Below, in pieces: positions 1 to 64,000 of a stretch of DNA of 64,000 nucleotides (positions within the stretch are counted from its first letter, which is position 1; the number at the start of each line of letters is the position of its first letter). The DNA is from Cryphonectria parasitica EP155 (taxonomy: Eukaryota > Ascomycota > Sordariomycetes > Diaporthales > Cryphonectriaceae). Below the pieces are notes generated by a model. It was not told where the DNA came from. It saw nothing but the letters and a program-made list of their open reading frames with translations, and did no database searches. The position numbers and the translations under genes were made by a program. The DNA is taken from NCBI RefSeq assembly GCF_011745365.1, contig NW_024468912.1:4960001-5024000 (forward strand). Reading direction: 5' to 3'.

Positions 1-609
1 GTCCGCGATGTCATGGTCAGGGGCCATATCTATCTGCACCCTTCCCTCACCGAGGCTTTCGGCACCGTCATTGTCGAAGCGGCCAGCTGCGGACTGTACG
101 TCGTCTGCACCCAGGTCGGTGGTATCCCTGAGGTATTACCAGGGTACATGACACAATTCGCCAAGCCGGAGGAGGATGACATTGTTGCCGCCACGGGCAA
201 GGCCATTGCCGACATCCGGGCCAACAAAGTACGCACAGAGCGGTTCCATGACGAGATCAAGAAGATGTACTCTTGGACCGACATCGCCAAGCGCACCGAG
301 AGGGTCTACAAGGGCATCTCGGGCGACATTGACGAGTCCGAGTTCTACAATGCGGCGAGCATGGGCGCCACGGCCACCAGGGGCAGAGGCGGCGTCCAGA
401 GGGACTTTGCGCTGATCGATCGACTCAAGCGCTACTACGGCTGCGGCATCTGGGCTGGCAAGCTGTTCTGTCTGTGCGTTGTCATTGATTATATCTTTTT
501 TCTTTTCCTCGAGTGGGTTGCACCCAGGGAGGACATTGATATTGCTGCCGAGTGGCCCCGAAAGATTCTGGTCGAGGACTCGAAGGAGAAGCCGAGGAAA
601 GGTCGATGA
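1..609 (+). CDS. GPI3: GPI3/PIG-A, catalytic subunit of GPI-GlcNAc transferase (C-terminal part)
   Basis: The protein is the GT4-family glycosyltransferase that moves GlcNAc from UDP-GlcNAc to phosphatidylinositol, the first step of GPI-anchor synthesis, on the cytosolic face of the ER. The frame is open from base 1, so the gene starts left of the window and only about 202 C-terminal residues are here. Visible are the GT4 donor-site motif HPSLTEAFGTVIVEAASCG with the EX7E glutamates, then GGIPEVLP, then the family's C-terminal stretch LKRYYGCGIWAGKLF, followed by a hydrophobic membrane segment (VVIDYIFFLFLEW) and a charged tail. No intron is seen. Identification is by motif and the characteristic C-terminus; it is an essential single-copy gene in fungi, so it should be intact. 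Truncation is only by the window edge. Confidence 0.93.
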   Translation, partial: VRDVMVRGHIYLHPSLTEAFGTVIVEAASCGLYVVCTQVGGIPEVLPGYMTQFAKPEEDDIVAATGKAIADIRANKVRTERFHDEIKKMYSWTDIAKRTERVYKGISGDIDESEFYNAASMGATATRGRGGVQRDFALIDRLKRYYGCGIWAGKLFCLCVVIDYIFFLFLEWVAPREDIDIAAEWPRKILVEDSKEKPRKGR

Positions 610-1647
610 ATTGAGATCCTTTCAACGTCAGCTTGATGCATCGCCTCTCCGTCTTGATCCCAGCTGAGGGACGGCGCGCATGTGTCCATCTTGGCACTGC
701 CTTGTTGTCCTTCGGAAAAAGTGGATCGACCCCCAGGTCTTCGATGAGTTGGAAAGCCTCTGCTTTTGAGAAAAAGGGAGTGATTTTGAAGCGTCTGCAA
801 TTAGGTTGGGCTATAGGCCATCCAAATTCCCTGGGCCTCTTCTCCTTTTGACTGCCTACATCGAAACTAAGGGCGGTTTGTCTGCTGGGCATAGGGGTTA
901 ATTATTGCCCATGACACACCCAAAAACCATCTGCACCATGGTTGTAGTCCAATCAACCTATCCCCCTAGAATACGGGGACCTATTAGACCGGTGCACAAT
1001 GCACAATGTCCTCTCAACTTTCTGGGATCCAATCAGCCTCCCGCGCTGAATGAGCTGAGCCTCTTTGCTGCAGCAGCGCAGGAACGAGTTGGCAGACAGG
1101 GGTGCAGTTGTTCAGCTGGAACCACGGTTTGCTCCGGGCTCCACCACGGTGACCACCAAAGCCCAACACAGCAAATGCATGGGCACTCGGCTGTGAAACA
1201 ATGGAGCCCATCGTTTGTAGGCTTCAGCAGCCACTGGATGGAAAACTTGACAAGATGTCGGAAGTCGGGGTCGGATTCAACATCATCGCCCAGAAATGAA
1301 TACGAGCTCGTGTGACACACTGGGTTGACAGGGTGGTGCCACCGTTTGGGCTAATGGAGCTGTGTGTATTGGCTGTCTTGGTTACGGAGCCAACCAGAGA
1401 CCTTGTGGCCCTGACATGGCCCTGGTCCCAATCCTGTGCCGATCTAATTCCTGCAAATATATCAGGGGCATAATATATTGACGAGCTGACAGCCGACGTG
1501 GGCCCAAAACAAAAAACAAAAACATTCGCCTTCGTTGATTTCTCTGTGTATTATGCACGCAAGATAGCCTTGCTTCTCTCGTCAATGAAAAATTGGAATC
1601 TCTACCACACGCCCGACTACGACACAGCATCATCAACCTAGAAAACA
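610..1647. other. Intergenic, GPI3 3' region and promoter of next gene
   Basis: No supportable gene. The open frames here overlap each other on both strands and lack recognisable motifs. An AT-rich TATA-like stretch (ATATAT and ATAATATAT around 1455-1478) and a run of A-rich sequence at 1507-1530 lie 120-190 bp before the next start codon and may be its core promoter. Confidence 0.5.
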
Positions 1648-2184
1648 ATGTCGTCGACCGCCACACCCACTGAGACCGCGACGTCGGCCGCAGCCAGTGC
1701 CACGGGCTGCGGCGTGTACCTGTACGAAATTCCCGTTCAGGATGCTGCGTGTGCACTGCCGTACGGGGGAAATCATACAGATATCATGGCCGACTGCTGC
1801 AAATCAGCCGACGTTGTCGTCTACGAGAATAATTGTGGCCTCTACTGCCTCGCGATAGGCCAGAATGTCACTGGCCTTGCGGATTGCATGAAGAGCGACG
1901 GCGCCGCCCCTCAAGACGTCTTTTGTAGCGGCACAGGCAACGCGACTGCTACTGCGACGGCCAGTGACACGCTTGCGAGTGGTGCGAGCGTGGTCGTCAC
2001 CGCGAGCGTCAGCAAGAGCACCGGAGGGAGCTCCGCGAGTGGGAGCGCATCGTCCTCGTCATCGACAAGCAGCTCTAATGCCGCGCCTGGGACCGGCCCC
2101 TCCGGCTTGGGCCTGACCTTGAGCGGTGTCACTGTTTCGGCGCTCTTGTTCACTTCGGTGCTGTTTGGTGCCCTTCAGATCTAA
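1648..2184 (+). CDS. Small Cys-rich, Ser/Thr-rich GPI-anchored-type surface protein
   Basis: A 178-residue single-exon protein of a common but uncharacterised fungal type. Residues about 1-20 are Ser/Thr/Ala rich; residues 21-95 form a compact cysteine-rich module with about ten cysteines, including a CC pair (DCCKSAD) and N-glycosylation sites (NHT, NVT). Residues 95-150 are a Ser/Thr/Gly stalk, and the last 25 residues are hydrophobic after a small-residue GPI omega-like region (GTGPSGLGL). This is the layout of a cell-wall or plasma-membrane GPI protein. A classical N-terminal signal peptide is not obvious at this ATG; it may be absent, as in relatives I recall, or sit in an unseen upstream exon. 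Function is unknown. Very GC-rich third positions support real coding. Confidence 0.7.
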   Translation: MSSTATPTETATSAAASATGCGVYLYEIPVQDAACALPYGGNHTDIMADCCKSADVVVYENNCGLYCLAIGQNVTGLADCMKSDGAAPQDVFCSGTGNATATATASDTLASGASVVVTASVSKSTGGSSASGSASSSSSTSSSNAAPGTGPSGLGLTLSGVTVSALLFTSVLFGALQI

Positions 2185-3032
2185 TTAGGTGAAGGGAATG
2201 GGTACTTGAATACTGTGGGGTACATTGGTTAATGGAGGAACCACAGGCCCTGGTACTCCTTATCCCACAACCAGGCCGCTTTGAGCACGAGACACTCCGC
2301 CGAGCATATCAAAGGCTTTAACCCGAAAAAGTCATACGCGAGATCGAAATTTGGACATCAACCTGACTGGACGAGAAAGAAAAAAACACAGACATGTTAC
2401 ATTTGAATTTGCTGCATAATAGTAATGCAGCTGGCATGGACGAAGTACGCAGTTGGTTTGAATAATCAAGATTCAGAATATCATTTTAATGCGAGGACGC
2501 TTCGGAAGTCAATGGTTGCCCTCTCGCACTTCTCTAGTCTGCGTTGGCCTGATGGTTTTCACTGCTTGTCAAAGTCTGGATAATGAGTGTGTGGACAATC
2601 GGCCATATCGTTGGTTATAATATAAGTAAACGGATGGGTGCGCATATTGTTGAGGATTCACTTGGTGATTGCCAATCTGCCAGATCGCCAAAGTTGTTTA
2701 TTAGCAATAAAATTCAAGAAAAAAAGAAAGAAAGAAATACCACTTATGGGATTCTCAACAACTTCAGATGCTTCGGAAGAAAAAGGTACTAATGTGTATT
2801 GTGAAGAGATGTTAATTTAGCTAGTCTAATATGTCTTCAGGCATCATTTTATTTTTGTTTTCAGCTGAGGATGATACAGTATCGTTGGAATTACGGACAC
2901 GAGATTCGGCTAATGCCTACATGTAATTACTTGATAATGATTAAATATTTTTTATGTTCTCCGTATAATATGCTTGTGCCTTCAGCTCGACTCTCCTCAG
3001 TCCGCATCCCAAATACCAACAACGTCCTTCAT
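2185..3032. other. AT-rich convergent intergenic region
   Basis: Separates the 3' ends of two convergent genes. AT-rich with an A/G-rich stretch near 2715-2740. No gene, RNA or repeat recognised. Confidence 0.5.
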
Positions 3033-6000
3033 CTATGGGATCCATGCATTGCAGAGACAGTCAATCTCCTCATAGCTCAGCGTCAGCGGCGTGTAGCCCG
3101 TCAAGTTCTGACCCAGCGTCCAGTAGGGTATCTGGACCTGTGCATCGATGTACTTGGGCATAGTCATGCCATCCTCGAACATGTCGTCTTCCTCAGGGTT
3201 GTCGTACAGGGTCGATGTAGCCACCGACTCGGGCTGTGCATACATCGGACCATAACCCGCCAGCTTGCAGTCAAGCGTCATGGTCGAGGGATCCTTGGTG
3301 CACACGGCCGGCTCGAAGAACTGATCTGAGATGTCGGCGCTGTAGTAGTTCATGGCCTCCATGGGCGCGTGTGTATATCCGCCCAGGAAGGATGGGTAGG
3401 ACGCGCCATAGTCCCATGTCAGCGTCGTCAGCCAGCCACGGCTGCTAAGGTACCAGATGTAGCCCGTATAATCGTCGTCGGGGATGGCGGCAGGGCTGGA
3501 CGTGAAACCATTGTATCGCAGCTGTAGGCCCTCCATGTAGGATGCGCCGTGAAGTTTGACGACCATGCAACCACAAGAGGGGACCTCGTTCTGGAACGGA
3601 CAGCTCATGGGTGTGGATGTTGCGGTCGCAGCAACGGTGGTGATGGATACGCCGCCGTAGACGTAGGAGGTTTGTGTGGAGGTGACGGTCTGCACAGGGC
3701 CATTGGCATTGGCGGTGATAGTCAGGACGTCGGTGCTCACGCCAGAAGTGACTGTTACACCCTGCGTTGACGTGACGGTGACCTTGCCGGTTGCAACCTG
3801 GGAACAGGCATACGAAATCTCAGATGCAGACCAAGACGCTGCCACGGCCGGCGTTGCAACAGCACGGCGCTGAATTGCCTGCTCCCCAGTGGCAGGAGCA
3901 GCAGTGAGGGCAGGCAGTGGTGGCTCCTTGCCGACGAAGCCTCGCTTAAGGAGTGAAGAGTCCATCGAGTAGACGGTGGCAATGGTCGTGTCGGCAGTCA
4001 CCGTGGTGGCGTACTCGGTGTAAGGCCCAAGCCAGGTGGTGATAACCTCGGTCGGTGACAGAGTAATGGTAGGGGTGCTGGTCACGGTGACTGTAGTTGT
4101 CGAGCTATGGAATGTGCTGCTCGGCGCAGTGGACGTGCTTGTCGTCCACGAGTAGACCGTCGCGGGATTGTAGTTGATGTAGCTTGTGCAAAAGGCACCG
4201 CCCGAGGCAGCCAGCTCGACAATCTCTTCTGGAGACGGCTGATTACTTGGCACATCGAAGCACTGCGTATTGCCATATGTCTGAGCAGAGTACAGAGATT
4301 GGGCTGCGCTGCTGCCATCCGACATGGAGTTCGTCGTGCTGACGTACGAGGTAACTCCCAATCGATCTGCAGGGCAGGACGAGGTGGCCTCAAAAGAATA
4401 GGTCGAGTCGAGACCAACTACTGTCTCGGACGTGATCCTGGGAGAGAGGAAGGTGACGCCAAAGATGGACACACTGAGCTCGACTGCCCACCGCATGTAG
4501 GGCGTCAGCTGGATGTTGGCGCCGGTTGTGAAGCTTGGGTTTGTAAAGACGATGGATGGCTGCCAGTTGGATTTGGAGGTGATCGTCGACGTGAGGAGAT
4601 CCATGCTCACTTGAGCATTATTCAATGTGAACTGAGCACCGCCAGATGTCGACACGGCCGAGTCCGTCTCGTAGTTGATGCCAATACCATACAGGATCGT
4701 GGGAACAATCTTGAAGGCGTTGTCGAGAGTGATGGCATCAAGAGTCGTCGTTGAGTAGATATAGCTCCAGTTGCCAGACCAGGCATCACTGGAATCGATG
4801 CCAGCAATCATGGTGGCAACACCGCTCATGTCGGCCGAGATCTTGGCCTCATCGATTGTCCCAGCTGTCATGTTGATGATGATCTCGCCCGAAAATTCAA
4901 GGTTAGAGATGGAGAAGCCGCAGTTGACGCAGGAGACGGTATTGCCCTGGTCATAGACGACATCCTGCTCAATTGGAGGGAATTGAACATTCCAGGAGTA
5001 GTCGAAATCGTATTTGGTAGCCGGCGGAGGAGTGTAGTAAGTAATGATTGTGGTAGTGGTATCTTGACACTCGTTCGTCAGTAATTAATGAATCTATCAA
5101 ACTTGGAACAGCACTGGAAATCACTAATCCGGGATGATTACTCACAGCAGTTGCTGAACAGGCACTTCAACGAATCGCCATTCTCGGCCAGGTCATTGAT
5201 ACCACAAGCAGCCTCGACGCCGTTCTCCACATCCTCGCCAAAGATACCGAGCATGTCATCGACATCATCGTCGCAAGCGTAATCCGTGAATTGATCCCAG
5301 GTCAGACGCTTCCTGAGGCCAACACCAGGGACCGTAGGCGTAGGACCCCGCTTCTTCTTCGAGACAGCGGCACTGCATGTGCCAGAGCTGCTGCTGCTCG
5401 AACTCTCGGTGCTCTGGAGAGCCTGGGCAGCCTCGCTGGCAAGAGAGGACGGCGGGGAGAGACCCATGTCCTCCAGGGCCTGCTCAAGAGCGGCCTGCGC
5501 CGTGGTGTTGGTAGGGTCAAAAGATGCAACAGGCACTGTCAGGTTCGTAGGGTTAGACGGATGGCCGATAATGTTGCCATCGCTGTCGTACTGGATAGCA
5601 GCCTTCAGTGCCAGGTAGTAATTGATTGAGTTCTGGTCCATCTGTACAGATGAATCGGTGGTCATGGAGGCAGTTGGCAGAGGAGAACCGGTTTCGGAAC
5701 AGGTCGAGGTATACGCCGTGGATGATGCGGCCTGGCTGACAGCGCTGGGATAGTTGACAGAGCCATATTTGATGGCAATAGCCTCTGCAACGCTGCCGAA
5801 ATCGGTAGAAGCGACGACAAAAGTAACGTCCAGTGTGCCTGCGGTGGCAAAGGCACCGTTGACATAATACACACCTCGAGACGTGGCGTTGTTACAGCTG
5901 GCCGTGTTGGTAAACAAGACAAGGTTGGCGGAGCCCCACGTGCTCATAATGTACTGCTGCGTATCGTTGTTGGTTGCTGTGACGATGAGATTATCGCCAG

Positions 6001-7402
6001 AACATGTAACAGATATCAGCTCTGAGTTCTCAAGGGTGACCTGTTTGTACGTCATGGTGAGATACAAGGACAGTGCCTGGGTTCCAGGATAGGCCTCGGC
6101 GTAGTTGAGAGTCGTGTTCATCGACGGCTCGAGATTGGACATGGAAGACCTGTCAATATCTGTGTTGGCAACAGGCAGCAGAGTCGGCCCAGGAGGACCG
6201 CAAGAAGTGGGTGACGCTGAGCTGGCGAGAGATGACATGGACGACGAGGTGGATCGCAGGGTGGAAGAAGGCGTGCTTGTCGGGGCAGCAGAACCCGCGG
6301 GGACGATGTACAGAATCAGCTCGAAACCCTCGTTGCGGCTACCAATCTCCAGTATGATGGCGCCCTGAGAGACCTGGAAAAGTCCCGAGGGCCACACTGG
6401 TAGATTGCAGGTCAAGGTTGCATTGGCATTGGCAACACACACGTCCTCGTAGTACTGCACTGGAGCTTGACGAGAACGACGGTCAGCAACACTGACAGTA
6501 TCGAGAGCAGAAGCCGGGACGAAGAGTTGGTTGTCAAGCAACTCAGAGCCTTGATAGGCCACGACGGCGACCAGTGTGCCATCGGCGGTGGCAAGCGAGC
6601 CATCAGAGTGGAGAACAAACTTTTCTGCAGTGGCTATGCTGGCCTTGAACTCTCCATGGTAGGTGCCATCACCATTGGAGACAAGAGTCAGGTAAAAGCC
6701 ATCGACAGTAGTCTCCTGGGTGCCTTGAGCCTGGAGCAGGAAGGCAGTCGAGACGGCTCCCGAGGCTGAACCGGTCGCAGACGCCACCGGAAGCCCAGAG
6801 ACGGGGTGGCGAGTGACGGAAGGGTAACCGGAGATGGGCCCAGAGATGTGTCCAGATCCGGAAGCATGGACAGAAGGGTAGCCTGAAGCATGTCCAGAAA
6901 CATGTGCTGATCCCGAAGCGTGTCCGGGAGGGTAGCCTGATACAGACCCAGAGACATGGGCTACTCCAGAGACGCGAGTTGAATTACCAGGTGTGACAGG
7001 ATGGCCAACAGGAGGATGTCTGGTAGTAGCAGATGGATGCCCTGAGATGGGCCCAGAAGCGTGTCCAGAAGCGTACCCAGATCCAGAGAGTTGAGTCGAG
7101 GCCGAGCCGGAGGGAGTGGTTGAGTCGCCAGAAGACAGTGTCGTAAGTTCGTTGCTGCCACCACCACCAGAGACAACAGGACGGCGGGAAACGGACGAGC
7201 TACCCCCAGATACAATACCGGAGGCCGGCAAGCCTGGAGTAAAAGTCGGCACTGCAGTCTCACCGGCAGTGGTGGAGAGCAAGAGCCCCGAGCTCGACGG
7301 ATATCTGGGTTTGCAAGCTGGCTTGCCCTCGGGAACTGCAGAGCCGGATCCAGTAGCAAGGAGAGTTGCGGTCAGGGCCGCAATGAGGGCTTTGCGAAGC
7401 AT
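3033..7402 (-). CDS. Large secreted multidomain fungal protein with SGH repeats
   Basis: Two exons, 7402-5146 and 5062-3033, joined across an 83-bp intron (donor GTGAGT, acceptor CAAG), give 1428 residues in one frame. Residues 1-22 are a signal peptide. Residues about 110-215 are a low-complexity Gly/Ser/His/Pro array (SGH-type repeats). A beta-rich domain (about 220-370, starting FLLQAQG) follows, then an S/T linker, then a second beta domain (about 400-560) that resembles the uncharacterised DUF7029 type. Dibasic sites KKKR (682-685) and RKR (697-699) could be Kex2 sites. A third domain after the intron (NVQFPPIEQD..., many N-glycosylation sites) resembles the DUF7223 type; a further S/T linker and a C-terminal Cys-rich domain end the protein. 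There is no C-terminal GPI signal. Domain names are from memory; function unknown, probably cell wall or extracellular. Confidence 0.85.
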
Positions 7403-9199
7403 GATGTCGCAGGATGTGGCAAAGAGGGATCGGCACGAGAGCCAAACGAATGGACGCTGTCGTACAGCTTTCTTGAATAGTCAATTAGGTAATGAAAGAA
7501 TGACCTGAGCAGATGGCTGCTGCTGGGGCTGGGGATGAAAAGAATGGAAGAGGCTAGCACGCCCAACCAGGCACCTTTGCAAAAGAATGGACGGCTTCAA
7601 GGAGCCCTCGAAAAGCTTGGTAGAGACCAAGAGGGGCGGTACCGAGGGAAGGGTTTCGTGGCTGGGCTATATGTAGTTCACGTCGAGCCAACGCAGAGAG
7701 TACAAGTAAGATGCAGAACATATTGTCAGATAGAGTGGGGAGGAACTAGTCAATGTTAGCCTGTGCATTCTGAGCAGCAGATGCCTCCTCGGGGCTCCGA
7801 GGGGCCTCAAATTACATCCTTCTGGTGCAGCTCAGGGACCTCCGAGGCGACGTGAAGGCATCTCGGGGACACCTGGGATTTCCACTGTTGCTAAGATAGC
7901 GTATGGCCTGATCAGGGTACTCAGAGTTCAGCTCAGCCTGCTGAATGAAGCAAAAGTCCCTTATCATACTGTGAGCAGCCTCGGAGGAAATCATAATAAA
8001 CAATGAGTCTGATGACTTCTGACTTGGTTATTCGCGATAATTACCGTGAACGAGCGAGACGTGATGTGAGGTCGGTCAGATCCGGCGGCTATCCTGCGGG
8101 TCTGTCTATTAGTGTCGAGCTAGTGTTTATGTTTGTCATTCAAGCTTGCTTCCTTTGGGTACGACGTAACGAACTATGGGCAGTCCAGACCATGTATGGC
8201 GCTGCAGGAAATGGAGGCCCTGGTTGCAGCTGAGGCTTCCGGAGAGTTTCAACCAATCACCGGCTTTTCTTTCAGCTTGGGTACGCTTTAAGCTCTTCAG
8301 CCACCTGCTGAAGCAATAAATTACCAGGCCCACATAGGTTGAAAAGGCGACTCTCACGACGTTGCTTTTACTTTCAATCGTCCGAATCGTCCTTATCCTC
8401 CTGACTCCTTTTCTTTACAGCTACGGTTCTGCTGTACGATTGAGCCTAGAGAATTGTGGCGGCCGGCTATCGCATATTACTGCAACTCGAATTCTTGACA
8501 GTGGTACGATCCGGTTAGCTGTTTACACAAGCTTTATCTTTAAGTTTGAGCCAATCCATGACAGGTTGCCATCTGTCTGCTGCCATGTAGTTCAGAATAT
8601 CATCCCTCATCCATCGAGGATGATGACGAAGTGCTGGATAGACTGACACTTTCTACCCCATGGCGTTGTGTTGTACGCAATATCTCCAATGAGCGAGACC
8701 AGAAGAGAGAATGAGTTCAGTTACGCCCCTGCTGGTTATTAAGAGATTCTTTCTGGGAGCCATCTTGTAGACTGTCGTGACCAGTTACGGACTGAGTAAT
8801 TCGAGCATGTAGCCACTCCAACGAGAATCTCGGCTTGGGCCTCAAATACTAATACCCGAACAGCACCGAGCTCCTGGGTCCGCCCTAGTCATGCGGCCAG
8901 ACTGGATGGATCCTCTGTAGGGCTGTTCGTCTTTCCTGCTGCTTCTTCTTCCTTTCCTTGAAACCCCCCCCCCCCCTTTTTTTTTTTCTTCTTCCTTTTC
9001 TTTTTCCTTTTCATTTGTTTATAAGAGAACATGGGCCCAGACCAGCTGAGAGCCAAGAAGAAGGAAAGAACGAGAATCCAACAGTGGCTCTATGTAATTG
9101 CCTAGACAAGACGGACCTTTCTCGATTCCCATGATGCAACAATCTCTGAATACGTACAATTATGTTCTAGGTATGGGACGAACGTGTATGCATTTGCGC
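7403..9199. other. Intergenic region with a poly-C/poly-T composite tract
   Basis: No supportable gene; only short frames without motifs. A striking homopolymer tract at about 8965-9010 runs poly-C, then poly-T, then CTT/CCTTTT repeats. The first 200 bp are presumably the promoter of the large secreted protein. Confidence 0.5.
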
Positions 9200-10756
9200 A
9201 GCCCAGTCTGCGAAAAATACCAACCTATCTAGCTCGGTTGCGTTCCTCTAAGAGAAGCGCGTGCAACATCGCTCCGCCGGGAATACCAGTCCCAGAGCCA
9301 AGAAACAGCAGCTTGACCCTTCTAAAGTTATGGACAAGCCAACCTCCAAAGCTTATACTGCGATCTTCCAAGGAGACCTGCCAGTCCAGGAACCGATGCT
9401 CATCATCATCGTTGACCTCATCATAGTAAGTGTGCAGTGCATAGCCACAATCGCAATCTCCAATACAATGCAAAAGGACGCCGAAAAAATGAGGCGTGGG
9501 ATGTTTGAGTGTGGTATCACCCGAGAAGGACGGAGTTCTCAGTGGCCCTTCTATTTCTAGCTACGCCTCTGTGACACGCACAAATGAAGCCGGGGTGGCT
9601 GCATTTATGGATGACAAATGACCGAGCTCGCTGCTTTTTGATGGCCTGGGTTTTCAGCGCCAAGAAAGAACCGGACTTTGTTATTTCTGCACACCCAGGT
9701 TCGTGAGGGCGGTGTAGATCCGCATGCGCGTCGGCCACTCCCATAGCCGTGGTTGTAAATCTATGCAAGCATCATTGGCAATCCCTCCAGCCATAGACCG
9801 GATAGATACGTATATACCGTCGCTTGAGCATACTGGTTAGCGATGCCGGCAAGTGCTGGCAGCCTGTCTTCGCCTTTTGTGATCTTTCTCCGGGTAAATC
9901 CCTCGACAATGTCTTTCAAGTGGAAACCAAGCCCCAGCCGTTGTAAATGTCTTGGCTGCCGTGCAGAGCCCATTTTACCTCCTGTGATCTCGTTTTCGTA
10001 TCCCTCAAGGCAATCCCATAGAGTCATCTCATGGATGTGTAAGACTCGAGGAGACCATCCACTCCTGTAATGTCCAAGCTCTCTAATACCATGTAGAACG
10101 GTCAGGCAGAATCTTCCCGAACGGGCCAGGAAGGGCCGTGAAGGTGCATGTTTCCAAGACCCATGGAACCTCCTCGGATTTCCAGGGTCAGGTCATATGC
10201 GGAATCAGCATCATGCCTTGGTACCCCGACTGTAGATCTGTGAACCGAACTTTAGCGACCTCAGGCAAAGGGGTCCGAGATAACCTCCGTTAGTGCATGA
10301 AGCTCTGAGAAGCACGGTCACATATGGGAATCGCCAGTGTCAAATCACCTTTCCTGTACACATCGCACATGCTTGAAGCCTCCCTTGTCCAATCATCAGG
10401 ATCATCTTGGATTATGCACAGGAAGTCGACCCGAATGTACTGGTAGCGAAGCTGAAAGGACAGAACGAAAGAATCTTTCCATGTGCTTGGCAGGTCATCA
10501 ATGAGTACGGCCCGTAGCTGATCCTTCAGGCTTCCCTGTCTTGTCTTCCTCTTCTGCTCTTCCTGGTCCTAACAATAGGATAGGCAGATATAGGGGCCAG
10601 AGGTTGTTTCCAATGTCTCAACTAGCCGTGCAGTAAGCTTGTCTTCTCCTGCAGAAGCAAGCTCAACCACCCTACTAAGCATTCGTGGGGCTGTGCTCGA
10701 TCTGTTGCATGCAGAGTGCTGGCGTTGACATTCATGCCTCCATTTCGGATCAAATC
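9200..10756 (-). pseudogene. HET-domain (heterokaryon incompatibility) pseudogene
   Basis: Read on the minus strand, pieces of a HET-domain protein appear in the right order. About 10750-10570 gives an N-terminal C..H..C segment, PRMLSRVVELASAG, RLVET and YICLSYC. About 10530-10330 gives LRYQYIRVDFLCIIQDD and DWTREASSMCDVY. About 10120-10050 gives RAWTLQEWM. About 10030-9760 gives the C-terminal hallmark KGEDRLPALAGIANQY and YLSGLWLEGLP. The frame is broken by stops and shifts. In the SYCWG motif the tryptophan codon is TAG (10568-10570), the change expected from RIP-type G to A mutation. The 5' part is interrupted by a MITE immediately upstream. In life HET proteins trigger cell death after non-self fusion; this copy cannot. 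The left limit (about 9200) is approximate. Confidence 0.8.
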
Positions 10757-10917
10757 TATGCGAGGGCAAAAAGCTCGTATTGCAGTGCGCTAAAGAGAAG
10801 AGAAAAGAAGAGAAAAGCCACGAGGGCAACTAACTGAGGCTATCAACAGGTCTGGCTGTTGGCTGGCTGGCTGGGCCGTGCACAGCCTAGGGCCAGTGAC
10901 TCACTGGCCCTCGCACA
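10757..10917 (+). mobile_element. MITE copy 1 (161 bp, 11-bp TIRs, 5-bp TSD)
   Basis: Terminal inverted repeats TATGCGAGGGC and GCCCTCGCACA are flanked by direct repeats AAATC at 10752-10756 and 10918-10922. The interior matches, in the opposite orientation, the copy at 29927-30067: conserved blocks include AGGGCAAAAAG, an A/G-rich AGAGAAAAGAAGAGAAA tract, GAGGCTATCAACA and TCTGGCTGTTGGCTGGCTGG. It carries a perfect 9-bp-arm hairpin (GGCCAGTGA, C, TCACTGGCC) near the right end that copy 2 lacks. There is no coding capacity, so it must be moved in trans. It lies inside the HET pseudogene. Confidence 0.85.
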
Positions 10918-10995
10918 AAATCAAGGTGAGGCGGTGAGAGGATATCTCTTGTTGGCCATTGTAATGCTGCTGGATCCACCTGCTCACCTTGATTT
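10918..10995. repeat. Perfect 13-bp inverted repeat
   Basis: AAATCAAGGTGAG at 10918-10930 is repeated inverted as CTCACCTTGATTT at 10983-10995 with a 52-bp spacer. The left arm starts in the MITE's target duplication. It could be a cruciform-prone site or a tiny second TIR element; cause unknown. Confidence 0.55.
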
Positions 10996-13693
10996 TTTTT
11001 TTTTTTTAGCAGCTCGTGAGAAACTGGAAGATAAAGAGATGGAACAACAGACCTAGTATCACATGCAGGTGAATCTTGGCTTGGGGAATGTCATGATGTC
11101 GTAAAAGCGATCGCCAGTGCATGCACTGACTAGACCCGTTATATCGTCACACATGATACTTGTTGAGAGACGGTACAACTCTGATCCAGATGGATTGCGG
11201 TTCGAAAATTGCCGGCGGTCCTGTGTTGTCTTTCAGTCATAGTCATGATGACCCTCCCCAGAGAGAATCCGCCTGAGCCAAGCATATCGGAGTAACTGTT
11301 CCAACCGATGATTCCCAGGAGCCTTCCAGCCTCCTGGCTATCTCGAACGAGGCTGAAACGTGTACAGCTGAGTTTTCGAGTGTCTTTGCTTTCCGGAACC
11401 ACTCTCGGTGTCTTTGCACCTGTTATCGCAGATCGGGACGGTTTTTTGAAAGCCTAGACACTGCGCCGCGATGGGACATCTATTTGTGCTGTCTGATGCG
11501 TTGTCTTGTTCTCGTGAACCTCAAACTACATAGCCCCTTGAGAATGGCAAGAGCAGCTCTTAATATGGACCCGGCGTTTTGGAATCGCCCTGCGTGTCCC
11601 AAGCGGTGCTCGTGTGCGAAACGACAATATCGTTCCAACATGATACGGAATACTTCAAATTCCCGCTTGGCTGAGCTCCTTAGAACAGTCAAGCTGGGAT
11701 AGTGGATGAAGATGTAAGTGAAAGGCGTGCCATGCACAGAATCAACCCGCAGCCAATCACTGGCGGTGCATTCGAAAAAGTGTGGAGAGCTGCTGCCCTC
11801 CCTCTTTGCAGCACGAACTGGCTTTTGCTTCATCTGGAAAATTTGACCTCGAGGTTACCAACCTCGCCAATGCGACTGCACATTGCGGCATAGTATGTGG
11901 GTTCGATCTTTCTCGTGTTGCTCTTGTGACCCCGCCTGAGGCTCCTGGTCAGGGCCTGACGCTGCATCTGCACCAATGGATGGTATCTTGCCCACGATCA
12001 GGATTCATTGTGAAAGTGGACGCCTTCCAGCTGAGGTCTCTCGATTGTGATTGTGGTTTCATTAGGGGGCTAAATGAGGTTTGTGGGAGGGGGGGGGGGG
12101 GGTTTGCGGAGTAGAATACCGGAGACAAACACCTCTCTTCTCGCATTGCCACGGAACTAGGCCGACCTCGGAGGTGGGACTGTATATGCTGCTCATGCCT
12201 TAGATTTATACTATGTATTCGCTGGAACTTATGGCACATAAGGATTGTGTTGCATATCAGAAGCAAGTCGTACCTTAGATGCATTCACAACTCTTGCTCG
12301 GGCTATGTGGCCACTGGAAATCCACGCACAAGCACGAAAACCTTGAGGCCCTACCCGTGTCACACTACAAGCATAGTGTGTCTGTGCGGCGTACAGTACC
12401 AGGAGTACGCAGCCCCTCGACGAGCTTCTTGCTGTTCCACTCTGCTCAATGGTACGATAAGCCAGTGAGGATTGAGAAATGACAAACGGAACAGAATCAA
12501 TACTGCAAGATGCCAACAGAACCTGTACGAATTTTCCCGAAGTTGGTTGCGCAGCCTTTTGATTTCTGACGGTTTTGCTTAGGAATGTGATTTGCAGGCC
12601 TCCGGAATATTGTGGGAACTGGGAGGGAAGAATCACGCCACTTTCAGGCCCAGCTCAAGGCTGACACTCTAACGCTATCGACCCCCATGCTGCCCAATGA
12701 TCAGGACCAAAACGAATCCGGCCAAATAGGCAGTCAGGCCGGTCTCAAACCTGAGCCACACACACACAAACCACCAACCTTAGGGGCCTTAGGGGATGAG
12801 ACACATCTTTTGACAAAGCACTACTGCGTGGAAACTCCACAAAAACTTTTACGCCATAAGTACTTCCGCAAAGCTACCAGTATTTCTCCAATACCATGTT
12901 GCCGATATTCCTCCGACTTTTGCAGCGAGGATTGCGGTCTCGAGCCCACTAGACAGCCCACTCAAGGAGCCTTGTTGCTCTCCATTCAGAACATCAGAAC
13001 GAGGCGTGCGCCGCATGTTACTTTGCTAGGAATCATATTCATGTACTGAAGCTATCACGAGTAACGGTACTAGTTTCTACGATTCCCTTTCCAGAAAGCT
13101 CGACGTTGACACTGGTCACCTGCAAGCTTTCCAAACATAGTACATCATGGTACTAGTAGCATTCATTGTCATGCACCCTTGATTGACACCCTCAGCCGGG
13201 CATCCCGAGGTTCCAATCGGGCAATACCGGCCAAAATTTGACCTGTTGAGAGGGACCACTCCACTGTAAACTTCTTACCCACTCCACAAAACATGACTCC
13301 GCAAAGTATATCCACCCCCTACCCCCACACTGGCTTCTGACATATACACTATGGTAGCTCTTTTGCTAAATCGTCTTCGCCATTCCTTTTCTCTTCTCTA
13401 CTACCACAGTAAGCCACAACACCCTTCATCTCATAACACACCAACGCGCACTCTGCCCTCTTGACTCTCGAAACCGACTTTCAAGCAGGCCAGGTCGGCC
13501 CTAGCCATTGTCCGAGCACCTCTTATTCTAAACCCTACCATATCCTAAAAATAGAGTATGTTCAAGTGCATGGATTAATCGCTTTTCAGCCGCCCCCCCC
13601 TTTTTTTTTTCTTCTTCTTCTTTTCTTTTGGCCACAAATCCTTGCGACTTGGACCCTGACAAGATTTAGCAGTTACCATTCACAAATCACATC
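10996..13693. other. Gene-poor region; CT-rich promoter before next gene
   Basis: Contains poly-T (about 10992-11008), a poly-G run (about 12090-12102) and several overlapping short frames without motifs, so no gene is called. At 13590-13629 a poly-C, poly-T, CTT-repeat tract lies about 65 bp upstream of the next ATG; pyrimidine-rich tracts just before the transcription start are common in fungal promoters. Confidence 0.5.
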
Positions 13694-13945
13694 ATGGTTG
13701 TCATAACGAGGGTAATATCCTTGACCAATTTCGTGGTTGCAAGCTCAGCTCTTGGATTCCAAGTATTCGTTCTGTACCCGTGGCATAAGGAGCTGGACGC
13801 TGGGTTTGAAGAGCTGAAGAAGGAGCATCTACGCGTTCTCGGTGCAGTCAGCGGAGGTCCAGCCATTACCAGGGAACAAGGACAGGTCATGCAAGAGAAG
13901 CTCTCCGAGTTGAACCAGAAAAAGTGGTGGTTTCAGAGTAGATGA
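13694..13945 (+). CDS. Small single-pass, mitochondrial-type conserved fungal protein
   Basis: An 84-residue single-exon protein. Residues about 5-28 are a hydrophobic helix (ISLTNFVVASSALGFQVFVLYPW), followed by a charged amphipathic, probably coiled-coil region (ELDAGFEELKKEHLRVL ... EKLSELNQKKWW) with a basic C-terminus. I recall similar short proteins in many ascomycetes, often loosely annotated as mitochondrial, but no function can be assigned. The start is supported by the CT-rich promoter tract and by a CACATCATGG context. It is the only apparently intact gene between 7.4 and 18.8 kb. Confidence 0.7.
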   Translation: MVVITRVISLTNFVVASSALGFQVFVLYPWHKELDAGFEELKKEHLRVLGAVSGGPAITREQGQVMQEKLSELNQKKWWFQSR

Positions 13946-15717
13946 ATAATTGAGTGGCCATGGCCCTCTTACAACGAAGCGCCCCATACCTTGTAATAAA
14001 CATAATCATGCGAGAACGAGATATCCAGCCTGCCGACAATGCCGACTACATCCCAGTTAGCGCCGTGGATGGCTAGCCTATCATGCTCTCATCTGCAATG
14101 CACAAAGTCAATACTTCAGCGTTGACGCTATGCGCTCGTAAGCACTCCGTAGGAAAGGGGGTTCCATTTTCTATATATATATATAAACACATAAAACTGT
14201 CAAGAATGGAGGAGGAAAGCAAAAAAAAAAACCAAAAAAAAAAAAAACCCCGGCAGCTCTGCAAGCGGCTCGAGCTCCTTCTGGAAATATGTACTTTCAC
14301 TCATGACCTCTACAGCTACCACCATCAGGTGTCTCGGTGAATTTTAGGCTTATGGTTTCCCTGTTGTTTCTACTAATACGGCTGCCTCTCTATCCTTCAA
14401 TCTACAGGGGTCTCCGTTGCAGTGATCATATCAAGTCATCACAAGGCCATGAGGACTGCCCTTGGGAGCCGCTCTTCGTTACGACCACTTATTCAATTAT
14501 GCCTAGCTCAACTTGATTACATACAGTAACCTGTGGCTTCATTCCTTAATAGAAGACATGGAGGTTCACGCGCTAGAAGCTCAGAACTGTGGATACAGCT
14601 GTGTTGTTATACTATGGTACGGTAGTCCAGCTGTCTGTGGGGCACTTGACGCCATAGAACGTTCTGGGTTTGGCGCATTGCAACTCTGCAATTATGTAGA
14701 ATGACTTTGGTGGCAGATTGAGGCCTTTGAACTACTATGCCTCGATGTTTATTGCTACTGTTAAGGCATTTGATTATGACAGCTTCTTGATTCGCATTCG
14801 GAATCAGAGCAGTAGATTAATATCTATACACATGTGTAATTTGATATTTCTGCGTCTTGTATGTTGTAAGAAAGGCAAATCTTGAAATGCGGTCTTCATT
14901 TCCAATCACAACTTCCGTGTATGCGTACTTTTCGATCGGCTGCTTTGAAAGCTTGAACAGCTTTTATGTTCGGTACCAGCATACATAAGTTACCAACGCG
15001 AATCAACCAATGGAATCAACGGTATCAAGCGCCAACAGCAAAGGAGAGGGACAAGGAAGAGGGGTGGGGGGCAAGAAACAACTTCTACTTAGGAAAAAAA
15101 AAAAATTAATCACAAAACCCTCATACACGAAAGGTTGTCACAGCTTGATGAGAGAGTGATGGTTGACCAAGGTGGGCTGGCTAAGGCAGAAGTTGCGCGG
15201 ACGACCACTCAGACACCTTATTCAGAAGAGAACCTCTCCGCCTACTTATCACTTTTCCTCGGTTACTGAGCCTTTGTACTGAAGCCAATATTTGCGCTCA
15301 ACTTTGAGACTGAAAATTTATTAATACCGGGCGTCAACGCCGGGATTTCGTAGAGTAACGATCAAGAAACCAAATGAGCAACGTGGGACAATATCATATT
15401 ATCAGCATGCGAAGAAATCAATAAGTGCACCCATCACGGGATTGCTAGGCAGATCATGCTGTCGGATTGGTCATCATTGGATGTATTGGTAATGCTGTAG
15501 AATCCTTACGTCCACGAATGTTCATGCGTCGGTTGGCTTATCCAGACCTAGTTGTGGCAGACGATCACCTGTTAATAGAAATTTCATTTGATTGAAGGGG
15601 TGTGACGTGATGCAGAACTCCAGAATATTGATCCGGAGTTGATCGGTGTTTGTTGTAGCCAAGATTGCATTCGCTCCCGCCGAGACACGAAGAGTCCGTC
15701 GTCTACTGAAACGACGA
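13946..15717. other. Intergenic, no gene seen
   Basis: Contains a short (TA)n run near 14175-14185 and A-rich tracts with embedded C runs at 14218-14250 and 15090-15108. Nothing else recognised. Confidence 0.5.
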
Positions 15718-16671
15718 TGGTAATCAATCCTCCCAAGCCCATCCGCTCGTGGATGGCTCGTGCGTATCTTCCTGTGGATGAGATGTACGGAAAGAGTGCT
15801 GACGAGGATCTACAGCTCCTGGCCCCAATCCAAGAATGGTAAGCATTTCAAGAGATGCGTTCGGGCTCAAGTGCTAAGGTAATGCTCTTCTTAGGTGCTT
15901 TTCTTGCTTGAGGAGCTTGGATTAAATTACGAGATCAAATCATTTCATGTCAACGATGTTAAGAAGCCGCCTTTCATCAACATCAACCCCAGCAAGTACT
16001 CTCGTGTCAACCTTCTTCTTTTTCTCATTGTTCTCCCCGCCTCCAGCATGAGGACATAGCAACCTAATGCTTGATTTGTATTCCAAACCGTAAGAGCTTC
16101 TCAAAGATATTCTGTAGGATATTGAACTTTTCATTCTAATCAGTAACAGACGGCCGCGTGCCAGCGATCGAAGATCCCAATCTCGACCTGAATCTACGGG
16201 ATTCAGGCGGTAGCAACCAATATATCATCGAACAATACAACATAGACAGGCGCCTCATATATACTACTATCAAAGACAAGCACTTATGTAATCACTTCCT
16301 TTATCTTCAAATAAGCGCTCAGGTTTCTATTACGAGCAATGCGGCTTCTTTTAGCACTTGTTTCTAGAGAAGATCCTCTCAGTGATTAGGCGCTATTCAT
16401 ACGGAACCAGGCGTGTACTAGGTATGCTGGAGATCGTGCTTTCTGCTAAGCCTGCAAGTGCACAGTAGCTCGTGGGTGATAAGATGACCTCTGCTGATAT
16501 GGCCTTTGTATTGTATAAATCTCGCTTGAAAGAGGTCCTCTTATAGCTGTGGGATGAGAACTGGGCTGGTGTGCCGCAGTCCGTGCCTGGCATGAACATA
16601 TGGTGGAGTTGCCTTTGTGGAAGCGTGCTATAGAGACATGTGCTCGACTGATGGAGGAGCAGGGTTTATAA
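15718..16671 (+). pseudogene. Glutathione S-transferase (Ure2p-like) pseudogene
   Basis: The pieces follow a fungal GST in order. TAPGPNPRM ends at 15838, then comes an intron with a good GTAAGC donor (15839-15894). VLFLLEELGLNYEIKSF and VNDVKKPPFININP run from 15895. After a second intron relic (15996-16149) come GRVPAIEDPNLDLNL, QYIIEQYN and KDKHLCN from 16150, then RRVLGMLEIVLSAKP, LVGDKMTSADMAFV and finally HMVELPLWKRAIE ... LMEEQGL with a stop at 16669-16671. Several in-frame stops (TAG replacing expected Trp before HLF and LVGDK) and at least two frameshifts destroy it. The TGG to TAG changes fit RIP. The N-terminal thioredoxin-fold and C-terminal helical domains are both present, so it was once full length (about 220 residues). 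Confidence 0.85.
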
Positions 16672-16833
16672 TGGAATGGTAATGTCCAATTCTTGGACGA
16701 AGGAGTGTAGGAAAGGGATATCCCACGGCATCTTTTCTGAACCCGAAGGCAGATTCTGGGAAATGACAGTCTTGTTCTTCCATCTTGGTCTTGGGCATCC
16801 ACCGGTGGTTCGAAATACTGGATTGCTAGCCTC

Positions 16834-17140
16834 TCAACTGTCGACGATGATGAAGCAGTGATTCGTACGACCCCAGCAGGGTCCCTGTGTGTGGTTGGCT
16901 AGCTTTTGAAGGTCAATATCAAACAAAGAGATGTTGACTACCACTGTCTCGTCGCGTTTGGGACGAAACATATTACAATTATGGAAGCCAATATATTTCG
17001 GGTAAATCCCAGGATCGTTCGCCCAAGCCTTCTGCAAAGCAACAACAGCATCCTCGGGTTAACAGTAATGGATCAAGACTCGATCAAGCCAATATCTACT
17101 TCAATCCACGAGTGCGTTTTTTGCTGCATCATAGGCAAGA
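16834..17140 (-). pseudogene. Relic of an unidentified protein gene (C-terminal end)
   Basis: A clean coding-like stretch on the minus strand (NDPGIYPKYIGFHNCNMFRP, KRDETVVVNISLFDIDLQ, GPCWGRTNHCFIIVDS) ends at a TGA, and is preceded by stop-interrupted sequence in the same frame (DAAKNALVD). Residue usage is protein-like, but I do not recognise the family. It is called a relic because no open upstream frame or start can be joined to it. Confidence 0.45.
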
Positions 17141-17372
17141 GTGAACGTAGTTTACACGACCTCTGATAAGCTAATTGTAGTCAGAAGACACCTTTAGAAG
17201 AAGTACCAATGAAGCATCTAACGTGACCAAGTCTGGATAGGCACTCTATGCGACAGCTAAAAGAAGTGACCACTCCCAACTGACTAGAAACGGCTGTGGC
17301 CTATATAGCTGCGTAGACGGTCGGACTCACACACACTCTAGCAAAGTCAATTTTGGCCGTACCTAGATAGGG

Positions 17373-17742
17373 TCTCGAGCAGCACCGCTGGCTCTCATGC
17401 TCCTGATGACTCTGATGACTCTGCTCGGTCTGCTGGTTCTACTGGCTCTGATACCCCTGAAGACACTCGCAGATTGGAGTTTGACGACTTACCCCACGAC
17501 GATGTAAGTCTACAGCCTACATTGGGATCCCATAGCACATGGTCGGAGTACAGTCTCACTTCAACAGCCTAACTCCGTCGATTTTCGACAGATTGGACGT
17601 TCGAGACATATTCTTTGGGCAATAGTACTGGAGACGGACATTGGTGGCGGGGAAGAGTACAAACGCATCGGGCTGGTGCTGTTGTATCCTTCGGCTGTAT
17701 CTTCGGGGAATATCTTATCGACTTCTTTCGTGTTGGTTTGAA
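17373..17742 (+). pseudogene. Possible remnant of an unidentified gene
   Basis: An acidic Ser/Asp-rich segment (HAPDDSDDSARSAGSTG ... RRLEFDDLPHDD) ends exactly at a GTAAGT donor. About 65 bp further, at 17568-17742, is RHILWAIVLETDIGGGEEY, KRIGLVLLYPSAVSSGN and a stop. The second piece weakly recalls the C-terminal region of HET-type proteins (Y-R/K-R-I/V-G). Too short for a firm call. Confidence 0.35.
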
Positions 17743-18856
17743 AAAACAGCTTTTCCACTTGGCGATGGGATGCAATATTCGTTAGCTCATTTGTCATAGA
17801 TTAATTGGCATGTAGCTTACGAAAGAGGTAATAAGCAACAAAATAGAGTCTGTTCTGCATCTGGACGTGAATCATTTCATTGACAGTTTATGTCAATTCG
17901 TGGCTCACAGCGGTTTTGAAGCGCAAGTTGAACTTCACTGCGGTTCGGGTTTTAGTGACCTAAGGTTGGGTTAGACTTACCTTGCAGCTGTCTCGGACAT
18001 CTTATTCACCACCCATGAATTTTTTCTACCTAAGAGCGTGAAAGCCATTTTTTTTCATATTGCGGGTGGCAAGGAATGTCATACTCGCACAGTTTTCTCA
18101 GGCTATATGCTCTCGAAACTGATGCCGATAAGAGTTATCAAAGACAAAGGACTTTTTCGGAATCTTGGTGCCCTCGCTCAAGCTCGTGCATCATCTGAGC
18201 GGATCCTCAATCTAGTGTCAGCTTCCTAGAAGCAAGCTGAATTGCTGATATAAGCATAACTATAGCGCTTTAATAAGCGCCTCGCAATGCTTACGCCAAA
18301 GATGTTAAACAGAAGGTGGTATCAGTGGGTGGGTAGCTTACTCCACGGGGGTGCTGCAGGTTGACTGTGGACTCGAGCCTGTAACATCGTCCTATGATTT
18401 TGCCTTCCATTTTCCCTTTCTTGAATCTATGAACTGTGTCACGGTGACATCTGCTGGGGTCGAAATATCTTCCGTCTACGCTCGTGCTACGTAGACCCGC
18501 AGTACATAGTGCTTGTATCGCGCTGTAAGGACGAATGATTAGAGATGAATTTGTAAATTACTGAATTTGTAAATTACAGAATTTGACAATTAGACCAAAC
18601 GAGAAATTCGTAGCGGCTAGAGTTGGATTAGACTGTACTTGGCCTCCCGGCAACGTTGAAACTGTGCCAGTGAAACCCTTGAGGGCGATCAAGAGCTGAG
18701 GGTTGGTCTTGAAAGATTTGTATTTTGTGTCCTGTCTCCGCCATTTGACTCTTCCGTTCTTCACGACTATTAGCAATGCTAATTGAATGCGAAGATAGAT
18801 TATTCATCTGCAATCTGTTTGAGTTGTTCTGGAAGAAATTGACTTGGTATATGAAT
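17743..18856. other. Intergenic, no gene seen
   Basis: Apart from a short tandem repeat at 18546-18592, nothing recognisable. Its right end is the 3' flank of the DUF1275 gene. Confidence 0.45.
18546..18592. repeat. 16-bp tandem repeat, nearly 3 units
   Basis: TGAATTTGTAAATTAC occurs twice exactly (18546-18561, 18562-18577), followed by a diverged third unit. Confidence 0.75.
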
Positions 18857-19837
18857 TTAATTGGAATCCTCTTCGACCTGATCAACCTTCCAGATTAGCC
18901 ATGCGAAGCTGATGGTAAACTTGATTCCACAGACGAGCCACAGCACGGGCTGGACCTCTCCAGTTCCTTTCAGCATCCACCCTCCCAGAATACTACCAAC
19001 AAGAGTCAACACAAAGCCCGCAATCCGGTTGTTTCTCTTGCGATTGCCATGAAATATAGGCATTGTCACCAACTTGGGGTCCGACATGAGGTCGCACAGT
19101 AAGCTTGTGATGACAACCGTCGGAAGCTCATTGACGGCCAGCACGCGAGACGCCACAATCTGGCCCGCAGCCTGAAAACTCAAAAGTGCGATGGGTGCTA
19201 TCTCTCGCCAATCCGTGGCGCCGGTGCTGCTCTGGCGTTCATTGATAGTGCCGGCCTGGATCAATGCGGCAGCCAGGCACACGCACACGGCCTGAATCAG
19301 GAAGCCGAGGGAAAGAGACCCACGCTGAGCTTGCCCGGGGCTAAGGCGTCGGTAAAACCGGCTGAAGAAGAGAGCACCAATCGCGAAGCAACCAATTGAA
19401 CACAGCGAGCGTGCCCAGTCGTATGGCTTGTTGTTCTGATTGGACCCCCCTAGGGCCAGAAAAATGGTGTTGCCCGTCTGCATGGAGACAAACGTGCCAT
19501 ACGCTGGACTAAGGGTTAGCTGACGGATCCCATATCAGTGACTCTTATCTGGTCTTGAGAGTTGACTTTGGAACTCTCTAGCCAGATGAGTCTCACGGTC
19601 GAAGCATGTGCCGACCAGCAGGTTGCGATAATTCATATTCGTTCTGTATGCGTGCTTACCTTCGAACATAGTTGTATCCAGAAGACCTGTGATAAAACAA
19701 CAAGCCAACAAAGGGAGATTGGCGAGGTTCCCATCGACGGGCAACCGCAATTGTTGCAAAGAGCGCTTTACAAAGCTCCGATCCGACTGGGAGTCAGAGG
19801 AAGCATTGCCAGCCTCAGCCTGCGACTGCGTCTGCAT
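18857..19837 (-). CDS. DUF1275 (YoaK-like) integral membrane protein
   Basis: Two exons, 19837-19660 and 19503-18857, joined across a 156-bp intron (donor GTAAGC, acceptor CCAG), give 274 residues. The join rebuilds the family signature MFEAYGTFVSMQTGNT, which confirms both splice sites. The hydrophilic N-terminus (about 30 residues) is followed by about six hydrophobic helices (LPLLACCFITGLLDTT; GCFAIGALFF; LGFLIQAVCVCLAAALIQAG; IALLSFQAAGQIVASRVLA; IAGFVLTLVGSILGGW; VLWLVCGIKFTISFAWLIW). Conserved NELPTVVITSLLCDLMSDPKL is present. The family is widespread in bacteria and fungi and its transport or other role is unknown. Length fits the family (about 230-290). Confidence 0.9.
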
Positions 19838-22800
19838 TGTGTAGCTTGTGAATGATTTCGGCTGGTACAGACCAAGAGATGATGGGCCGGATCACATGAA
19901 CGTGGATTTCGATAGAGGTGTGTGTCAACGACGAAGAGAACGAGGAGGGAAGTGCAAAGCTGTTGAGCTTTTTGTTAACATTATGCATGAATCTCCATTA
20001 CGAGAGACATACTGGCAATGGGCGTATTGGCTCGGCGCCAAGGAAGAACCTCTCCTATTGACCGGTGAGAGGAATTTGACTCCAACAACATGTAACGTCT
20101 GCTATCAAAACCGGAACCTGGGCTCTTGGCGATGCAAGTACGGAGGAAGCTAGACATCTTCCGTGGATCACAAAGTTCAGGATCAATCAGCGACGTGCGT
20201 CGAGGATAGGAAAGGAGACAAGAGGCAGTTGAGAGCTCAAACTAGTTTCGATGCCATCGAAGTTGCGAGATTCTTCCAAAATTTCGATATCGGCCCTTCC
20301 TCAAGATGTGGCTACCTCGCAAATGGGGTCGCTTGTCCAAGGTGCACTATCTATTGTCTTGGCCCCTTCTTGACCACGCGTCGCGCGTGTCAACAAGTTC
20401 AGAAAGAGGAAGCTGTGCCCGAGCAGCTGAGAGGCGAAAGATGACAAGAAAGGTAAGCCGGCGAATCCACAGCACAGAAACCAGGTAAGGATTTGCGAGA
20501 CGCAACCATGAAGTCGAGATAGAGCTGCCGAGAGGGACCGGAATCCTTACCCTCCGGTGGAACGGAAGCCACTCGCTTACTGTCACGACATCCATAGCCA
20601 GCGAGACCCCTCCTGCCACGATGGATCCCCTGCCCCGCTGTAAACCAAAGACCCGAATGAGGGAAGAGTGGGCAACGTTCATCCGATCTCTTCAAAGATC
20701 GAACTAAGTACGGCTCTTTGGAATACATACATAATCTCTGTTGTAGTCAAATCAAATGTCTGGAAGTGGTCTTGCTCGAAAAGAAACATGTTTGTAAATA
20801 ATGCATGGCGAGGAAGGGGAATCTATAACAGCTATAACAAGATCAATGTATTTCTCTTCAACTAACCCCCCCTTTTTTTCAAGCAAAGACCAGGCCCTGC
20901 GGGACCAGGCAACGCTGCCTGCCGAAAGCCCAACGAATGTCGTCTTGTTTCCGAATGGCCTCCCGCCAAATTCCATTGGCTCTCGCATCCGGGACTTTGC
21001 TGTCCGAACGACCCATATTTAAAGCTACAGCCAAGCACGGTTATCTCGGGTCGTGGGTGTTCGAATTTAAAAGCGCGGGCACTCCCGTAGCGGCGTAGCA
21101 TCAGAGAGGGTCCCGCGGCCCAAACCCGTGGCCTTGTAGGCGCCATTATCTACCGAGTTCAGGCTTGGCCAGGCCTTGGCACGATAAACCATTACGCCCA
21201 CAGTACAAGCAACAGCCATACGCCATCCCAAAATAAAAAAAAATAAAAAAATGGACACGAAGGCTTCTTGATGCGCGATGCGACGTGAGGTCCGAAAGCG
21301 GCAAGAATCTCCCTTGGCTCTATCTTCTGCCTCCCCGATGTTGCAATGCAGCTAGCCTTGCGGCCCTCCCGTGAGATGCCTTGCAGCAGGGCCATGACAA
21401 AAGCTCCAAACTTTGCCTCCGCATCTCCTGCCCCCCCCCCCCCCCTCAGGGTGCTGACCTGCCCGGGTGGGGGGGAGGGAGCCAATCGTCCAGCCTATCA
21501 GAACAGTTGCGAAAGTTGTACCGACGATGCCTTCCTCATCTTTCTCTCGAGCACAGTCTAGACTGACAATCCGGCGGACGTTCCCGAAATCCCACGTTAT
21601 GGCCAAGGAGGGCTTGAGGTACACGGCTGAATATCGTGATCCTTGTTTTCGGCATATTGTTCGAGTCAGCATCTTGCAAGGTCGGGCTATTGTGTGTCCT
21701 CTACTCATCTCAGGGATTATAGAGCAGGGCATGAGTCGGCCGAGTTGCCAGATGATCACTCGGAAGGTTCCATGATGAGTGGTAACAATTAAAGTTCTCG
21801 GCCGATGAGCATCACCCTCGCCACCAGAGGATCTCCCCCAGGAATCGAACCCCATCAACGACCAGGGAAGTGATCCATTTTATCTCGGTCCTTCAATTTC
21901 ATGCAGTGACACACCCATCTAATCAGCTTACATGTGCAGATCACTTCTCAAAAGACCAGAATGGCTGAAGTAGCCGCGTCTGTGAATCTGAGCGAGAAAC
22001 GTCGAAACAGGGCTACGACGGCGTCGTCCAAAAGCCACTGTCGATTCCTGCTCTCTTTGCTCTCTTAAGACATGGTATAATATATATGACGACCTTTTGA
22101 TTGTGGCTCTCGCAGCTGGATCTGGTGTGAAATGAACCGGTATGTATAGCTCGCGAGGCTGAATAAGCGGTGAAAGTTAAATGTTCCTGCTGGCCGAACG
22201 ATCAGGCGCTGACTGAACACGCAGGTAGGGACGTACAGAGCTGGAGGTGCATGATGGAAGGCCAGGAACATGGCCCACAGTCCGCGATGCAAGTTCCTAT
22301 TTGGACGTGATTATCAATTTGATCCGACCATGCAGGTGATGCCAAGGGCGCGCGGCCCCGTACGTGATAAGGTCTGCTGCCCAGGTCGTAGAGTCTTGGC
22401 TGTCTCCTTGCAGGACCAGCGATTCAACACAACGACCTGCTCTTATTCGTGTTATCAGTGAGTCCATCGTTTTGAACCCTGGCCCATTCGCTGACTGCTG
22501 ACCTCGGGTTTCATTCTGGTATCGCCTCATATCTTGGTGTTTCTGCAAAGTAACCAAAACGGAAGAGAGTCATTGACACCATTTCGGGCTTCGTCCGTGG
22601 CGAGGATGGAAGTGATTTGAGGGGGCTTTCTTGGCAGATTACACAAGGAAAAGCACTCCGCGGACCCAGATACGAGGTTACGAGAATGCAGGTATTGTAT
22701 TAATAATGTTTTGGCAAGTCGCAGGATGAGACAGAGAAGACAGGCAACTATAAGTATCACGGATGCCTTCACTTCAAAGGCTGTGATTTGGTTTGTTTTT

Positions 22801-22890
22801 GAACGATAAGTCAACCTCAGGAAACTCTTCTTTGACATATTGTGTACTACTTCTCTCGCAAGCTAAATCCGACACCGGTAGCACTTGATC
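19838..22890. other. 3-kb gene-poor region
   Basis: No gene supported. Overlapping short frames lie on both strands, including a 168-codon minus frame across a poly-C tract at about 21430-21445. Also present: a poly-C/poly-T tract at about 20865-20880 and A-rich AAATAAAAAAA at 21232-21250. The last few hundred bases are the promoter of the PEP-mutase-family gene. Confidence 0.45.
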
Positions 22891-24178
22891 ATGGCGTCCA
22901 CCATTGCTGTTCAAGAGATCAGACTTGACACGACGTCTCACTCGTTGGACAGGTCTGAGACTCCAAGCCCCATTGGACCACTCTATGCAACCGGATCCTC
23001 GTCGCCCTTGAAGGCTTCCACCACATGGCTGCAGCTCAACAGTGCTGCGCCCATCTACGTAAAGGTCCAGAATGGTTCCACAGCTGCGGAAGATGAGCCC
23101 TTCTCAGGAGCTAAGAAGCTTCGACACCTTCTCGAGAACACAGATGAGCTCATTGTCTGCCCGGGTGTCTACGACGGTCTTTCTGCGCGCACGGCCATGG
23201 AGCTCGGCTTCAAGTCCCTTTACATGGTTAGTCGCTGTGTAATCCCTTCTTCGCGAAGCCTATGAGACTTCAAGATTGAGCAGCTTGATTGTTACAAAAG
23301 TTTTTACTAACCTCGAGATATTCACCTCAGACCGGAGCCGGAACAACTGCGTCTCGTCTTGGCCAGCCTGATCTTGCCATTGCGCAACTTCATGACATGA
23401 GAGATAACGCCGATATGATCGCCAACCTCGACCCCTTTGGCCCTCCTCTTATTGCTGACATGGACACGGGCTATGGTGGTAAGTCACATTTGCTTCCTTC
23501 CCAGCCCATGTCATAGCCTGGACGCAAGATACTAAACCAAATCTTCCAATCATAGGACCTATCATGGTTGCCCGCACTGTCGAGCACTACATTCGCTCTG
23601 GTGTTGCCGGAGCACATCTCGAAGATCAAATTCTGACCAAGCGCTGCGGACATCTCTCTGGCAAGAAAGTTGTGTCTCGCGATGAGTACCTCGTCCGGAT
23701 CCGCGCGGCTGTCGCCACTAAACGTCGGCTGCGTTCCGACTTTGTGCTGATCGCACGCACGGACGCACTGCAGTCTTTGGGTTACGAGGAATGCATCGAG
23801 CGGCTGCGAGCCGCGCGTGACGAGGGTGCCGATGTCGGTCTCCTTGAGGGATTCCGGAGCAAGGAGCAGGCGGCTGCTGCGGTCGCTGCACTGGCTCCGT
23901 GGCCGCTGCTGTTGAATTCTGTGGAGAACGGCCACAGTCCCCTGATCACTGTTGAGGAAGCCAAGGCGATGGGGTTCCGCATCATGATCTTCTCCTTCGC
24001 CACCTTGGCCCCTGCTTATGCAGCCATCCGTGAGACGCTGGTCAGGCTTAGGGACCATGGTGTTGTAGGCACGCCTGATGGAATCACTCCTGTTCGTCTG
24101 TTCGAGGTCTGCGGATTGCAAGACGCGATGGAGGTCGACAATGGCGCAGGTGGCAAGGCATTTTCGGAGGGTGTCTAA
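22891..24178 (+). CDS. Isocitrate lyase/PEP mutase superfamily enzyme, oxaloacetate hydrolase-like
   Basis: Three exons, 22891-23226, 23331-23478 and 23556-24178 (donors GTTAGT and GTAAGT), give 368 residues in frame. The (beta/alpha)8-barrel motifs are present: CPGVYDGLSARTA, TGAGTTASRLG, the metal-binding IADMDTGYGG, GVAGAHLEDQ, and the catalytic loop KRCGHLSGKKVV with Cys at residue 192, then LIARTDA and GADVGLLEG. Family members cleave or rearrange C-C or P-C bonds of 2-hydroxy or oxo acids (methylisocitrate or dimethylmalate lyases, oxaloacetate acetylhydrolase). Residue 308 in MIFSFATLAP is Ser where I recall lyases having Pro (IIFPFA); a serine near here is the marker described for oxaloacetate hydrolase, which makes oxalate and acetate. 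That sub-assignment is from memory and is an inference. An in-frame TTG six bases upstream was not used as start. Confidence 0.9.
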
Positions 24179-25148
24179 TGTCAACCGTATTTCCACTTTT
24201 GTATACGCTCCTTGCCATTCCTGGTTTCCCTTTCTGTCAATTAGTCTGAAAACATTTTACATAGTATCATTCAATTTGCTTGCCTCGCCATCCAGCTTTC
24301 ACTTGCGGTTCTTTAGGCAATCCTAATGAGGTTCGAGTTTCTACTGCAGAATATCGTGAAGATCAAGGCTGATGCGTAGAGCCTAGATGGGCAAGCCCAC
24401 TTCGTTTAGAAAAGCCATTTAGTACCTGAGAAGCAACAAGTGCTTCTGCTCTCATATAGGTATCTCCACTCATCATTTGTAAAGGATCCTAGCCTTCGCT
24501 TTCGCCTTTGCCCCCTCTCCAGCTTGCTGCAAACTGCATTAAGTATTGCATATTCTGGAGAATCAGCATGGCGTCAATTCCATGTGTCTGGTAATAGCTT
24601 GATGTATATTGGTCGCGGTATTGCTTTTTGCTACGTCATCATCGCCGCAGACTATTGCACTTTGACTAAATGAAGAGTTACAACTGCGCATATCATCATT
24701 TAAATTCAGCCATGATAATTTTCAGAGATTAAATAATCAAGATCGAAAGCCCATGTCGAGGTCCATGCGAGCTTGGACAATACCACCAGCGACGTGGCGT
24801 GCCGGGCTAACTAGGAGACATCACTCTGGATAGCATCGCACGCATTACAGAAGCTGGCACAGCTGGTCTTGCTGACAGGATTCAGCTTTATGCCCCTAAT
24901 CATTAGTGCTACAACGTTGCCCAAAATATTTGCAGGGGGTATTTCAGGTCTATATATCTGATCATCAGTGTTACGACGTGGCTGCAAACTGTTCCAAAGC
25001 CTGTTACATCTCATTGCTACTTTGAGTACAAAAGGAAAAGGAAGAAAGAGAAAAAAAAAAAAAGGAAGGAAAAAGAGATCAGAAAGGAAAAAAGAAACCC
25101 CCCCCCCCCACAACGCATCTGCTAACAATTGAATTACATATCCATAAG
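24179..25148. other. Intergenic with purine and poly-C tract
   Basis: No gene. A purine-rich stretch at 25028-25098 (A/G runs) passes into poly-C at about 25099-25110, close to the 3' end of the kinase-HET gene. Confidence 0.5.
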
Positions 25149-28100
25149 TTAAACAAGCATCCCTTTGACTCCCTTGTCCCGAGCGGGAATCCAAGTACTT
25201 GAGACAAACGCAATCCCAATCCGAACGTAAACTGACTTTGCGGATGCTGGCCTTAATGCGCCTGCCTTTACCAGCAGAACTGCGTAGGTTCTCCCATGTT
25301 CTCCCTGCAGTATAGAAGACTTGAGCTTTCCGAGCACTACACATTTTGACGGGATCTCTGTTTCCGCTCCCTCCGTGACATCCAAGATGACTTTACCGGT
25401 CTTCCCTGTCGCTGCAGCTGTGACATCCACATTCCGTACCACCACAGCCATTCCCATTGAGCTTGACTTATTGTCACTGCTATACCAGTATTCCGTCCCA
25501 CTCTCTAAGAATTGTGACTGGATGTCACATTGTTCCCATTCCACTTGTGCAAAGGGCAGATCTGGGTAATCAATAGGTCCTTCGTACGACATGCAAGACC
25601 ATGTTGGTGGTGCTGAACGGGCGAAGCTGATCCTTCTTAGAGTAGTACAGTCGGAAGCTCTGTGCCAAAGCATGCTGCGTCGAAGCATGCCGGGATTTTT
25701 CGTATCATTCAAAACCCCATAGCCGCCGGAGACACCGAAGCTTTGGACGAGCCGTTTTTCGAGTCCTGATATCGCAACAGGACGGTCGGTTTGTCGAGTG
25801 AAAGCGAGGCGAGAGTATTGCTTGCATAGGCTCTGGTGAAATAGAATTTTTCCCCCTCGAGAGGACTCGATGGCAACTTTGGGGAAGTTCGGGTCTCCGA
25901 GAAAAGATGCAAGCGTACTTAAAAACAGGATAAATTAGATATTTTGCAAATACTGGCGAAGGAAGGTGACAGAAACACTTACTTGTCCATCCGTGCCATT
26001 GTCTCACATCGAACACCTCCACCGCACTCCCAATATGTTTGTTTGTCCGTGAAATATATCGTTCTTCGAGCCAATGCTCTCTCTTGAAGCACCCACCCAC
26101 GCTGACTGAGATTACTCTCCAGCACATCCTGGTTGAAGTTATCCATAAATTCGCACACAAATATAGCGGGCTTCCCTTCGTATTTCAGGGATATATTCTT
26201 TCTCTTCTTACGCTCGTTGAGAAAGGAATCCCCTTGTCCCAAAACTGAGCATGCGGCGAGAACACAGTAAGCGTTGCTAAACACAGCTTCCATGCGCGTA
26301 GCTTCATTCTCAAAATCCCCATCAGGGCCTTGAATGATACAAATCGAATCGATCCACAGATACTGCAAGTTCAATTCCCTAGTGACAGTGATTGCGTTTC
26401 TGAATGTGAGCGGTAGATCGTAGAAGTCAATGCCTTTTTTGTGGTTGTCAATCGTGGACGGGAATGTGCAAAAGTGAGGAGGTTTGCCCCACGGGTGAGA
26501 CAGAGCAGAATATCTCATGTTGTCTCTAGGCTGCGTTTCATACAGGCTGAGAGATGGATTAACGAGTGTCCCCACATATATCAACCTTGTAGGAAGGTCC
26601 CTTGCACTCGAGCGCCTGCATTTTGGGTGATTATGATCGCAGTCAATCAGCCACTGCCTCATGATCTCGAAATATGAGCTGCTAGCGACTTGAGGCAATT
26701 GTGGAAGACCTATTTGCCACCAAGTTTTGGACTGAGACATTTCATCGTGTTCTTGAAGATCGTTTACCATCAGTAAGATCTCAATTAACCGCTCGACTAA
26801 TCCATCTGATGGATACGTACCTGGACTTATGTGCACAGTCAAGACCGGGGGATGGCCCTCATTTAGCCTCAAATTAGACTGGTCTTTGTCGAAATACACC
26901 GTTGATCCATAGCTGCGATCAATATTCTTGCAGACTTCCCATCTCATCCTGCAAAAATCACAGGTCATGGATCGACGTTCAAGCTCTTCTAAATTGTCTT
27001 GGAAACCCAGGGTACCAGCCCAAAGGTCCAACGTCCGGCATTTGCTACAAAGCTTTGCGACTTCCCCGTGTCGTGGCACAGTATCATACCAAACACGGTT
27101 TTTGAGGACACTTTGGGCAAACGCATTGTCTATGGGGAAATTCCATACACTATCAAGCTGCTTGAAGATTAGTCAAGCATAGCAACTCGCATAGTGGACG
27201 ACACCCACCTACCGGCTTTAAAGTTGATGTACGTCAGTGATGTCCAGGGTCGAGATATTGATGTCATGACTTACTTCCTGTAAGCTATGTAAGTATTTAT
27301 CGCTGGCGAAGTAAGAGGTATTTCGAGATCTTAACCAGTATATATCACTCACATGCTGGTAATATTCAGTCAGCTCTCGACACAGTGATTGCGCGGGGAT
27401 CGGTAACCTTGACCGCAGTGTCGCAGGTTTCACAGAGAACTTACACTCTGTAATCAAGAATTAGACAGCTTGCGCAAATATACCTGTCCCTGAGGCTGAA
27501 GGTGGATTCATCGGGCACTTACGTACTGCAATAGTGTCAGTATATACATAATTTACCTTGTCCAGCTGGTACTTACGGTCTATGGGCGCGAAAAAGGCCG
27601 CTGAATTAGCAAGTCTTTAACCCCAAGCAGGCAGCTGGCCTAATTTGATTAGACACGCACCATTTTCTAACAGCGTGTTAGTTTCTTCATGAAGTTTACG
27701 TCGGTGACGATCAGAGCCACTTACTTTCTGCTCTATTGCGGGAGCCGATAATAATTGTTGCGGCCCGTGTTGTGTCAATGAAGGGCTGGAGAGCCCATCT
27801 CTCTTCGTGCCTGTGAACCAGTAAGCGTCATCTTTCTCACCCTCTTCCTCAATTGCTCGGAGCGCGTTGCAAAAATCCTCAGCTGTGGCCCGGAACTTTG
27901 ATGGTCCGAAAATCGGTTCAGGTGGTGGAGGCTGTACTGGGTTCCGAGATTGCGAGTCATCAGTCACGACAATATGAGGGTGTTGCGCGCCTGTGTATTG
28001 GGGGTCATCGATGTCCGTTGTAGATTCAGGGGCCAACCGAAATGTTTCGCTGCGCGGTGAAAGCGGCACAACGAGGAGCTTGTCTTCTACGATACGAAGC

Positions 28101-29557
28101 AGGTCTCTAATGGCTGTTGAGGCTCGTCCTTCCGGGTCTGTTTTGATGTGTTCCATGTATGCAATGACTGTTGGGTGAACTCTGGCTGTCTTGGTCGGCT
28201 GATCATACAACCAATACGGTCCTGGATGGCCGTCAGAGCTAACGATACCCTTGTTCAACTCTTCAAGTTTGCCGTGTCCGTAGAGTAACCAAACGATTAT
28301 CTCCAGAGTAACGCATCCCATAGACCATATGTCATAAAGCCGAGACCAGGCGGCGTTTGGCCTGGTCTTGACCTCAGGAGGCTCATATGATGGTGTCGCG
28401 TCTCGTGTGCTTGTCGGTCCTCGCTGTGCTGTTGCAGAAATATGGCGTTTTGCCAGCCCCATGTCAGCGATCTTCCAGACGCCCACATGGGTGTTGTCCT
28501 TGAACATGAGAATGTTCTCCGGTTTCAAGTCGCCGTGTCGATAGGATTCTGTCTTCTGATAGTTGTGGAGTTTGTGCAGAGCGTCTGCTAGGCCACTCAG
28601 CTGATGCACTACCTCTTTGATGAGGTTGGACGATAGTGAAGGTCGCTCTTCATCCTGGTACAGATCTCGAAGGCTCCCTCCATCAGCCCATTGAAACAAG
28701 AAGTACCGCCTTGTTCCTTTTGTTATGATAGCCTTAACTGAGACGATATGCGGGTGTCCAAGACCGCTGGTTTCCTCCAACGCTTTGGCCTCGGCCTCCC
28801 ACTTGGCCAAAATTTGCTGTGACCGCTGATTTCCGGACTGCTTCTTCACGCTCGCAGATGCCTTGAGCTCTTTGAGAGCGGCATTTGCAGGTGAGCCATC
28901 CACCTACATGTAGTCAGCAAAGTGTTGGAAGACTGTACTAGGCATGGTAATTTTGGAAAAGCAGTAATGTCTGACCTTTCTCATGATCTTCTCCTGGTGT
29001 GACTCATGGATAGTAACCTGAGAGACGTCACCGAACGTACCCTCTTTCTTTTCCGAATCCATAAAGGTGAACGGGAGGATATGTCCCTCCTTTAGCACAA
29101 GGCGTACGTAGGAACTCGGAAATACCGGTGCCAAAAACATCCACTGTCTCTGTTCAACGTCCGCAATCCGAGCCGGGCGCCACAACTTTGTAGAAAACCA
29201 AGGATACTTATCGATGCTATTGTCGAATGGCAATGAATAGTCGCTGACATGGTGTTGTTTGAAATTGGCCATTACCGTTTTCAAGTCTTTCGATTTGAAG
29301 CGGCTGTAGACGCAGATTGCGAAAAGCTTCTTCGCCGATTCGAGAATGAAGTCAATGACTTCGTCGTCACCACTGCCTTCGGGGCATTCATTGCCGCTTG
29401 GATAGAACTCATGGATAATGGAATTTCTATTGATCAAATCTTCAACAGACCCGTCAGGGAAAAACCAACTGCCCTCCGGAAAGACAGATTTGACCCGGCA
29501 CTCTGCGAGCTGGTCTTCTAGGTTAGGCGGTGCAGAATCTAATGATTCGAACGACAT
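25149..29557 (-). CDS. Protein kinase-HET domain fusion with micro-exon array
   Basis: Proposed exons: 29557-28976, 28903-27725, 27666-27661, 27579-27577, 27525-27523, 27447-27445, 27355-27353, 27277-27275, 27215-27213, 27160-25983 and 25917-25149. They give 1243 residues with no stop. Residues 1-185 are an N-terminal region shared in layout with the neighbouring kinase. The kinase domain follows with Lys205 (ALKELK), HGDLKPEN (317-324, Gly for Arg of HRD), DMG (341-343, for DFG) and PPE (369-371). Residues 588-595 come from the micro-exons. The HET part has Cys pairs C633/C636 and C662/C665, YSALSHPWG (812-820), LWIDSICIIQ (863-872) and RGWVLQE (949-955). HET domains drive incompatibility cell death; the kinase could be the sensor or regulator (inference). 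The GTCAGA donor of intron 1 is weak, but the frame and kinase alignment support it. The gene could instead be two genes if the linker is not spliced. Confidence 0.8.
27161..27724 (-). other. Array of eight introns separated by 6-nt and 3-nt exons
   Basis: In gene orientation the block reads as introns of 58, 81, 51, 75, 89, 75, 59 and 52 bp. They start with GTAAGT, GTGCGT, GTAAGT, GTAAGT, GTAAGT, GTGAGT, GTAAGT and GTAGGT, and all end in AG. Most have a CTAAC, CTGAC or CTAAT branch-point motif 10-20 bases before the AG. The exons between them are AAAATG, ACC, TAC, AGT, CAT, GAA and CCG. All boundaries are phase 0. The introns do not resemble each other. Intron 2 could also use an earlier AG (27601), but that exon would carry an in-frame stop. 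Confidence 0.75.
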
Positions 29558-29926
29558 TGTGATTACTTTCTGTGGGAGAATATTCGAATCAGCTTCACAA
29601 GCCGGTAACTTTGTTGCACAAGATGATGAACTGGGGCAAGCCTTATTAAATCAGCGATGTGCCTGTTGGGATGAATGAGGCTCTTCCGCAGAGCCTCACA
29701 CAGATGAGACGAATTGCGCCCATAACAAAAAGTGGCCACCTCCTGCATGACTCCAATAGTCGATACGCATCAAGTTGCCTTATTGTTATTATGTGTTTTA
29801 TACACCAGGATGCAGCTTTAGGCGTCCTTTGTGCTTGCACTATGACGCCGCCAGCCACACTCACGGTCGAGGATGTTACCGAGGTAGGCAAAGTTTATAA
29901 AAGTACCGCAGCGTCTATGGAGAAAT

Positions 29927-30067
29927 TGTGCGAGGGCCGTGCACGGCCCCTCCAGCCAGCCAACAGCCAGACATGTTGATAGCCTCAGATAGCTGGCCTC
30001 GTGGCGTTTCTCTTCTTTTCTCTTTCTTCTTCAGCGCTCAGCAATGCAATCTTTTTGCCCTCACACA
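29927..30067 (-). mobile_element. MITE copy 2 (141 bp, 11-bp TIRs, 5-bp TSD)
   Basis: Inverted relative of the element at 10757-10917. On the plus strand it begins TGTGCGAGGGC and ends GCCCTCACACA (10 of 11 TIR positions pair) and is flanked by direct repeats GAAAT at 29922-29926 and 30068-30072. It contains a perfect palindrome GGCCGTGCACGGCC next to one end. It is 20 bp shorter than copy 1, mainly through absence of copy 1's hairpin insert. It lies in the shared upstream region of the two divergent kinase genes, about 370 bp from the kinase-HET start codon. Confidence 0.85.
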
Positions 30068-30387
30068 GAAATAGCATGTGGGTATCCCTCGTCCGATCTA
30101 ACTTCAAGGATCACCATCCTCAGCACAGAATGGAAATGTGTGGCCTATGGAAAATGAAATATTAGGCTGAGCTGAACCTGGCTGACCTTCCATATCCTTG
30201 TCCGTCTGACCACCCTCGCGTTACTTAGGCTCCCCACAACCCTCTTAACCTTATCCAACTCGGTCAACAGACAGCCAGCCTGACTGCGTGCCACCTCCTC
30301 TCTTTGCTTGTCTTTCCCGGTCCAGATCTTGCTACAGCAAGTCTATATTATTGGGATTTCCTGTGTCTGGCCATTGATCCTCTCGTG

Positions 30388-30707
30388 TCAAAACCTGCAT
30401 GAAGCGATGTCATTCAAGGACAGATTCGCTGGAGCAGTAATGCTGTAGACATTGCGGATCACCTGGTCTATGTCAGAATATTCCTGCAATGCAGTCAAGT
30501 TTTGGATACATTCACTTAACATACACGTATTTCATACGAGTTCACCGGAAACTTCGAGCTTAGCAAAGCTGTTAATTTCTCTGCATTGATCCGCCTGTCT
30601 GGAATGTCCTGATGGACATATGCTTGAGGTTTCTCAGTCGAAGAGATGTTGTTTTCAACCGAAGTTGGAGTCCTAAACTGTGTGATTCTTATAGCCTCGG
30701 TTGCCAT
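30388..30707 (-). CDS. Possible small protein, unrecognised
   Basis: A candidate 92-residue protein from two exons, 30707-30525 and 30483-30388, which join in phase 0 across a 41-bp intron with a GTATGT donor and TTGCAG acceptor. The product begins MATEAIRITQF and ends NLSLNDIASCRF. It is hydrophilic, has no signal or membrane segment and matches no family I know. It lies between the two divergent kinase genes and could be a fragment. The short intron and lack of homology make this a weak call. Confidence 0.3.
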
Positions 30708-31696
30708 TGCAATTTGAAAAGTGGGAAAGTTGTAAAGCATGAAGGTCGTGACGAGGTTGATCTTCCTTGACAGTCCGCCATGATTTGAACAACTTTTGAG
30801 ATGCTTCTTATAGTCGCCCCCATCGCGCACCACTTGAAGTGTAAAAACACATAATCAGCCTCTTGCAACTACTGGAGAGGCACGTGTCGCAAACTAATTC
30901 CGGAAGGGCTGCCCACTTCTCCAATGAATCTGAATTGTGCTCTGGCCTTTAACCACTTAAGTAAGACGCATGAATTCTCGAGCTCTGTCCAAGTGCCTTC
31001 GGGCAATTCTGCACTTTCATACTGCTAGGGCAGGATGCCTCCTGGAGCCTCACCGACGTCTCGAAGAAGTCAAACCGCCCCCCCTCCGCCCCTTAAAATG
31101 GGCAGCTGCATCCACACGACATGTACCCGTATGACCAACATACCAGTAGCTGAGGCTGATTTGCACCGAGCTTTTGCCCGCCAGGACGGTCGCGGCTGAT
31201 GACCAGACATTGCATCGGAGCTAGCAGCTCCGTTCTTTGGAAAGTCTACTTACTGTACCCATGCTGTATGTTTCTATTATTGAGAATCTCAGGTTGAATG
31301 GGAAAACTGGAGCATGAAAGGAAACACACAAGGCCACCTGATACTAAATTAGTAACAGTTGTCCAAATGAAGTGGAAGAACTCTCGAAGTGATTGCTGGC
31401 AGATATTTCAATATTCTCGGGCTCCATTTTCTTCTTTCACGCTCGGCTCGGTACTCTACTCAAATGCTGCAAACACATGATTCCCCAACGCAGCAACACA
31501 CACCCTGGCACACACAATAATCCTTCAAACAAGTGAGGTTCATGATATATCCTATGTCGCATCAGATTTGTACTTGATGTCTAGAGCATTCTTTTACTTT
31601 TGGCCAAAACACCTCGAGCTGGCCGCAAAACTTCTGCTCCCCCAGACCTGAACCATCCGCGAACCTCAAGAATCGAGTGCAAACCCAACAGCCAAC
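30708..31696. other. Upstream region of the kinase gene
   Basis: No gene seen. It includes a C-rich patch near 31075-31095 and presumably the promoter of the stand-alone kinase. Confidence 0.45.
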
Positions 31697-34061
31697 ATGC
31701 CAACCGTCATACCACAACAGAAAGATCCACAGTCAATCTATACTGTCGGCGACAAAAACAGGAGGGACACATCAAGTTTGCGACCTCGGACTAGTATTAC
31801 ATCCTCACCCGAGTACTCGGTCTCGCCGTCGCGAGGCCTGAATACCCTCGAATTGCCGAGTTTATTCTCGTCTGATGTGGACTTGCCGGCTCGTAAATTG
31901 ACTGTCGAGGAAGATGATGGCCTGTTAATTGTGAGTAAATCCATACATATTATCCAAAAGTTGAGGCATACTTCCGCTGATTTCTAAACATTATCGGCAG
32001 AATAAAACTTCAGCGTCTAAGACCTGGCCATATAACGGCCCCATCGACGTGCGAGACTTCAACATCGACAGAGCAGCCATTAGAGGGGAGGGTGTTCCAA
32101 CAATTCGACACGAGTCTGAGGGCCCCCAATTACCAAGTGAAAAATCTTATATCACGGACTTGGGTGCTCAAGGTCGCATCATCGCCAAGGCACATACAGC
32201 ATCTGTCACCCCTGTACCCATTCTACTGGAGACTCTACAAGGACCCACGACCTTGCAGGATCGTCTAGTGGAGGCTCGCCAGCGCATTCCGGGCCATACT
32301 GAGAAGAAAGGTTATTTTCCCGAGAAAACTTTCAACAACGTTCTAATCACCAGGGAGTCTGTGAAGAGAGAGTTAGAAATATGCTTCAAAGGTGTTCATG
32401 GCCCTGGTGTTATCAACGGGTATACGGACGCAATATTTAGCTGGACTAATCAGCACGGAGAAGTTACATCATTTAGGAAAATCTTCGCCGTTTTGGTCCT
32501 GAGTGAGAAACTCTCTTCTATAGGACTATTCATCGATGAGGAAGTCACCGACCGAGACTTACCTCTCCAAAAGGTCTTTCGACACAACGGAAAATCCAAC
32601 CTCTTCGATTTCATCCGCAGGGGCGACACTCCTGGACATTCTCAAGTCCTACAGTGCTTCAAGGACTGGACTTCAGGAGCTATCTTGAATTTTGACGAAT
32701 GGCAATGGACCACCCAACCTCCCTTTTTCTATAAAGGAGAGCGCAAGAATGTTGCTCAATTCCGATTCGAAGATCAGATCCCTCTCCCATTCACATCAGA
32801 CAGTCGATATGACGGGGATGATTTGGGTCAACTTGAAGTTGAAAGCGGTTTCAGCTGTGTTTTCAAAGTGGAATTGCACCCTGAGCAGCACGGCTTTCAT
32901 GGGTACGGCGTATGTACCGGTATCCTATGGACTGAAATTTGAGTGTAGACACATCTGACGCCCGGCAGTTCTCATGTCAACATTTCGCTGTCAAGTGCCT
33001 CACGTCCAGGAATAGAGACGAGTTCAAGCGAGAAGCAAACGTGCTCTTGAAATTCAACGACGAGACGAACGACCACCTGGTATCACTGCTGGCAACCTAT
33101 GAGCAATTCAGCAAATTTTATCTCATCTTCCCATGGGCAGAAGCCAATCTTGAAGAATACTGGAAAAATCGAGAACCTAATCCGACGATGAACCACGAGA
33201 CTGTTCTCTGGATAGCAAAACAATGTCGAGGCCTTGCGGATGGATTGGCCCGAATTCACCGCTGGGACTCGTTTCCCAAGACACCAGACACTAACGGGAC
33301 CCGAGGACGACAACAGAACCTTGTCGTTCCCACACTAGACACTGGAGAAAACCATCTCATCGGTCACCACGGCGACATCAAGCCACAAAACGTCTTATGG
33401 TTCCAGAACCCAGAAGAGAAGACTGATCGAGGAACACTCAAGATTACAGATTTCGGCCTGAGTGAATTCAAAGCAAGCCATACCACGTTCCACAAAGCAG
33501 GAAGCCGCTCTCCAGTTTCTCCGAGTTTTCGTCCACCCGAATATGACTTAACGGGACAGAACGGCCGCTCCCACGACATATGGGCCCTGGGATGCGTGTA
33601 TTTGGACTTCGTTACCTGGTTACTAGGCGGCTGGGACATGGTAGCAAATTTTGCACACGAACGGTCGGCGGTGGATCCAAACTGGAAGGACTTGCCTACC
33701 GATACCTACTTCGAAATAAAGAGGAAAGGATATGAAAGAATAGCTGCCGTCAAGCCAGCTGTCAAAAGAGTAAGAGCGTTCCTACACGTTTCTGTGAAGC
33801 TACTTTGGGTGCCTAACGTTACGAATAAAGTTCATAAGAAGTTTACATGGCCATTCAAAATGTACCGAGTACTTGCACGATTTTCTCAACCTTATTGAGA
33901 TGGATATGCTGCACCCCAAACCACACAGCCATTCGGAAGAGAGCCGGATTGAAATCCGGGAACTCAAGTTGAAGCTGACCGAACTACATGCGAAGTGCGA
34001 TCAAGAACACTACGCTCTTACGCCAGCTTCTTGGAACCAGACATGTTGTAAAAGCCTGTAA
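31697..34061 (+). CDS. Protein kinase, fungal type paired with HET genes
   Basis: Exons 31697-31930, 32001-32909, 32969-33769 and 33831-34061, with introns of 70, 59 and 61 bp (GTGAGT, GTATGT, GTAAGA donors; CTGAC and CTAAC branch sites), give 724 residues in frame. Residues 1-360 are an N-terminal region with low-complexity start and a helical part (LQDRLVEARQ ... KIFAVLVLSEKL) like that in the kinase-HET protein. The kinase domain runs about 365-690: Lys390 (FAVKCL), LIFPWAEANLEEYW, HGDIKPQN (515-522), DFG (542-544), RPPEYD (570-) and the end segment KCTEYLHDFLNLIEMDML. It has the full catalytic set, so is probably active. A short helical tail (IEIRELKLKLTELHAKC) follows. Head-to-head arrangement with the kinase-HET gene suggests a linked function. 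Confidence 0.88.
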
Positions 34062-35100
34062 AAGGCATGCAGAAGTAGTACAGAAGTGAATGGATTGTTG
34101 CCAGGCAAGAGGTGTCAGTATTGTTTTGATTCAAGATGATTTTTGTGTTTGCACATTAAATAATAGGCGAGTAGCTAGGAATTAAGCTTTCGGTCTGCTC
34201 CAACACTCATTGTGGACGTTCTCTTACTCAAGAGTATCTATAAAGTCCAGAAACTGTCTCAGTATGGGCATTATTACTAAGAGGCTCAAGAAACCTCATC
34301 GCTAGCTTGAGAAGTCGTATCGATCACCCAAGACGGATCCCATTCTCCATAAGTGATATCTCCAGGGCTATATAAGACTTCTGATCCCTGGATTGTTTTA
34401 TATCAATTTTGAGGACTATACTTTCGGCTTTGTAGACAACATTGTCATATTCCAAGTTTAAATAATATTGCATCAGGCTATTCTTCAATGTTACTATTGC
34501 AGTCACGAATTATTTCGCACATTTTACTGACATGGGGACGTGTCACGAGCAATAACGCATCAAAGCCGTTTCAGAATGCTCCACAATTTGTTTTGGCAGC
34601 TTGCAAGTGCTTGGACTCCATTACAGAGGCTCTAGTACCCAGTAATGAGACGGAAATCGTGTAAACTGGTAGTCACTTGAAGCAAGAGGTTGATGTAGTT
34701 GAAGAAAAGAGGAACGTGTTTTCAGGGAAACCGAGCTTAAGGGAGCGTCTGTAGTTTAGGAGGACCTAGACTAGGTCACCTAGTGCACAGATAGCAGGAT
34801 GCCTCTAGCTCTTGAAATACCTCTCTGTTCTTCGAAGCGTAATCACAAAATATGTGGGGAGCAAACGACTCTCTAGGAAAGCTGTGGAGTCTTCATTTTG
34901 CGTTACAAGCTTGATACATCTTTTCATGAATCGCTGGCCTCCTGATACGACGCCAACGAGATTTCTCCAAGCCCCGTTCACCAGCTTGCCGATACTGCAT
35001 CTTTGTAAATATTGTCTTCTTCTATGCCTGACATCGATCGAAGAAAGGGCGTACAAACAGCGGAAAACTTGGAAGAAACGTAAATGGGTCTCCTCCGTCC
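34062..35100. other. Convergent intergenic region
   Basis: Between the converging kinase and SDR genes. A 99-codon minus frame at 34805-35104 overlaps a plus frame and has no motif; it is not called. Confidence 0.45.
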
Positions 35101-36205
35101 TCAATCTTTGATAGTTCTCATAATATCATCAACATTGGCAAATGAGAACTCGGCCAATGTCTCCTTCCAGAGCTGTTCTGAAATAGCCCGCCCTTCGTTT
35201 GTATAGAGAATGGGACTCATTCTGTAGGATCGCTTTATATCAGCTAGAAGGCTTGATATTGGGGGAATACAGGTGATGAGAGGCTTACGGCACCACTTTC
35301 TGAAATGATAGAAAATGCCCATGAGTTTCCTCGCCATGATGGACCATAGCATCCGTCATCATACGAGCAGCAACAGATGACGAGTTGGCGAGAAATTTCA
35401 AGATCAACTTGATAATCTTTCCCATGAATGTCTTCTCAATCTCACGATTGAACTCGGAGTCGTGGACAGCACCTGGCGAAGCTCCATTGATCAAGGCAAT
35501 GGATGGAGGAATCTCGGCCGCAAGCTTGGCGAGAAAGAACTGGCCGAGTAATTTTGACACCCACATGCGGTCCAACATATCCACCTTACCATCCTTGCAA
35601 TCCAGTGCAGCAAGTAAAGACCCCTTTGCTGTCCTTTCCGTGAATTTGGTCCAGGCTGAGACTTCGGAAGAGGTGAAGGTAATGCCGCTCGGTTTTGCTT
35701 GGTTTGCCATCTTCTCCTTTACAACTGGAAGCAGGAGGAGTGCCAGTAAAGCAGTCGATAGATAGTTTACCTGGATACATTCATCATGACCAGTGTTGTT
35801 GTTGAAGGTGCGCTTTGTCAGAATGATACCAACGTTGAGATTCACAAAATCCAAACGGTCAAGACTTTTGGCACGTTCTGCGAAGGAAACAACCGATTCG
35901 TACGACGAGTGGTCCAACAGCCAGACCTCGATAGCGTTTGGAGCAAGATCCCGGCTTGAAGATAGATTAGCGGCAGCAGCCTTACCCTTCTCCTCGTCGC
36001 GGACCGCGAGGATAAGTTTGCTAAGTCCTAAGTCGAGGAGCTGTTTGGCGGTCTGGTACCCGACTCCGGTATTGGAACCGGTTATAATGGCCGTCTGCCC
36101 TTGTAGGCTGACATCGCGTACTACTGCGGGTTTGGATACGTATTGTTCGTACCAGAAGTGAAGAATGCTGGACTGGTTCTGAGGTATGGGATCAGGCGCC
36201 ATCAT
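35101..36205 (-). CDS. Short-chain dehydrogenase/reductase with altered catalytic Tyr
   Basis: Exons 36205-35289 and 35221-35101, joined across a 67-bp intron (donor GTAAGC, acceptor ACAG), give 345 residues. The Rossmann nucleotide motif TGSNTGVG is at 42-49, Arg69 in AVRD suggests NADP(H) preference, LLDHSS marks the adenine-ring contact, and the NNAG position reads NLNVG (122-126). Ser180 of the triad is present. The YxxxK motif reads MWVSK (214-218): lysine is kept but the catalytic tyrosine is Met. Without the tyrosine normal hydride chemistry is doubtful, so it may be a non-classical SDR or a gene beginning to decay. Otherwise it resembles large fungal SDRs of the WW-oxidoreductase/retinol-dehydrogenase-like group. 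Substrate unknown. Confidence 0.88.
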
Positions 36206-38172
36206 GTGTCTACCAGTGGTTTTTGAGTGGGCAGGAAGCGGTGATGCTTATTGGGAAGGGGTGGGTTCCGATCTTCTTACATACGTGTGTTAGGAGCCTC
36301 GGAGAAGTGTCGGCCGTGTCACAGTTGTACAGCTAACTAAACAGGCGCCGCAATATCCTTTAGATGTGCCATTTATTAAAATGATTTCTTATCAGACGTA
36401 GCTACACAGGGAAAAAGGTTGATAACTAAGGGAACAGCGGGGAAATGAGCGAAGGAATGACCCATGAAAGTGATTGGCTCTCGTTTATCAGGATGCGGAG
36501 CTCTAATTAGTTCAGATTTCGCTAGGCTAGGAAGGTGGTTTTTATCTATTAAATACATAGTTTTCAAGTTAAAATATTTCAATAGAAAGAGCACATTTTT
36601 TCCAGAAGATAGGTAGAGGAGAGGGCTAAATGAAGCATCTTTTTTAGCGAGATAGGTGCAGGGAGGGGGGGCTCTGCGAAGCAGGGGCCCCGCTTAGAAA
36701 ATAGAAAAGAAGAGAACAGAGAAGAGAGGAGGAAAGAGAGGAGGGAATGAAAATAGATAGCTATTCAGAGTCCCTGGTAGTAGCAAATGGCTCCTGCGAC
36801 CGGAGTAAGCTTGCTTACGGAGGCTACATGGTATTCAAACATTGTCTCTGAGCACTGAGACCGGTAAGACATGGCCGGGGATCATGCCGGCTGGACACTT
36901 GCATGCGACATATCGGAAAATTGACCAAGCAGAGGCACAATGATACAGATGAGGACTAAGTCTGATTATTGGCTGCTAAGTGTCTGTTGGTCCAGAAGCT
37001 GATTCTTGCACTGCGCAACAATTGACATGACGAGGCGCTGGCTACTCGAGAAGCATGACAGTACGGAGGTCCAGGTACCGTTCAATGCTGTTGACCAGAC
37101 TGGAGTGACTGGCTTCCGCCCCGTCAACTGACACTTTATCGAGCAGATATCATTAAAGGAGGCCAGTTGGATCGTAGCGTGGAATGAGCGCACATTTTGT
37201 CCGGGGGAACACCCACCGTTTCTCCTCAAAACCAACGCGGTTGGAAGGGAGGGCGGTCAGCGGCTACCACGCACCATGTTAACCGCTTGCTATGTTATGA
37301 AAAATACAGTTTTACATATTACACCGCACGCATGCAGATTCACCAACGACAACTGTCAAGATAAGACAATTTTTCCACCCAGAGTATGCAGCAGACGGTC
37401 GATGCACATTCATAGTATTCACAGGCAGTAAGAGCAGACTATTAGCTCCGAACCAGGGCAGGCACTCGTTTTGCAAAGGCTGCACAGGTTGCATGGAGTC
37501 CGCATTCGTGACGAATTACCTGCAATAGTCCTCATGTAAGACACCCAGAAGAGTGCTCCTCACCCTACCTCATTATGTCACTGTGGTCCACACTGTTCGC
37601 TCTACTGGCGCTATTGCATGAATACAACAGTCGCGATAGCAATGTGCGCATATATTCATATATAAGGTGGATCGAAAAGAAACATTCACTGTGAATAATC
37701 TTTGAATTATCCTGTCTAGTGGATGATCAAGGTCCGGCTAAGGGGTTTAGCAATAGAGTCGTGGAGACCGAGACCTGATTGTAGGAGAGGATGTTGTGCA
37801 GTCCTGGCCAGTAGACTTCGTAGGGAGAATAGGGTGATAGTATCAGCTCATTACGACTCAAAGCCTGATCGTGGCAAGCTAAAACTGGATGGATTCCTGC
37901 GGAGTGCATAACTTTGGTTGATTCCTTCCTAGGTACTAATTTTCTTGTTCTAGATGGTTTCGGTAGACTAATCACTACCCGCTAAAGCACAAGAGCATTT
38001 CCTAAGCGGAGTATATATATAATAGTCAGTATGAACACTGGCATTTGTACGAAATCTGTCCTGCTTGTTGCTAGGGTCGCAGAATTCATTTTGTCAGACG
38101 ACCGTATAACGTTTCGATCTTGAAGTAGTCACGAGGACAATTCTTGACAAATATACATCCAACATAGATGCT
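36206..38172. other. 2-kb intergenic region
   Basis: No gene supported. It contains a purine-rich stretch at about 36655-36760 including the near-palindrome AAGCAGGGGCCCCGCTT (about 36677-36693). Small minus frames around 36966-37235 and 37312-37494 lack motifs. Confidence 0.45.
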
Positions 38173-38880
38173 CTACTCTAACATCATGATGACACTGCCC
38201 GTGGACAGCAGTGCACTTGCTTTCAATATAGTATCCCCAATAGTCAAACCCTCGTGGCTTGCCTGTGCCACCACCGGTAGCTCCATTTTCATCGTCTCGA
38301 GCACAGCGCGTACTTGCCCAACCGCAACCCGGTCGTCAACCTCGACATTTCACAAATTTCGAACCTGTGGTGAGCAGATTTTGATACCCATCGCGTCGCC
38401 AGCGTCTTCCACCACAGTGACCTGGGTCTCTTGCTGCTCGAGAGGCAATTCCACGAGGAGGACTTCTTTGGGGACACGAATACGCTCCAAGGCAGCCTGT
38501 TGTCTGCGCTTGAGACCCTGGACGTAGGGCAGGCTCTGCTGGTCCCGTTCCCAGGCGAGCTCCGCCACGACATCGAAGGTGCTACCCTCGATCTGGAATT
38601 CGTACGTGCCCGCCTCGAAGCACTCCTTTACGTCCTTGAACTAGCCAATTTCGACCTCATGGAACTCGTAGATGTCGAATGGCTCGCCGCCAAGGGTCGC
38701 CGCCAGCTGCCAATGATGGACCGAACTGGAGTTCGTAGGTCTTCTACACTGGAATCGATCGGGAAAGTATCATGTAGCCGCCTGGCTGCTCTGTCGGGTA
38801 GATGCAGAACAGGGCCCCGCCGAAGCCTACTGTGCCTGACGGTGTGGCGATGCGGGTGGGGTTGTACCTCTGACTGGTGA
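38173..38880 (-). pseudogene. Urea carboxylase/urea amidolyase pseudogene, C-terminal remnant
   Basis: On the minus strand from 38880 downwards the carboxyltransferase (KipI/AHS1-type) end appears: ITSQRYNPTR, GTVGFGGALFCIYP, EQPGGYMILSRSIPV. Then FDIYEFHEVEIG, FKDVKECFEAGTYEFQIEG, KRRQQAALERIRVP and GDAMGIKICSPQV follow, then the biotinyl domain with ETMKMELPV (biotin-acceptor lysine motif) and a terminal stop. Three in-frame stops interrupt it: TAG at 38744-38746 (after SIPV, where Trp is expected), TAG at 38641-38643, and TGA at 38350-38352 (a Trp position before NVEV). All fit single transitions. The enzyme carboxylates urea in an ATP- and biotin-dependent reaction. Only the last quarter or so of the gene remains, ending abruptly at the junction with the urea permease remnant. 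Confidence 0.85.
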
Positions 38881-38885
38881 TCCGT

Positions 38886-39586
38886 ACGGCGAAGCCACCA
38901 TCATCAGCACCAGCCAGATCTACCCACTCGTCGCGGGAAACATGATGTCGTTGTGCGGTTCTATCGCCCTAACCCCGCTTCTGAGCATAATCCAACCTCA
39001 GAATTACGACTAGGAAGTTGAAGATTCTCAAGACTAAGTACTATACTGCAGATGATGGCGCGATAGTAACAGGCACCATTACCACGGAGGAGCCGGTCTC
39101 AGGCTCTTGCACGCATCTCAGTGTCAATATTGAGACCCACATATCCACTGAGAAATATTTGAAGCGCGCCCGGGGCAAGGCGGTCGTCTACGCGGCAGTC
39201 CTCTATCTTACACTTCTCAGTTTGTGGTCAATCCCCATGCACGGGACCGACTACGGTAAGCACTTCCTCTGGTATTATTTTCAACCAACCCCTGGAAGCT
39301 GGTTATTAGTTGCTGACGATATACGACAGTCTTCTCCGAAAGCTTCTTCACCAGCTGGGTGATTGTTCTGTTCGTTCTGTTCATCTGGGCCTTTCTTTTC
39401 TTCGCCAGTATCACTATCATGCTGGCGCCAGTTGTAGAGGGTAGGAATGATGTCGATGTGATCCCCCACAGATTATTCGGGATGGAGTCCGCAAACTTTC
39501 CAGATATAGTCGCCTGCAGTTCCAACATCGACAAGCACGGTTCATCGACCGAAAATGGCGCGGAGAAAAAGACCTGCCTGAGCTGA
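38886..39586 (+). pseudogene. DUR3-type urea/polyamine permease pseudogene, C-terminal remnant
   Basis: The plus-strand reading starts mid-gene with YGEATIISTSQIYPLVAGNM, SIALTPLLSIIQPQNYD, then TAG (39012-39014) in place of the conserved Trp of the NYDW motif. It continues through an acidic cytosolic loop, a helix (VVYAAVLYLTLLSLWSIPM), HGTDY, a 74-bp intron (39256-39329, GTAAGC donor, CTGAC branch) and VFSESFFTSWVIVLFVLFIW ending in a polar tail. These are the last two or three helices of the sodium:solute-symporter-family urea transporter (full length about 650-700 residues). The intron and most of the frame are intact, so loss is fairly recent. The 5' two thirds are missing. Confidence 0.82.
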
Positions 39587-41220
39587 AGCTACCGTCCAAT
39601 ACTTCTCTTGGGGGGATATCATCAGAAGGACTGAAGCAGCTCATACTTTGACAGATATTCCAAAAATCGGGACCAGCTTGTGTTCCGGGAGCGGAAAGGA
39701 AAACAAAAAGGCAGTATACAAGAAGTTGCATGGTTTTCCTAAGCCAGGATATGCTCTGGACGTGATTGGAAGGAGACATCATGATAATCGGCAGAGACTA
39801 ATGAAGTAGGAACAAATAACGAATGAAGGCGAAACCCGGTCCAGAATTGCAGGAGGAATGACAGACGTCAGGAGGGAGTAGAAAAGGCTGTACTAACAGG
39901 AAAAAGTGAATAACAAGAAATTGTAGAAAATATGCAGAAGAAACGCGGCTTTTTACACTAGAGAAGGAAAGGCGAACCTGGAGAACGAGAATTCACTTGG
40001 GCTTGACATCAAGTACTTCCGAAGCGGTCGCATGAAACATACCAGTCTTATGATCAGCGCAAGCGGCCTCAGGAATGACCCAGCCATGGAAGAAACCGGC
40101 AGAGTTGGTAAGATGTTGATAGCAACAACCACAAGAAGCCTGTGAGCTTTGTCTCATGTTAGGAGGCACTGAAACCGCCGATGAAATATGAAAATAGCAC
40201 AGAAGCAGCACGTTGGAGGGCAACGGCCACTCACAACCACCCCCAACAGAGATCAAATTCGGCGGCCTCATACTGGAAAGACCTCTCAAAGGTTCAAATT
40301 TCGCAGCCCGAATGACGATCGAGCAACAAGACTCAGGCGGGTCCAGGAAGCTTGAGCCAAATCCTATCTTCGGTGTCCCTCCAGTTTTGGTCAAGCGAAG
40401 TGTCTATGGCTAAGAGGCGGAACAGGATTTTACTACTTTACAAGCCCAGCGTCGGAGTTGTGGCTCGTTGCTTGGCTCTATGCTCGAAAAAGAAGACAAG
40501 TTAGCGTTACCAAATCTACGTTGTTGTACCATGTGCCATCAGCAACACACGAATCGTTGGACAAATAGACGAATAAACTATTAATATGCGCATCAGTTGA
40601 GAGAGATTGATTGAATTACGTCGGGTGCATTGACTCACCGCTATTATTTATTCCTCAGGGATAATGTTCCTTGATGTAAGCAGTAAGCACCGTGTTTTCA
40701 AAGCAGATGAAGAAATTCCCAAGAAACTGTCCGCCTCCGGCTGGGGTCTTAGAGCTGCCAAATCTTGTCCGACTACAGGATTCAGCGGTATCATCGACTC
40801 AAAGCTCGTTCTGCCCCTTCAGGTTCATATGAGTAAGTTCAATAGAGTTCATAAACTCTATTCTAATAATGTTAGCCACAGAAATTCCTCGGTATCGCTT
40901 CATAATGTTACAAATCTTGATATAATGCGCAGATCTCCAATTCATGTAGTGGTTTTAGCATGGAAAAACAAGGGATATTTATAAGCTTTTCATAGTGAAT
41001 CACACTACATTTTTTAATAAGCAGCCTCTGAACTTTCAGGATGTAAAAACTGCACTTACCCGCGTTTAAGACATGCAAAAATGGCCAGGAATTCATGTCG
41101 ATATAGCTAGGGCCAGCGCATATTATGAAGAATAACAGCTTATGTGGAACGATGACTAGAGTCCTAGCACAGCCACAGAAGTCCTAGACCCTTTTCCCCC
41201 TTTTCTTGATAGCTAGAGTA
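39587..41220. other. Intergenic region with one doubtful minus-strand frame
   Basis: A 133-codon minus frame at 39993-40394 (starts MTKTGGTPKIGFG, ends VLDVKPK) contains an intron-like GTGAGT ... CTAAC ... CACAG segment, but splicing it does not give a clearly better frame, and no family is recognised. Perfect hairpin AATAGAGTT, CATA, AACTCTATT at 40841-40862. Otherwise nothing. Confidence 0.4.
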
Positions 41221-41280
41221 TTCCTTCAACAACCAACGCAATCCTTCAACAACGATCGTAATCCTTCAACAACCAACGTA
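41221..41280. repeat. Three 20-bp direct repeats
   Basis: Three adjacent units based on ATCCTTCAACAACCAACGTA, with a few substitutions (middle unit ...AACGATCGTA). Confidence 0.8.
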
Positions 41281-41417
41281 AATCTCTTGATAACTTAGCA
41301 ATCGTCGGAAACAAGTTTATTCTAAATTATATCTATCGCACCTGATCTGAGCGCTGTAGAGAGCTTCCAGGCTCGCAAATCATCTCGACCTTTTTTCAGC
41401 AATATTGGAACGACATT

Positions 41418-42199
41418 ATGCCAGATTTTCGGGAGTCAAACGAAAAGATCCTCGCTGCGTGCAGAAGTGGCGATTTGCATACCCTGGAAACATTGTTTCA
41501 GACGCTCGGTATCGGCCCTAATCAGCCTAAGAATTTTTAGGATTTGGATAAAACTCTTGCTGGAAACGAGCATACGCCACCCGTTCTTGAAATGATAGAG
41601 CATGCTGTCTAGTAGCGGCAAATCGATGCACTTTACTTCTTATGGTCCAAATTTCCCGGTACCAGCCTTGCAAATGGGCCGATTGGAACTGCTGTTCGTA
41701 CTAAGAATAGCGAACTCGTCAAAACAGTATGCATACCCGATCCGACCGCTCCTAATCAGCCATCAGGACACAGCAATGTTCTTGCGCTAGCTTGCTTTTC
41801 GGAGAAAAATGCGGACATCGTCAGAATACTGCTGCAGTGCGGTGCTGACCCAAATCGGCCGCCAGAGCACGCTATACCGTACCGATATCAGTTACGCGGT
41901 GACTGGAAACTTGCCACTATCAACCTTCGAGCAATTCTTCGACGCGGGCTATCACTGGGGCGTTGTATGTTGTATGCGTTTTGCAATACAACGGAAGCGG
42001 TATGATGTTATGGAACTTCTTTTCACTAGAGGCAAAGACCTCCCCACAGCGTGGTATGAGCCACGGCAGACATTGATCGATTTGGCAGGAGAATGATGAC
42101 AAAATGGCCGACTTAATCAAACGTCGATATCCTCTTCGCAAGAAGAAAAGCTTAGTAGCCACTTTGACAACTACTTTAGTCGGAAAATTCAAGCGCTAG
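41418..42199 (+). pseudogene. Ankyrin-repeat protein pseudogene
   Basis: From an ATG at 41418 the frame reads ILAACRSGDLHTLETLFQ (ankyrin helix pair), then TAG at the end of GPNQPKNF, then two adjacent TAG codons after EHAV, and further on LALACFSEKNADIVRILLQ and CGADPNRP (a clear ankyrin unit). After a frameshift near 41870 it continues LSTFEQFFDAGYHWGV, AIQRKRYDVMELLFTRGKD and, after another shift, ADLIKRRYPLRKKKS, ending at a TAG near 42199. Without the breaks it would be a protein of about 260 residues with four or five ankyrin units, similar to small stand-alone fungal ankyrin proteins. Confidence 0.75.
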
Positions 42200-43708
42200 A
42201 AAGCAATATACTGCTCAGAAAGGTTTCGTCAAGCTTGAGCCTAAGACGAATTGGAAGAACCGTTATTGACAAAGTATTAGTATTATTCATATTGTGAGAT
42301 CTCGATAATGAAAATCAGTTGGTATGTTATTGTTTTAGTAGCGAGTTGGCTGAGTGATGGCATTACTCTGCGGACAATTTGTAGGCACGCAGAGAAGATG
42401 CGCATCAATGCGAGCAGATAGCCCTAACTCAAGCGGGTGCGGTTTATTATACTGTTGTTGCCGGGTGTTAACCTGTTCCTGGCCCCCTTCTGTTGGGTTT
42501 CGTCCGCCGTCTGGACAGCTGCTAGGCTATAGTCGCGTTCAGGCTGAAAAGGGTCCCGGCTGGCCACAGCATAGAAACGCGCGCGCCCTTGTGCCGCTTC
42601 AGCGCCAATGCATACGTGGCTACTCCGAGGGGCTCTACTCCTCAGCAGCAGGTGCAGACCTGATCCTACTAGGTCTAATATTGAGGCCTGCGTCGTATCT
42701 AGTAGGCCGGCCACGGCGTCCGACGAAAGCACTGGGCGATTCAGGGTCGTCCGCCAGGACAATGCCAGTCGCTCACCTCGTCCATGCTCTCACCACGCGT
42801 GACGGATGAGATCAAAGGGTGAACTTGGGGGTTAGCATTGAAGCTGGTCTTCCCGTGGTTGAGTAGCTTGTGGTGCTGCGCTGTGAGCGTGATATCAAAC
42901 ATGTCACAGAATCTAAGCAACTACATGCAAGAGCACAATTATGCCAGTCGGAATCTGCGCGGGGGTCTCTGGTGGCCGTGGCTCTGACGTGAATTTTGTT
43001 GCTGAATGAGGCAACCCGGCAACTATGCCTGCTTCTCTACATGTGCTAAGTTATTGATTGGAAATGCTAAGGGCTGTCGGAGAGCCAATACATGTGGTTG
43101 TAAAGAACAAGGCTATAGAGTATTGCTGCCCGATTGGTGCCCTTATTTTCTTTTCCTAGCTGATCACTTGTAGTGCTATAAAAGCCATTCATGACCGGTG
43201 CTCAGGTAGTAACGTGAATGCCTAGTGTTGCTAAAGCTTATGTAGGCCGAGAGAAGTTCACTAAATATGGCTTTTAATCTAATAGCTGACCAACATTGTA
43301 CTCATTCTACGTGAAGCAAGGCTTTTCGGCAAAACATTCCTCAGATGTCGAGATTCGGGCCCGGGGACGGGTCCGGCTCGATACTAATAAGGGGTAGCTC
43401 TCCAAGGGAAATGTTAACAGGAGCGACTGGATCGAAATAGAAAGCACCTGGATAGATTTAGAGCCGAGCATCTTGATCCAGAGTAGTATCGCCTACTGTA
43501 CACGCAAGCTTTATGCTCACTTCGGCAAAGCGCAAATTCTCTTTACGATGTCGTGGTTACCCCAGTGGTGTTTTTCTTCGCTAGGGGCTATCCAAAGCCC
43601 TGCACCAACCCATGGATAGATATAAATAGAGCTGGCAGTGCACCATATGCCCTGTTGTATAAAGTCAATGTGAGCCAATCTAAGACAATTGATTAAGCGA
43701 AAACCATG
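42200..43708. other. Intergenic region with a GC-rich island
   Basis: A GC-rich island at about 42420-42800 contrasts with its AT-rich surroundings and holds overlapping open frames on both strands (112 codons minus, 151 plus), none with recognisable motifs; it could be a fragment of a foreign or repeated sequence. The rest shows nothing. Confidence 0.4.
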
Positions 43709-44683
43709 CTAAGAAATAAATATATCTACACATAGACCTTTATATAAAACATGCGTGTTCAAGTATATTGATACAATAACCAAGAATCTCGCGGCAAGTT
43801 TGCCGGCGCGACACTCGGTTCGGTCGGGTAGTTTTTTCAAACCATTTTCAGATGCGTCCAAACTGCCGTCGGTCCATCCCTTAGCGACTATAGAGACGCC
43901 AATTAAGCGAGACCAGGGCGTGTAGGCTCTATGGCCAATCAGGTTGAATTTTGAGTGGAGAAAATGGCCGGTGATGGTGGTACTAGTAGATACTAGTACA
44001 TAACGGTAACTTTGTAAAATATTGTAGCTATATCGTGTCCCTGTTTCTGATGATAGTTGCGTTGGTGTTGTTGACTTCGCCAGGAGGCCGGTTCCCTTCA
44101 CTGGCATTGCTGTGAAAGTCCCTTCTTTGCAAGCAATGCGGATAGAGTTTCTTACAGTGTAGCCCTCTCGAGGACTGTTGACGCGTCTAGATATTCCGTG
44201 TCGCAAGCACCTTTGCGTACCCCGACACAGCATGGGTTGGGTGGAGAAATAGCCTGCAAGGGCCTTGTCACCAGAAGGATGCGGAGGTTGGAGGCATATT
44301 CTCCCGTTCATGACGGCGTGCGGAGTTCCGAATACCAGCCGAGGATAACGTAGTATCGTCACTTCGCCTACTCGGCCATGCAGCAGTGTGCCTGCAGAAT
44401 TGCAGCACACGATCGTGCAGCATTGCAGCGTATTCGGAGCTCTACCTGAGTGAAGGCTGCAGTCCGGTGTAGCATTCGTCATTAATATCTCTAGCTTGCC
44501 GCGCAACCCATGCTTAGACATCAGCACCCTGGTCAATCGGCACGAACCCGGCATAGGAGGCATTGTCTCGTTCTGTAATGACCATGTAAGTACTATGCAA
44601 ATGCTGAATAGTACGGACCCGTATAGCCTTTTTAGCTTTCGTGTTCTTGAGCCCACTGTCACCAAGTCAAGCACAATGTCCAA
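43709..44683 (-). CDS. Long open frame, hypothetical protein
   Basis: A 324-codon uninterrupted frame, longer than expected by chance in this composition. The product has a hydrophobic segment at about 22-38 (VLFSICIVLTWSL) that could be a signal anchor and is then rich in Cys, Arg, Ser and Thr with no domain I know. The composition is not typical of the clear genes nearby, and there is no supporting homology or splice structure. It may be a lineage-specific gene, the antisense of something unseen, or a chance frame. Confidence 0.3.
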   Translation of the reverse strand: MDIVLDLVTVGSRTRKLKRLYGSVLFSICIVLTWSLQNETMPPMPGSCRLTRVLMSKHGLRGKLEILMTNATPDCSLHSGRAPNTLQCCTIVCCNSAGTLLHGRVGEVTILRYPRLVFGTPHAVMNGRICLQPPHPSGDKALAGYFSTQPMLCRGTQRCLRHGISRRVNSPREGYTVRNSIRIACKEGTFTAMPVKGTGLLAKSTTPTQLSSETGTRYSYNILQSYRYVLVSTSTTITGHFLHSKFNLIGHRAYTPWSRLIGVSIVAKGWTDGSLDASENGLKKLPDRTECRAGKLAARFLVIVSIYLNTHVLYKGLCVDIFIS

Positions 44684-44893
44684 TATATAAGAGCCCGCAT
44701 ACCCTACTCATCAACAAGACAATGATCATAGCCTCATCCCAACACACAGTCTTTTCCTAGCATATTCACTCATTCTTCGAAACTGGCACGTTCTTGAGAC
44801 GAACACATTCATTCCCCAATACATTTTTCAAATAGCCTCTCGCTTCAAATCTTTCACGGCCTTTTCAGCGCAGCTCGTTTCCAGCAAGAAGTC

Positions 44894-46011
44894 ATGGCTT
44901 TCCGCTCCGCCCTTCTCGCCGCTATCTACATGGCCACCAGCGCGTGTGCCGAGACTGTAGACCAGGGGACACTCCTCTACAGTTTTGGCAGCACAACCGA
45001 CATTGAAAACGCCGTCCTGCGTCCTAACGGCCAAATCCTTATGGTTCCCTTGTCCACTAACACTGTGTACAACCTGGACCCTTCCGCAGCTACTCCATCC
45101 CCTGTGGTCGTGGCCACGCTGCCGGGCGTCGACTCTGTGCAGGGGATTGCTTCGATCGGAGACGACAAGTATGCTGTGACCGCCGGTGTCCGTGGTGACA
45201 TCTACGTCAACGAGACAGTCTTTACGATTGATCTGGCTAACGGCAACGGCACTGTCACGCCCGAGACGATCCTGGTTGTGCCGGAGGCCGAGAACTTCAA
45301 CGGCTTGGTGTCGCTGCCATCTGACCCCAACGTCTTGCTCGTCGCCGACTCGGTCCTCGGCCTCATTTGGCGTATCGACCTGGAGGCTAAGACAGCTGTG
45401 CAGGTCATTTCCGACGAGTTGATGGCGCTATCAACCGACAGCCCCACCGGTGTCGACCTCGGCATCGACGGCCTTAAGCTCTATATCGACGAGGCTACAG
45501 GCGAGCTCTATGTCTACTTTACCAATGTGTCGAAGCTTTTTCTTGCGCGCATGCCCATCCTTGCCAATGGTACCGCCGCCACGGGTGCTGCAGAGTACGT
45601 ATCAACCTATTATCTACTCTATCTTCTCGATCGATTCTAGCAGGCTTTGTGAAATGAGGCTCACCTGTTGGGCCTCCATTTTGCAAACCCACATATTTTG
45701 AAACTCTTCTATTTCTAGTTATTCCGAGCAGCTGTTGACATGATACACGTTCTAGGATTGTGGCCAACCAGACTGGTACCGACAACTGGGATGATATGGC
45801 TATCGCTCAAAACTCTAGCCTCATCTTCGGAGCTATGAATCCTACATATATCCAGATGGTTAACATCACCAGCGGTGAAGTGGCTATTGTTGCTAACTTC
45901 ACAACCACTGAGGGACCCACGAGTGTGGTCCTGGCAGACGACGGAGTTCACGGCTACTCTTTCACTCGTGATGGCGATGTTTACGAGGTCACTCTTCCGA
46001 ACTATGCTTAG
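44894..46011 (+). CDS. Secreted six-bladed beta-propeller (SMP-30/gluconolactonase-like) protein
   Basis: Exons 44894-45594 and 45756-46011, joined across a 161-bp intron (donor GTACGT, acceptor TCTAG), give 318 residues. Residues 1-19 are a signal peptide (cleavage after ACA). The rest shows repeated propeller-blade strands: ENAVLRPNGQILMVPL, NTVYNLDPS, VQGIASIGDDKYAVTAG, NGLVSLPSDPNVLLVADS, GLIWRIDLEAKTA, SPTGVDLGIDGLKLYID, TSVVLADDGVHGYSFTRDG and DVYEVTLPNYA. Several N-glycosylation sites (NET, NGT, NVS, NQT, NSS, NIT, NFT) agree with secretion. Close relatives are common in plant-associated ascomycetes, mostly annotated as SMP-30/gluconolactonase-like without a known substrate. The ATG has a good AGTCATGG context. 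Confidence 0.88.
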
Positions 46012-46672
46012 ACGCCTGGGACGAGGCATTGCAGGTGGTACTGGAACTAGCTTGTGTTATAGATAGGAGGGAATTAGAAAATCCCATATGGTGGTGTACA
46101 TATAGTGTGGTATCAAAAATAGAGGAGATTAGTTTGGTCTGTTCCCATATTATTTCTCAAAGCTCCATCCGTCTCATTGCTAGTGTGCCTGCAAATATCA
46201 TAAATAAAATAAAAAAGACGTTCAAGCCTTCAGAAGCAAGAATTAATGCAAGCACCAAAAGTGACAACATCACTCATCATATGTTTCTAATGAAGTGCTT
46301 CCCAAAAGATGCAAGGTACTAACTTGCTTGAACTTAAGCGATGTAGGAAAGATCGCAAGATATAATGTTCTCCATATCATTTGTCAAACTAGTCTGCTAA
46401 AAGAATTGTATTATTTATTATGTATATATTTAGCAAGATTGAAATGCGCGAGCCAAGCCAGAATAGGGAATAACTTACAATAATTCGTTAAGCAGTTGTA
46501 TATGTATGAGCTGCTAGGTCTAAGTTATGTGGTATTGATATGCGCCAAGACTATATACTATTCTATTATAAGATATGCGAACTAAGTACGGCAGTGCTTA
46601 TCACAGCCGGTCTGCATATAGTACAGCATTTCAAGTGATAATCAAAGCCGAGTGCGCTTTCTGCATATTGAC
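46012..46672. other. AT-rich intergenic region
   Basis: AT-rich with polyadenylation-like AATAAAATAAAAAA just after the beta-propeller gene (about 46203-46216). No gene. Confidence 0.5.
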
Positions 46673-47260
46673 TTACTCATCTTCAGGAGGGTATCCGTAG
46701 TCAAATTCGTCCCAGTCAAGTTCCTAATGATTAGGTAGTCTTTAAAGAACGCTCAATAAGATGCGTGGCTTTAAGATAAGGCTTCTTATAGTAAGAGGTA
46801 AGTACTACATGTGATCTCCTAAGCTGCTGCCATTGCTCTTGAATTTATGAGATTGGCCTCAAGATTGTATGTGAGCTTAGCTGACTGATCGCCGTCAGTT
46901 TCTTCAGAACCTGTGCCAGGTGCTTCAAGCAATACGCACCTCCCTAGGTCTTCGTAACTTGTTACCTCCTTGACACGGACAGCGTTCCGAGTCCGGAAGG
47001 CAGAAGGCATAAACTACACATAGGCATACCGCCCGTCTGTGCGCGTCAAGGCCGCCTGACACTTGGTTACTGAGTCTGTGCTGGTGAGAAAGTTAAGGAC
47101 GTAGCGAATAGGGCGTTCCGGTCGTGTGAGCCATGTTCGACTATCTTCGACGCAGCTGGAAGGTGTGTAATTCGCCGTTGCTGCAGCACAGTATCTGACA
47201 GCCGGTCAGGGCTAGGGCTACTGAGGCGACATGACGGCCAAAACACAGTCACTGTATCTG
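46673..47260 (-). pseudogene. Relic of an unidentified protein gene
   Basis: The minus strand has long coding-like stretches in one frame: SSCVEDSRTWLTRPERPIR, YVLNFLTSTDSVTKCQAALT, a TAG, then SAFRTRNAVRVKEV, TSYEDLGRCVLLEAPGTG and a TAG; a separate acidic end LDWDEFDYGYPPEDE lies at about 46720-46676. Upstream, MSPQ is followed by three stops within ten codons. Protein-like but unrecognised; it looks like a gene inactivated by several stop-forming transitions. Confidence 0.45.
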
Positions 47261-48237
47261 ACAGGGGGATAAGATTTAGTATTATGGAAGATTGAATAAC
47301 TCAGTGGCAGCAGGTAATCCTGTGCCGACAATGCTAGACCAATGGAGCCCTAGCCCATACCACCCGATGCCTTGCCCTCGAGGTCATTCCACGTGTCATG
47401 CACTCGCAACAGCACATGCGAGCCGGCCATCAGCCACTGGGCCAAGGAGCCGCTCCTCAATTCTCCATCCGCACTGTCTCCTTGTTGTGGGGACAAATTG
47501 CTCCGTAGATGCGAGTTACTGGCTACAAGAGACTAATAGTGCTATCCCGGAACCGACCTCAACGACGCCGCCGCAGAAGTTGCAGCCGGTGAGATCTCCT
47601 AATGGCAGCAATACGAGACAATCTTGTAATCTGTCGGGCTGAGAGCTCTATGGTACTATCAGAATAAAATGTTTACTTGCACAGAAAAAAAAAAGGGCTC
47701 ATGTGTGTATTACAGTAAAGTTCTCACCCCAGAATGATATAGCCTAGATAAGGAAGAGAGGGCTTTGGGGGGGGGGGGGGGGGGCAGCCTTAGATTGACT
47801 ATGAGAGAAGTACACGGCGTGCACGCGGACGAGCACGTGGTCTGGCAATGGCACGATGAGCACGGATATTGTATGCGAGACAGATAGGGTCAGTTCTTCG
47901 GAGCGTGTTATGTTGTCGATTCTGGGCAGCAATGCCATCACTCGCTCTTGAGTGATCTTGCCTTGAGGAGGCCGTACGCTGGCTTGGGCGAGGAATGGGT
48001 GGTCTGCTGCAAGTGTAATACTTTGATTTAGTTAACATGATTCTGGAAGGTGAACCCTCGCCCCCCCCGCCCCCCCCCCCCCAAAAAAAAAAAACCACCC
48101 ACTACTAAGCATTAATGCAACTTCTCGGTCTGGGAAGTCGACTCCGGTTGTGCACAAAGGAATATACATAAATACAACATCCACTGTGCATTGTGAAATC
48201 CTTATTACATAGTAAATAAAGGGAACATTTATCACCT
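47261..48237. other. Intergenic with long poly-G and poly-C/poly-A tracts
   Basis: A poly-G run of about 18 at 47767-47784 and, 280 bp on, an almost pure poly-C run of about 22 followed by 12 A at 48061-48094. No gene. Confidence 0.5.
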
Positions 48238-49323
48238 CTATAGATACTCCTTGACCTGGTCTTCACACCACTCCCAGAACTTGCTGACCCCACCTGTGCC
48301 ACCTTCAGCCTCAGTCTTGGTTGCCTTGGGAAGATCAGGCCGCAGGGGGTAGAACCGGCCAAATGGGATTACTGGATGAATGACTGTCAGCATTCATGAA
48401 CAGAATGTTGAAAACAAACAGAGATAAAAGCATTGAGGGGAGAGCGTACTCCACTCTTTGGACCAGTCGGACTCGACGGTCACCTCTGGCGAGAAGGCGG
48501 CGAACAGCTCTGTATAAGCCCCATTGATCACAGGATAACAAAGCAGCTCAACAAGAATCTTTATCGCGATGCCCTGGTCCCGAGCCAATTCGGATCGGAG
48601 ATTACCAGGATTGAGAGGGACGCTGACGATGCCGTCAGAGCGGGAGTGGCGCCGAGCGTACTCGACTCCCAGCGCCCAGGCGCCTGTCTTGCTCAGTCCG
48701 TACCGCCGGGTATGGCTCTCAGGCTTTTCGTAGTGAATATTATCCAGGACAACGCCCACGCCTTCGAGCTCCAGGCCAAAGGACGACAGCCAGATAACCC
48801 GTACCGTGTTCGGCTGTTGTTCGGCCTGAGCTGTGGCAGCGAGCGTGGGTGTCAGCAGCCGGGTGAACAGGAACGTGGCTACGCAGTTGACGCCCAGGGC
48901 GATGTCGTAACCCTGCTTCGTCTTCCGCCATGGGTCACCGGGGCTGCTCAGAACACCTGCATTGTTGAACAAGACGTGAATCTTATCCTCTTTTTTGACG
49001 AGGCTCTGTGCCGCGTTTCGAGTCTTGGACAAGTCGCACAGGTCGAGAGGCAGGAATATCAGCTCTCCGCGGGAGTGGGCGGCTTCTTTGTCAGTCCTGA
49101 TAGCGTCAATAGCTCGGAGGGCCTTTTGCTCAGAGCGACACGCCATGTAGACTCTGGCGTTCTTGAGGTACAAGATGCGGGCCACATCTTTGCCGATGCC
49201 CGTGTTGGAACCAGTCACCACGCAGACCTTGCCAGTCAGGTCTGGCACATCCTTATCAGTGAATTTGGGTCTTGGAGGGAAGAAGTGCGTCCAGAAGGTC
49301 GAGAAAGAGGTTGCTGGAGTCAT
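48238..49323 (-). CDS. Short-chain dehydrogenase/reductase, WW-oxidoreductase/retinol-dehydrogenase-like
   Basis: Exons 49323-48450 and 48371-48238, joined across a 78-bp intron (donor GTACGC, acceptor ATCCAG), give 335 residues. Canonical SDR features: TGSNTGIG at 37-44, ACRS (NADP-type Arg), LPLDLCDLS, NNAG at 120-123, Ser180/181, and YGLSK with Tyr208 and Lys212; NPGNLRSEL follows. The C-terminal tail (IPFGRFYPLRPDL ... SKFWEWCEDQVKEYL) is typical of this fungal group. It has the complete catalytic triad, unlike the SDR at 35.1-36.2 kb, and is likely active. Substrate unknown. No partner genes make a recognisable cluster. Confidence 0.92.
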
Positions 49324-50513
49324 CTCGGCGAGTCTCTACCTGATGACCTGGAGCACGGTCCGTATATTGCCTGTGAGAATTAGTTACTCAGGGAAAGAAA
49401 TATTGAATGGCTCAATTCTCATGTTGGTGTTGTGTATAACGTTGGTGTCCTTTGTGAGGATCAGAATCGTGGCCCGCTCCACCCCAGCGCGGGCCTACCG
49501 CCCCAACCCCGCCCCCTCCTCCTTTATCCGAGGTGCTGCAGCCACCATGTATCTGTGTCAGCCGCACTATCATACGGGCCGTTGTAAAGTGCGAGTCACT
49601 CGGAGAGAGGTGAGACGGACTGCTGCGTCGTCCTTCCGCGTACTATGTAACTGAGGGCAGGTGGCCAAATCCTAAGAAAAGAGATCAATACTCCGAGAAT
49701 GTACCAGTACAAATCTCAGTACATGCACTCCATACGGGCTGTCTGTGCACTGAAGTAGCAATCTCACGCCAGTGTTTGGTGCCGAGATAGGCCACCAGGT
49801 CGGCAAAGTATTTCCCACCCCAGAGACACTTGGGACTTGCGGACACAAGAAGCGACCTGCGACAGAGACACCAACGGAGACAAGGAGCTCTCACAGGAGG
49901 CGTGGGCAGCGTGCAGAAGGCTGCTCCGGGCAACGGTCGGCCATGCCATCGCCAATGCGTTGCCTATGAAATTGTTGGGGATCTGCGGGTCGAGGCGTCG
50001 GCGCATGTCCACGCTCAGGCCCATGGACACCGTGGCTCATCACCGCCAAGAGGCTGTACTGATCCAAGATTGGTCATGGCGTGAGTAATGGCGCTCCACG
50101 TCGTGACGCAACTCACATCGTTGGACGAAAGTCTGGCTCACATTGGGAGGTGCTTCTGAAGTCGAGCCTTGAATTCCCGGATCACCAGCAAGGCTCGGAA
50201 GCTGCGAAACGGTGCCTGACCATCAGACCCCAAGTGTGTGAAAGCGTATGAAGGTACAACCTACACTACAGTACAACGCCAGGAATTATCTAAATTGGAA
50301 GAAGACACAACTAATCCGTCCACAAATATGTGTTGCTCAGGTGGCAAAGTCTGAAAATTAATCACTAGAGCTTGTACTGAATACAATATAATAACCACGC
50401 GTCGATGATATTGTTGCATTATCTGCTTGAACGATCTTGTGCCATCTCCGACCTAATGAGCCACTAACCGAACCAAGTACGAAGTAAGTAGATAATATGG
50501 GCCCCAGGCTGGT
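49324..50513. other. Intergenic, no gene seen
   Basis: Overlapping frames at 49685-50088 on both strands lack motifs. A duplicated-looking GC-rich stretch does not resolve into a known element. Confidence 0.4.
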
Positions 50514-51590
50514 CTAATACTGCTGAATGATTTTCGCCTCATCACTCCACAGCTCGAACCTGAGCGAGAAAGCAGGGCTGCCGTCGAAGCCGTGTGGCAC
50601 GCCAGGGTAGACCTTAGATTGCACCTTGACGTTGTGCGACGACAACCTGGCTGCGAAGGCCACGGATTCGTCGCGGAAGAGGTCTAGGCCCCCAACGCCT
50701 AGGTGAGTTGGAGGTAGGCCGTGCAGAGCATCGGCACGAGTGGGGGTGGCCGTGTAGGGGGCCGGAGCTGCGCACCCTAACGGTAGGGTGAGAGAAAGAG
50801 AGATCAGTAATAGTTTGTCCGAACAATGTAGGCTGAAGTATGCAAAAGCCTTTGTTTACCTAAGCTCTGCTTCGTTTCGTTGATCTTCCCCAAATACGCC
50901 TTCCATACGATCGTGTTACTACTGGGAGACCAAGTCAAGAATGGAAACCGGGGGTTCTGAGGATCCATTGTGGTCCGGTCGTCTAGCATAGGGTAGCGCA
51001 GGACCTGGGCGACGAGGGGAGGGTTCAGACCCTCGTCTCTGGCCTTGAGCGCCGCGGCAGCAGTGAGCGCGCCACCCGCGCTCTGGCCGAAGGTGATGAT
51101 GCGAGCGGGATTGACATTGAAGTCGACCGAATGCGCCTGTAGCCAGGTGATGCAGGTGTAGACGTACGTCGTCCAGAGCCGCCGGGTAGGGGTGCTCTGG
51201 CGCCAGGCGGTAGTCGGGCGCGAAGACTTGGGTCGCGATCTGCTCAGCAAAGTTTGCAATTATGCTGTAAGAAACAGCGACGCTGCCCGCAATCAAGCCG
51301 CCGCCAAATGCATAGACGACGGCCCTTTGCGGCGGGGCCGTGTGCTGGCTCTGCTGCACGGCGAGCGGTACGAAGCGTGTGATGTTGAACCTGCTACCAT
51401 CAGACGCTGTGGCGGTGCTCACTGTCGTGGTCATGCCGATCGGGAAAGATAGCGCGTCGGATGCTGCCTTGGTCGCGGCCGTGGTCGTGTTTCTGATGGC
51501 GTATAGGTCCGTCTGTGGAGGCGGCGGTGCTGGCGTTTGGCCGCCGAGCAGGTGCCAGTAGTCGGGGTCGACGAAAGCTGGACGAGTCAT
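50514..51590 (-). pseudogene. HSL-family alpha/beta hydrolase with frameshift
   Basis: From 51590 the product starts MTRPAFVDPDYWHLLGG and reaches the oxyanion region YAFGGGLIAGS (Phe for the usual His of HGGG) and DYRLAPEHPYPAALDDV. There the sequence GACGACGTACGTC (around 51165) shifts the frame; the other frame continues YTCITWLQAHSVDFNVNP, ARIITFGQSAGGAL (nucleophile Ser), YPMLDDRTTMDP and ends at a donor GTAAAC. A second exon (50776-50514) has GGLDLFRDE (catalytic Asp) and GVPHGFDG (catalytic His) and ends at TAG. All catalytic parts exist, so the lesion is a net 4-base gain (ACGT duplicated) relative to the family frame. An alternative is a 31-base intron GTACGT...CTACAG, which restores frame but removes about ten conserved residues. 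Probably a recent pseudogene or an assembly error. Confidence 0.78.
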
Positions 51591-52377
51591 TGTAAAGAGC
51601 GTTACCAGCAGTACATCGTAGCCAGCCCTGGGATATATCTTGGGCTTGTTATATATGCTGTTCTATTTTCTTTTCTGCAGCATGTGAGCAGCCGCTGCTC
51701 TATAACAGGCATCCTGATTACATACTCATCTGTGTGGATACTTGCACTAGAGTGTGAAACTCGGGTCACAGCGGTGGCTGGGCTGTGTGTGATTGTGTGA
51801 CCTCTCGGAGGTTGTCTTGCATTAGGTACTTGACTACTCAAGTAGGGTGTAATGGAATAGAAAAGCAGAGGGACTTTAAGTACTGATAGCAACTTGCCCT
51901 TGCGGATCGAGGATATAATTCACCTCGGCTCATCTGTGGGACAAAGAGAACACGAGATGCGTCATCTCATCCTTTTGCTCTTTTCGTTGTGTATATCCAT
52001 GTCAAATGGCGCCTCTCTCTCTCACTGCGCTGAGTGTTGCTAACTCGTTCCCAGGATCTGAAATAGTCAGAGTGTTAACAACATAGCACGTGGCTTATAA
52101 GCATGCACGCAACAGATAGCATCGAGTGAATAGGCAAGTGAGTTCATTCGTCTTGTCTACAACGTGAATGTAAGTGCTCACACCGGACATAGCCGCCCCT
52201 GTCTATCTGTAGAAGTTCTCCTTCTATCGATCCTGCAAGCTTCGTGAGTTTTCTTGGATCCGTCTTCCATGCGCTTGAGATCTGAAAGGGAGAAACGATT
52301 TTCTTTTTCTAGAGTTTGTGATAGGCCGAAAAACGAAACAAATATTCACACAATTTCGCCGTGGAATTTTTAGAATC
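51591..52377. other. Intergenic, 5' flank of copia element
   Basis: No gene seen. The last five bases (GAATC, 52373-52377) are the target-site duplication of the LTR retrotransposon. Confidence 0.6.
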
Positions 52378-52610
52378 TGTCGGAATAAAGGCATTGGTCT
52401 CATGTGGGTGAAAGGGCCTTTCAGGCCCCTGACACCAGGGCCCTTTCACTAGATTTCAGGCTAGCCAGCCCTTTGTTGTACTTTTCCTATAGAAACGGGT
52501 GCACCAGTACCTCTGGCCCCAGGATAGTTAGAAGGATTAGTACAAGAAATCGATAACCTAGCTTTTCACCCATCCTTCATCCCGATGAGTTCACTGCTCC
52601 ACATTTGACA
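52378..52610 (+). repeat. 5' LTR of copia A
   Basis: Starts TGTCGGAATAAAGG and ends CACATTTGACA. Contains an 11-bp inverted repeat GTGAAAGGGCC ... GGCCCTTTCAC that could form a stem-loop in the transcript. Confidence 0.95.
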
Positions 52611-52624
52611 GGTTATGAGCCCGG
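52611..52624 (+). other. Primer-binding site, initiator tRNA-Met anticodon-region type
   Basis: GGTTATGAGCCCGG immediately follows the LTR. GGTTATGAGCCC is complementary to an anticodon-stem-loop sequence with CAT (GGGCTCATAACC), the internal tRNA-iMet priming used by copia-type elements, rather than the tRNA 3' end. A near-identical site follows the LTR of the element at 61319. Confidence 0.7.
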
Positions 52625-52701
52625 CTTAGCTCAAGCTACACACACGTTTCCTTACACACTATCGCAAGCCTCGCCAGCGCAGCGCCGGGTCCCTGGACAG
52701 C

Positions 52702-55082
52702 ATGGATCCAGAGCAGGCTGAGGGTGTAATTACGAGGTCTGCTGCAGCGAAAGCTAAGGCCAGAGCTGAGGCTATGATAAGCTCAGCTATTAAGAATGAA
52801 GATGTTAACTGGACTGAGATTCAGCTGAATAAGATTCAGATGTTGATAGCAACGAATTATTGCATCTGGAAGGTTATAGTAGCTAGCATGATGAATCTAG
52901 CTAGCATTCTATAAGCTGAGAATGCAGTTCTTATGCTTAAGGCTAATTAGTATCTGGATGTAAGGCTCAGAAAGATAATCTTAACGGATATTCTGAAGCG
53001 ATTCGCTAATATTACCTCTAGTATAAAGCTTTAGCAGGCCTTGCTGAATATATACAGTATTACAGGCTCTGCTAGCTAGATATTCTGGTTCTACAAGCTG
53101 ATAAACCTGAAGCTCAAAAACAATCCTATTAAGTATTGCTCAAAGTTTAGAAGCCTCGTTGCTAATATCCATAGAGCAAATATACTGTTTGCAAGCACTC
53201 TTGCATGCTTAATATTTGTACAAGGCGTTTCCCAAGCTCGCTCTGAGTGAGCAGCACGCGCCAGAACGACCCTCAGAACAACCCCCTCTACCCCCCTATC
53301 AGATCTAATTAGCAATCTTACCAACGAGTTCATAGTATAAGAAGCTGGAAAGGGCGGAGGCAAGGAGGGGAAGAAGGCAATGAACTCTATCTCAAGCTTG
53401 AAAATACGAGATAGTTGGAAGAAGAATGTAGAATGCCATAACTGTGGCAAAAAGGGCTATATCAAGAGAGAATGCTGGAAAAAGAATGGAAACGCTTACA
53501 ATCCAGATAATAGCAATGGTAAGGAAGAGAAGAGAAGGAAAAGCAACTAAAACAAGGAAGAAGAAGCATTCCAGATATTATCTGAACAGAGTGCCCAAAC
53601 TAGCAACCAGGCTGCATCTCCTTATTCGTTCAATCACTCTATTGAAGGCCTAACAAGCTGTGCTGTAAGTGCATTAATTTCTAAGAGCTCCTAGCAGCGC
53701 ATCTGCGAAGCTCTGAACTGCTATCTCGAAGCTATCAATAGATCTGCTGAAGGAGATGATATGCCTAGCTCTGAGATAGCAATAGTAGCTCAAATATACA
53801 GCAGCAACAGCCTAATGCTTGCTCTGAGGAACTGCTAGCTGTATAATACAGGCTCTAATATCTATATTGTTAATACTAAGCTCTGATACTTTCCAAGCTA
53901 ATAGACTAAGATTGATAGAAAGGAAGCTATTATGATGAGCAGCAGATCAGTATACTCAATAGCTATAAGCATAGCTTAGCTGCTTCTGAAAACAAGCTAC
54001 TCAAAGATCAATAAATGAATTATTGAACTAATATACTATATGCTAATCAATAGCTTCCCTATTAATATCTTCAGCAGAGAATGATTATATTTCAGTAAAG
54101 AGTATAGCTTGAGAACTAATAGCAAGAATATTCTCTTCAATGGAAAAAGCGGATGAATTACAATGCTTAATATATTAAAATAGAAGTTCTTCATAAATAT
54201 AATTGGAAATTCGCTACAAGAGCAATGCTTGCACCAAAAACAGATTCAAGCTACAATAGCTATACTAAGCAACGAGAAAAAGAAGCATCTCAAGCTCTAG
54301 CACTGCTATCTAGGGCATCTAAGCTCAGAACAGCTTGCAAAGATTATCAAAGCGAATACTGAAATGCAGATTAATCTCAAGAAGATCGAATATCTGCTAT
54401 ATAATATATATAATAAAGCAATAGCTTTACAATACCAGTCCTATAATTCTATAGCTTGAAAAGAAGAAGCTGCTATAAGCATTTATATCAACATTATCAT
54501 AATAACTTCTATTTCAATCCGAGAATATCAATATGCATATCTAATAATTGATAATGCTATACAATACAAGATTATTGGATTTAGAACCAAGAAGAATAAG
54601 ATTCTGAATAGCATTAAAGCAACTATCAGAATTCTCAGTATACAAATACAGAGAACAATAAAGTAGATTAAGCTTAATAAAGAGAAGAAATTTATTCCAG
54701 CTGCTTTGAGAAAGTTTTATAAAGAAGAAGATATCTAGTACAAGAATACAGCTCCATATAATTCATATCAGAATCCCGTTATAGAACAGGAAATCCTTTT
54801 CTTGATAAGCATTGTAACAAAATTCGCTATTCTTACTCAGATTCCACAGATATTTTGATGCTATTTAATGAAATAATCAGTTCTAATCCTAAATGTAATA
54901 AGCACCAAAACCCTCGAAAGCAAAATACTATACCAGGCTTTTTGGAACAGCATTAATAAGAAGAGGAATAACAAGCTAAACTTTTCAGCCTTTTATATAT
55001 CAGGATATAAGATAACAATTCACGTATCTGAGCAGAGAAGAGTGCGCTTAGCAAAGCTGTTAGCCAAAGACATGCTAAGCAT
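52702..55082 (+). pseudogene. Degenerate copia A gag and integrase region
   Basis: Gag starts MDPEQAEGVITRSAAA. A CCHC-type zinc knuckle at about 53428-53475 reads CHNCGKKGYIKREC, with Tyr replacing the metal-binding His (CAT to TAT). Further on, CYLGHLSSEQLAKIIKA (about 54300) is the integrase zinc-binding region and DNAIQYKIIGF-like sequence follows. Many in-frame stops. The region is interrupted at 55082 by the nested element and resumes at 58122. Confidence 0.75.
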
Positions 55083-55295
55083 TGTCAGGGCTGATTGTGC
55101 CAGCAAGGCTCAGGGCTAGCTAAGCCAGCTGGATTACGGATGACTAAGCAATATGCGGCTATAAAGCGGCTTTCTAGCCACGTCAGCACTGCTGAGCAGA
55201 ACTTAGCTCCTTAGGCCTCAATGTTATTCTGGTTGTATACCCCTGAAAGAGAGAAAGACTTCGCCACATTGCCTTTGCAACCTTTCCACCTGACA
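55083..55295 (+). repeat. 5' LTR of element B
   Basis: Begins TGTCAGGGCTGATTG, ends CACCTGACA; same sequence as the copy at 57909. Confidence 0.95.
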
Positions 55296-55423
55296 GTTTG
55301 AGGCCTGGCCCTTTTAAAGGAGGCAATCCGGCGAGGCTTTCTATCTTTTTTTTTCCTAGGAGCAGCGCTAACACTGAGCAGGAGCAGAGCAAACGATCAG
55401 ACCACTATCCTTTTCGAATCTTT

Positions 55424-55512
55424 GAGCCTTTGACCTTCGAGCCTTTGACCTTCGAGCCTTTGACCTTCGAGCCTTTAACCTTCGAGCTTTCGATTTTCGA
55501 GCTTTCGAGCCT
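55424..55512 (+). repeat. 15-bp tandem repeat array in element B
   Basis: Units of GAGCCTTTGACCTTC, four good copies and two diverged ones (GAGCTTTCGATTTTC, GAGCTTTCGAGCC). In one frame it gives FEPLT repeats, but there is no reason to think it is translated. Confidence 0.85.
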
Positions 55513-55517
55513 TGAAT

Positions 55518-56193
55518 ACAGCGAGCAAGCAGTGTTGAGCAAGCAGTATGCAAGCAGCGTACGAGAAGCGTTCAGAAGAGATTCAGAGCATTCAAGTCGC
55601 TAAGCTAGAGCAAACAGCAAGCAAGCAGTATGCAAGCAGCGTGCGAGAAGCGTTCAGAAGAGATTCAGAGCATTCGAGTCGCTAAGCTAGAGCAAACAGC
55701 GAGCAAGCAGTATACAAGCAGCATGCGAGAAGCATTCAGAAGAGATTCAGAGCATTCGAGTCGCTAAGCTAGAGCAAACAGCAAGCAAGCAGTATGCAAG
55801 CAGCATGCGAGAAGCGTTCAGAAGAGATTCAGAGCATTCGAGTTGCTAAGCTAGAGCATACAGCAAGCAAGCAGTGTTGAGCAAGCAGTATGCAAGCAGC
55901 GTGCGAGAAGCATTCAGAAGAGATTCAGAGCATTCAAGTCGCTAAGCTAGAGCAAACAGCAAGCAAGCAGTATGCAAGCAGCATGCAAGAAGCATTCAGA
56001 AGAGATTTAGAGCATTCGAGTTGCTAAGCTAGAGCAAATAGCGAGCAAGCAGTATGCAAGCAGCGTGCAAGAAGCGTTCAGAAGAGATTCAGAGCATTCG
56101 AGTTGCTAAGCTAGAGCAAATAGCAAGCAAGCAGTATGCAAGCAGCATGCGAGAAGCATTCAGAAGAGATTTAGAGCATTCGAGTTGCTAAGC
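55518..56193 (+). repeat. About 82-bp tandem repeat array in element B
   Basis: Eight units, each with GCAAGCAGTATGCAAGCAGC, GAGAAGCGTTCAGAAGAG, ATTCAGAGCATTCGAGT and GCTAAGCTAGAG blocks. Two units carry an extra GTTGAGCAAGCA insert. Confidence 0.88.
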
Positions 56194-56202
56194 TAGAATA
56201 AA

Positions 56203-56530
56203 GTATATTCTTCGCTATTCGAGCGAGAGAGCAGAGTGAGCAAGCAGTAGATCTGAGTATCTTCTGTTTTCGAGAGTGTATTCTTCGCTATTCGAGCGAG
56301 AGAGCAGAATGAGCAAGCAGTAGATCTGAGTATCTTCTGTTTTCGAGAGTGTATTCTTCGCTATTCGAGCGAGAGAGCAGAGTAAGCAAGCAGTAGATCT
56401 GAGTATCTTCTGTTTTCGAGAGTGTGTTCTTTGCTATTCGAGCGAGAGAGCAGAGTAAGCAAGCAGTAGATCTGAGTATCTTCTGTTTTCGAGAGTATGC
56501 TCTTCGCTATTTGAGCAAGAGCGCAGAGTT
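56203..56530 (+). repeat. 72-bp tandem repeat array in element B
   Basis: About four and a half units with blocks TTCTTCGCTATTCGAGCGAG, AGCAAGCAGTAGATCTGAG and TATCTTCTGTTTTCGAGAGT; the last unit is diverged and runs into unique sequence. Confidence 0.88.
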
Positions 56531-56929
56531 GAAGCGGAGTATCCGCTTGGCAACTGAAGTTGCTTGGGTATTAGATTGCAAACCAATTATCCTTCTATGC
56601 CTAGCAGTGGAGCAAAGCATGGCAACAGCTTCAGAGTTGCTAGAGAGCAACTCTCAAGATGGAAAGCTGTAATTATCCGTTATAGCTACAGGGATGCTAT
56701 CCTGGATGCTGGGCTCCTTGGCTGCAAACCAAGTCCCTGGTAGAAGGCTTGCAACCTACATCAAACAGCTTTAAGTTCTGAAGAGTGCCTGGATAAAGCG
56801 CTGAGGGAGCAGCGACTGAGCAGCGTATATAGCGCGGGTATTGCACTCGGAAGACTTACGTCTGGAATGTGATTAAAAAGAGATTTTTTTTTCACAGGCT
56901 TCGGGGACGAAGCCAGAAGAGAAGGAGGG

Positions 56930-57745
56930 AGATGGTTGAGAAGCCTTGAGAGGCCTGAGGCACTGAGAGATCTTGAGAAGCTTTGAGAAGCCTGAGACTC
57001 TGAGAGGCTTTGAGAAGCCTGAGGCACTGAGAGACCTTGAGAGACCTTGAGTGGCTTAGAAGCCTGAGGCACTGAGAGATCTTGAGAAGCCTTGAGAGGC
57101 TTGAGGCACTGAGAGATCTTGAGAGGCCTTGAGAGGCCTGAGGCACTGAGAGACCTTGAGAGATCTTGAGAAGCCTTGAGAGGCTTGAGGCACTGAGAGA
57201 CCTTGAGAGATCTTGAGAAGCCTTGAGAGGCTTGAGGCACTGAGAGATCTTGAGAGGCCTTGAGAGGCCTGAGGCACTGAGAGATCTTGAGAGGCCTTGA
57301 GAGGCCTGAGGCACTGAGAGATCTTGAGAGACCTTGAGTGGCCTAGAAGCCTGAGGCACTGAGAGATCTTGAGAGGCCTTGAGAGGCCTGAGGCACTGAG
57401 AGACCTTGAGAGGCCTTGAGAGGCCTGAGGCACTGAGAGATCTTGAGAGACCTTGAGTGGCCTAGAAGCCTGAGGCACTGAGAGATCTTGAGAGGCCTTG
57501 AGAGGCCTGAGGCACTGAGAGACCTTGAGAGGCCTTGAGAGGCCTGAGGCACTGAGAGACCTTGAGAGGCCTTGAGAGGCCTGAAGCACTGAGAGATCTT
57601 GAGAGGCTTTGAGAAACCTGAAGCACTGAGAGATCTTGAGAGGCCTGAGGCACTGAGAGATCTTGAGAGGCTTTGAGAAACCTGAGGCACTGAGAGATCT
57701 TGAGAAGCTTTGAGAAGCCTGAAGCACTGAGAGATCTTAAGAGCC
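56930..57745 (-). repeat. 37-bp modular tandem repeat array in element B
   Basis: Units combine a GAGGCACTGAGAGATC block with variable numbers of 10-bp TTGAGAGGCC-type modules; the commonest period is 37 bp. On the minus strand the array stays open in overlapping frames (repeating SLSASGLSRPLK), which is a consequence of the period, not evidence of a gene. Confidence 0.88.
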
Positions 57746-57908
57746 TGAAGCATTGAGAAAGCGTAGGAGCAGCTAGGAAGCAGCGAAAGCCTGGAAGCAA
57801 CGGAAGCCTGGGAGCAACGGAAGCCTGGGAGCAACGGAAGCCTGAAAGCAACGAAAGCTCGGAAGCCTCAAAGGCCTTGAGGACAAGGCCTGATAAGGGG
57901 GGACAATC

Positions 57909-58121
57909 TGTCAGGGCTGATTGTGCCAGCAAGGCTCAGGGCTAGCTAAGCCAGCTGGATTACGGATGACTAAGCAATATGCGGCTATAAAGCGGCTTTC
58001 TAGCCACGTCAGCACTGCTGAGCAGAACTTAGCTCCTTAGGCCTCAATGTTATTCTGGTTGTATACCCCTGAAAGAGAGAAAGACTTCGCCACATTGCCT
58101 TTGCAACCTTTCCACCTGACA
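57909..58121 (+). repeat. 3' LTR of element B
   Basis: Same sequence as the 5' LTR; followed by the target duplication AGCAT. Confidence 0.95.
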
Positions 58122-58126
58122 AGCAT

Positions 58127-60272
58127 CTTCCTTGCAATAGCTAACGCTCAGAAACAGCTCTCAAGCTTCCACAACTTTCACATTTACTCGTTTATCGAAT
58201 AACAAGTTCTTCGAACCCCTTATATAACCTTTTACAAGAACTTTAGCAATATTACTGCATAGCAATGCAACTCTAACAAAGAAAACCTCGAGATTCTTCG
58301 CTTCTTGCCCCTTTACGCAAAAAGACAGCTAGCGCATCGCTATCCTAAGAAGAAGGGAGTAAAAGAGTAATAGCGGAGAATCCCAAACTTCAATAATATT
58401 CCTAATGAAAACGAGAATGCTATAATAACAGTTCAAAACAATAGCGCCCTAGCCTGGTATAAGAACGAGATAATTAATGAGGTATAAGAGTTGCTTGCAG
58501 AGGGAGAGTATACTAAAAATTTTGCATTTAGCTACTTACAAGTATTCAATATCCTCGCTTTCAATCCAACTAACTAAACATTCAATAAATTATTCAATTT
58601 TGCAATAAAGTTCAAGCTAAATCCAGAAAGCATTAAAGAAGCTATAAGCTACTCTTAGAAGAGAATAGCTTAAAGAAAGGCTGCTTATAAGAAGATCAAG
58701 AATCTCATTAGAATAAGCATTATCAAGTTCAGAGAATGCAAGGAAGTATATACTAGCTGCCTGGTTAAAGCGAAGATTATTCCATACTGCAAATGCAATC
58801 TGGAAGGAAATATTGCAAAGCTCAAGATAAGAGTTGTAGCGAAGGGATATACTCAGATTAAAAGCATTAATTATAACAAGATCTTTGCATTAATAGCATG
58901 CTTAAGTTCGTAGCGGATTCTTATAGTATTAGTAGCAGCAAGAGAATGGAAGATTCTTCAGATCAACTTTGTAGCAGCATATCTATATAGCAATCTCGAA
59001 TACTGCATTTTCCTCGAATAGTTCAATCTTCTTACTAATTATATATTCGAATATTCTAAAATAGCGAAACAAATAAGATATATAAGAGCTAAAGTGATTA
59101 AGCTAATAGCATCTCTATATGGTTTCAAGCAGGCAGGATATAACTGGCAGACCAAAGCAAAGAAGGAACTGAAGATTGAAGGCTTCAAGCTGCTGGTAAG
59201 CAATTCAGCTATTTATTTCAATAAGAATACAAAGATGATTGTAGCTTCATTTATTAATAACTTCCTGATTGCTCTACAGCTAAACCAGCAAGTATTGAGC
59301 GAATAGCTTATCGAGAAGCTATCCGAAAGGCTCGAAGTTACTAATCTAAGCCTAGCTGAATAGTTTGTAAGCATAAAGATCAATCAACAGCTCAACAGCA
59401 ATATAATCATCTGCCAGAACGCATATATTGCTAGAATGCTTGCTGAATGAAGCTAGGGCGAATGCAAGCTAGCAATCATCCCTATAGCTATAAGCGCTAT
59501 AGCTGAGGCTATATGCAACACTAAGAAAGCCTCAACTGAGAACTGTAAACACTATCAACAGATCATTGAATCAGTTATCTACCCATTATGCATCATAAGA
59601 ATTAATACTGCTTTTGCAGCAAGTATATAGATTAGATTTATATCAAATCCCTTACAAGCTTATAAGAAAGCTATAAAAAGAATTCTGCATTATTATTAAG
59701 GAATTAAGAACTGTAATATCTAATACAAAGCTAGCTGCTTAACCCTTAAAAGCTATTGCAACGCCTCATACAACAACAATCAAGATACTAGCAAGTCCAC
59801 AATCACATTCATCTTTACCCTAGCAGAAGAATCTATCTTGTAAGCCTCCAAGCTAACAATCTTAATCTCTCAATTAACAGCTAAATCTGAATACTATGCT
59901 GCGAACGCTGCTATACAGGAAGCAGCATAGCTCTAAGAATTCCTTATCGAAATAGATCAAAGCAATCTAGTAAACCAAGCAATCCCAATCTATACAGATA
60001 ACCAGGCCACTCTCAAGATCATCGAGAAGTTGGAAACTACAAATAGAACCAAGCATATCAGAGCATGCTACTACTACGTTCGTGAAGAAGTAGCACAAGA
60101 GAACGTGAAGTTCCACTATGTGCTCTCTGAGGAGAACATCGCGGATGCCCTTACCAAGCTGCTAAAGCCCGGCCAATACCAGAGGCTCCTCAAAATGGCT
60201 GGGATGGAGGACCTTAAAGAGAACAGCAGCCAGCATCACAATAATGCTGGCTGGGAGGGAGTATCGGAATAA
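58127..60272 (+). pseudogene. Degenerate copia A reverse transcriptase and RNase H region
   Basis: Reverse transcriptase pieces: IRVVAKGYTQIKSINY (about 58830), INFVAAYLYSNLEYCIFLE, IKLIASLYGFKQAGYNW and FINNFL in place of the YVDD box. RNase H: SAKSEYYAANAAIQEAA, IPIYTDNQATLKIIE, RTKHIRACYYYVREEV and the copia end HYVLSEENIADALTKLLKPG. Stops break the frame repeatedly upstream, but the last 80 codons are open and end inside the right LTR, as usual for copia. Confidence 0.88.
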
Positions 60273-60494
60273 AGGCATTGGTCTCATGTGGGTGAAAGGG
60301 CCTTTCAGGCTTCTAACACCAGGGCCCTTTCACTAGGTTTCAGGCTAGCCGGCCCTTTGTTATACTTTTCCTATAGAAACGGGTGCACCAGTACCTCTGG
60401 CCCCAGGATAGTTAGAAGGATTAGTACAAGAAATCGATGACCTAGCTTTTCACCCATCCTTCACCCCGATGAGTTCACTGCCCCACATTTGACA
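60262..60494 (+). repeat. 3' LTR of copia A
   Basis: Begins TATCGGAATAAAGG (the terminal TG is mutated to TA) and ends CACATTTGACA; followed by the target duplication GAATC. Confidence 0.95.
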
Positions 60495-60499
60495 GAATC

Positions 60500-60818
60500 A
60501 TTGTTGGGACCACTCTATCTTCTCTAATCACAAAAGTCTAGGTACCTATGATCCACCAGTGACCGCCCTGTTCCATTGCTCCAGCGCTGTCCGCAACATT
60601 GCCCGTATCGGTGACTTTATTCCAGGAAGCAAAAAAGGAGACGAATAAATTGGAGGAAGAAGAAGAAGAAGGAAAAGAGGGCACGAATAAGACAAAGATA
60701 GAAGAAGAAGAAACCCCAGAAATCTAGCCATGCTAAGACACGTTGAGAATGACGCCGGCAACAATTATATCGTCCGTCTATGCGACCCCGTCTAACAGAA
60801 ACCACATCCATCTTATGG
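60500..60818. other. 3' flank of the MFS transporter gene
   Basis: Short region between the retrotransposon and the transporter stop codon, with a purine-rich GAAGAAGAAGAAG tract at 60655-60670. No gene. Confidence 0.5.
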
Positions 60819-61318
60819 TCAGGCGACAACGCCGGTCTTGAGCTCCCCTGTCACAACATTGCTCGCGGCCGCGTTATCCACATCTACGGCCACCTCGCCG
60901 TCCTTCTTCTTCCTTTCCTCCTGCTCCAGCTCGTAGTCTGTCTCGAGCTCGGTCCTCAGGGGCACGCGCTGCTCAAATAGGACGATGAGGCAGTTGACGC
61001 CCGCGAACCCGATGGAGATCTGCCACAGCAGCTTGAGCGCATCCTGGTAGACGCTGATGACCTGGTCCCGCGTCGCCTCAGAGAACGACCAGACAAAGGA
61101 AGCGTACGCATTCTCGTACGCCCGGTTGCCGCCGTGGAAGAGCTCACGCACGGCCGGGTCCTCGATGCGCCCGGCTAGCTGAGCGAAGCGGTTGTTGAAG
61201 ATGGCGGCGGGGATAGCGACGCCCCAGATGCTGACAAAGGAGCGCACAAAGGCCCAGACCGAGGTCGTTGAGGCCTGGTGGCGCTCTGGCAGCTGGGCCT
61301 GGACGGCGGGCAGGAGGG
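60819..61318 (-). pseudogene. MFS multidrug-type transporter, C-terminal end, cut by a retrotransposon
   Basis: About 166 C-terminal residues of a 14-TM MFS efflux-pump-like protein: LLPAVQAQLPERHQASTTSV, WAFVRSFVSIWGVAIPAAIF, NNRFAQLAGRIEDPAVR, VISVYQDALKLLWQISIGF, AGVNCLIVLFEQRVPLRTEL and an acidic/basic tail ending at a stop (60819-60821). The conserved RSF..IWGV..PAAIFNNRF block and the LRTELETDYELE tail are typical of the family. The frame runs directly into the LTR of the element at 61319; the rest of the gene should lie beyond the right edge, on the far side of that element. It cannot encode a full transporter as it stands. Confidence 0.85.
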
Positions 61319-61466
61319 TGTTGAGTGAAGAAGGTGCATTTCCATTAGTACGCACGTTGGTCCGTGCGCGTTTGTTTGTTATTTCGGCCGCCAGGCCTAC
61401 CAGTCTTTTAGTTTCCTCTTCTCCTCATCTTTCAATCCATCATCTTTACCATCATCAACTTCAACA
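61319..61466 (+). repeat. Left LTR of copia C
   Basis: Begins TGTTGAGTGAAG and ends CAACTTCAACA with short inverted ends; immediately followed by the iMet-type primer-binding site. Confidence 0.78.
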
Positions 61467-61706
61467 GGTTATAGGCCCGGTTCATCAAAATTTTGGACTT
61501 GGATCATCAATAACACCCCTATTGGTACCAATCGCAAAATTACTCCCCATCAATATCACGAGGAAGAGCGCGCGCGACGCCTGAACGACGCCCCCAGGTA
61601 AAGTCGAAGCACCGGGATACAAGTCTGGCATGTATATCAATGCAAACTACTCAACATAGCTGACAACCAAGCTCTTAATCCCTCTAATTCTCCTTCTTTT
61701 AATTTC

Positions 61707-64000
61707 AAGCTGGATCCTTCATCTCTGCTAAAGCTGGATTCCAAGGGCGATAACTTTCTGGACTGGAGAGCTGCTTGGATTAGGGCCTTCCGGTTTGCAG
61801 GCCTGGCAGATGTTCTGTTCGGTGAGAAAGTACGCCCAAATGTTGTGAATCAGGCTGGACGAGCTGCCTGGGATCATCAGGATGATCAGGCCTTTGTGAT
61901 GCTACTCAGCTCTATCCACTCCGATCTGATAATCTTTATTGCTAATTGCAACAGTGCAGCGGATGCATGAATAATACTGGCTAACTGTTTTGATTGTAAT
62001 ATTGGAAACTCTACGATCTACTTATTCCGCTTGTTGACAAACATGAGGTTTGAGAATGGCGATGATCTGCAGTTCCATCTCAACAACTTCAGATAGTTAT
62101 GAACCAAACTGTATACCAGGACTACTACATCGAACCAGTCTGTGAGCAAGGCTATGATGAGAATCTTCGAATCTGATGATGTTAAGGGATCATTTTTCCT
62201 TACTATACTGCCGGACAGTATGAACTATGTTGTTGACAACTTGAGCAGTTAAAATCTTACCAAATTCTCTCAGATTGAATCCAAAATGCTCGATATTGCC
62301 AGCTGCAACAAACTCGAAGATGAGGCCGCTTACTATACATCTACGGCTAAAAAGAAGAATACCAAGCGCAGGACACAGAACAAGGATAAGGGCAAGGACA
62401 AGGATAAGGCTGGAAAAGAATGTACTTGGTGTTGTGCTCGCAACTACACCTTTGTGAGCTATCTATACACTGATTGTACCAAGCTAGCAGACTATAAGAA
62501 GAATAAGGGCAAGAAATGAGATCGTGATACTGCTTGTTATGCAGAAGATGAGGACAACAACGATGATATTGTTGCCTTCTATGCGTTTCACGAGATTATA
62601 GCCTTTGCTGTAAACCTGCCACCATAACTGGATGATGCAAGTATCATTCCCTTATTGTGGATTTTCGATTCTAGCGCATCAAAACATATGACAGGATGCA
62701 TCGAGGATTTCTCCAGTCTCCAGCCTCGGACTAGCACCATCACTGTAGCCAGCAGCATACGGCTTTCCGTTGAGGGCGTTGGCACAGTGGAAATCCTTCT
62801 GCGGATATCTGATAGTTCTACTTATAAGTGCTGTTTGTCTAATGTTCTTTATAGTTGCTAACTTAAATCCACTCGATTCTTCAGCTGGATAACTATTCGA
62901 AAGAAGTTCAGAATGATCGCTCAAGGCAACAATATCTTCCTTATTCCAAACGGAGACGAATCACAGCTAATAGTGCTATGAGCGAGGTTCTAACATGGGA
63001 ATTTTGAGATTCAGACTGCTGGCAATGAGTCTGCATTGTTTGCTACATATACACATTTCCATGAGGCTTTTGAGCATAGCAATATCTCGCTAAATCTGGC
63101 GTGATGGCTGTACTCTGATAGCGATTCTGTGCCCGTCAAGCTATCAGAATTTGACTGCAAAGCATGCTAATTGTTCAAATCAACGCGCTATAGATCCAAA
63201 TCTCTTCCAGCACAATACAATTCTATTACTATATTCGACCTTATACACTCCGATTTGTTTGGGAAATTCTTGATCTCATTACTCAGCGGTTCCCTCTACT
63301 TCATGATCTTCATCAATGATCATACCCATTACAGCTGGGTATACTTCCTTAAGTTCAAAGCGCAGGCTGTTAGGACTACTGAGGACTTTCTTGCGATGGT
63401 GGATATACATTTTCATGCAAAAGTGAAGGCTATTGCATCTGATAATGGGGGTGAATATGTTAACGAGCGGATGACTGAGGTCCTCTGCAAACGAGGCGTA
63501 GCCTACCAGCGATCCTCTCCTTACCATTATGAGTTCAATGGCTTAGCTGAGCATTTTAACTGAACTGTTATTACGGATGCGAGGGCTATGCTTTGTAATG
63601 ATGATTGTTTGTTTTTGTAGCCGGAAGCTGTTGCGTATGCGGTCTACTTATGCAATCGAAAGCCATACCAAAGTCTCCCGTGTCAAATCACGCCTTTCGA
63701 GCGCCTTCACGGATACAAACCATTCATCGATCACATCCAGCCTTTCCTTCAGCCCTGTTACCTTCATATTCCTGTGGAGGCCAGAAAGCTAGGGACAAAA
63801 TTGCTGGATAGGGCTGAAAAAGCTCAGTTCGTGGGATTTGACAATCCTGCTGGCAAGGGAAATTCAGTCTGTCGACTCTACGTTCCCCTGCGCAAAGTTG
63901 TCACGACAGCCACCAAGACGCACATTCAATAGGGCTATCACCTATCGCCACCTGTCAAGTGGGCGATGGAGTCTGAGGATGTGGAATCTCCGGTGCCTGT
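61707..64000 (+). pseudogene. Copia C gag-pol, degenerate and incomplete
   Basis: Gag: LLKLDSKGDNFLDWRAAWIR, VLFGEKVRP and SIHSDLIIFIANC. A diverged zinc-knuckle region CTWCCARNY. Protease-like region: WIFDSSASKHMTG with DSS for the usual DSG. Integrase: HSDLFGKF (first Asp), FINDHTHYSWVYFLKF, IASDNGGEYVN (second Asp and Glu region), YQRSSPYHYEFNGLAEHFN, then NRKPYQSLP and TPFERLHGYKP. Integrase motifs read more cleanly than those of copia A, but TAG/TGA codons occur every 50-150 codons throughout, so it is not functional as read. Reverse transcriptase and RNase H would lie to the right. Confidence 0.82.

Follow-up and report, generated by a model that had tools for sequence, protein, structure and literature searches.

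The block that joins the kinase and HET parts of a gene in Cryphonectria parasitica EP155 is probably a genuine series of eight short phase-0 spliceosomal introns of the ordinary kind, which separate codon-sized coding exons within one kinase-HET gene. The array is far beyond chance expectation, and a distant paralogue in the same genome keeps the same layout; thus, coding microexons whose flanking introns are removed by intron definition, as the initial annotation proposed, are the best supported reading of the block.

The gene model and the array

The gene lies in a stretch of 64,000 nucleotides, referred to here as the window. Its predicted spliced form is a single open frame of 1,243 codons, and kinase and HET were the sole Pfam matches at E <= 0.01; no NACHT or ankyrin match was found in the scanned exons. 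The predicted features, in the order of transcription, are as follows (the array was parsed base by base, and the other exons and introns come from the spliced frame).

28976..29557, minus strand: exon 1 (194 codons)
28904..28975, minus strand: ordinary intron, 72 nt, phase 0
27725..28903, minus strand: exon 2, protein kinase domain (PF00069, Pfam E 1.4e-25)
27161..27724, minus strand: intron array, eight phase-0 introns and seven microexons
27724-27667, 27660-27580, 27576-27526, 27522-27448, minus strand: array introns 1-4 (58, 81, 51, 75 nt)
27444-27356, 27352-27278, 27274-27216, 27212-27161, minus strand: array introns 5-8 (89, 75, 59, 52 nt)
27661..27666, minus strand: microexon 1, AAAATG (K-M)
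27577..27579, minus strand: microexon 2, ACC (T)
27523..27525, minus strand: microexon 3, TAC (Y); in the paralogue TAT (Y)
27445..27447, minus strand: microexon 4, AGT (S); in the paralogue AAG (K)
27353..27355, minus strand: microexon 5, CAT (H); in the paralogue CAT (H)
27275..27277, minus strand: microexon 6, GAA (E); in the paralogue CCG (P)
27213..27215, minus strand: microexon 7, CCG (P); in the paralogue CCC (P)
25983..27160, minus strand: HET exon (PF06985, Pfam E 6.9e-27)
25918..25982, minus strand: ordinary intron, 65 nt
25149..25917, minus strand: last exon including the stop codon, without a Pfam match

The parse agreed with the initial annotation in the coordinates, intron sizes, phase 0 and microexon letters. 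The array donors are GTAAGT in five introns, and GTGCGT, GTGAGT and GTAGGT in one each; AG closes every intron, and a CTNAY branch-site candidate is present in each of the eight. The weakest of these candidates, which lies 30 nt from the AG in intron 2 and reads CTTAC in intron 6, count against the microexon reading. Six of the exons are consecutive 3-nt exons, compared with five in the paralogue. In both copies a donor-like site (GTACGT at window position 27526, GTATGT at L062:3389) overlaps the AG preceding the Y codon; as the chain scans showed, its first base is the G of that AG, so that it precedes the donor used by 4 nt.

By computation, all 36 donor-acceptor pairs and 128 of 128 microexon subsets are in frame and open through the kinase and HET exons; the direct 564-nt join, also described as in frame in the initial annotation, is likewise so. 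If any single intron is retained, the frame stops shortly downstream of the kinase exon and before HET, with the sixth intron as the sole exception. Inspection by eye suggests a further probable in-frame intron of 69 nt (GTACGT...CAAG) inside the HET exon, at 26752-26820 on the minus strand; the intron of the paralogue at roughly the corresponding position (L062:4108-4157) makes it likely. If it is spliced, the protein is 23 residues shorter; the frame is open with or without it. A second kinase gene of similar build lies nearby (window 32049-33898, plus strand), and resembles the second of two tandem kinases elsewhere in the genome (G000:C2, L063). Another gene near the array, also in the window, is closest among named relatives to proteins of Diaporthe (88-89% identity), which makes an origin in Diaporthales likely.

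The spacing of the splice sites had been called unlikely by chance, and this holds. We searched 200 dinucleotide shuffles of the 64-kb window for chains of introns joined by 3-nt exons; the longest chain was 7 in the window, compared with 1 (89/200) or 2 (111/200) in the shuffles. Under a looser rule (exon lengths of 3 to 15 nt that are multiples of 3) the window had a chain of 8 and the shuffles at most 3 (a chain of 3 in 27/200). When only the block was shuffled (n=20,000), the maximum of 3 was reached once. By the same rule, chains of at least 4 in 64 records of the same genome (297,697 bases, overlapping parts counted; 28 other HET loci are among the records) were solely this array and that of the paralogue. 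An unrelated record (L027) had a chain of 3 under the looser rule, and no chain longer than 2 was found in the 28 other HET loci (L034-L061, the match with short flanks). A strict three-donor pattern with 3-nt exons and introns of 45-75 nt had one match in the 43.8-Mb genome, namely this array. The idea that 3-nt exons are a genome-wide habit was rejected, as pattern matches were fewer than in the reversed control: two perfect GTAAGT donors with a 3-nt exon matched 3 times genome-wide, twice in this array (control, 13), and with a 4-nt exon 4 times (control, 13). NACHT genes gave 34 matches.

The paralogue and the linkers of related proteins

The distant paralogue (G000:C8, L062) is 49% identical to the window gene in its kinase stretch, and 55% (main) and 36% identical in two HET-exon stretches. 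Its kinase-HET joint has eight phase-0 introns of 54, 61, 55, 68, 96, 77, 53 and 51 nt, with the microexons ACT, GGATCCTCACAAGAC, TAT, AAG, CAT, CCG and CCC in this order, where the second, GGATCCTCACAAGAC, is a 15-mer that codes GSSQD. Spliced in silico, the paralogue gives a 1,219-codon frame, and the rule-based scan recovered its chain of eight unaided, starting from L062:3202, where the kinase exon ends. The CCC exon requires the AG in GGTCAG as its acceptor, since the adjacent AG would leave an 8-nt, frame-breaking exon; this choice between two nearby AGs was counted against the microexon reading.

Paired from the HET side, the five microexons nearest to the HET exon in window and paralogue encode Y/Y, S/K, H/H, E/P and P/P. 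Three or more identical residues out of five occur in 0.2% of random codon draws, and two of the three identical residues differ in the third base only (TAC/TAT and CCG/CCC). The first two microexons differ between the copies (KM and T vs T and GSSQD), which was counted against the microexon reading; GTGCGT is the second-intron donor in both. The initial annotation suggested looking for the same 8-residue linker or the same intron positions in orthologues; in the paralogue, eight phase-0 introns with seven microexons occupy the corresponding joint, and Y, H and P are shared, but the first two microexons do not match.

The homologous introns of the two copies are not alignable in global comparison (z from -2.2 to 1.9), and one of eight reaches p 0.014 in local comparison. 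The predicted array layout is thus conserved between the copies while the intron letters have diverged, and the predicted array predates the duplication behind the two copies of this genome. Within each array, pairwise similarity is near chance (2/28 intron pairs in the window and 3/28 in the paralogue at p <0.05), consistent with the earlier remark that the introns are not copies of each other. A tandem duplication of an intron-codon unit as the origin of the array has no support, the introns within the arrays being hardly more alike than chance, though an old duplication may have occurred. Nor are the introns similar copies of the introner kind when compared within each array; elsewhere one self-hit was obtained.

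With the spliced protein of the window gene as the query, 331 of the 7,997 candidates scored matched at E <= 0.001. Kinase and HET occurred in one protein in 120 of the 120 relatives among the matches listed, as read from the Pfam column. When a portion of the paralogue served as the query instead, 689 proteins matched at E <= 0.001, 120 of them listed. After both searches the relative set consisted of 173 proteins, of which some from the paralogue search are HET only. The linker consensus of 48 chosen relatives is D-Y-x-L-P-P-L-x-x-W-E-F-x-V-D-N-x-F-A. For the linker profile we used the 96 of the 173 relatives that had an anchorable linker and passed the filter, and left out the other 77; Y leads its column (39/96), and so does L (73/96).

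The paralogue linker scored 31.3 bits against this profile with the microexons and 21.4 bits without them, and none of 2,000 random-codon linkers and 2 of 2,000 order-shuffled linkers were as good. The window linker fits the profile weakly (26.4 bits with the microexons, 24.2 without); 147 of 2,000 linkers made of random codons and 342 of 2,000 made by shuffling were as good, which was counted against the microexon reading. The support for the window peptide thus comes mostly from the way it pairs with that of the paralogue.

The closest annotated models give no support for the microexons. Some Fusarium models (P0036, P0045, P0050, P0071 and P0074) agree up to one point and diverge just at the linker. 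In a Cytospora model (P0002), SSRT is followed directly by QLNEVW without linker residues, and this was counted against the microexon reading. The Fusarium differences and the Cytospora gap are likely annotation gaps at unrecognised microexons, although P0002 could equally reflect true direct joining. Another kinase-HET protein, from Colletotrichum (P0014), is named tryptophanyl-tRNA synthetase and has that Pfam domain too; it is probably a merged gene model.

In the AlphaFold2 model of one relative (P0159), residues 499-515 have pLDDT <50 and order resumes at about 516-520; D-Y-T-L-P-P stands at 510-515, counted back from the invariant F527. In this model, the residues that match the microexons thus close a flexible linker and directly precede the ordered HET-side module. 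A fold search with the P0159 model gave 119 matches, of which the 50 listed are kinases or kinase complexes, none of them at E <= 0.001.

DNA of relatives was searched for in viral contigs and none was found there. Bacterial and archaeal genome contigs yielded three HET loci, and 0 of 15 matches in the two assemblies behind these loci cover HET-exon residues 1-146. HET-domain genes (L064, L065, L066 and L067-L081) are present in assemblies labelled Hymenobacter and Deltaproteobacteria. The HET loci in bacterial metagenome-assembled genomes are probably fungal contamination.

Predicted splicing of the array and alternative explanations

The array microexons are probably real coding exons, to judge from the sequence features described above. 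Each intron would be recognised across itself, since 3 nt of exon leave no room for the splice complexes of both neighbouring introns at the same time. In introns of 51-89 nt the splice sites are paired across the intron, and the footprint of U1 spans the whole of a 3-nt exon; because of this, neighbouring introns would not be committed together and would be removed in turns, in a staggered or sequential manner. The main mRNA product would most likely include all seven microexons, and would encode a linker of eight residues, K-M-T-Y-S-H-E-P, immediately ahead of the folded HET-side module. Occasional or regulated skipping of microexons could possibly vary this linker, and any such skipping keeps the frame because every donor and acceptor is phase 0.

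The array may be kept chiefly as a diversifier, yielding up to 128 linkers by skipping. This is a special case of coding microexons, so that the probabilities of the two overlap, and we regard it as a tentative possibility. Every microexon is symmetric and every subset stays in frame, both copies are HET-domain genes, and there is a cited precedent in the truffle nank genes; however, the retention of Y, H and P and the fit of the paralogue linker to the relatives' motif suggest that the codons matter in their own right. HET domains have a role in incompatibility and cell death in fungi. A conserved codon-by-codon array in such non-NLR death-effector genes might be kept because it lets splicing set the length and sequence of the linker combinatorially, with retention giving the kinase alone, so that splicing would tune or gate the lethal domain, a proposal that we consider speculative. 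If it is true, the annotated kinase-HET linkers across Pezizomycotina are often wrong.

Removal of the whole block as one long intron, from the first donor to the last acceptor, with the inner sites as decoys or relics and with no microexon in the mRNA, is unlikely. The open direct join would permit it, and the annotated Cytospora protein without linker residues agrees with it, though such models may have missed these residues. However, the block holds eight near-perfect sets of donor, branch site and acceptor, all phase 0, and these are kept in a paralogue whose introns have diverged; moreover, the residues of the paralogue microexons match the linker motif of relatives, and decoys would not need to preserve codons. 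The initial annotation had also considered stepwise removal of the 564 nt. In recursive splicing, a ratchet point consists of an AG directly followed by GT, with no exon left. The AG-to-GT spacing at the seven joints is 3 or 6 nt, so that these are not ratchet points, and stepwise removal is weakened as a rival because the bases between AG and GT would remain in the mRNA.

Two adjacent genes, with the kinase gene terminating at a stop within the block, the HET gene following it, and splice sites in between that are relics or chance matches, were rejected as highly improbable: the kinase frame does continue to a stop at 27617, and retention of the first intron gives a kinase-only product, but the relatives among the matches listed are kinase-HET fusions without exception, and the intron chain is not due to chance and recurs in the paralogue.

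If the array is spliced as coding microexons, two genes have an intron between nearly every codon of the linker, and the array has outlasted a divergence that erased the similarity of the introns themselves. With exons shorter than the splice-site footprint, it would be a small, countable system for the order and the errors of removing eight adjacent introns under intron definition. A recheck of annotated kinase-HET linkers is suggested.

Comparison with known systems

The view in the initial annotation that no such series had been described in a fungal gene fails. Passages in PMC3689799, PMC4986451 and PMC10197012 that cite Iotti et al. (2012) mention alternative splicing of microexons, called 'codon-sized' or '3-bp long', in NACHT-ankyrin genes of Tuber melanosporum; the wording in PMC10197012 is '3-bp long microexons', and that in PMC4986451 is much the same. 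A comparable array in a kinase-HET gene was not found in the literature searched, which included few subscription papers. What is new here is an array of probable codon-sized exons in another gene family, conserved between paralogues, and, if it is spliced as read, such arrays extend from the NLR-type genes of truffles to kinase-HET genes.

Like the truffle nank genes as these passages describe them, the window gene has several 3-bp exons in a row and is a fungal gene of the nonself-recognition type. However, the nank genes encode NACHT-ankyrin receptors with tens of microexons and reported alternative splicing, whereas the window gene is a kinase-HET gene, not a NACHT-ankyrin gene, with seven microexons that are conserved in a paralogue and whose splicing is predicted. 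Compared as proteins, the fungal kinase-HET proteins of Pezizomycotina resemble the window gene in domain order, in length and in the segment that precedes the HET-side module; kinase followed by HET at a similar length was indeed found in the predicted spliced frame.

In a passage on Xlr2 of Trichoderma (PMC11121469), which also cites Schizosaccharomyces pombe work on intron definition, functional microexons are called previously undescribed in filamentous fungi. Plant microexons of 1-15 nt are described in part of PMC8831610, and plant papers, as far as their relevant passages go, report a 1-nt microexon and two adjacent microexons. Like these cases as described there, the window microexons are too small for annotation tools and conserved, and their intron positions would be recognised without exon definition; the Xlr2 and plant cases involve a single microexon or a neighbouring pair (5 and 12 nt), in contrast to the seven in a row of the window array. 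Stwintrons (PMC9024468 and others) are also fungal introns that require consecutive removal steps. However, the outer intron of a stwintron has a splice element that is interrupted by an internal intron, whereas each of the eight introns of the window array has complete elements, with a donor, a branch-site candidate and an AG of its own.
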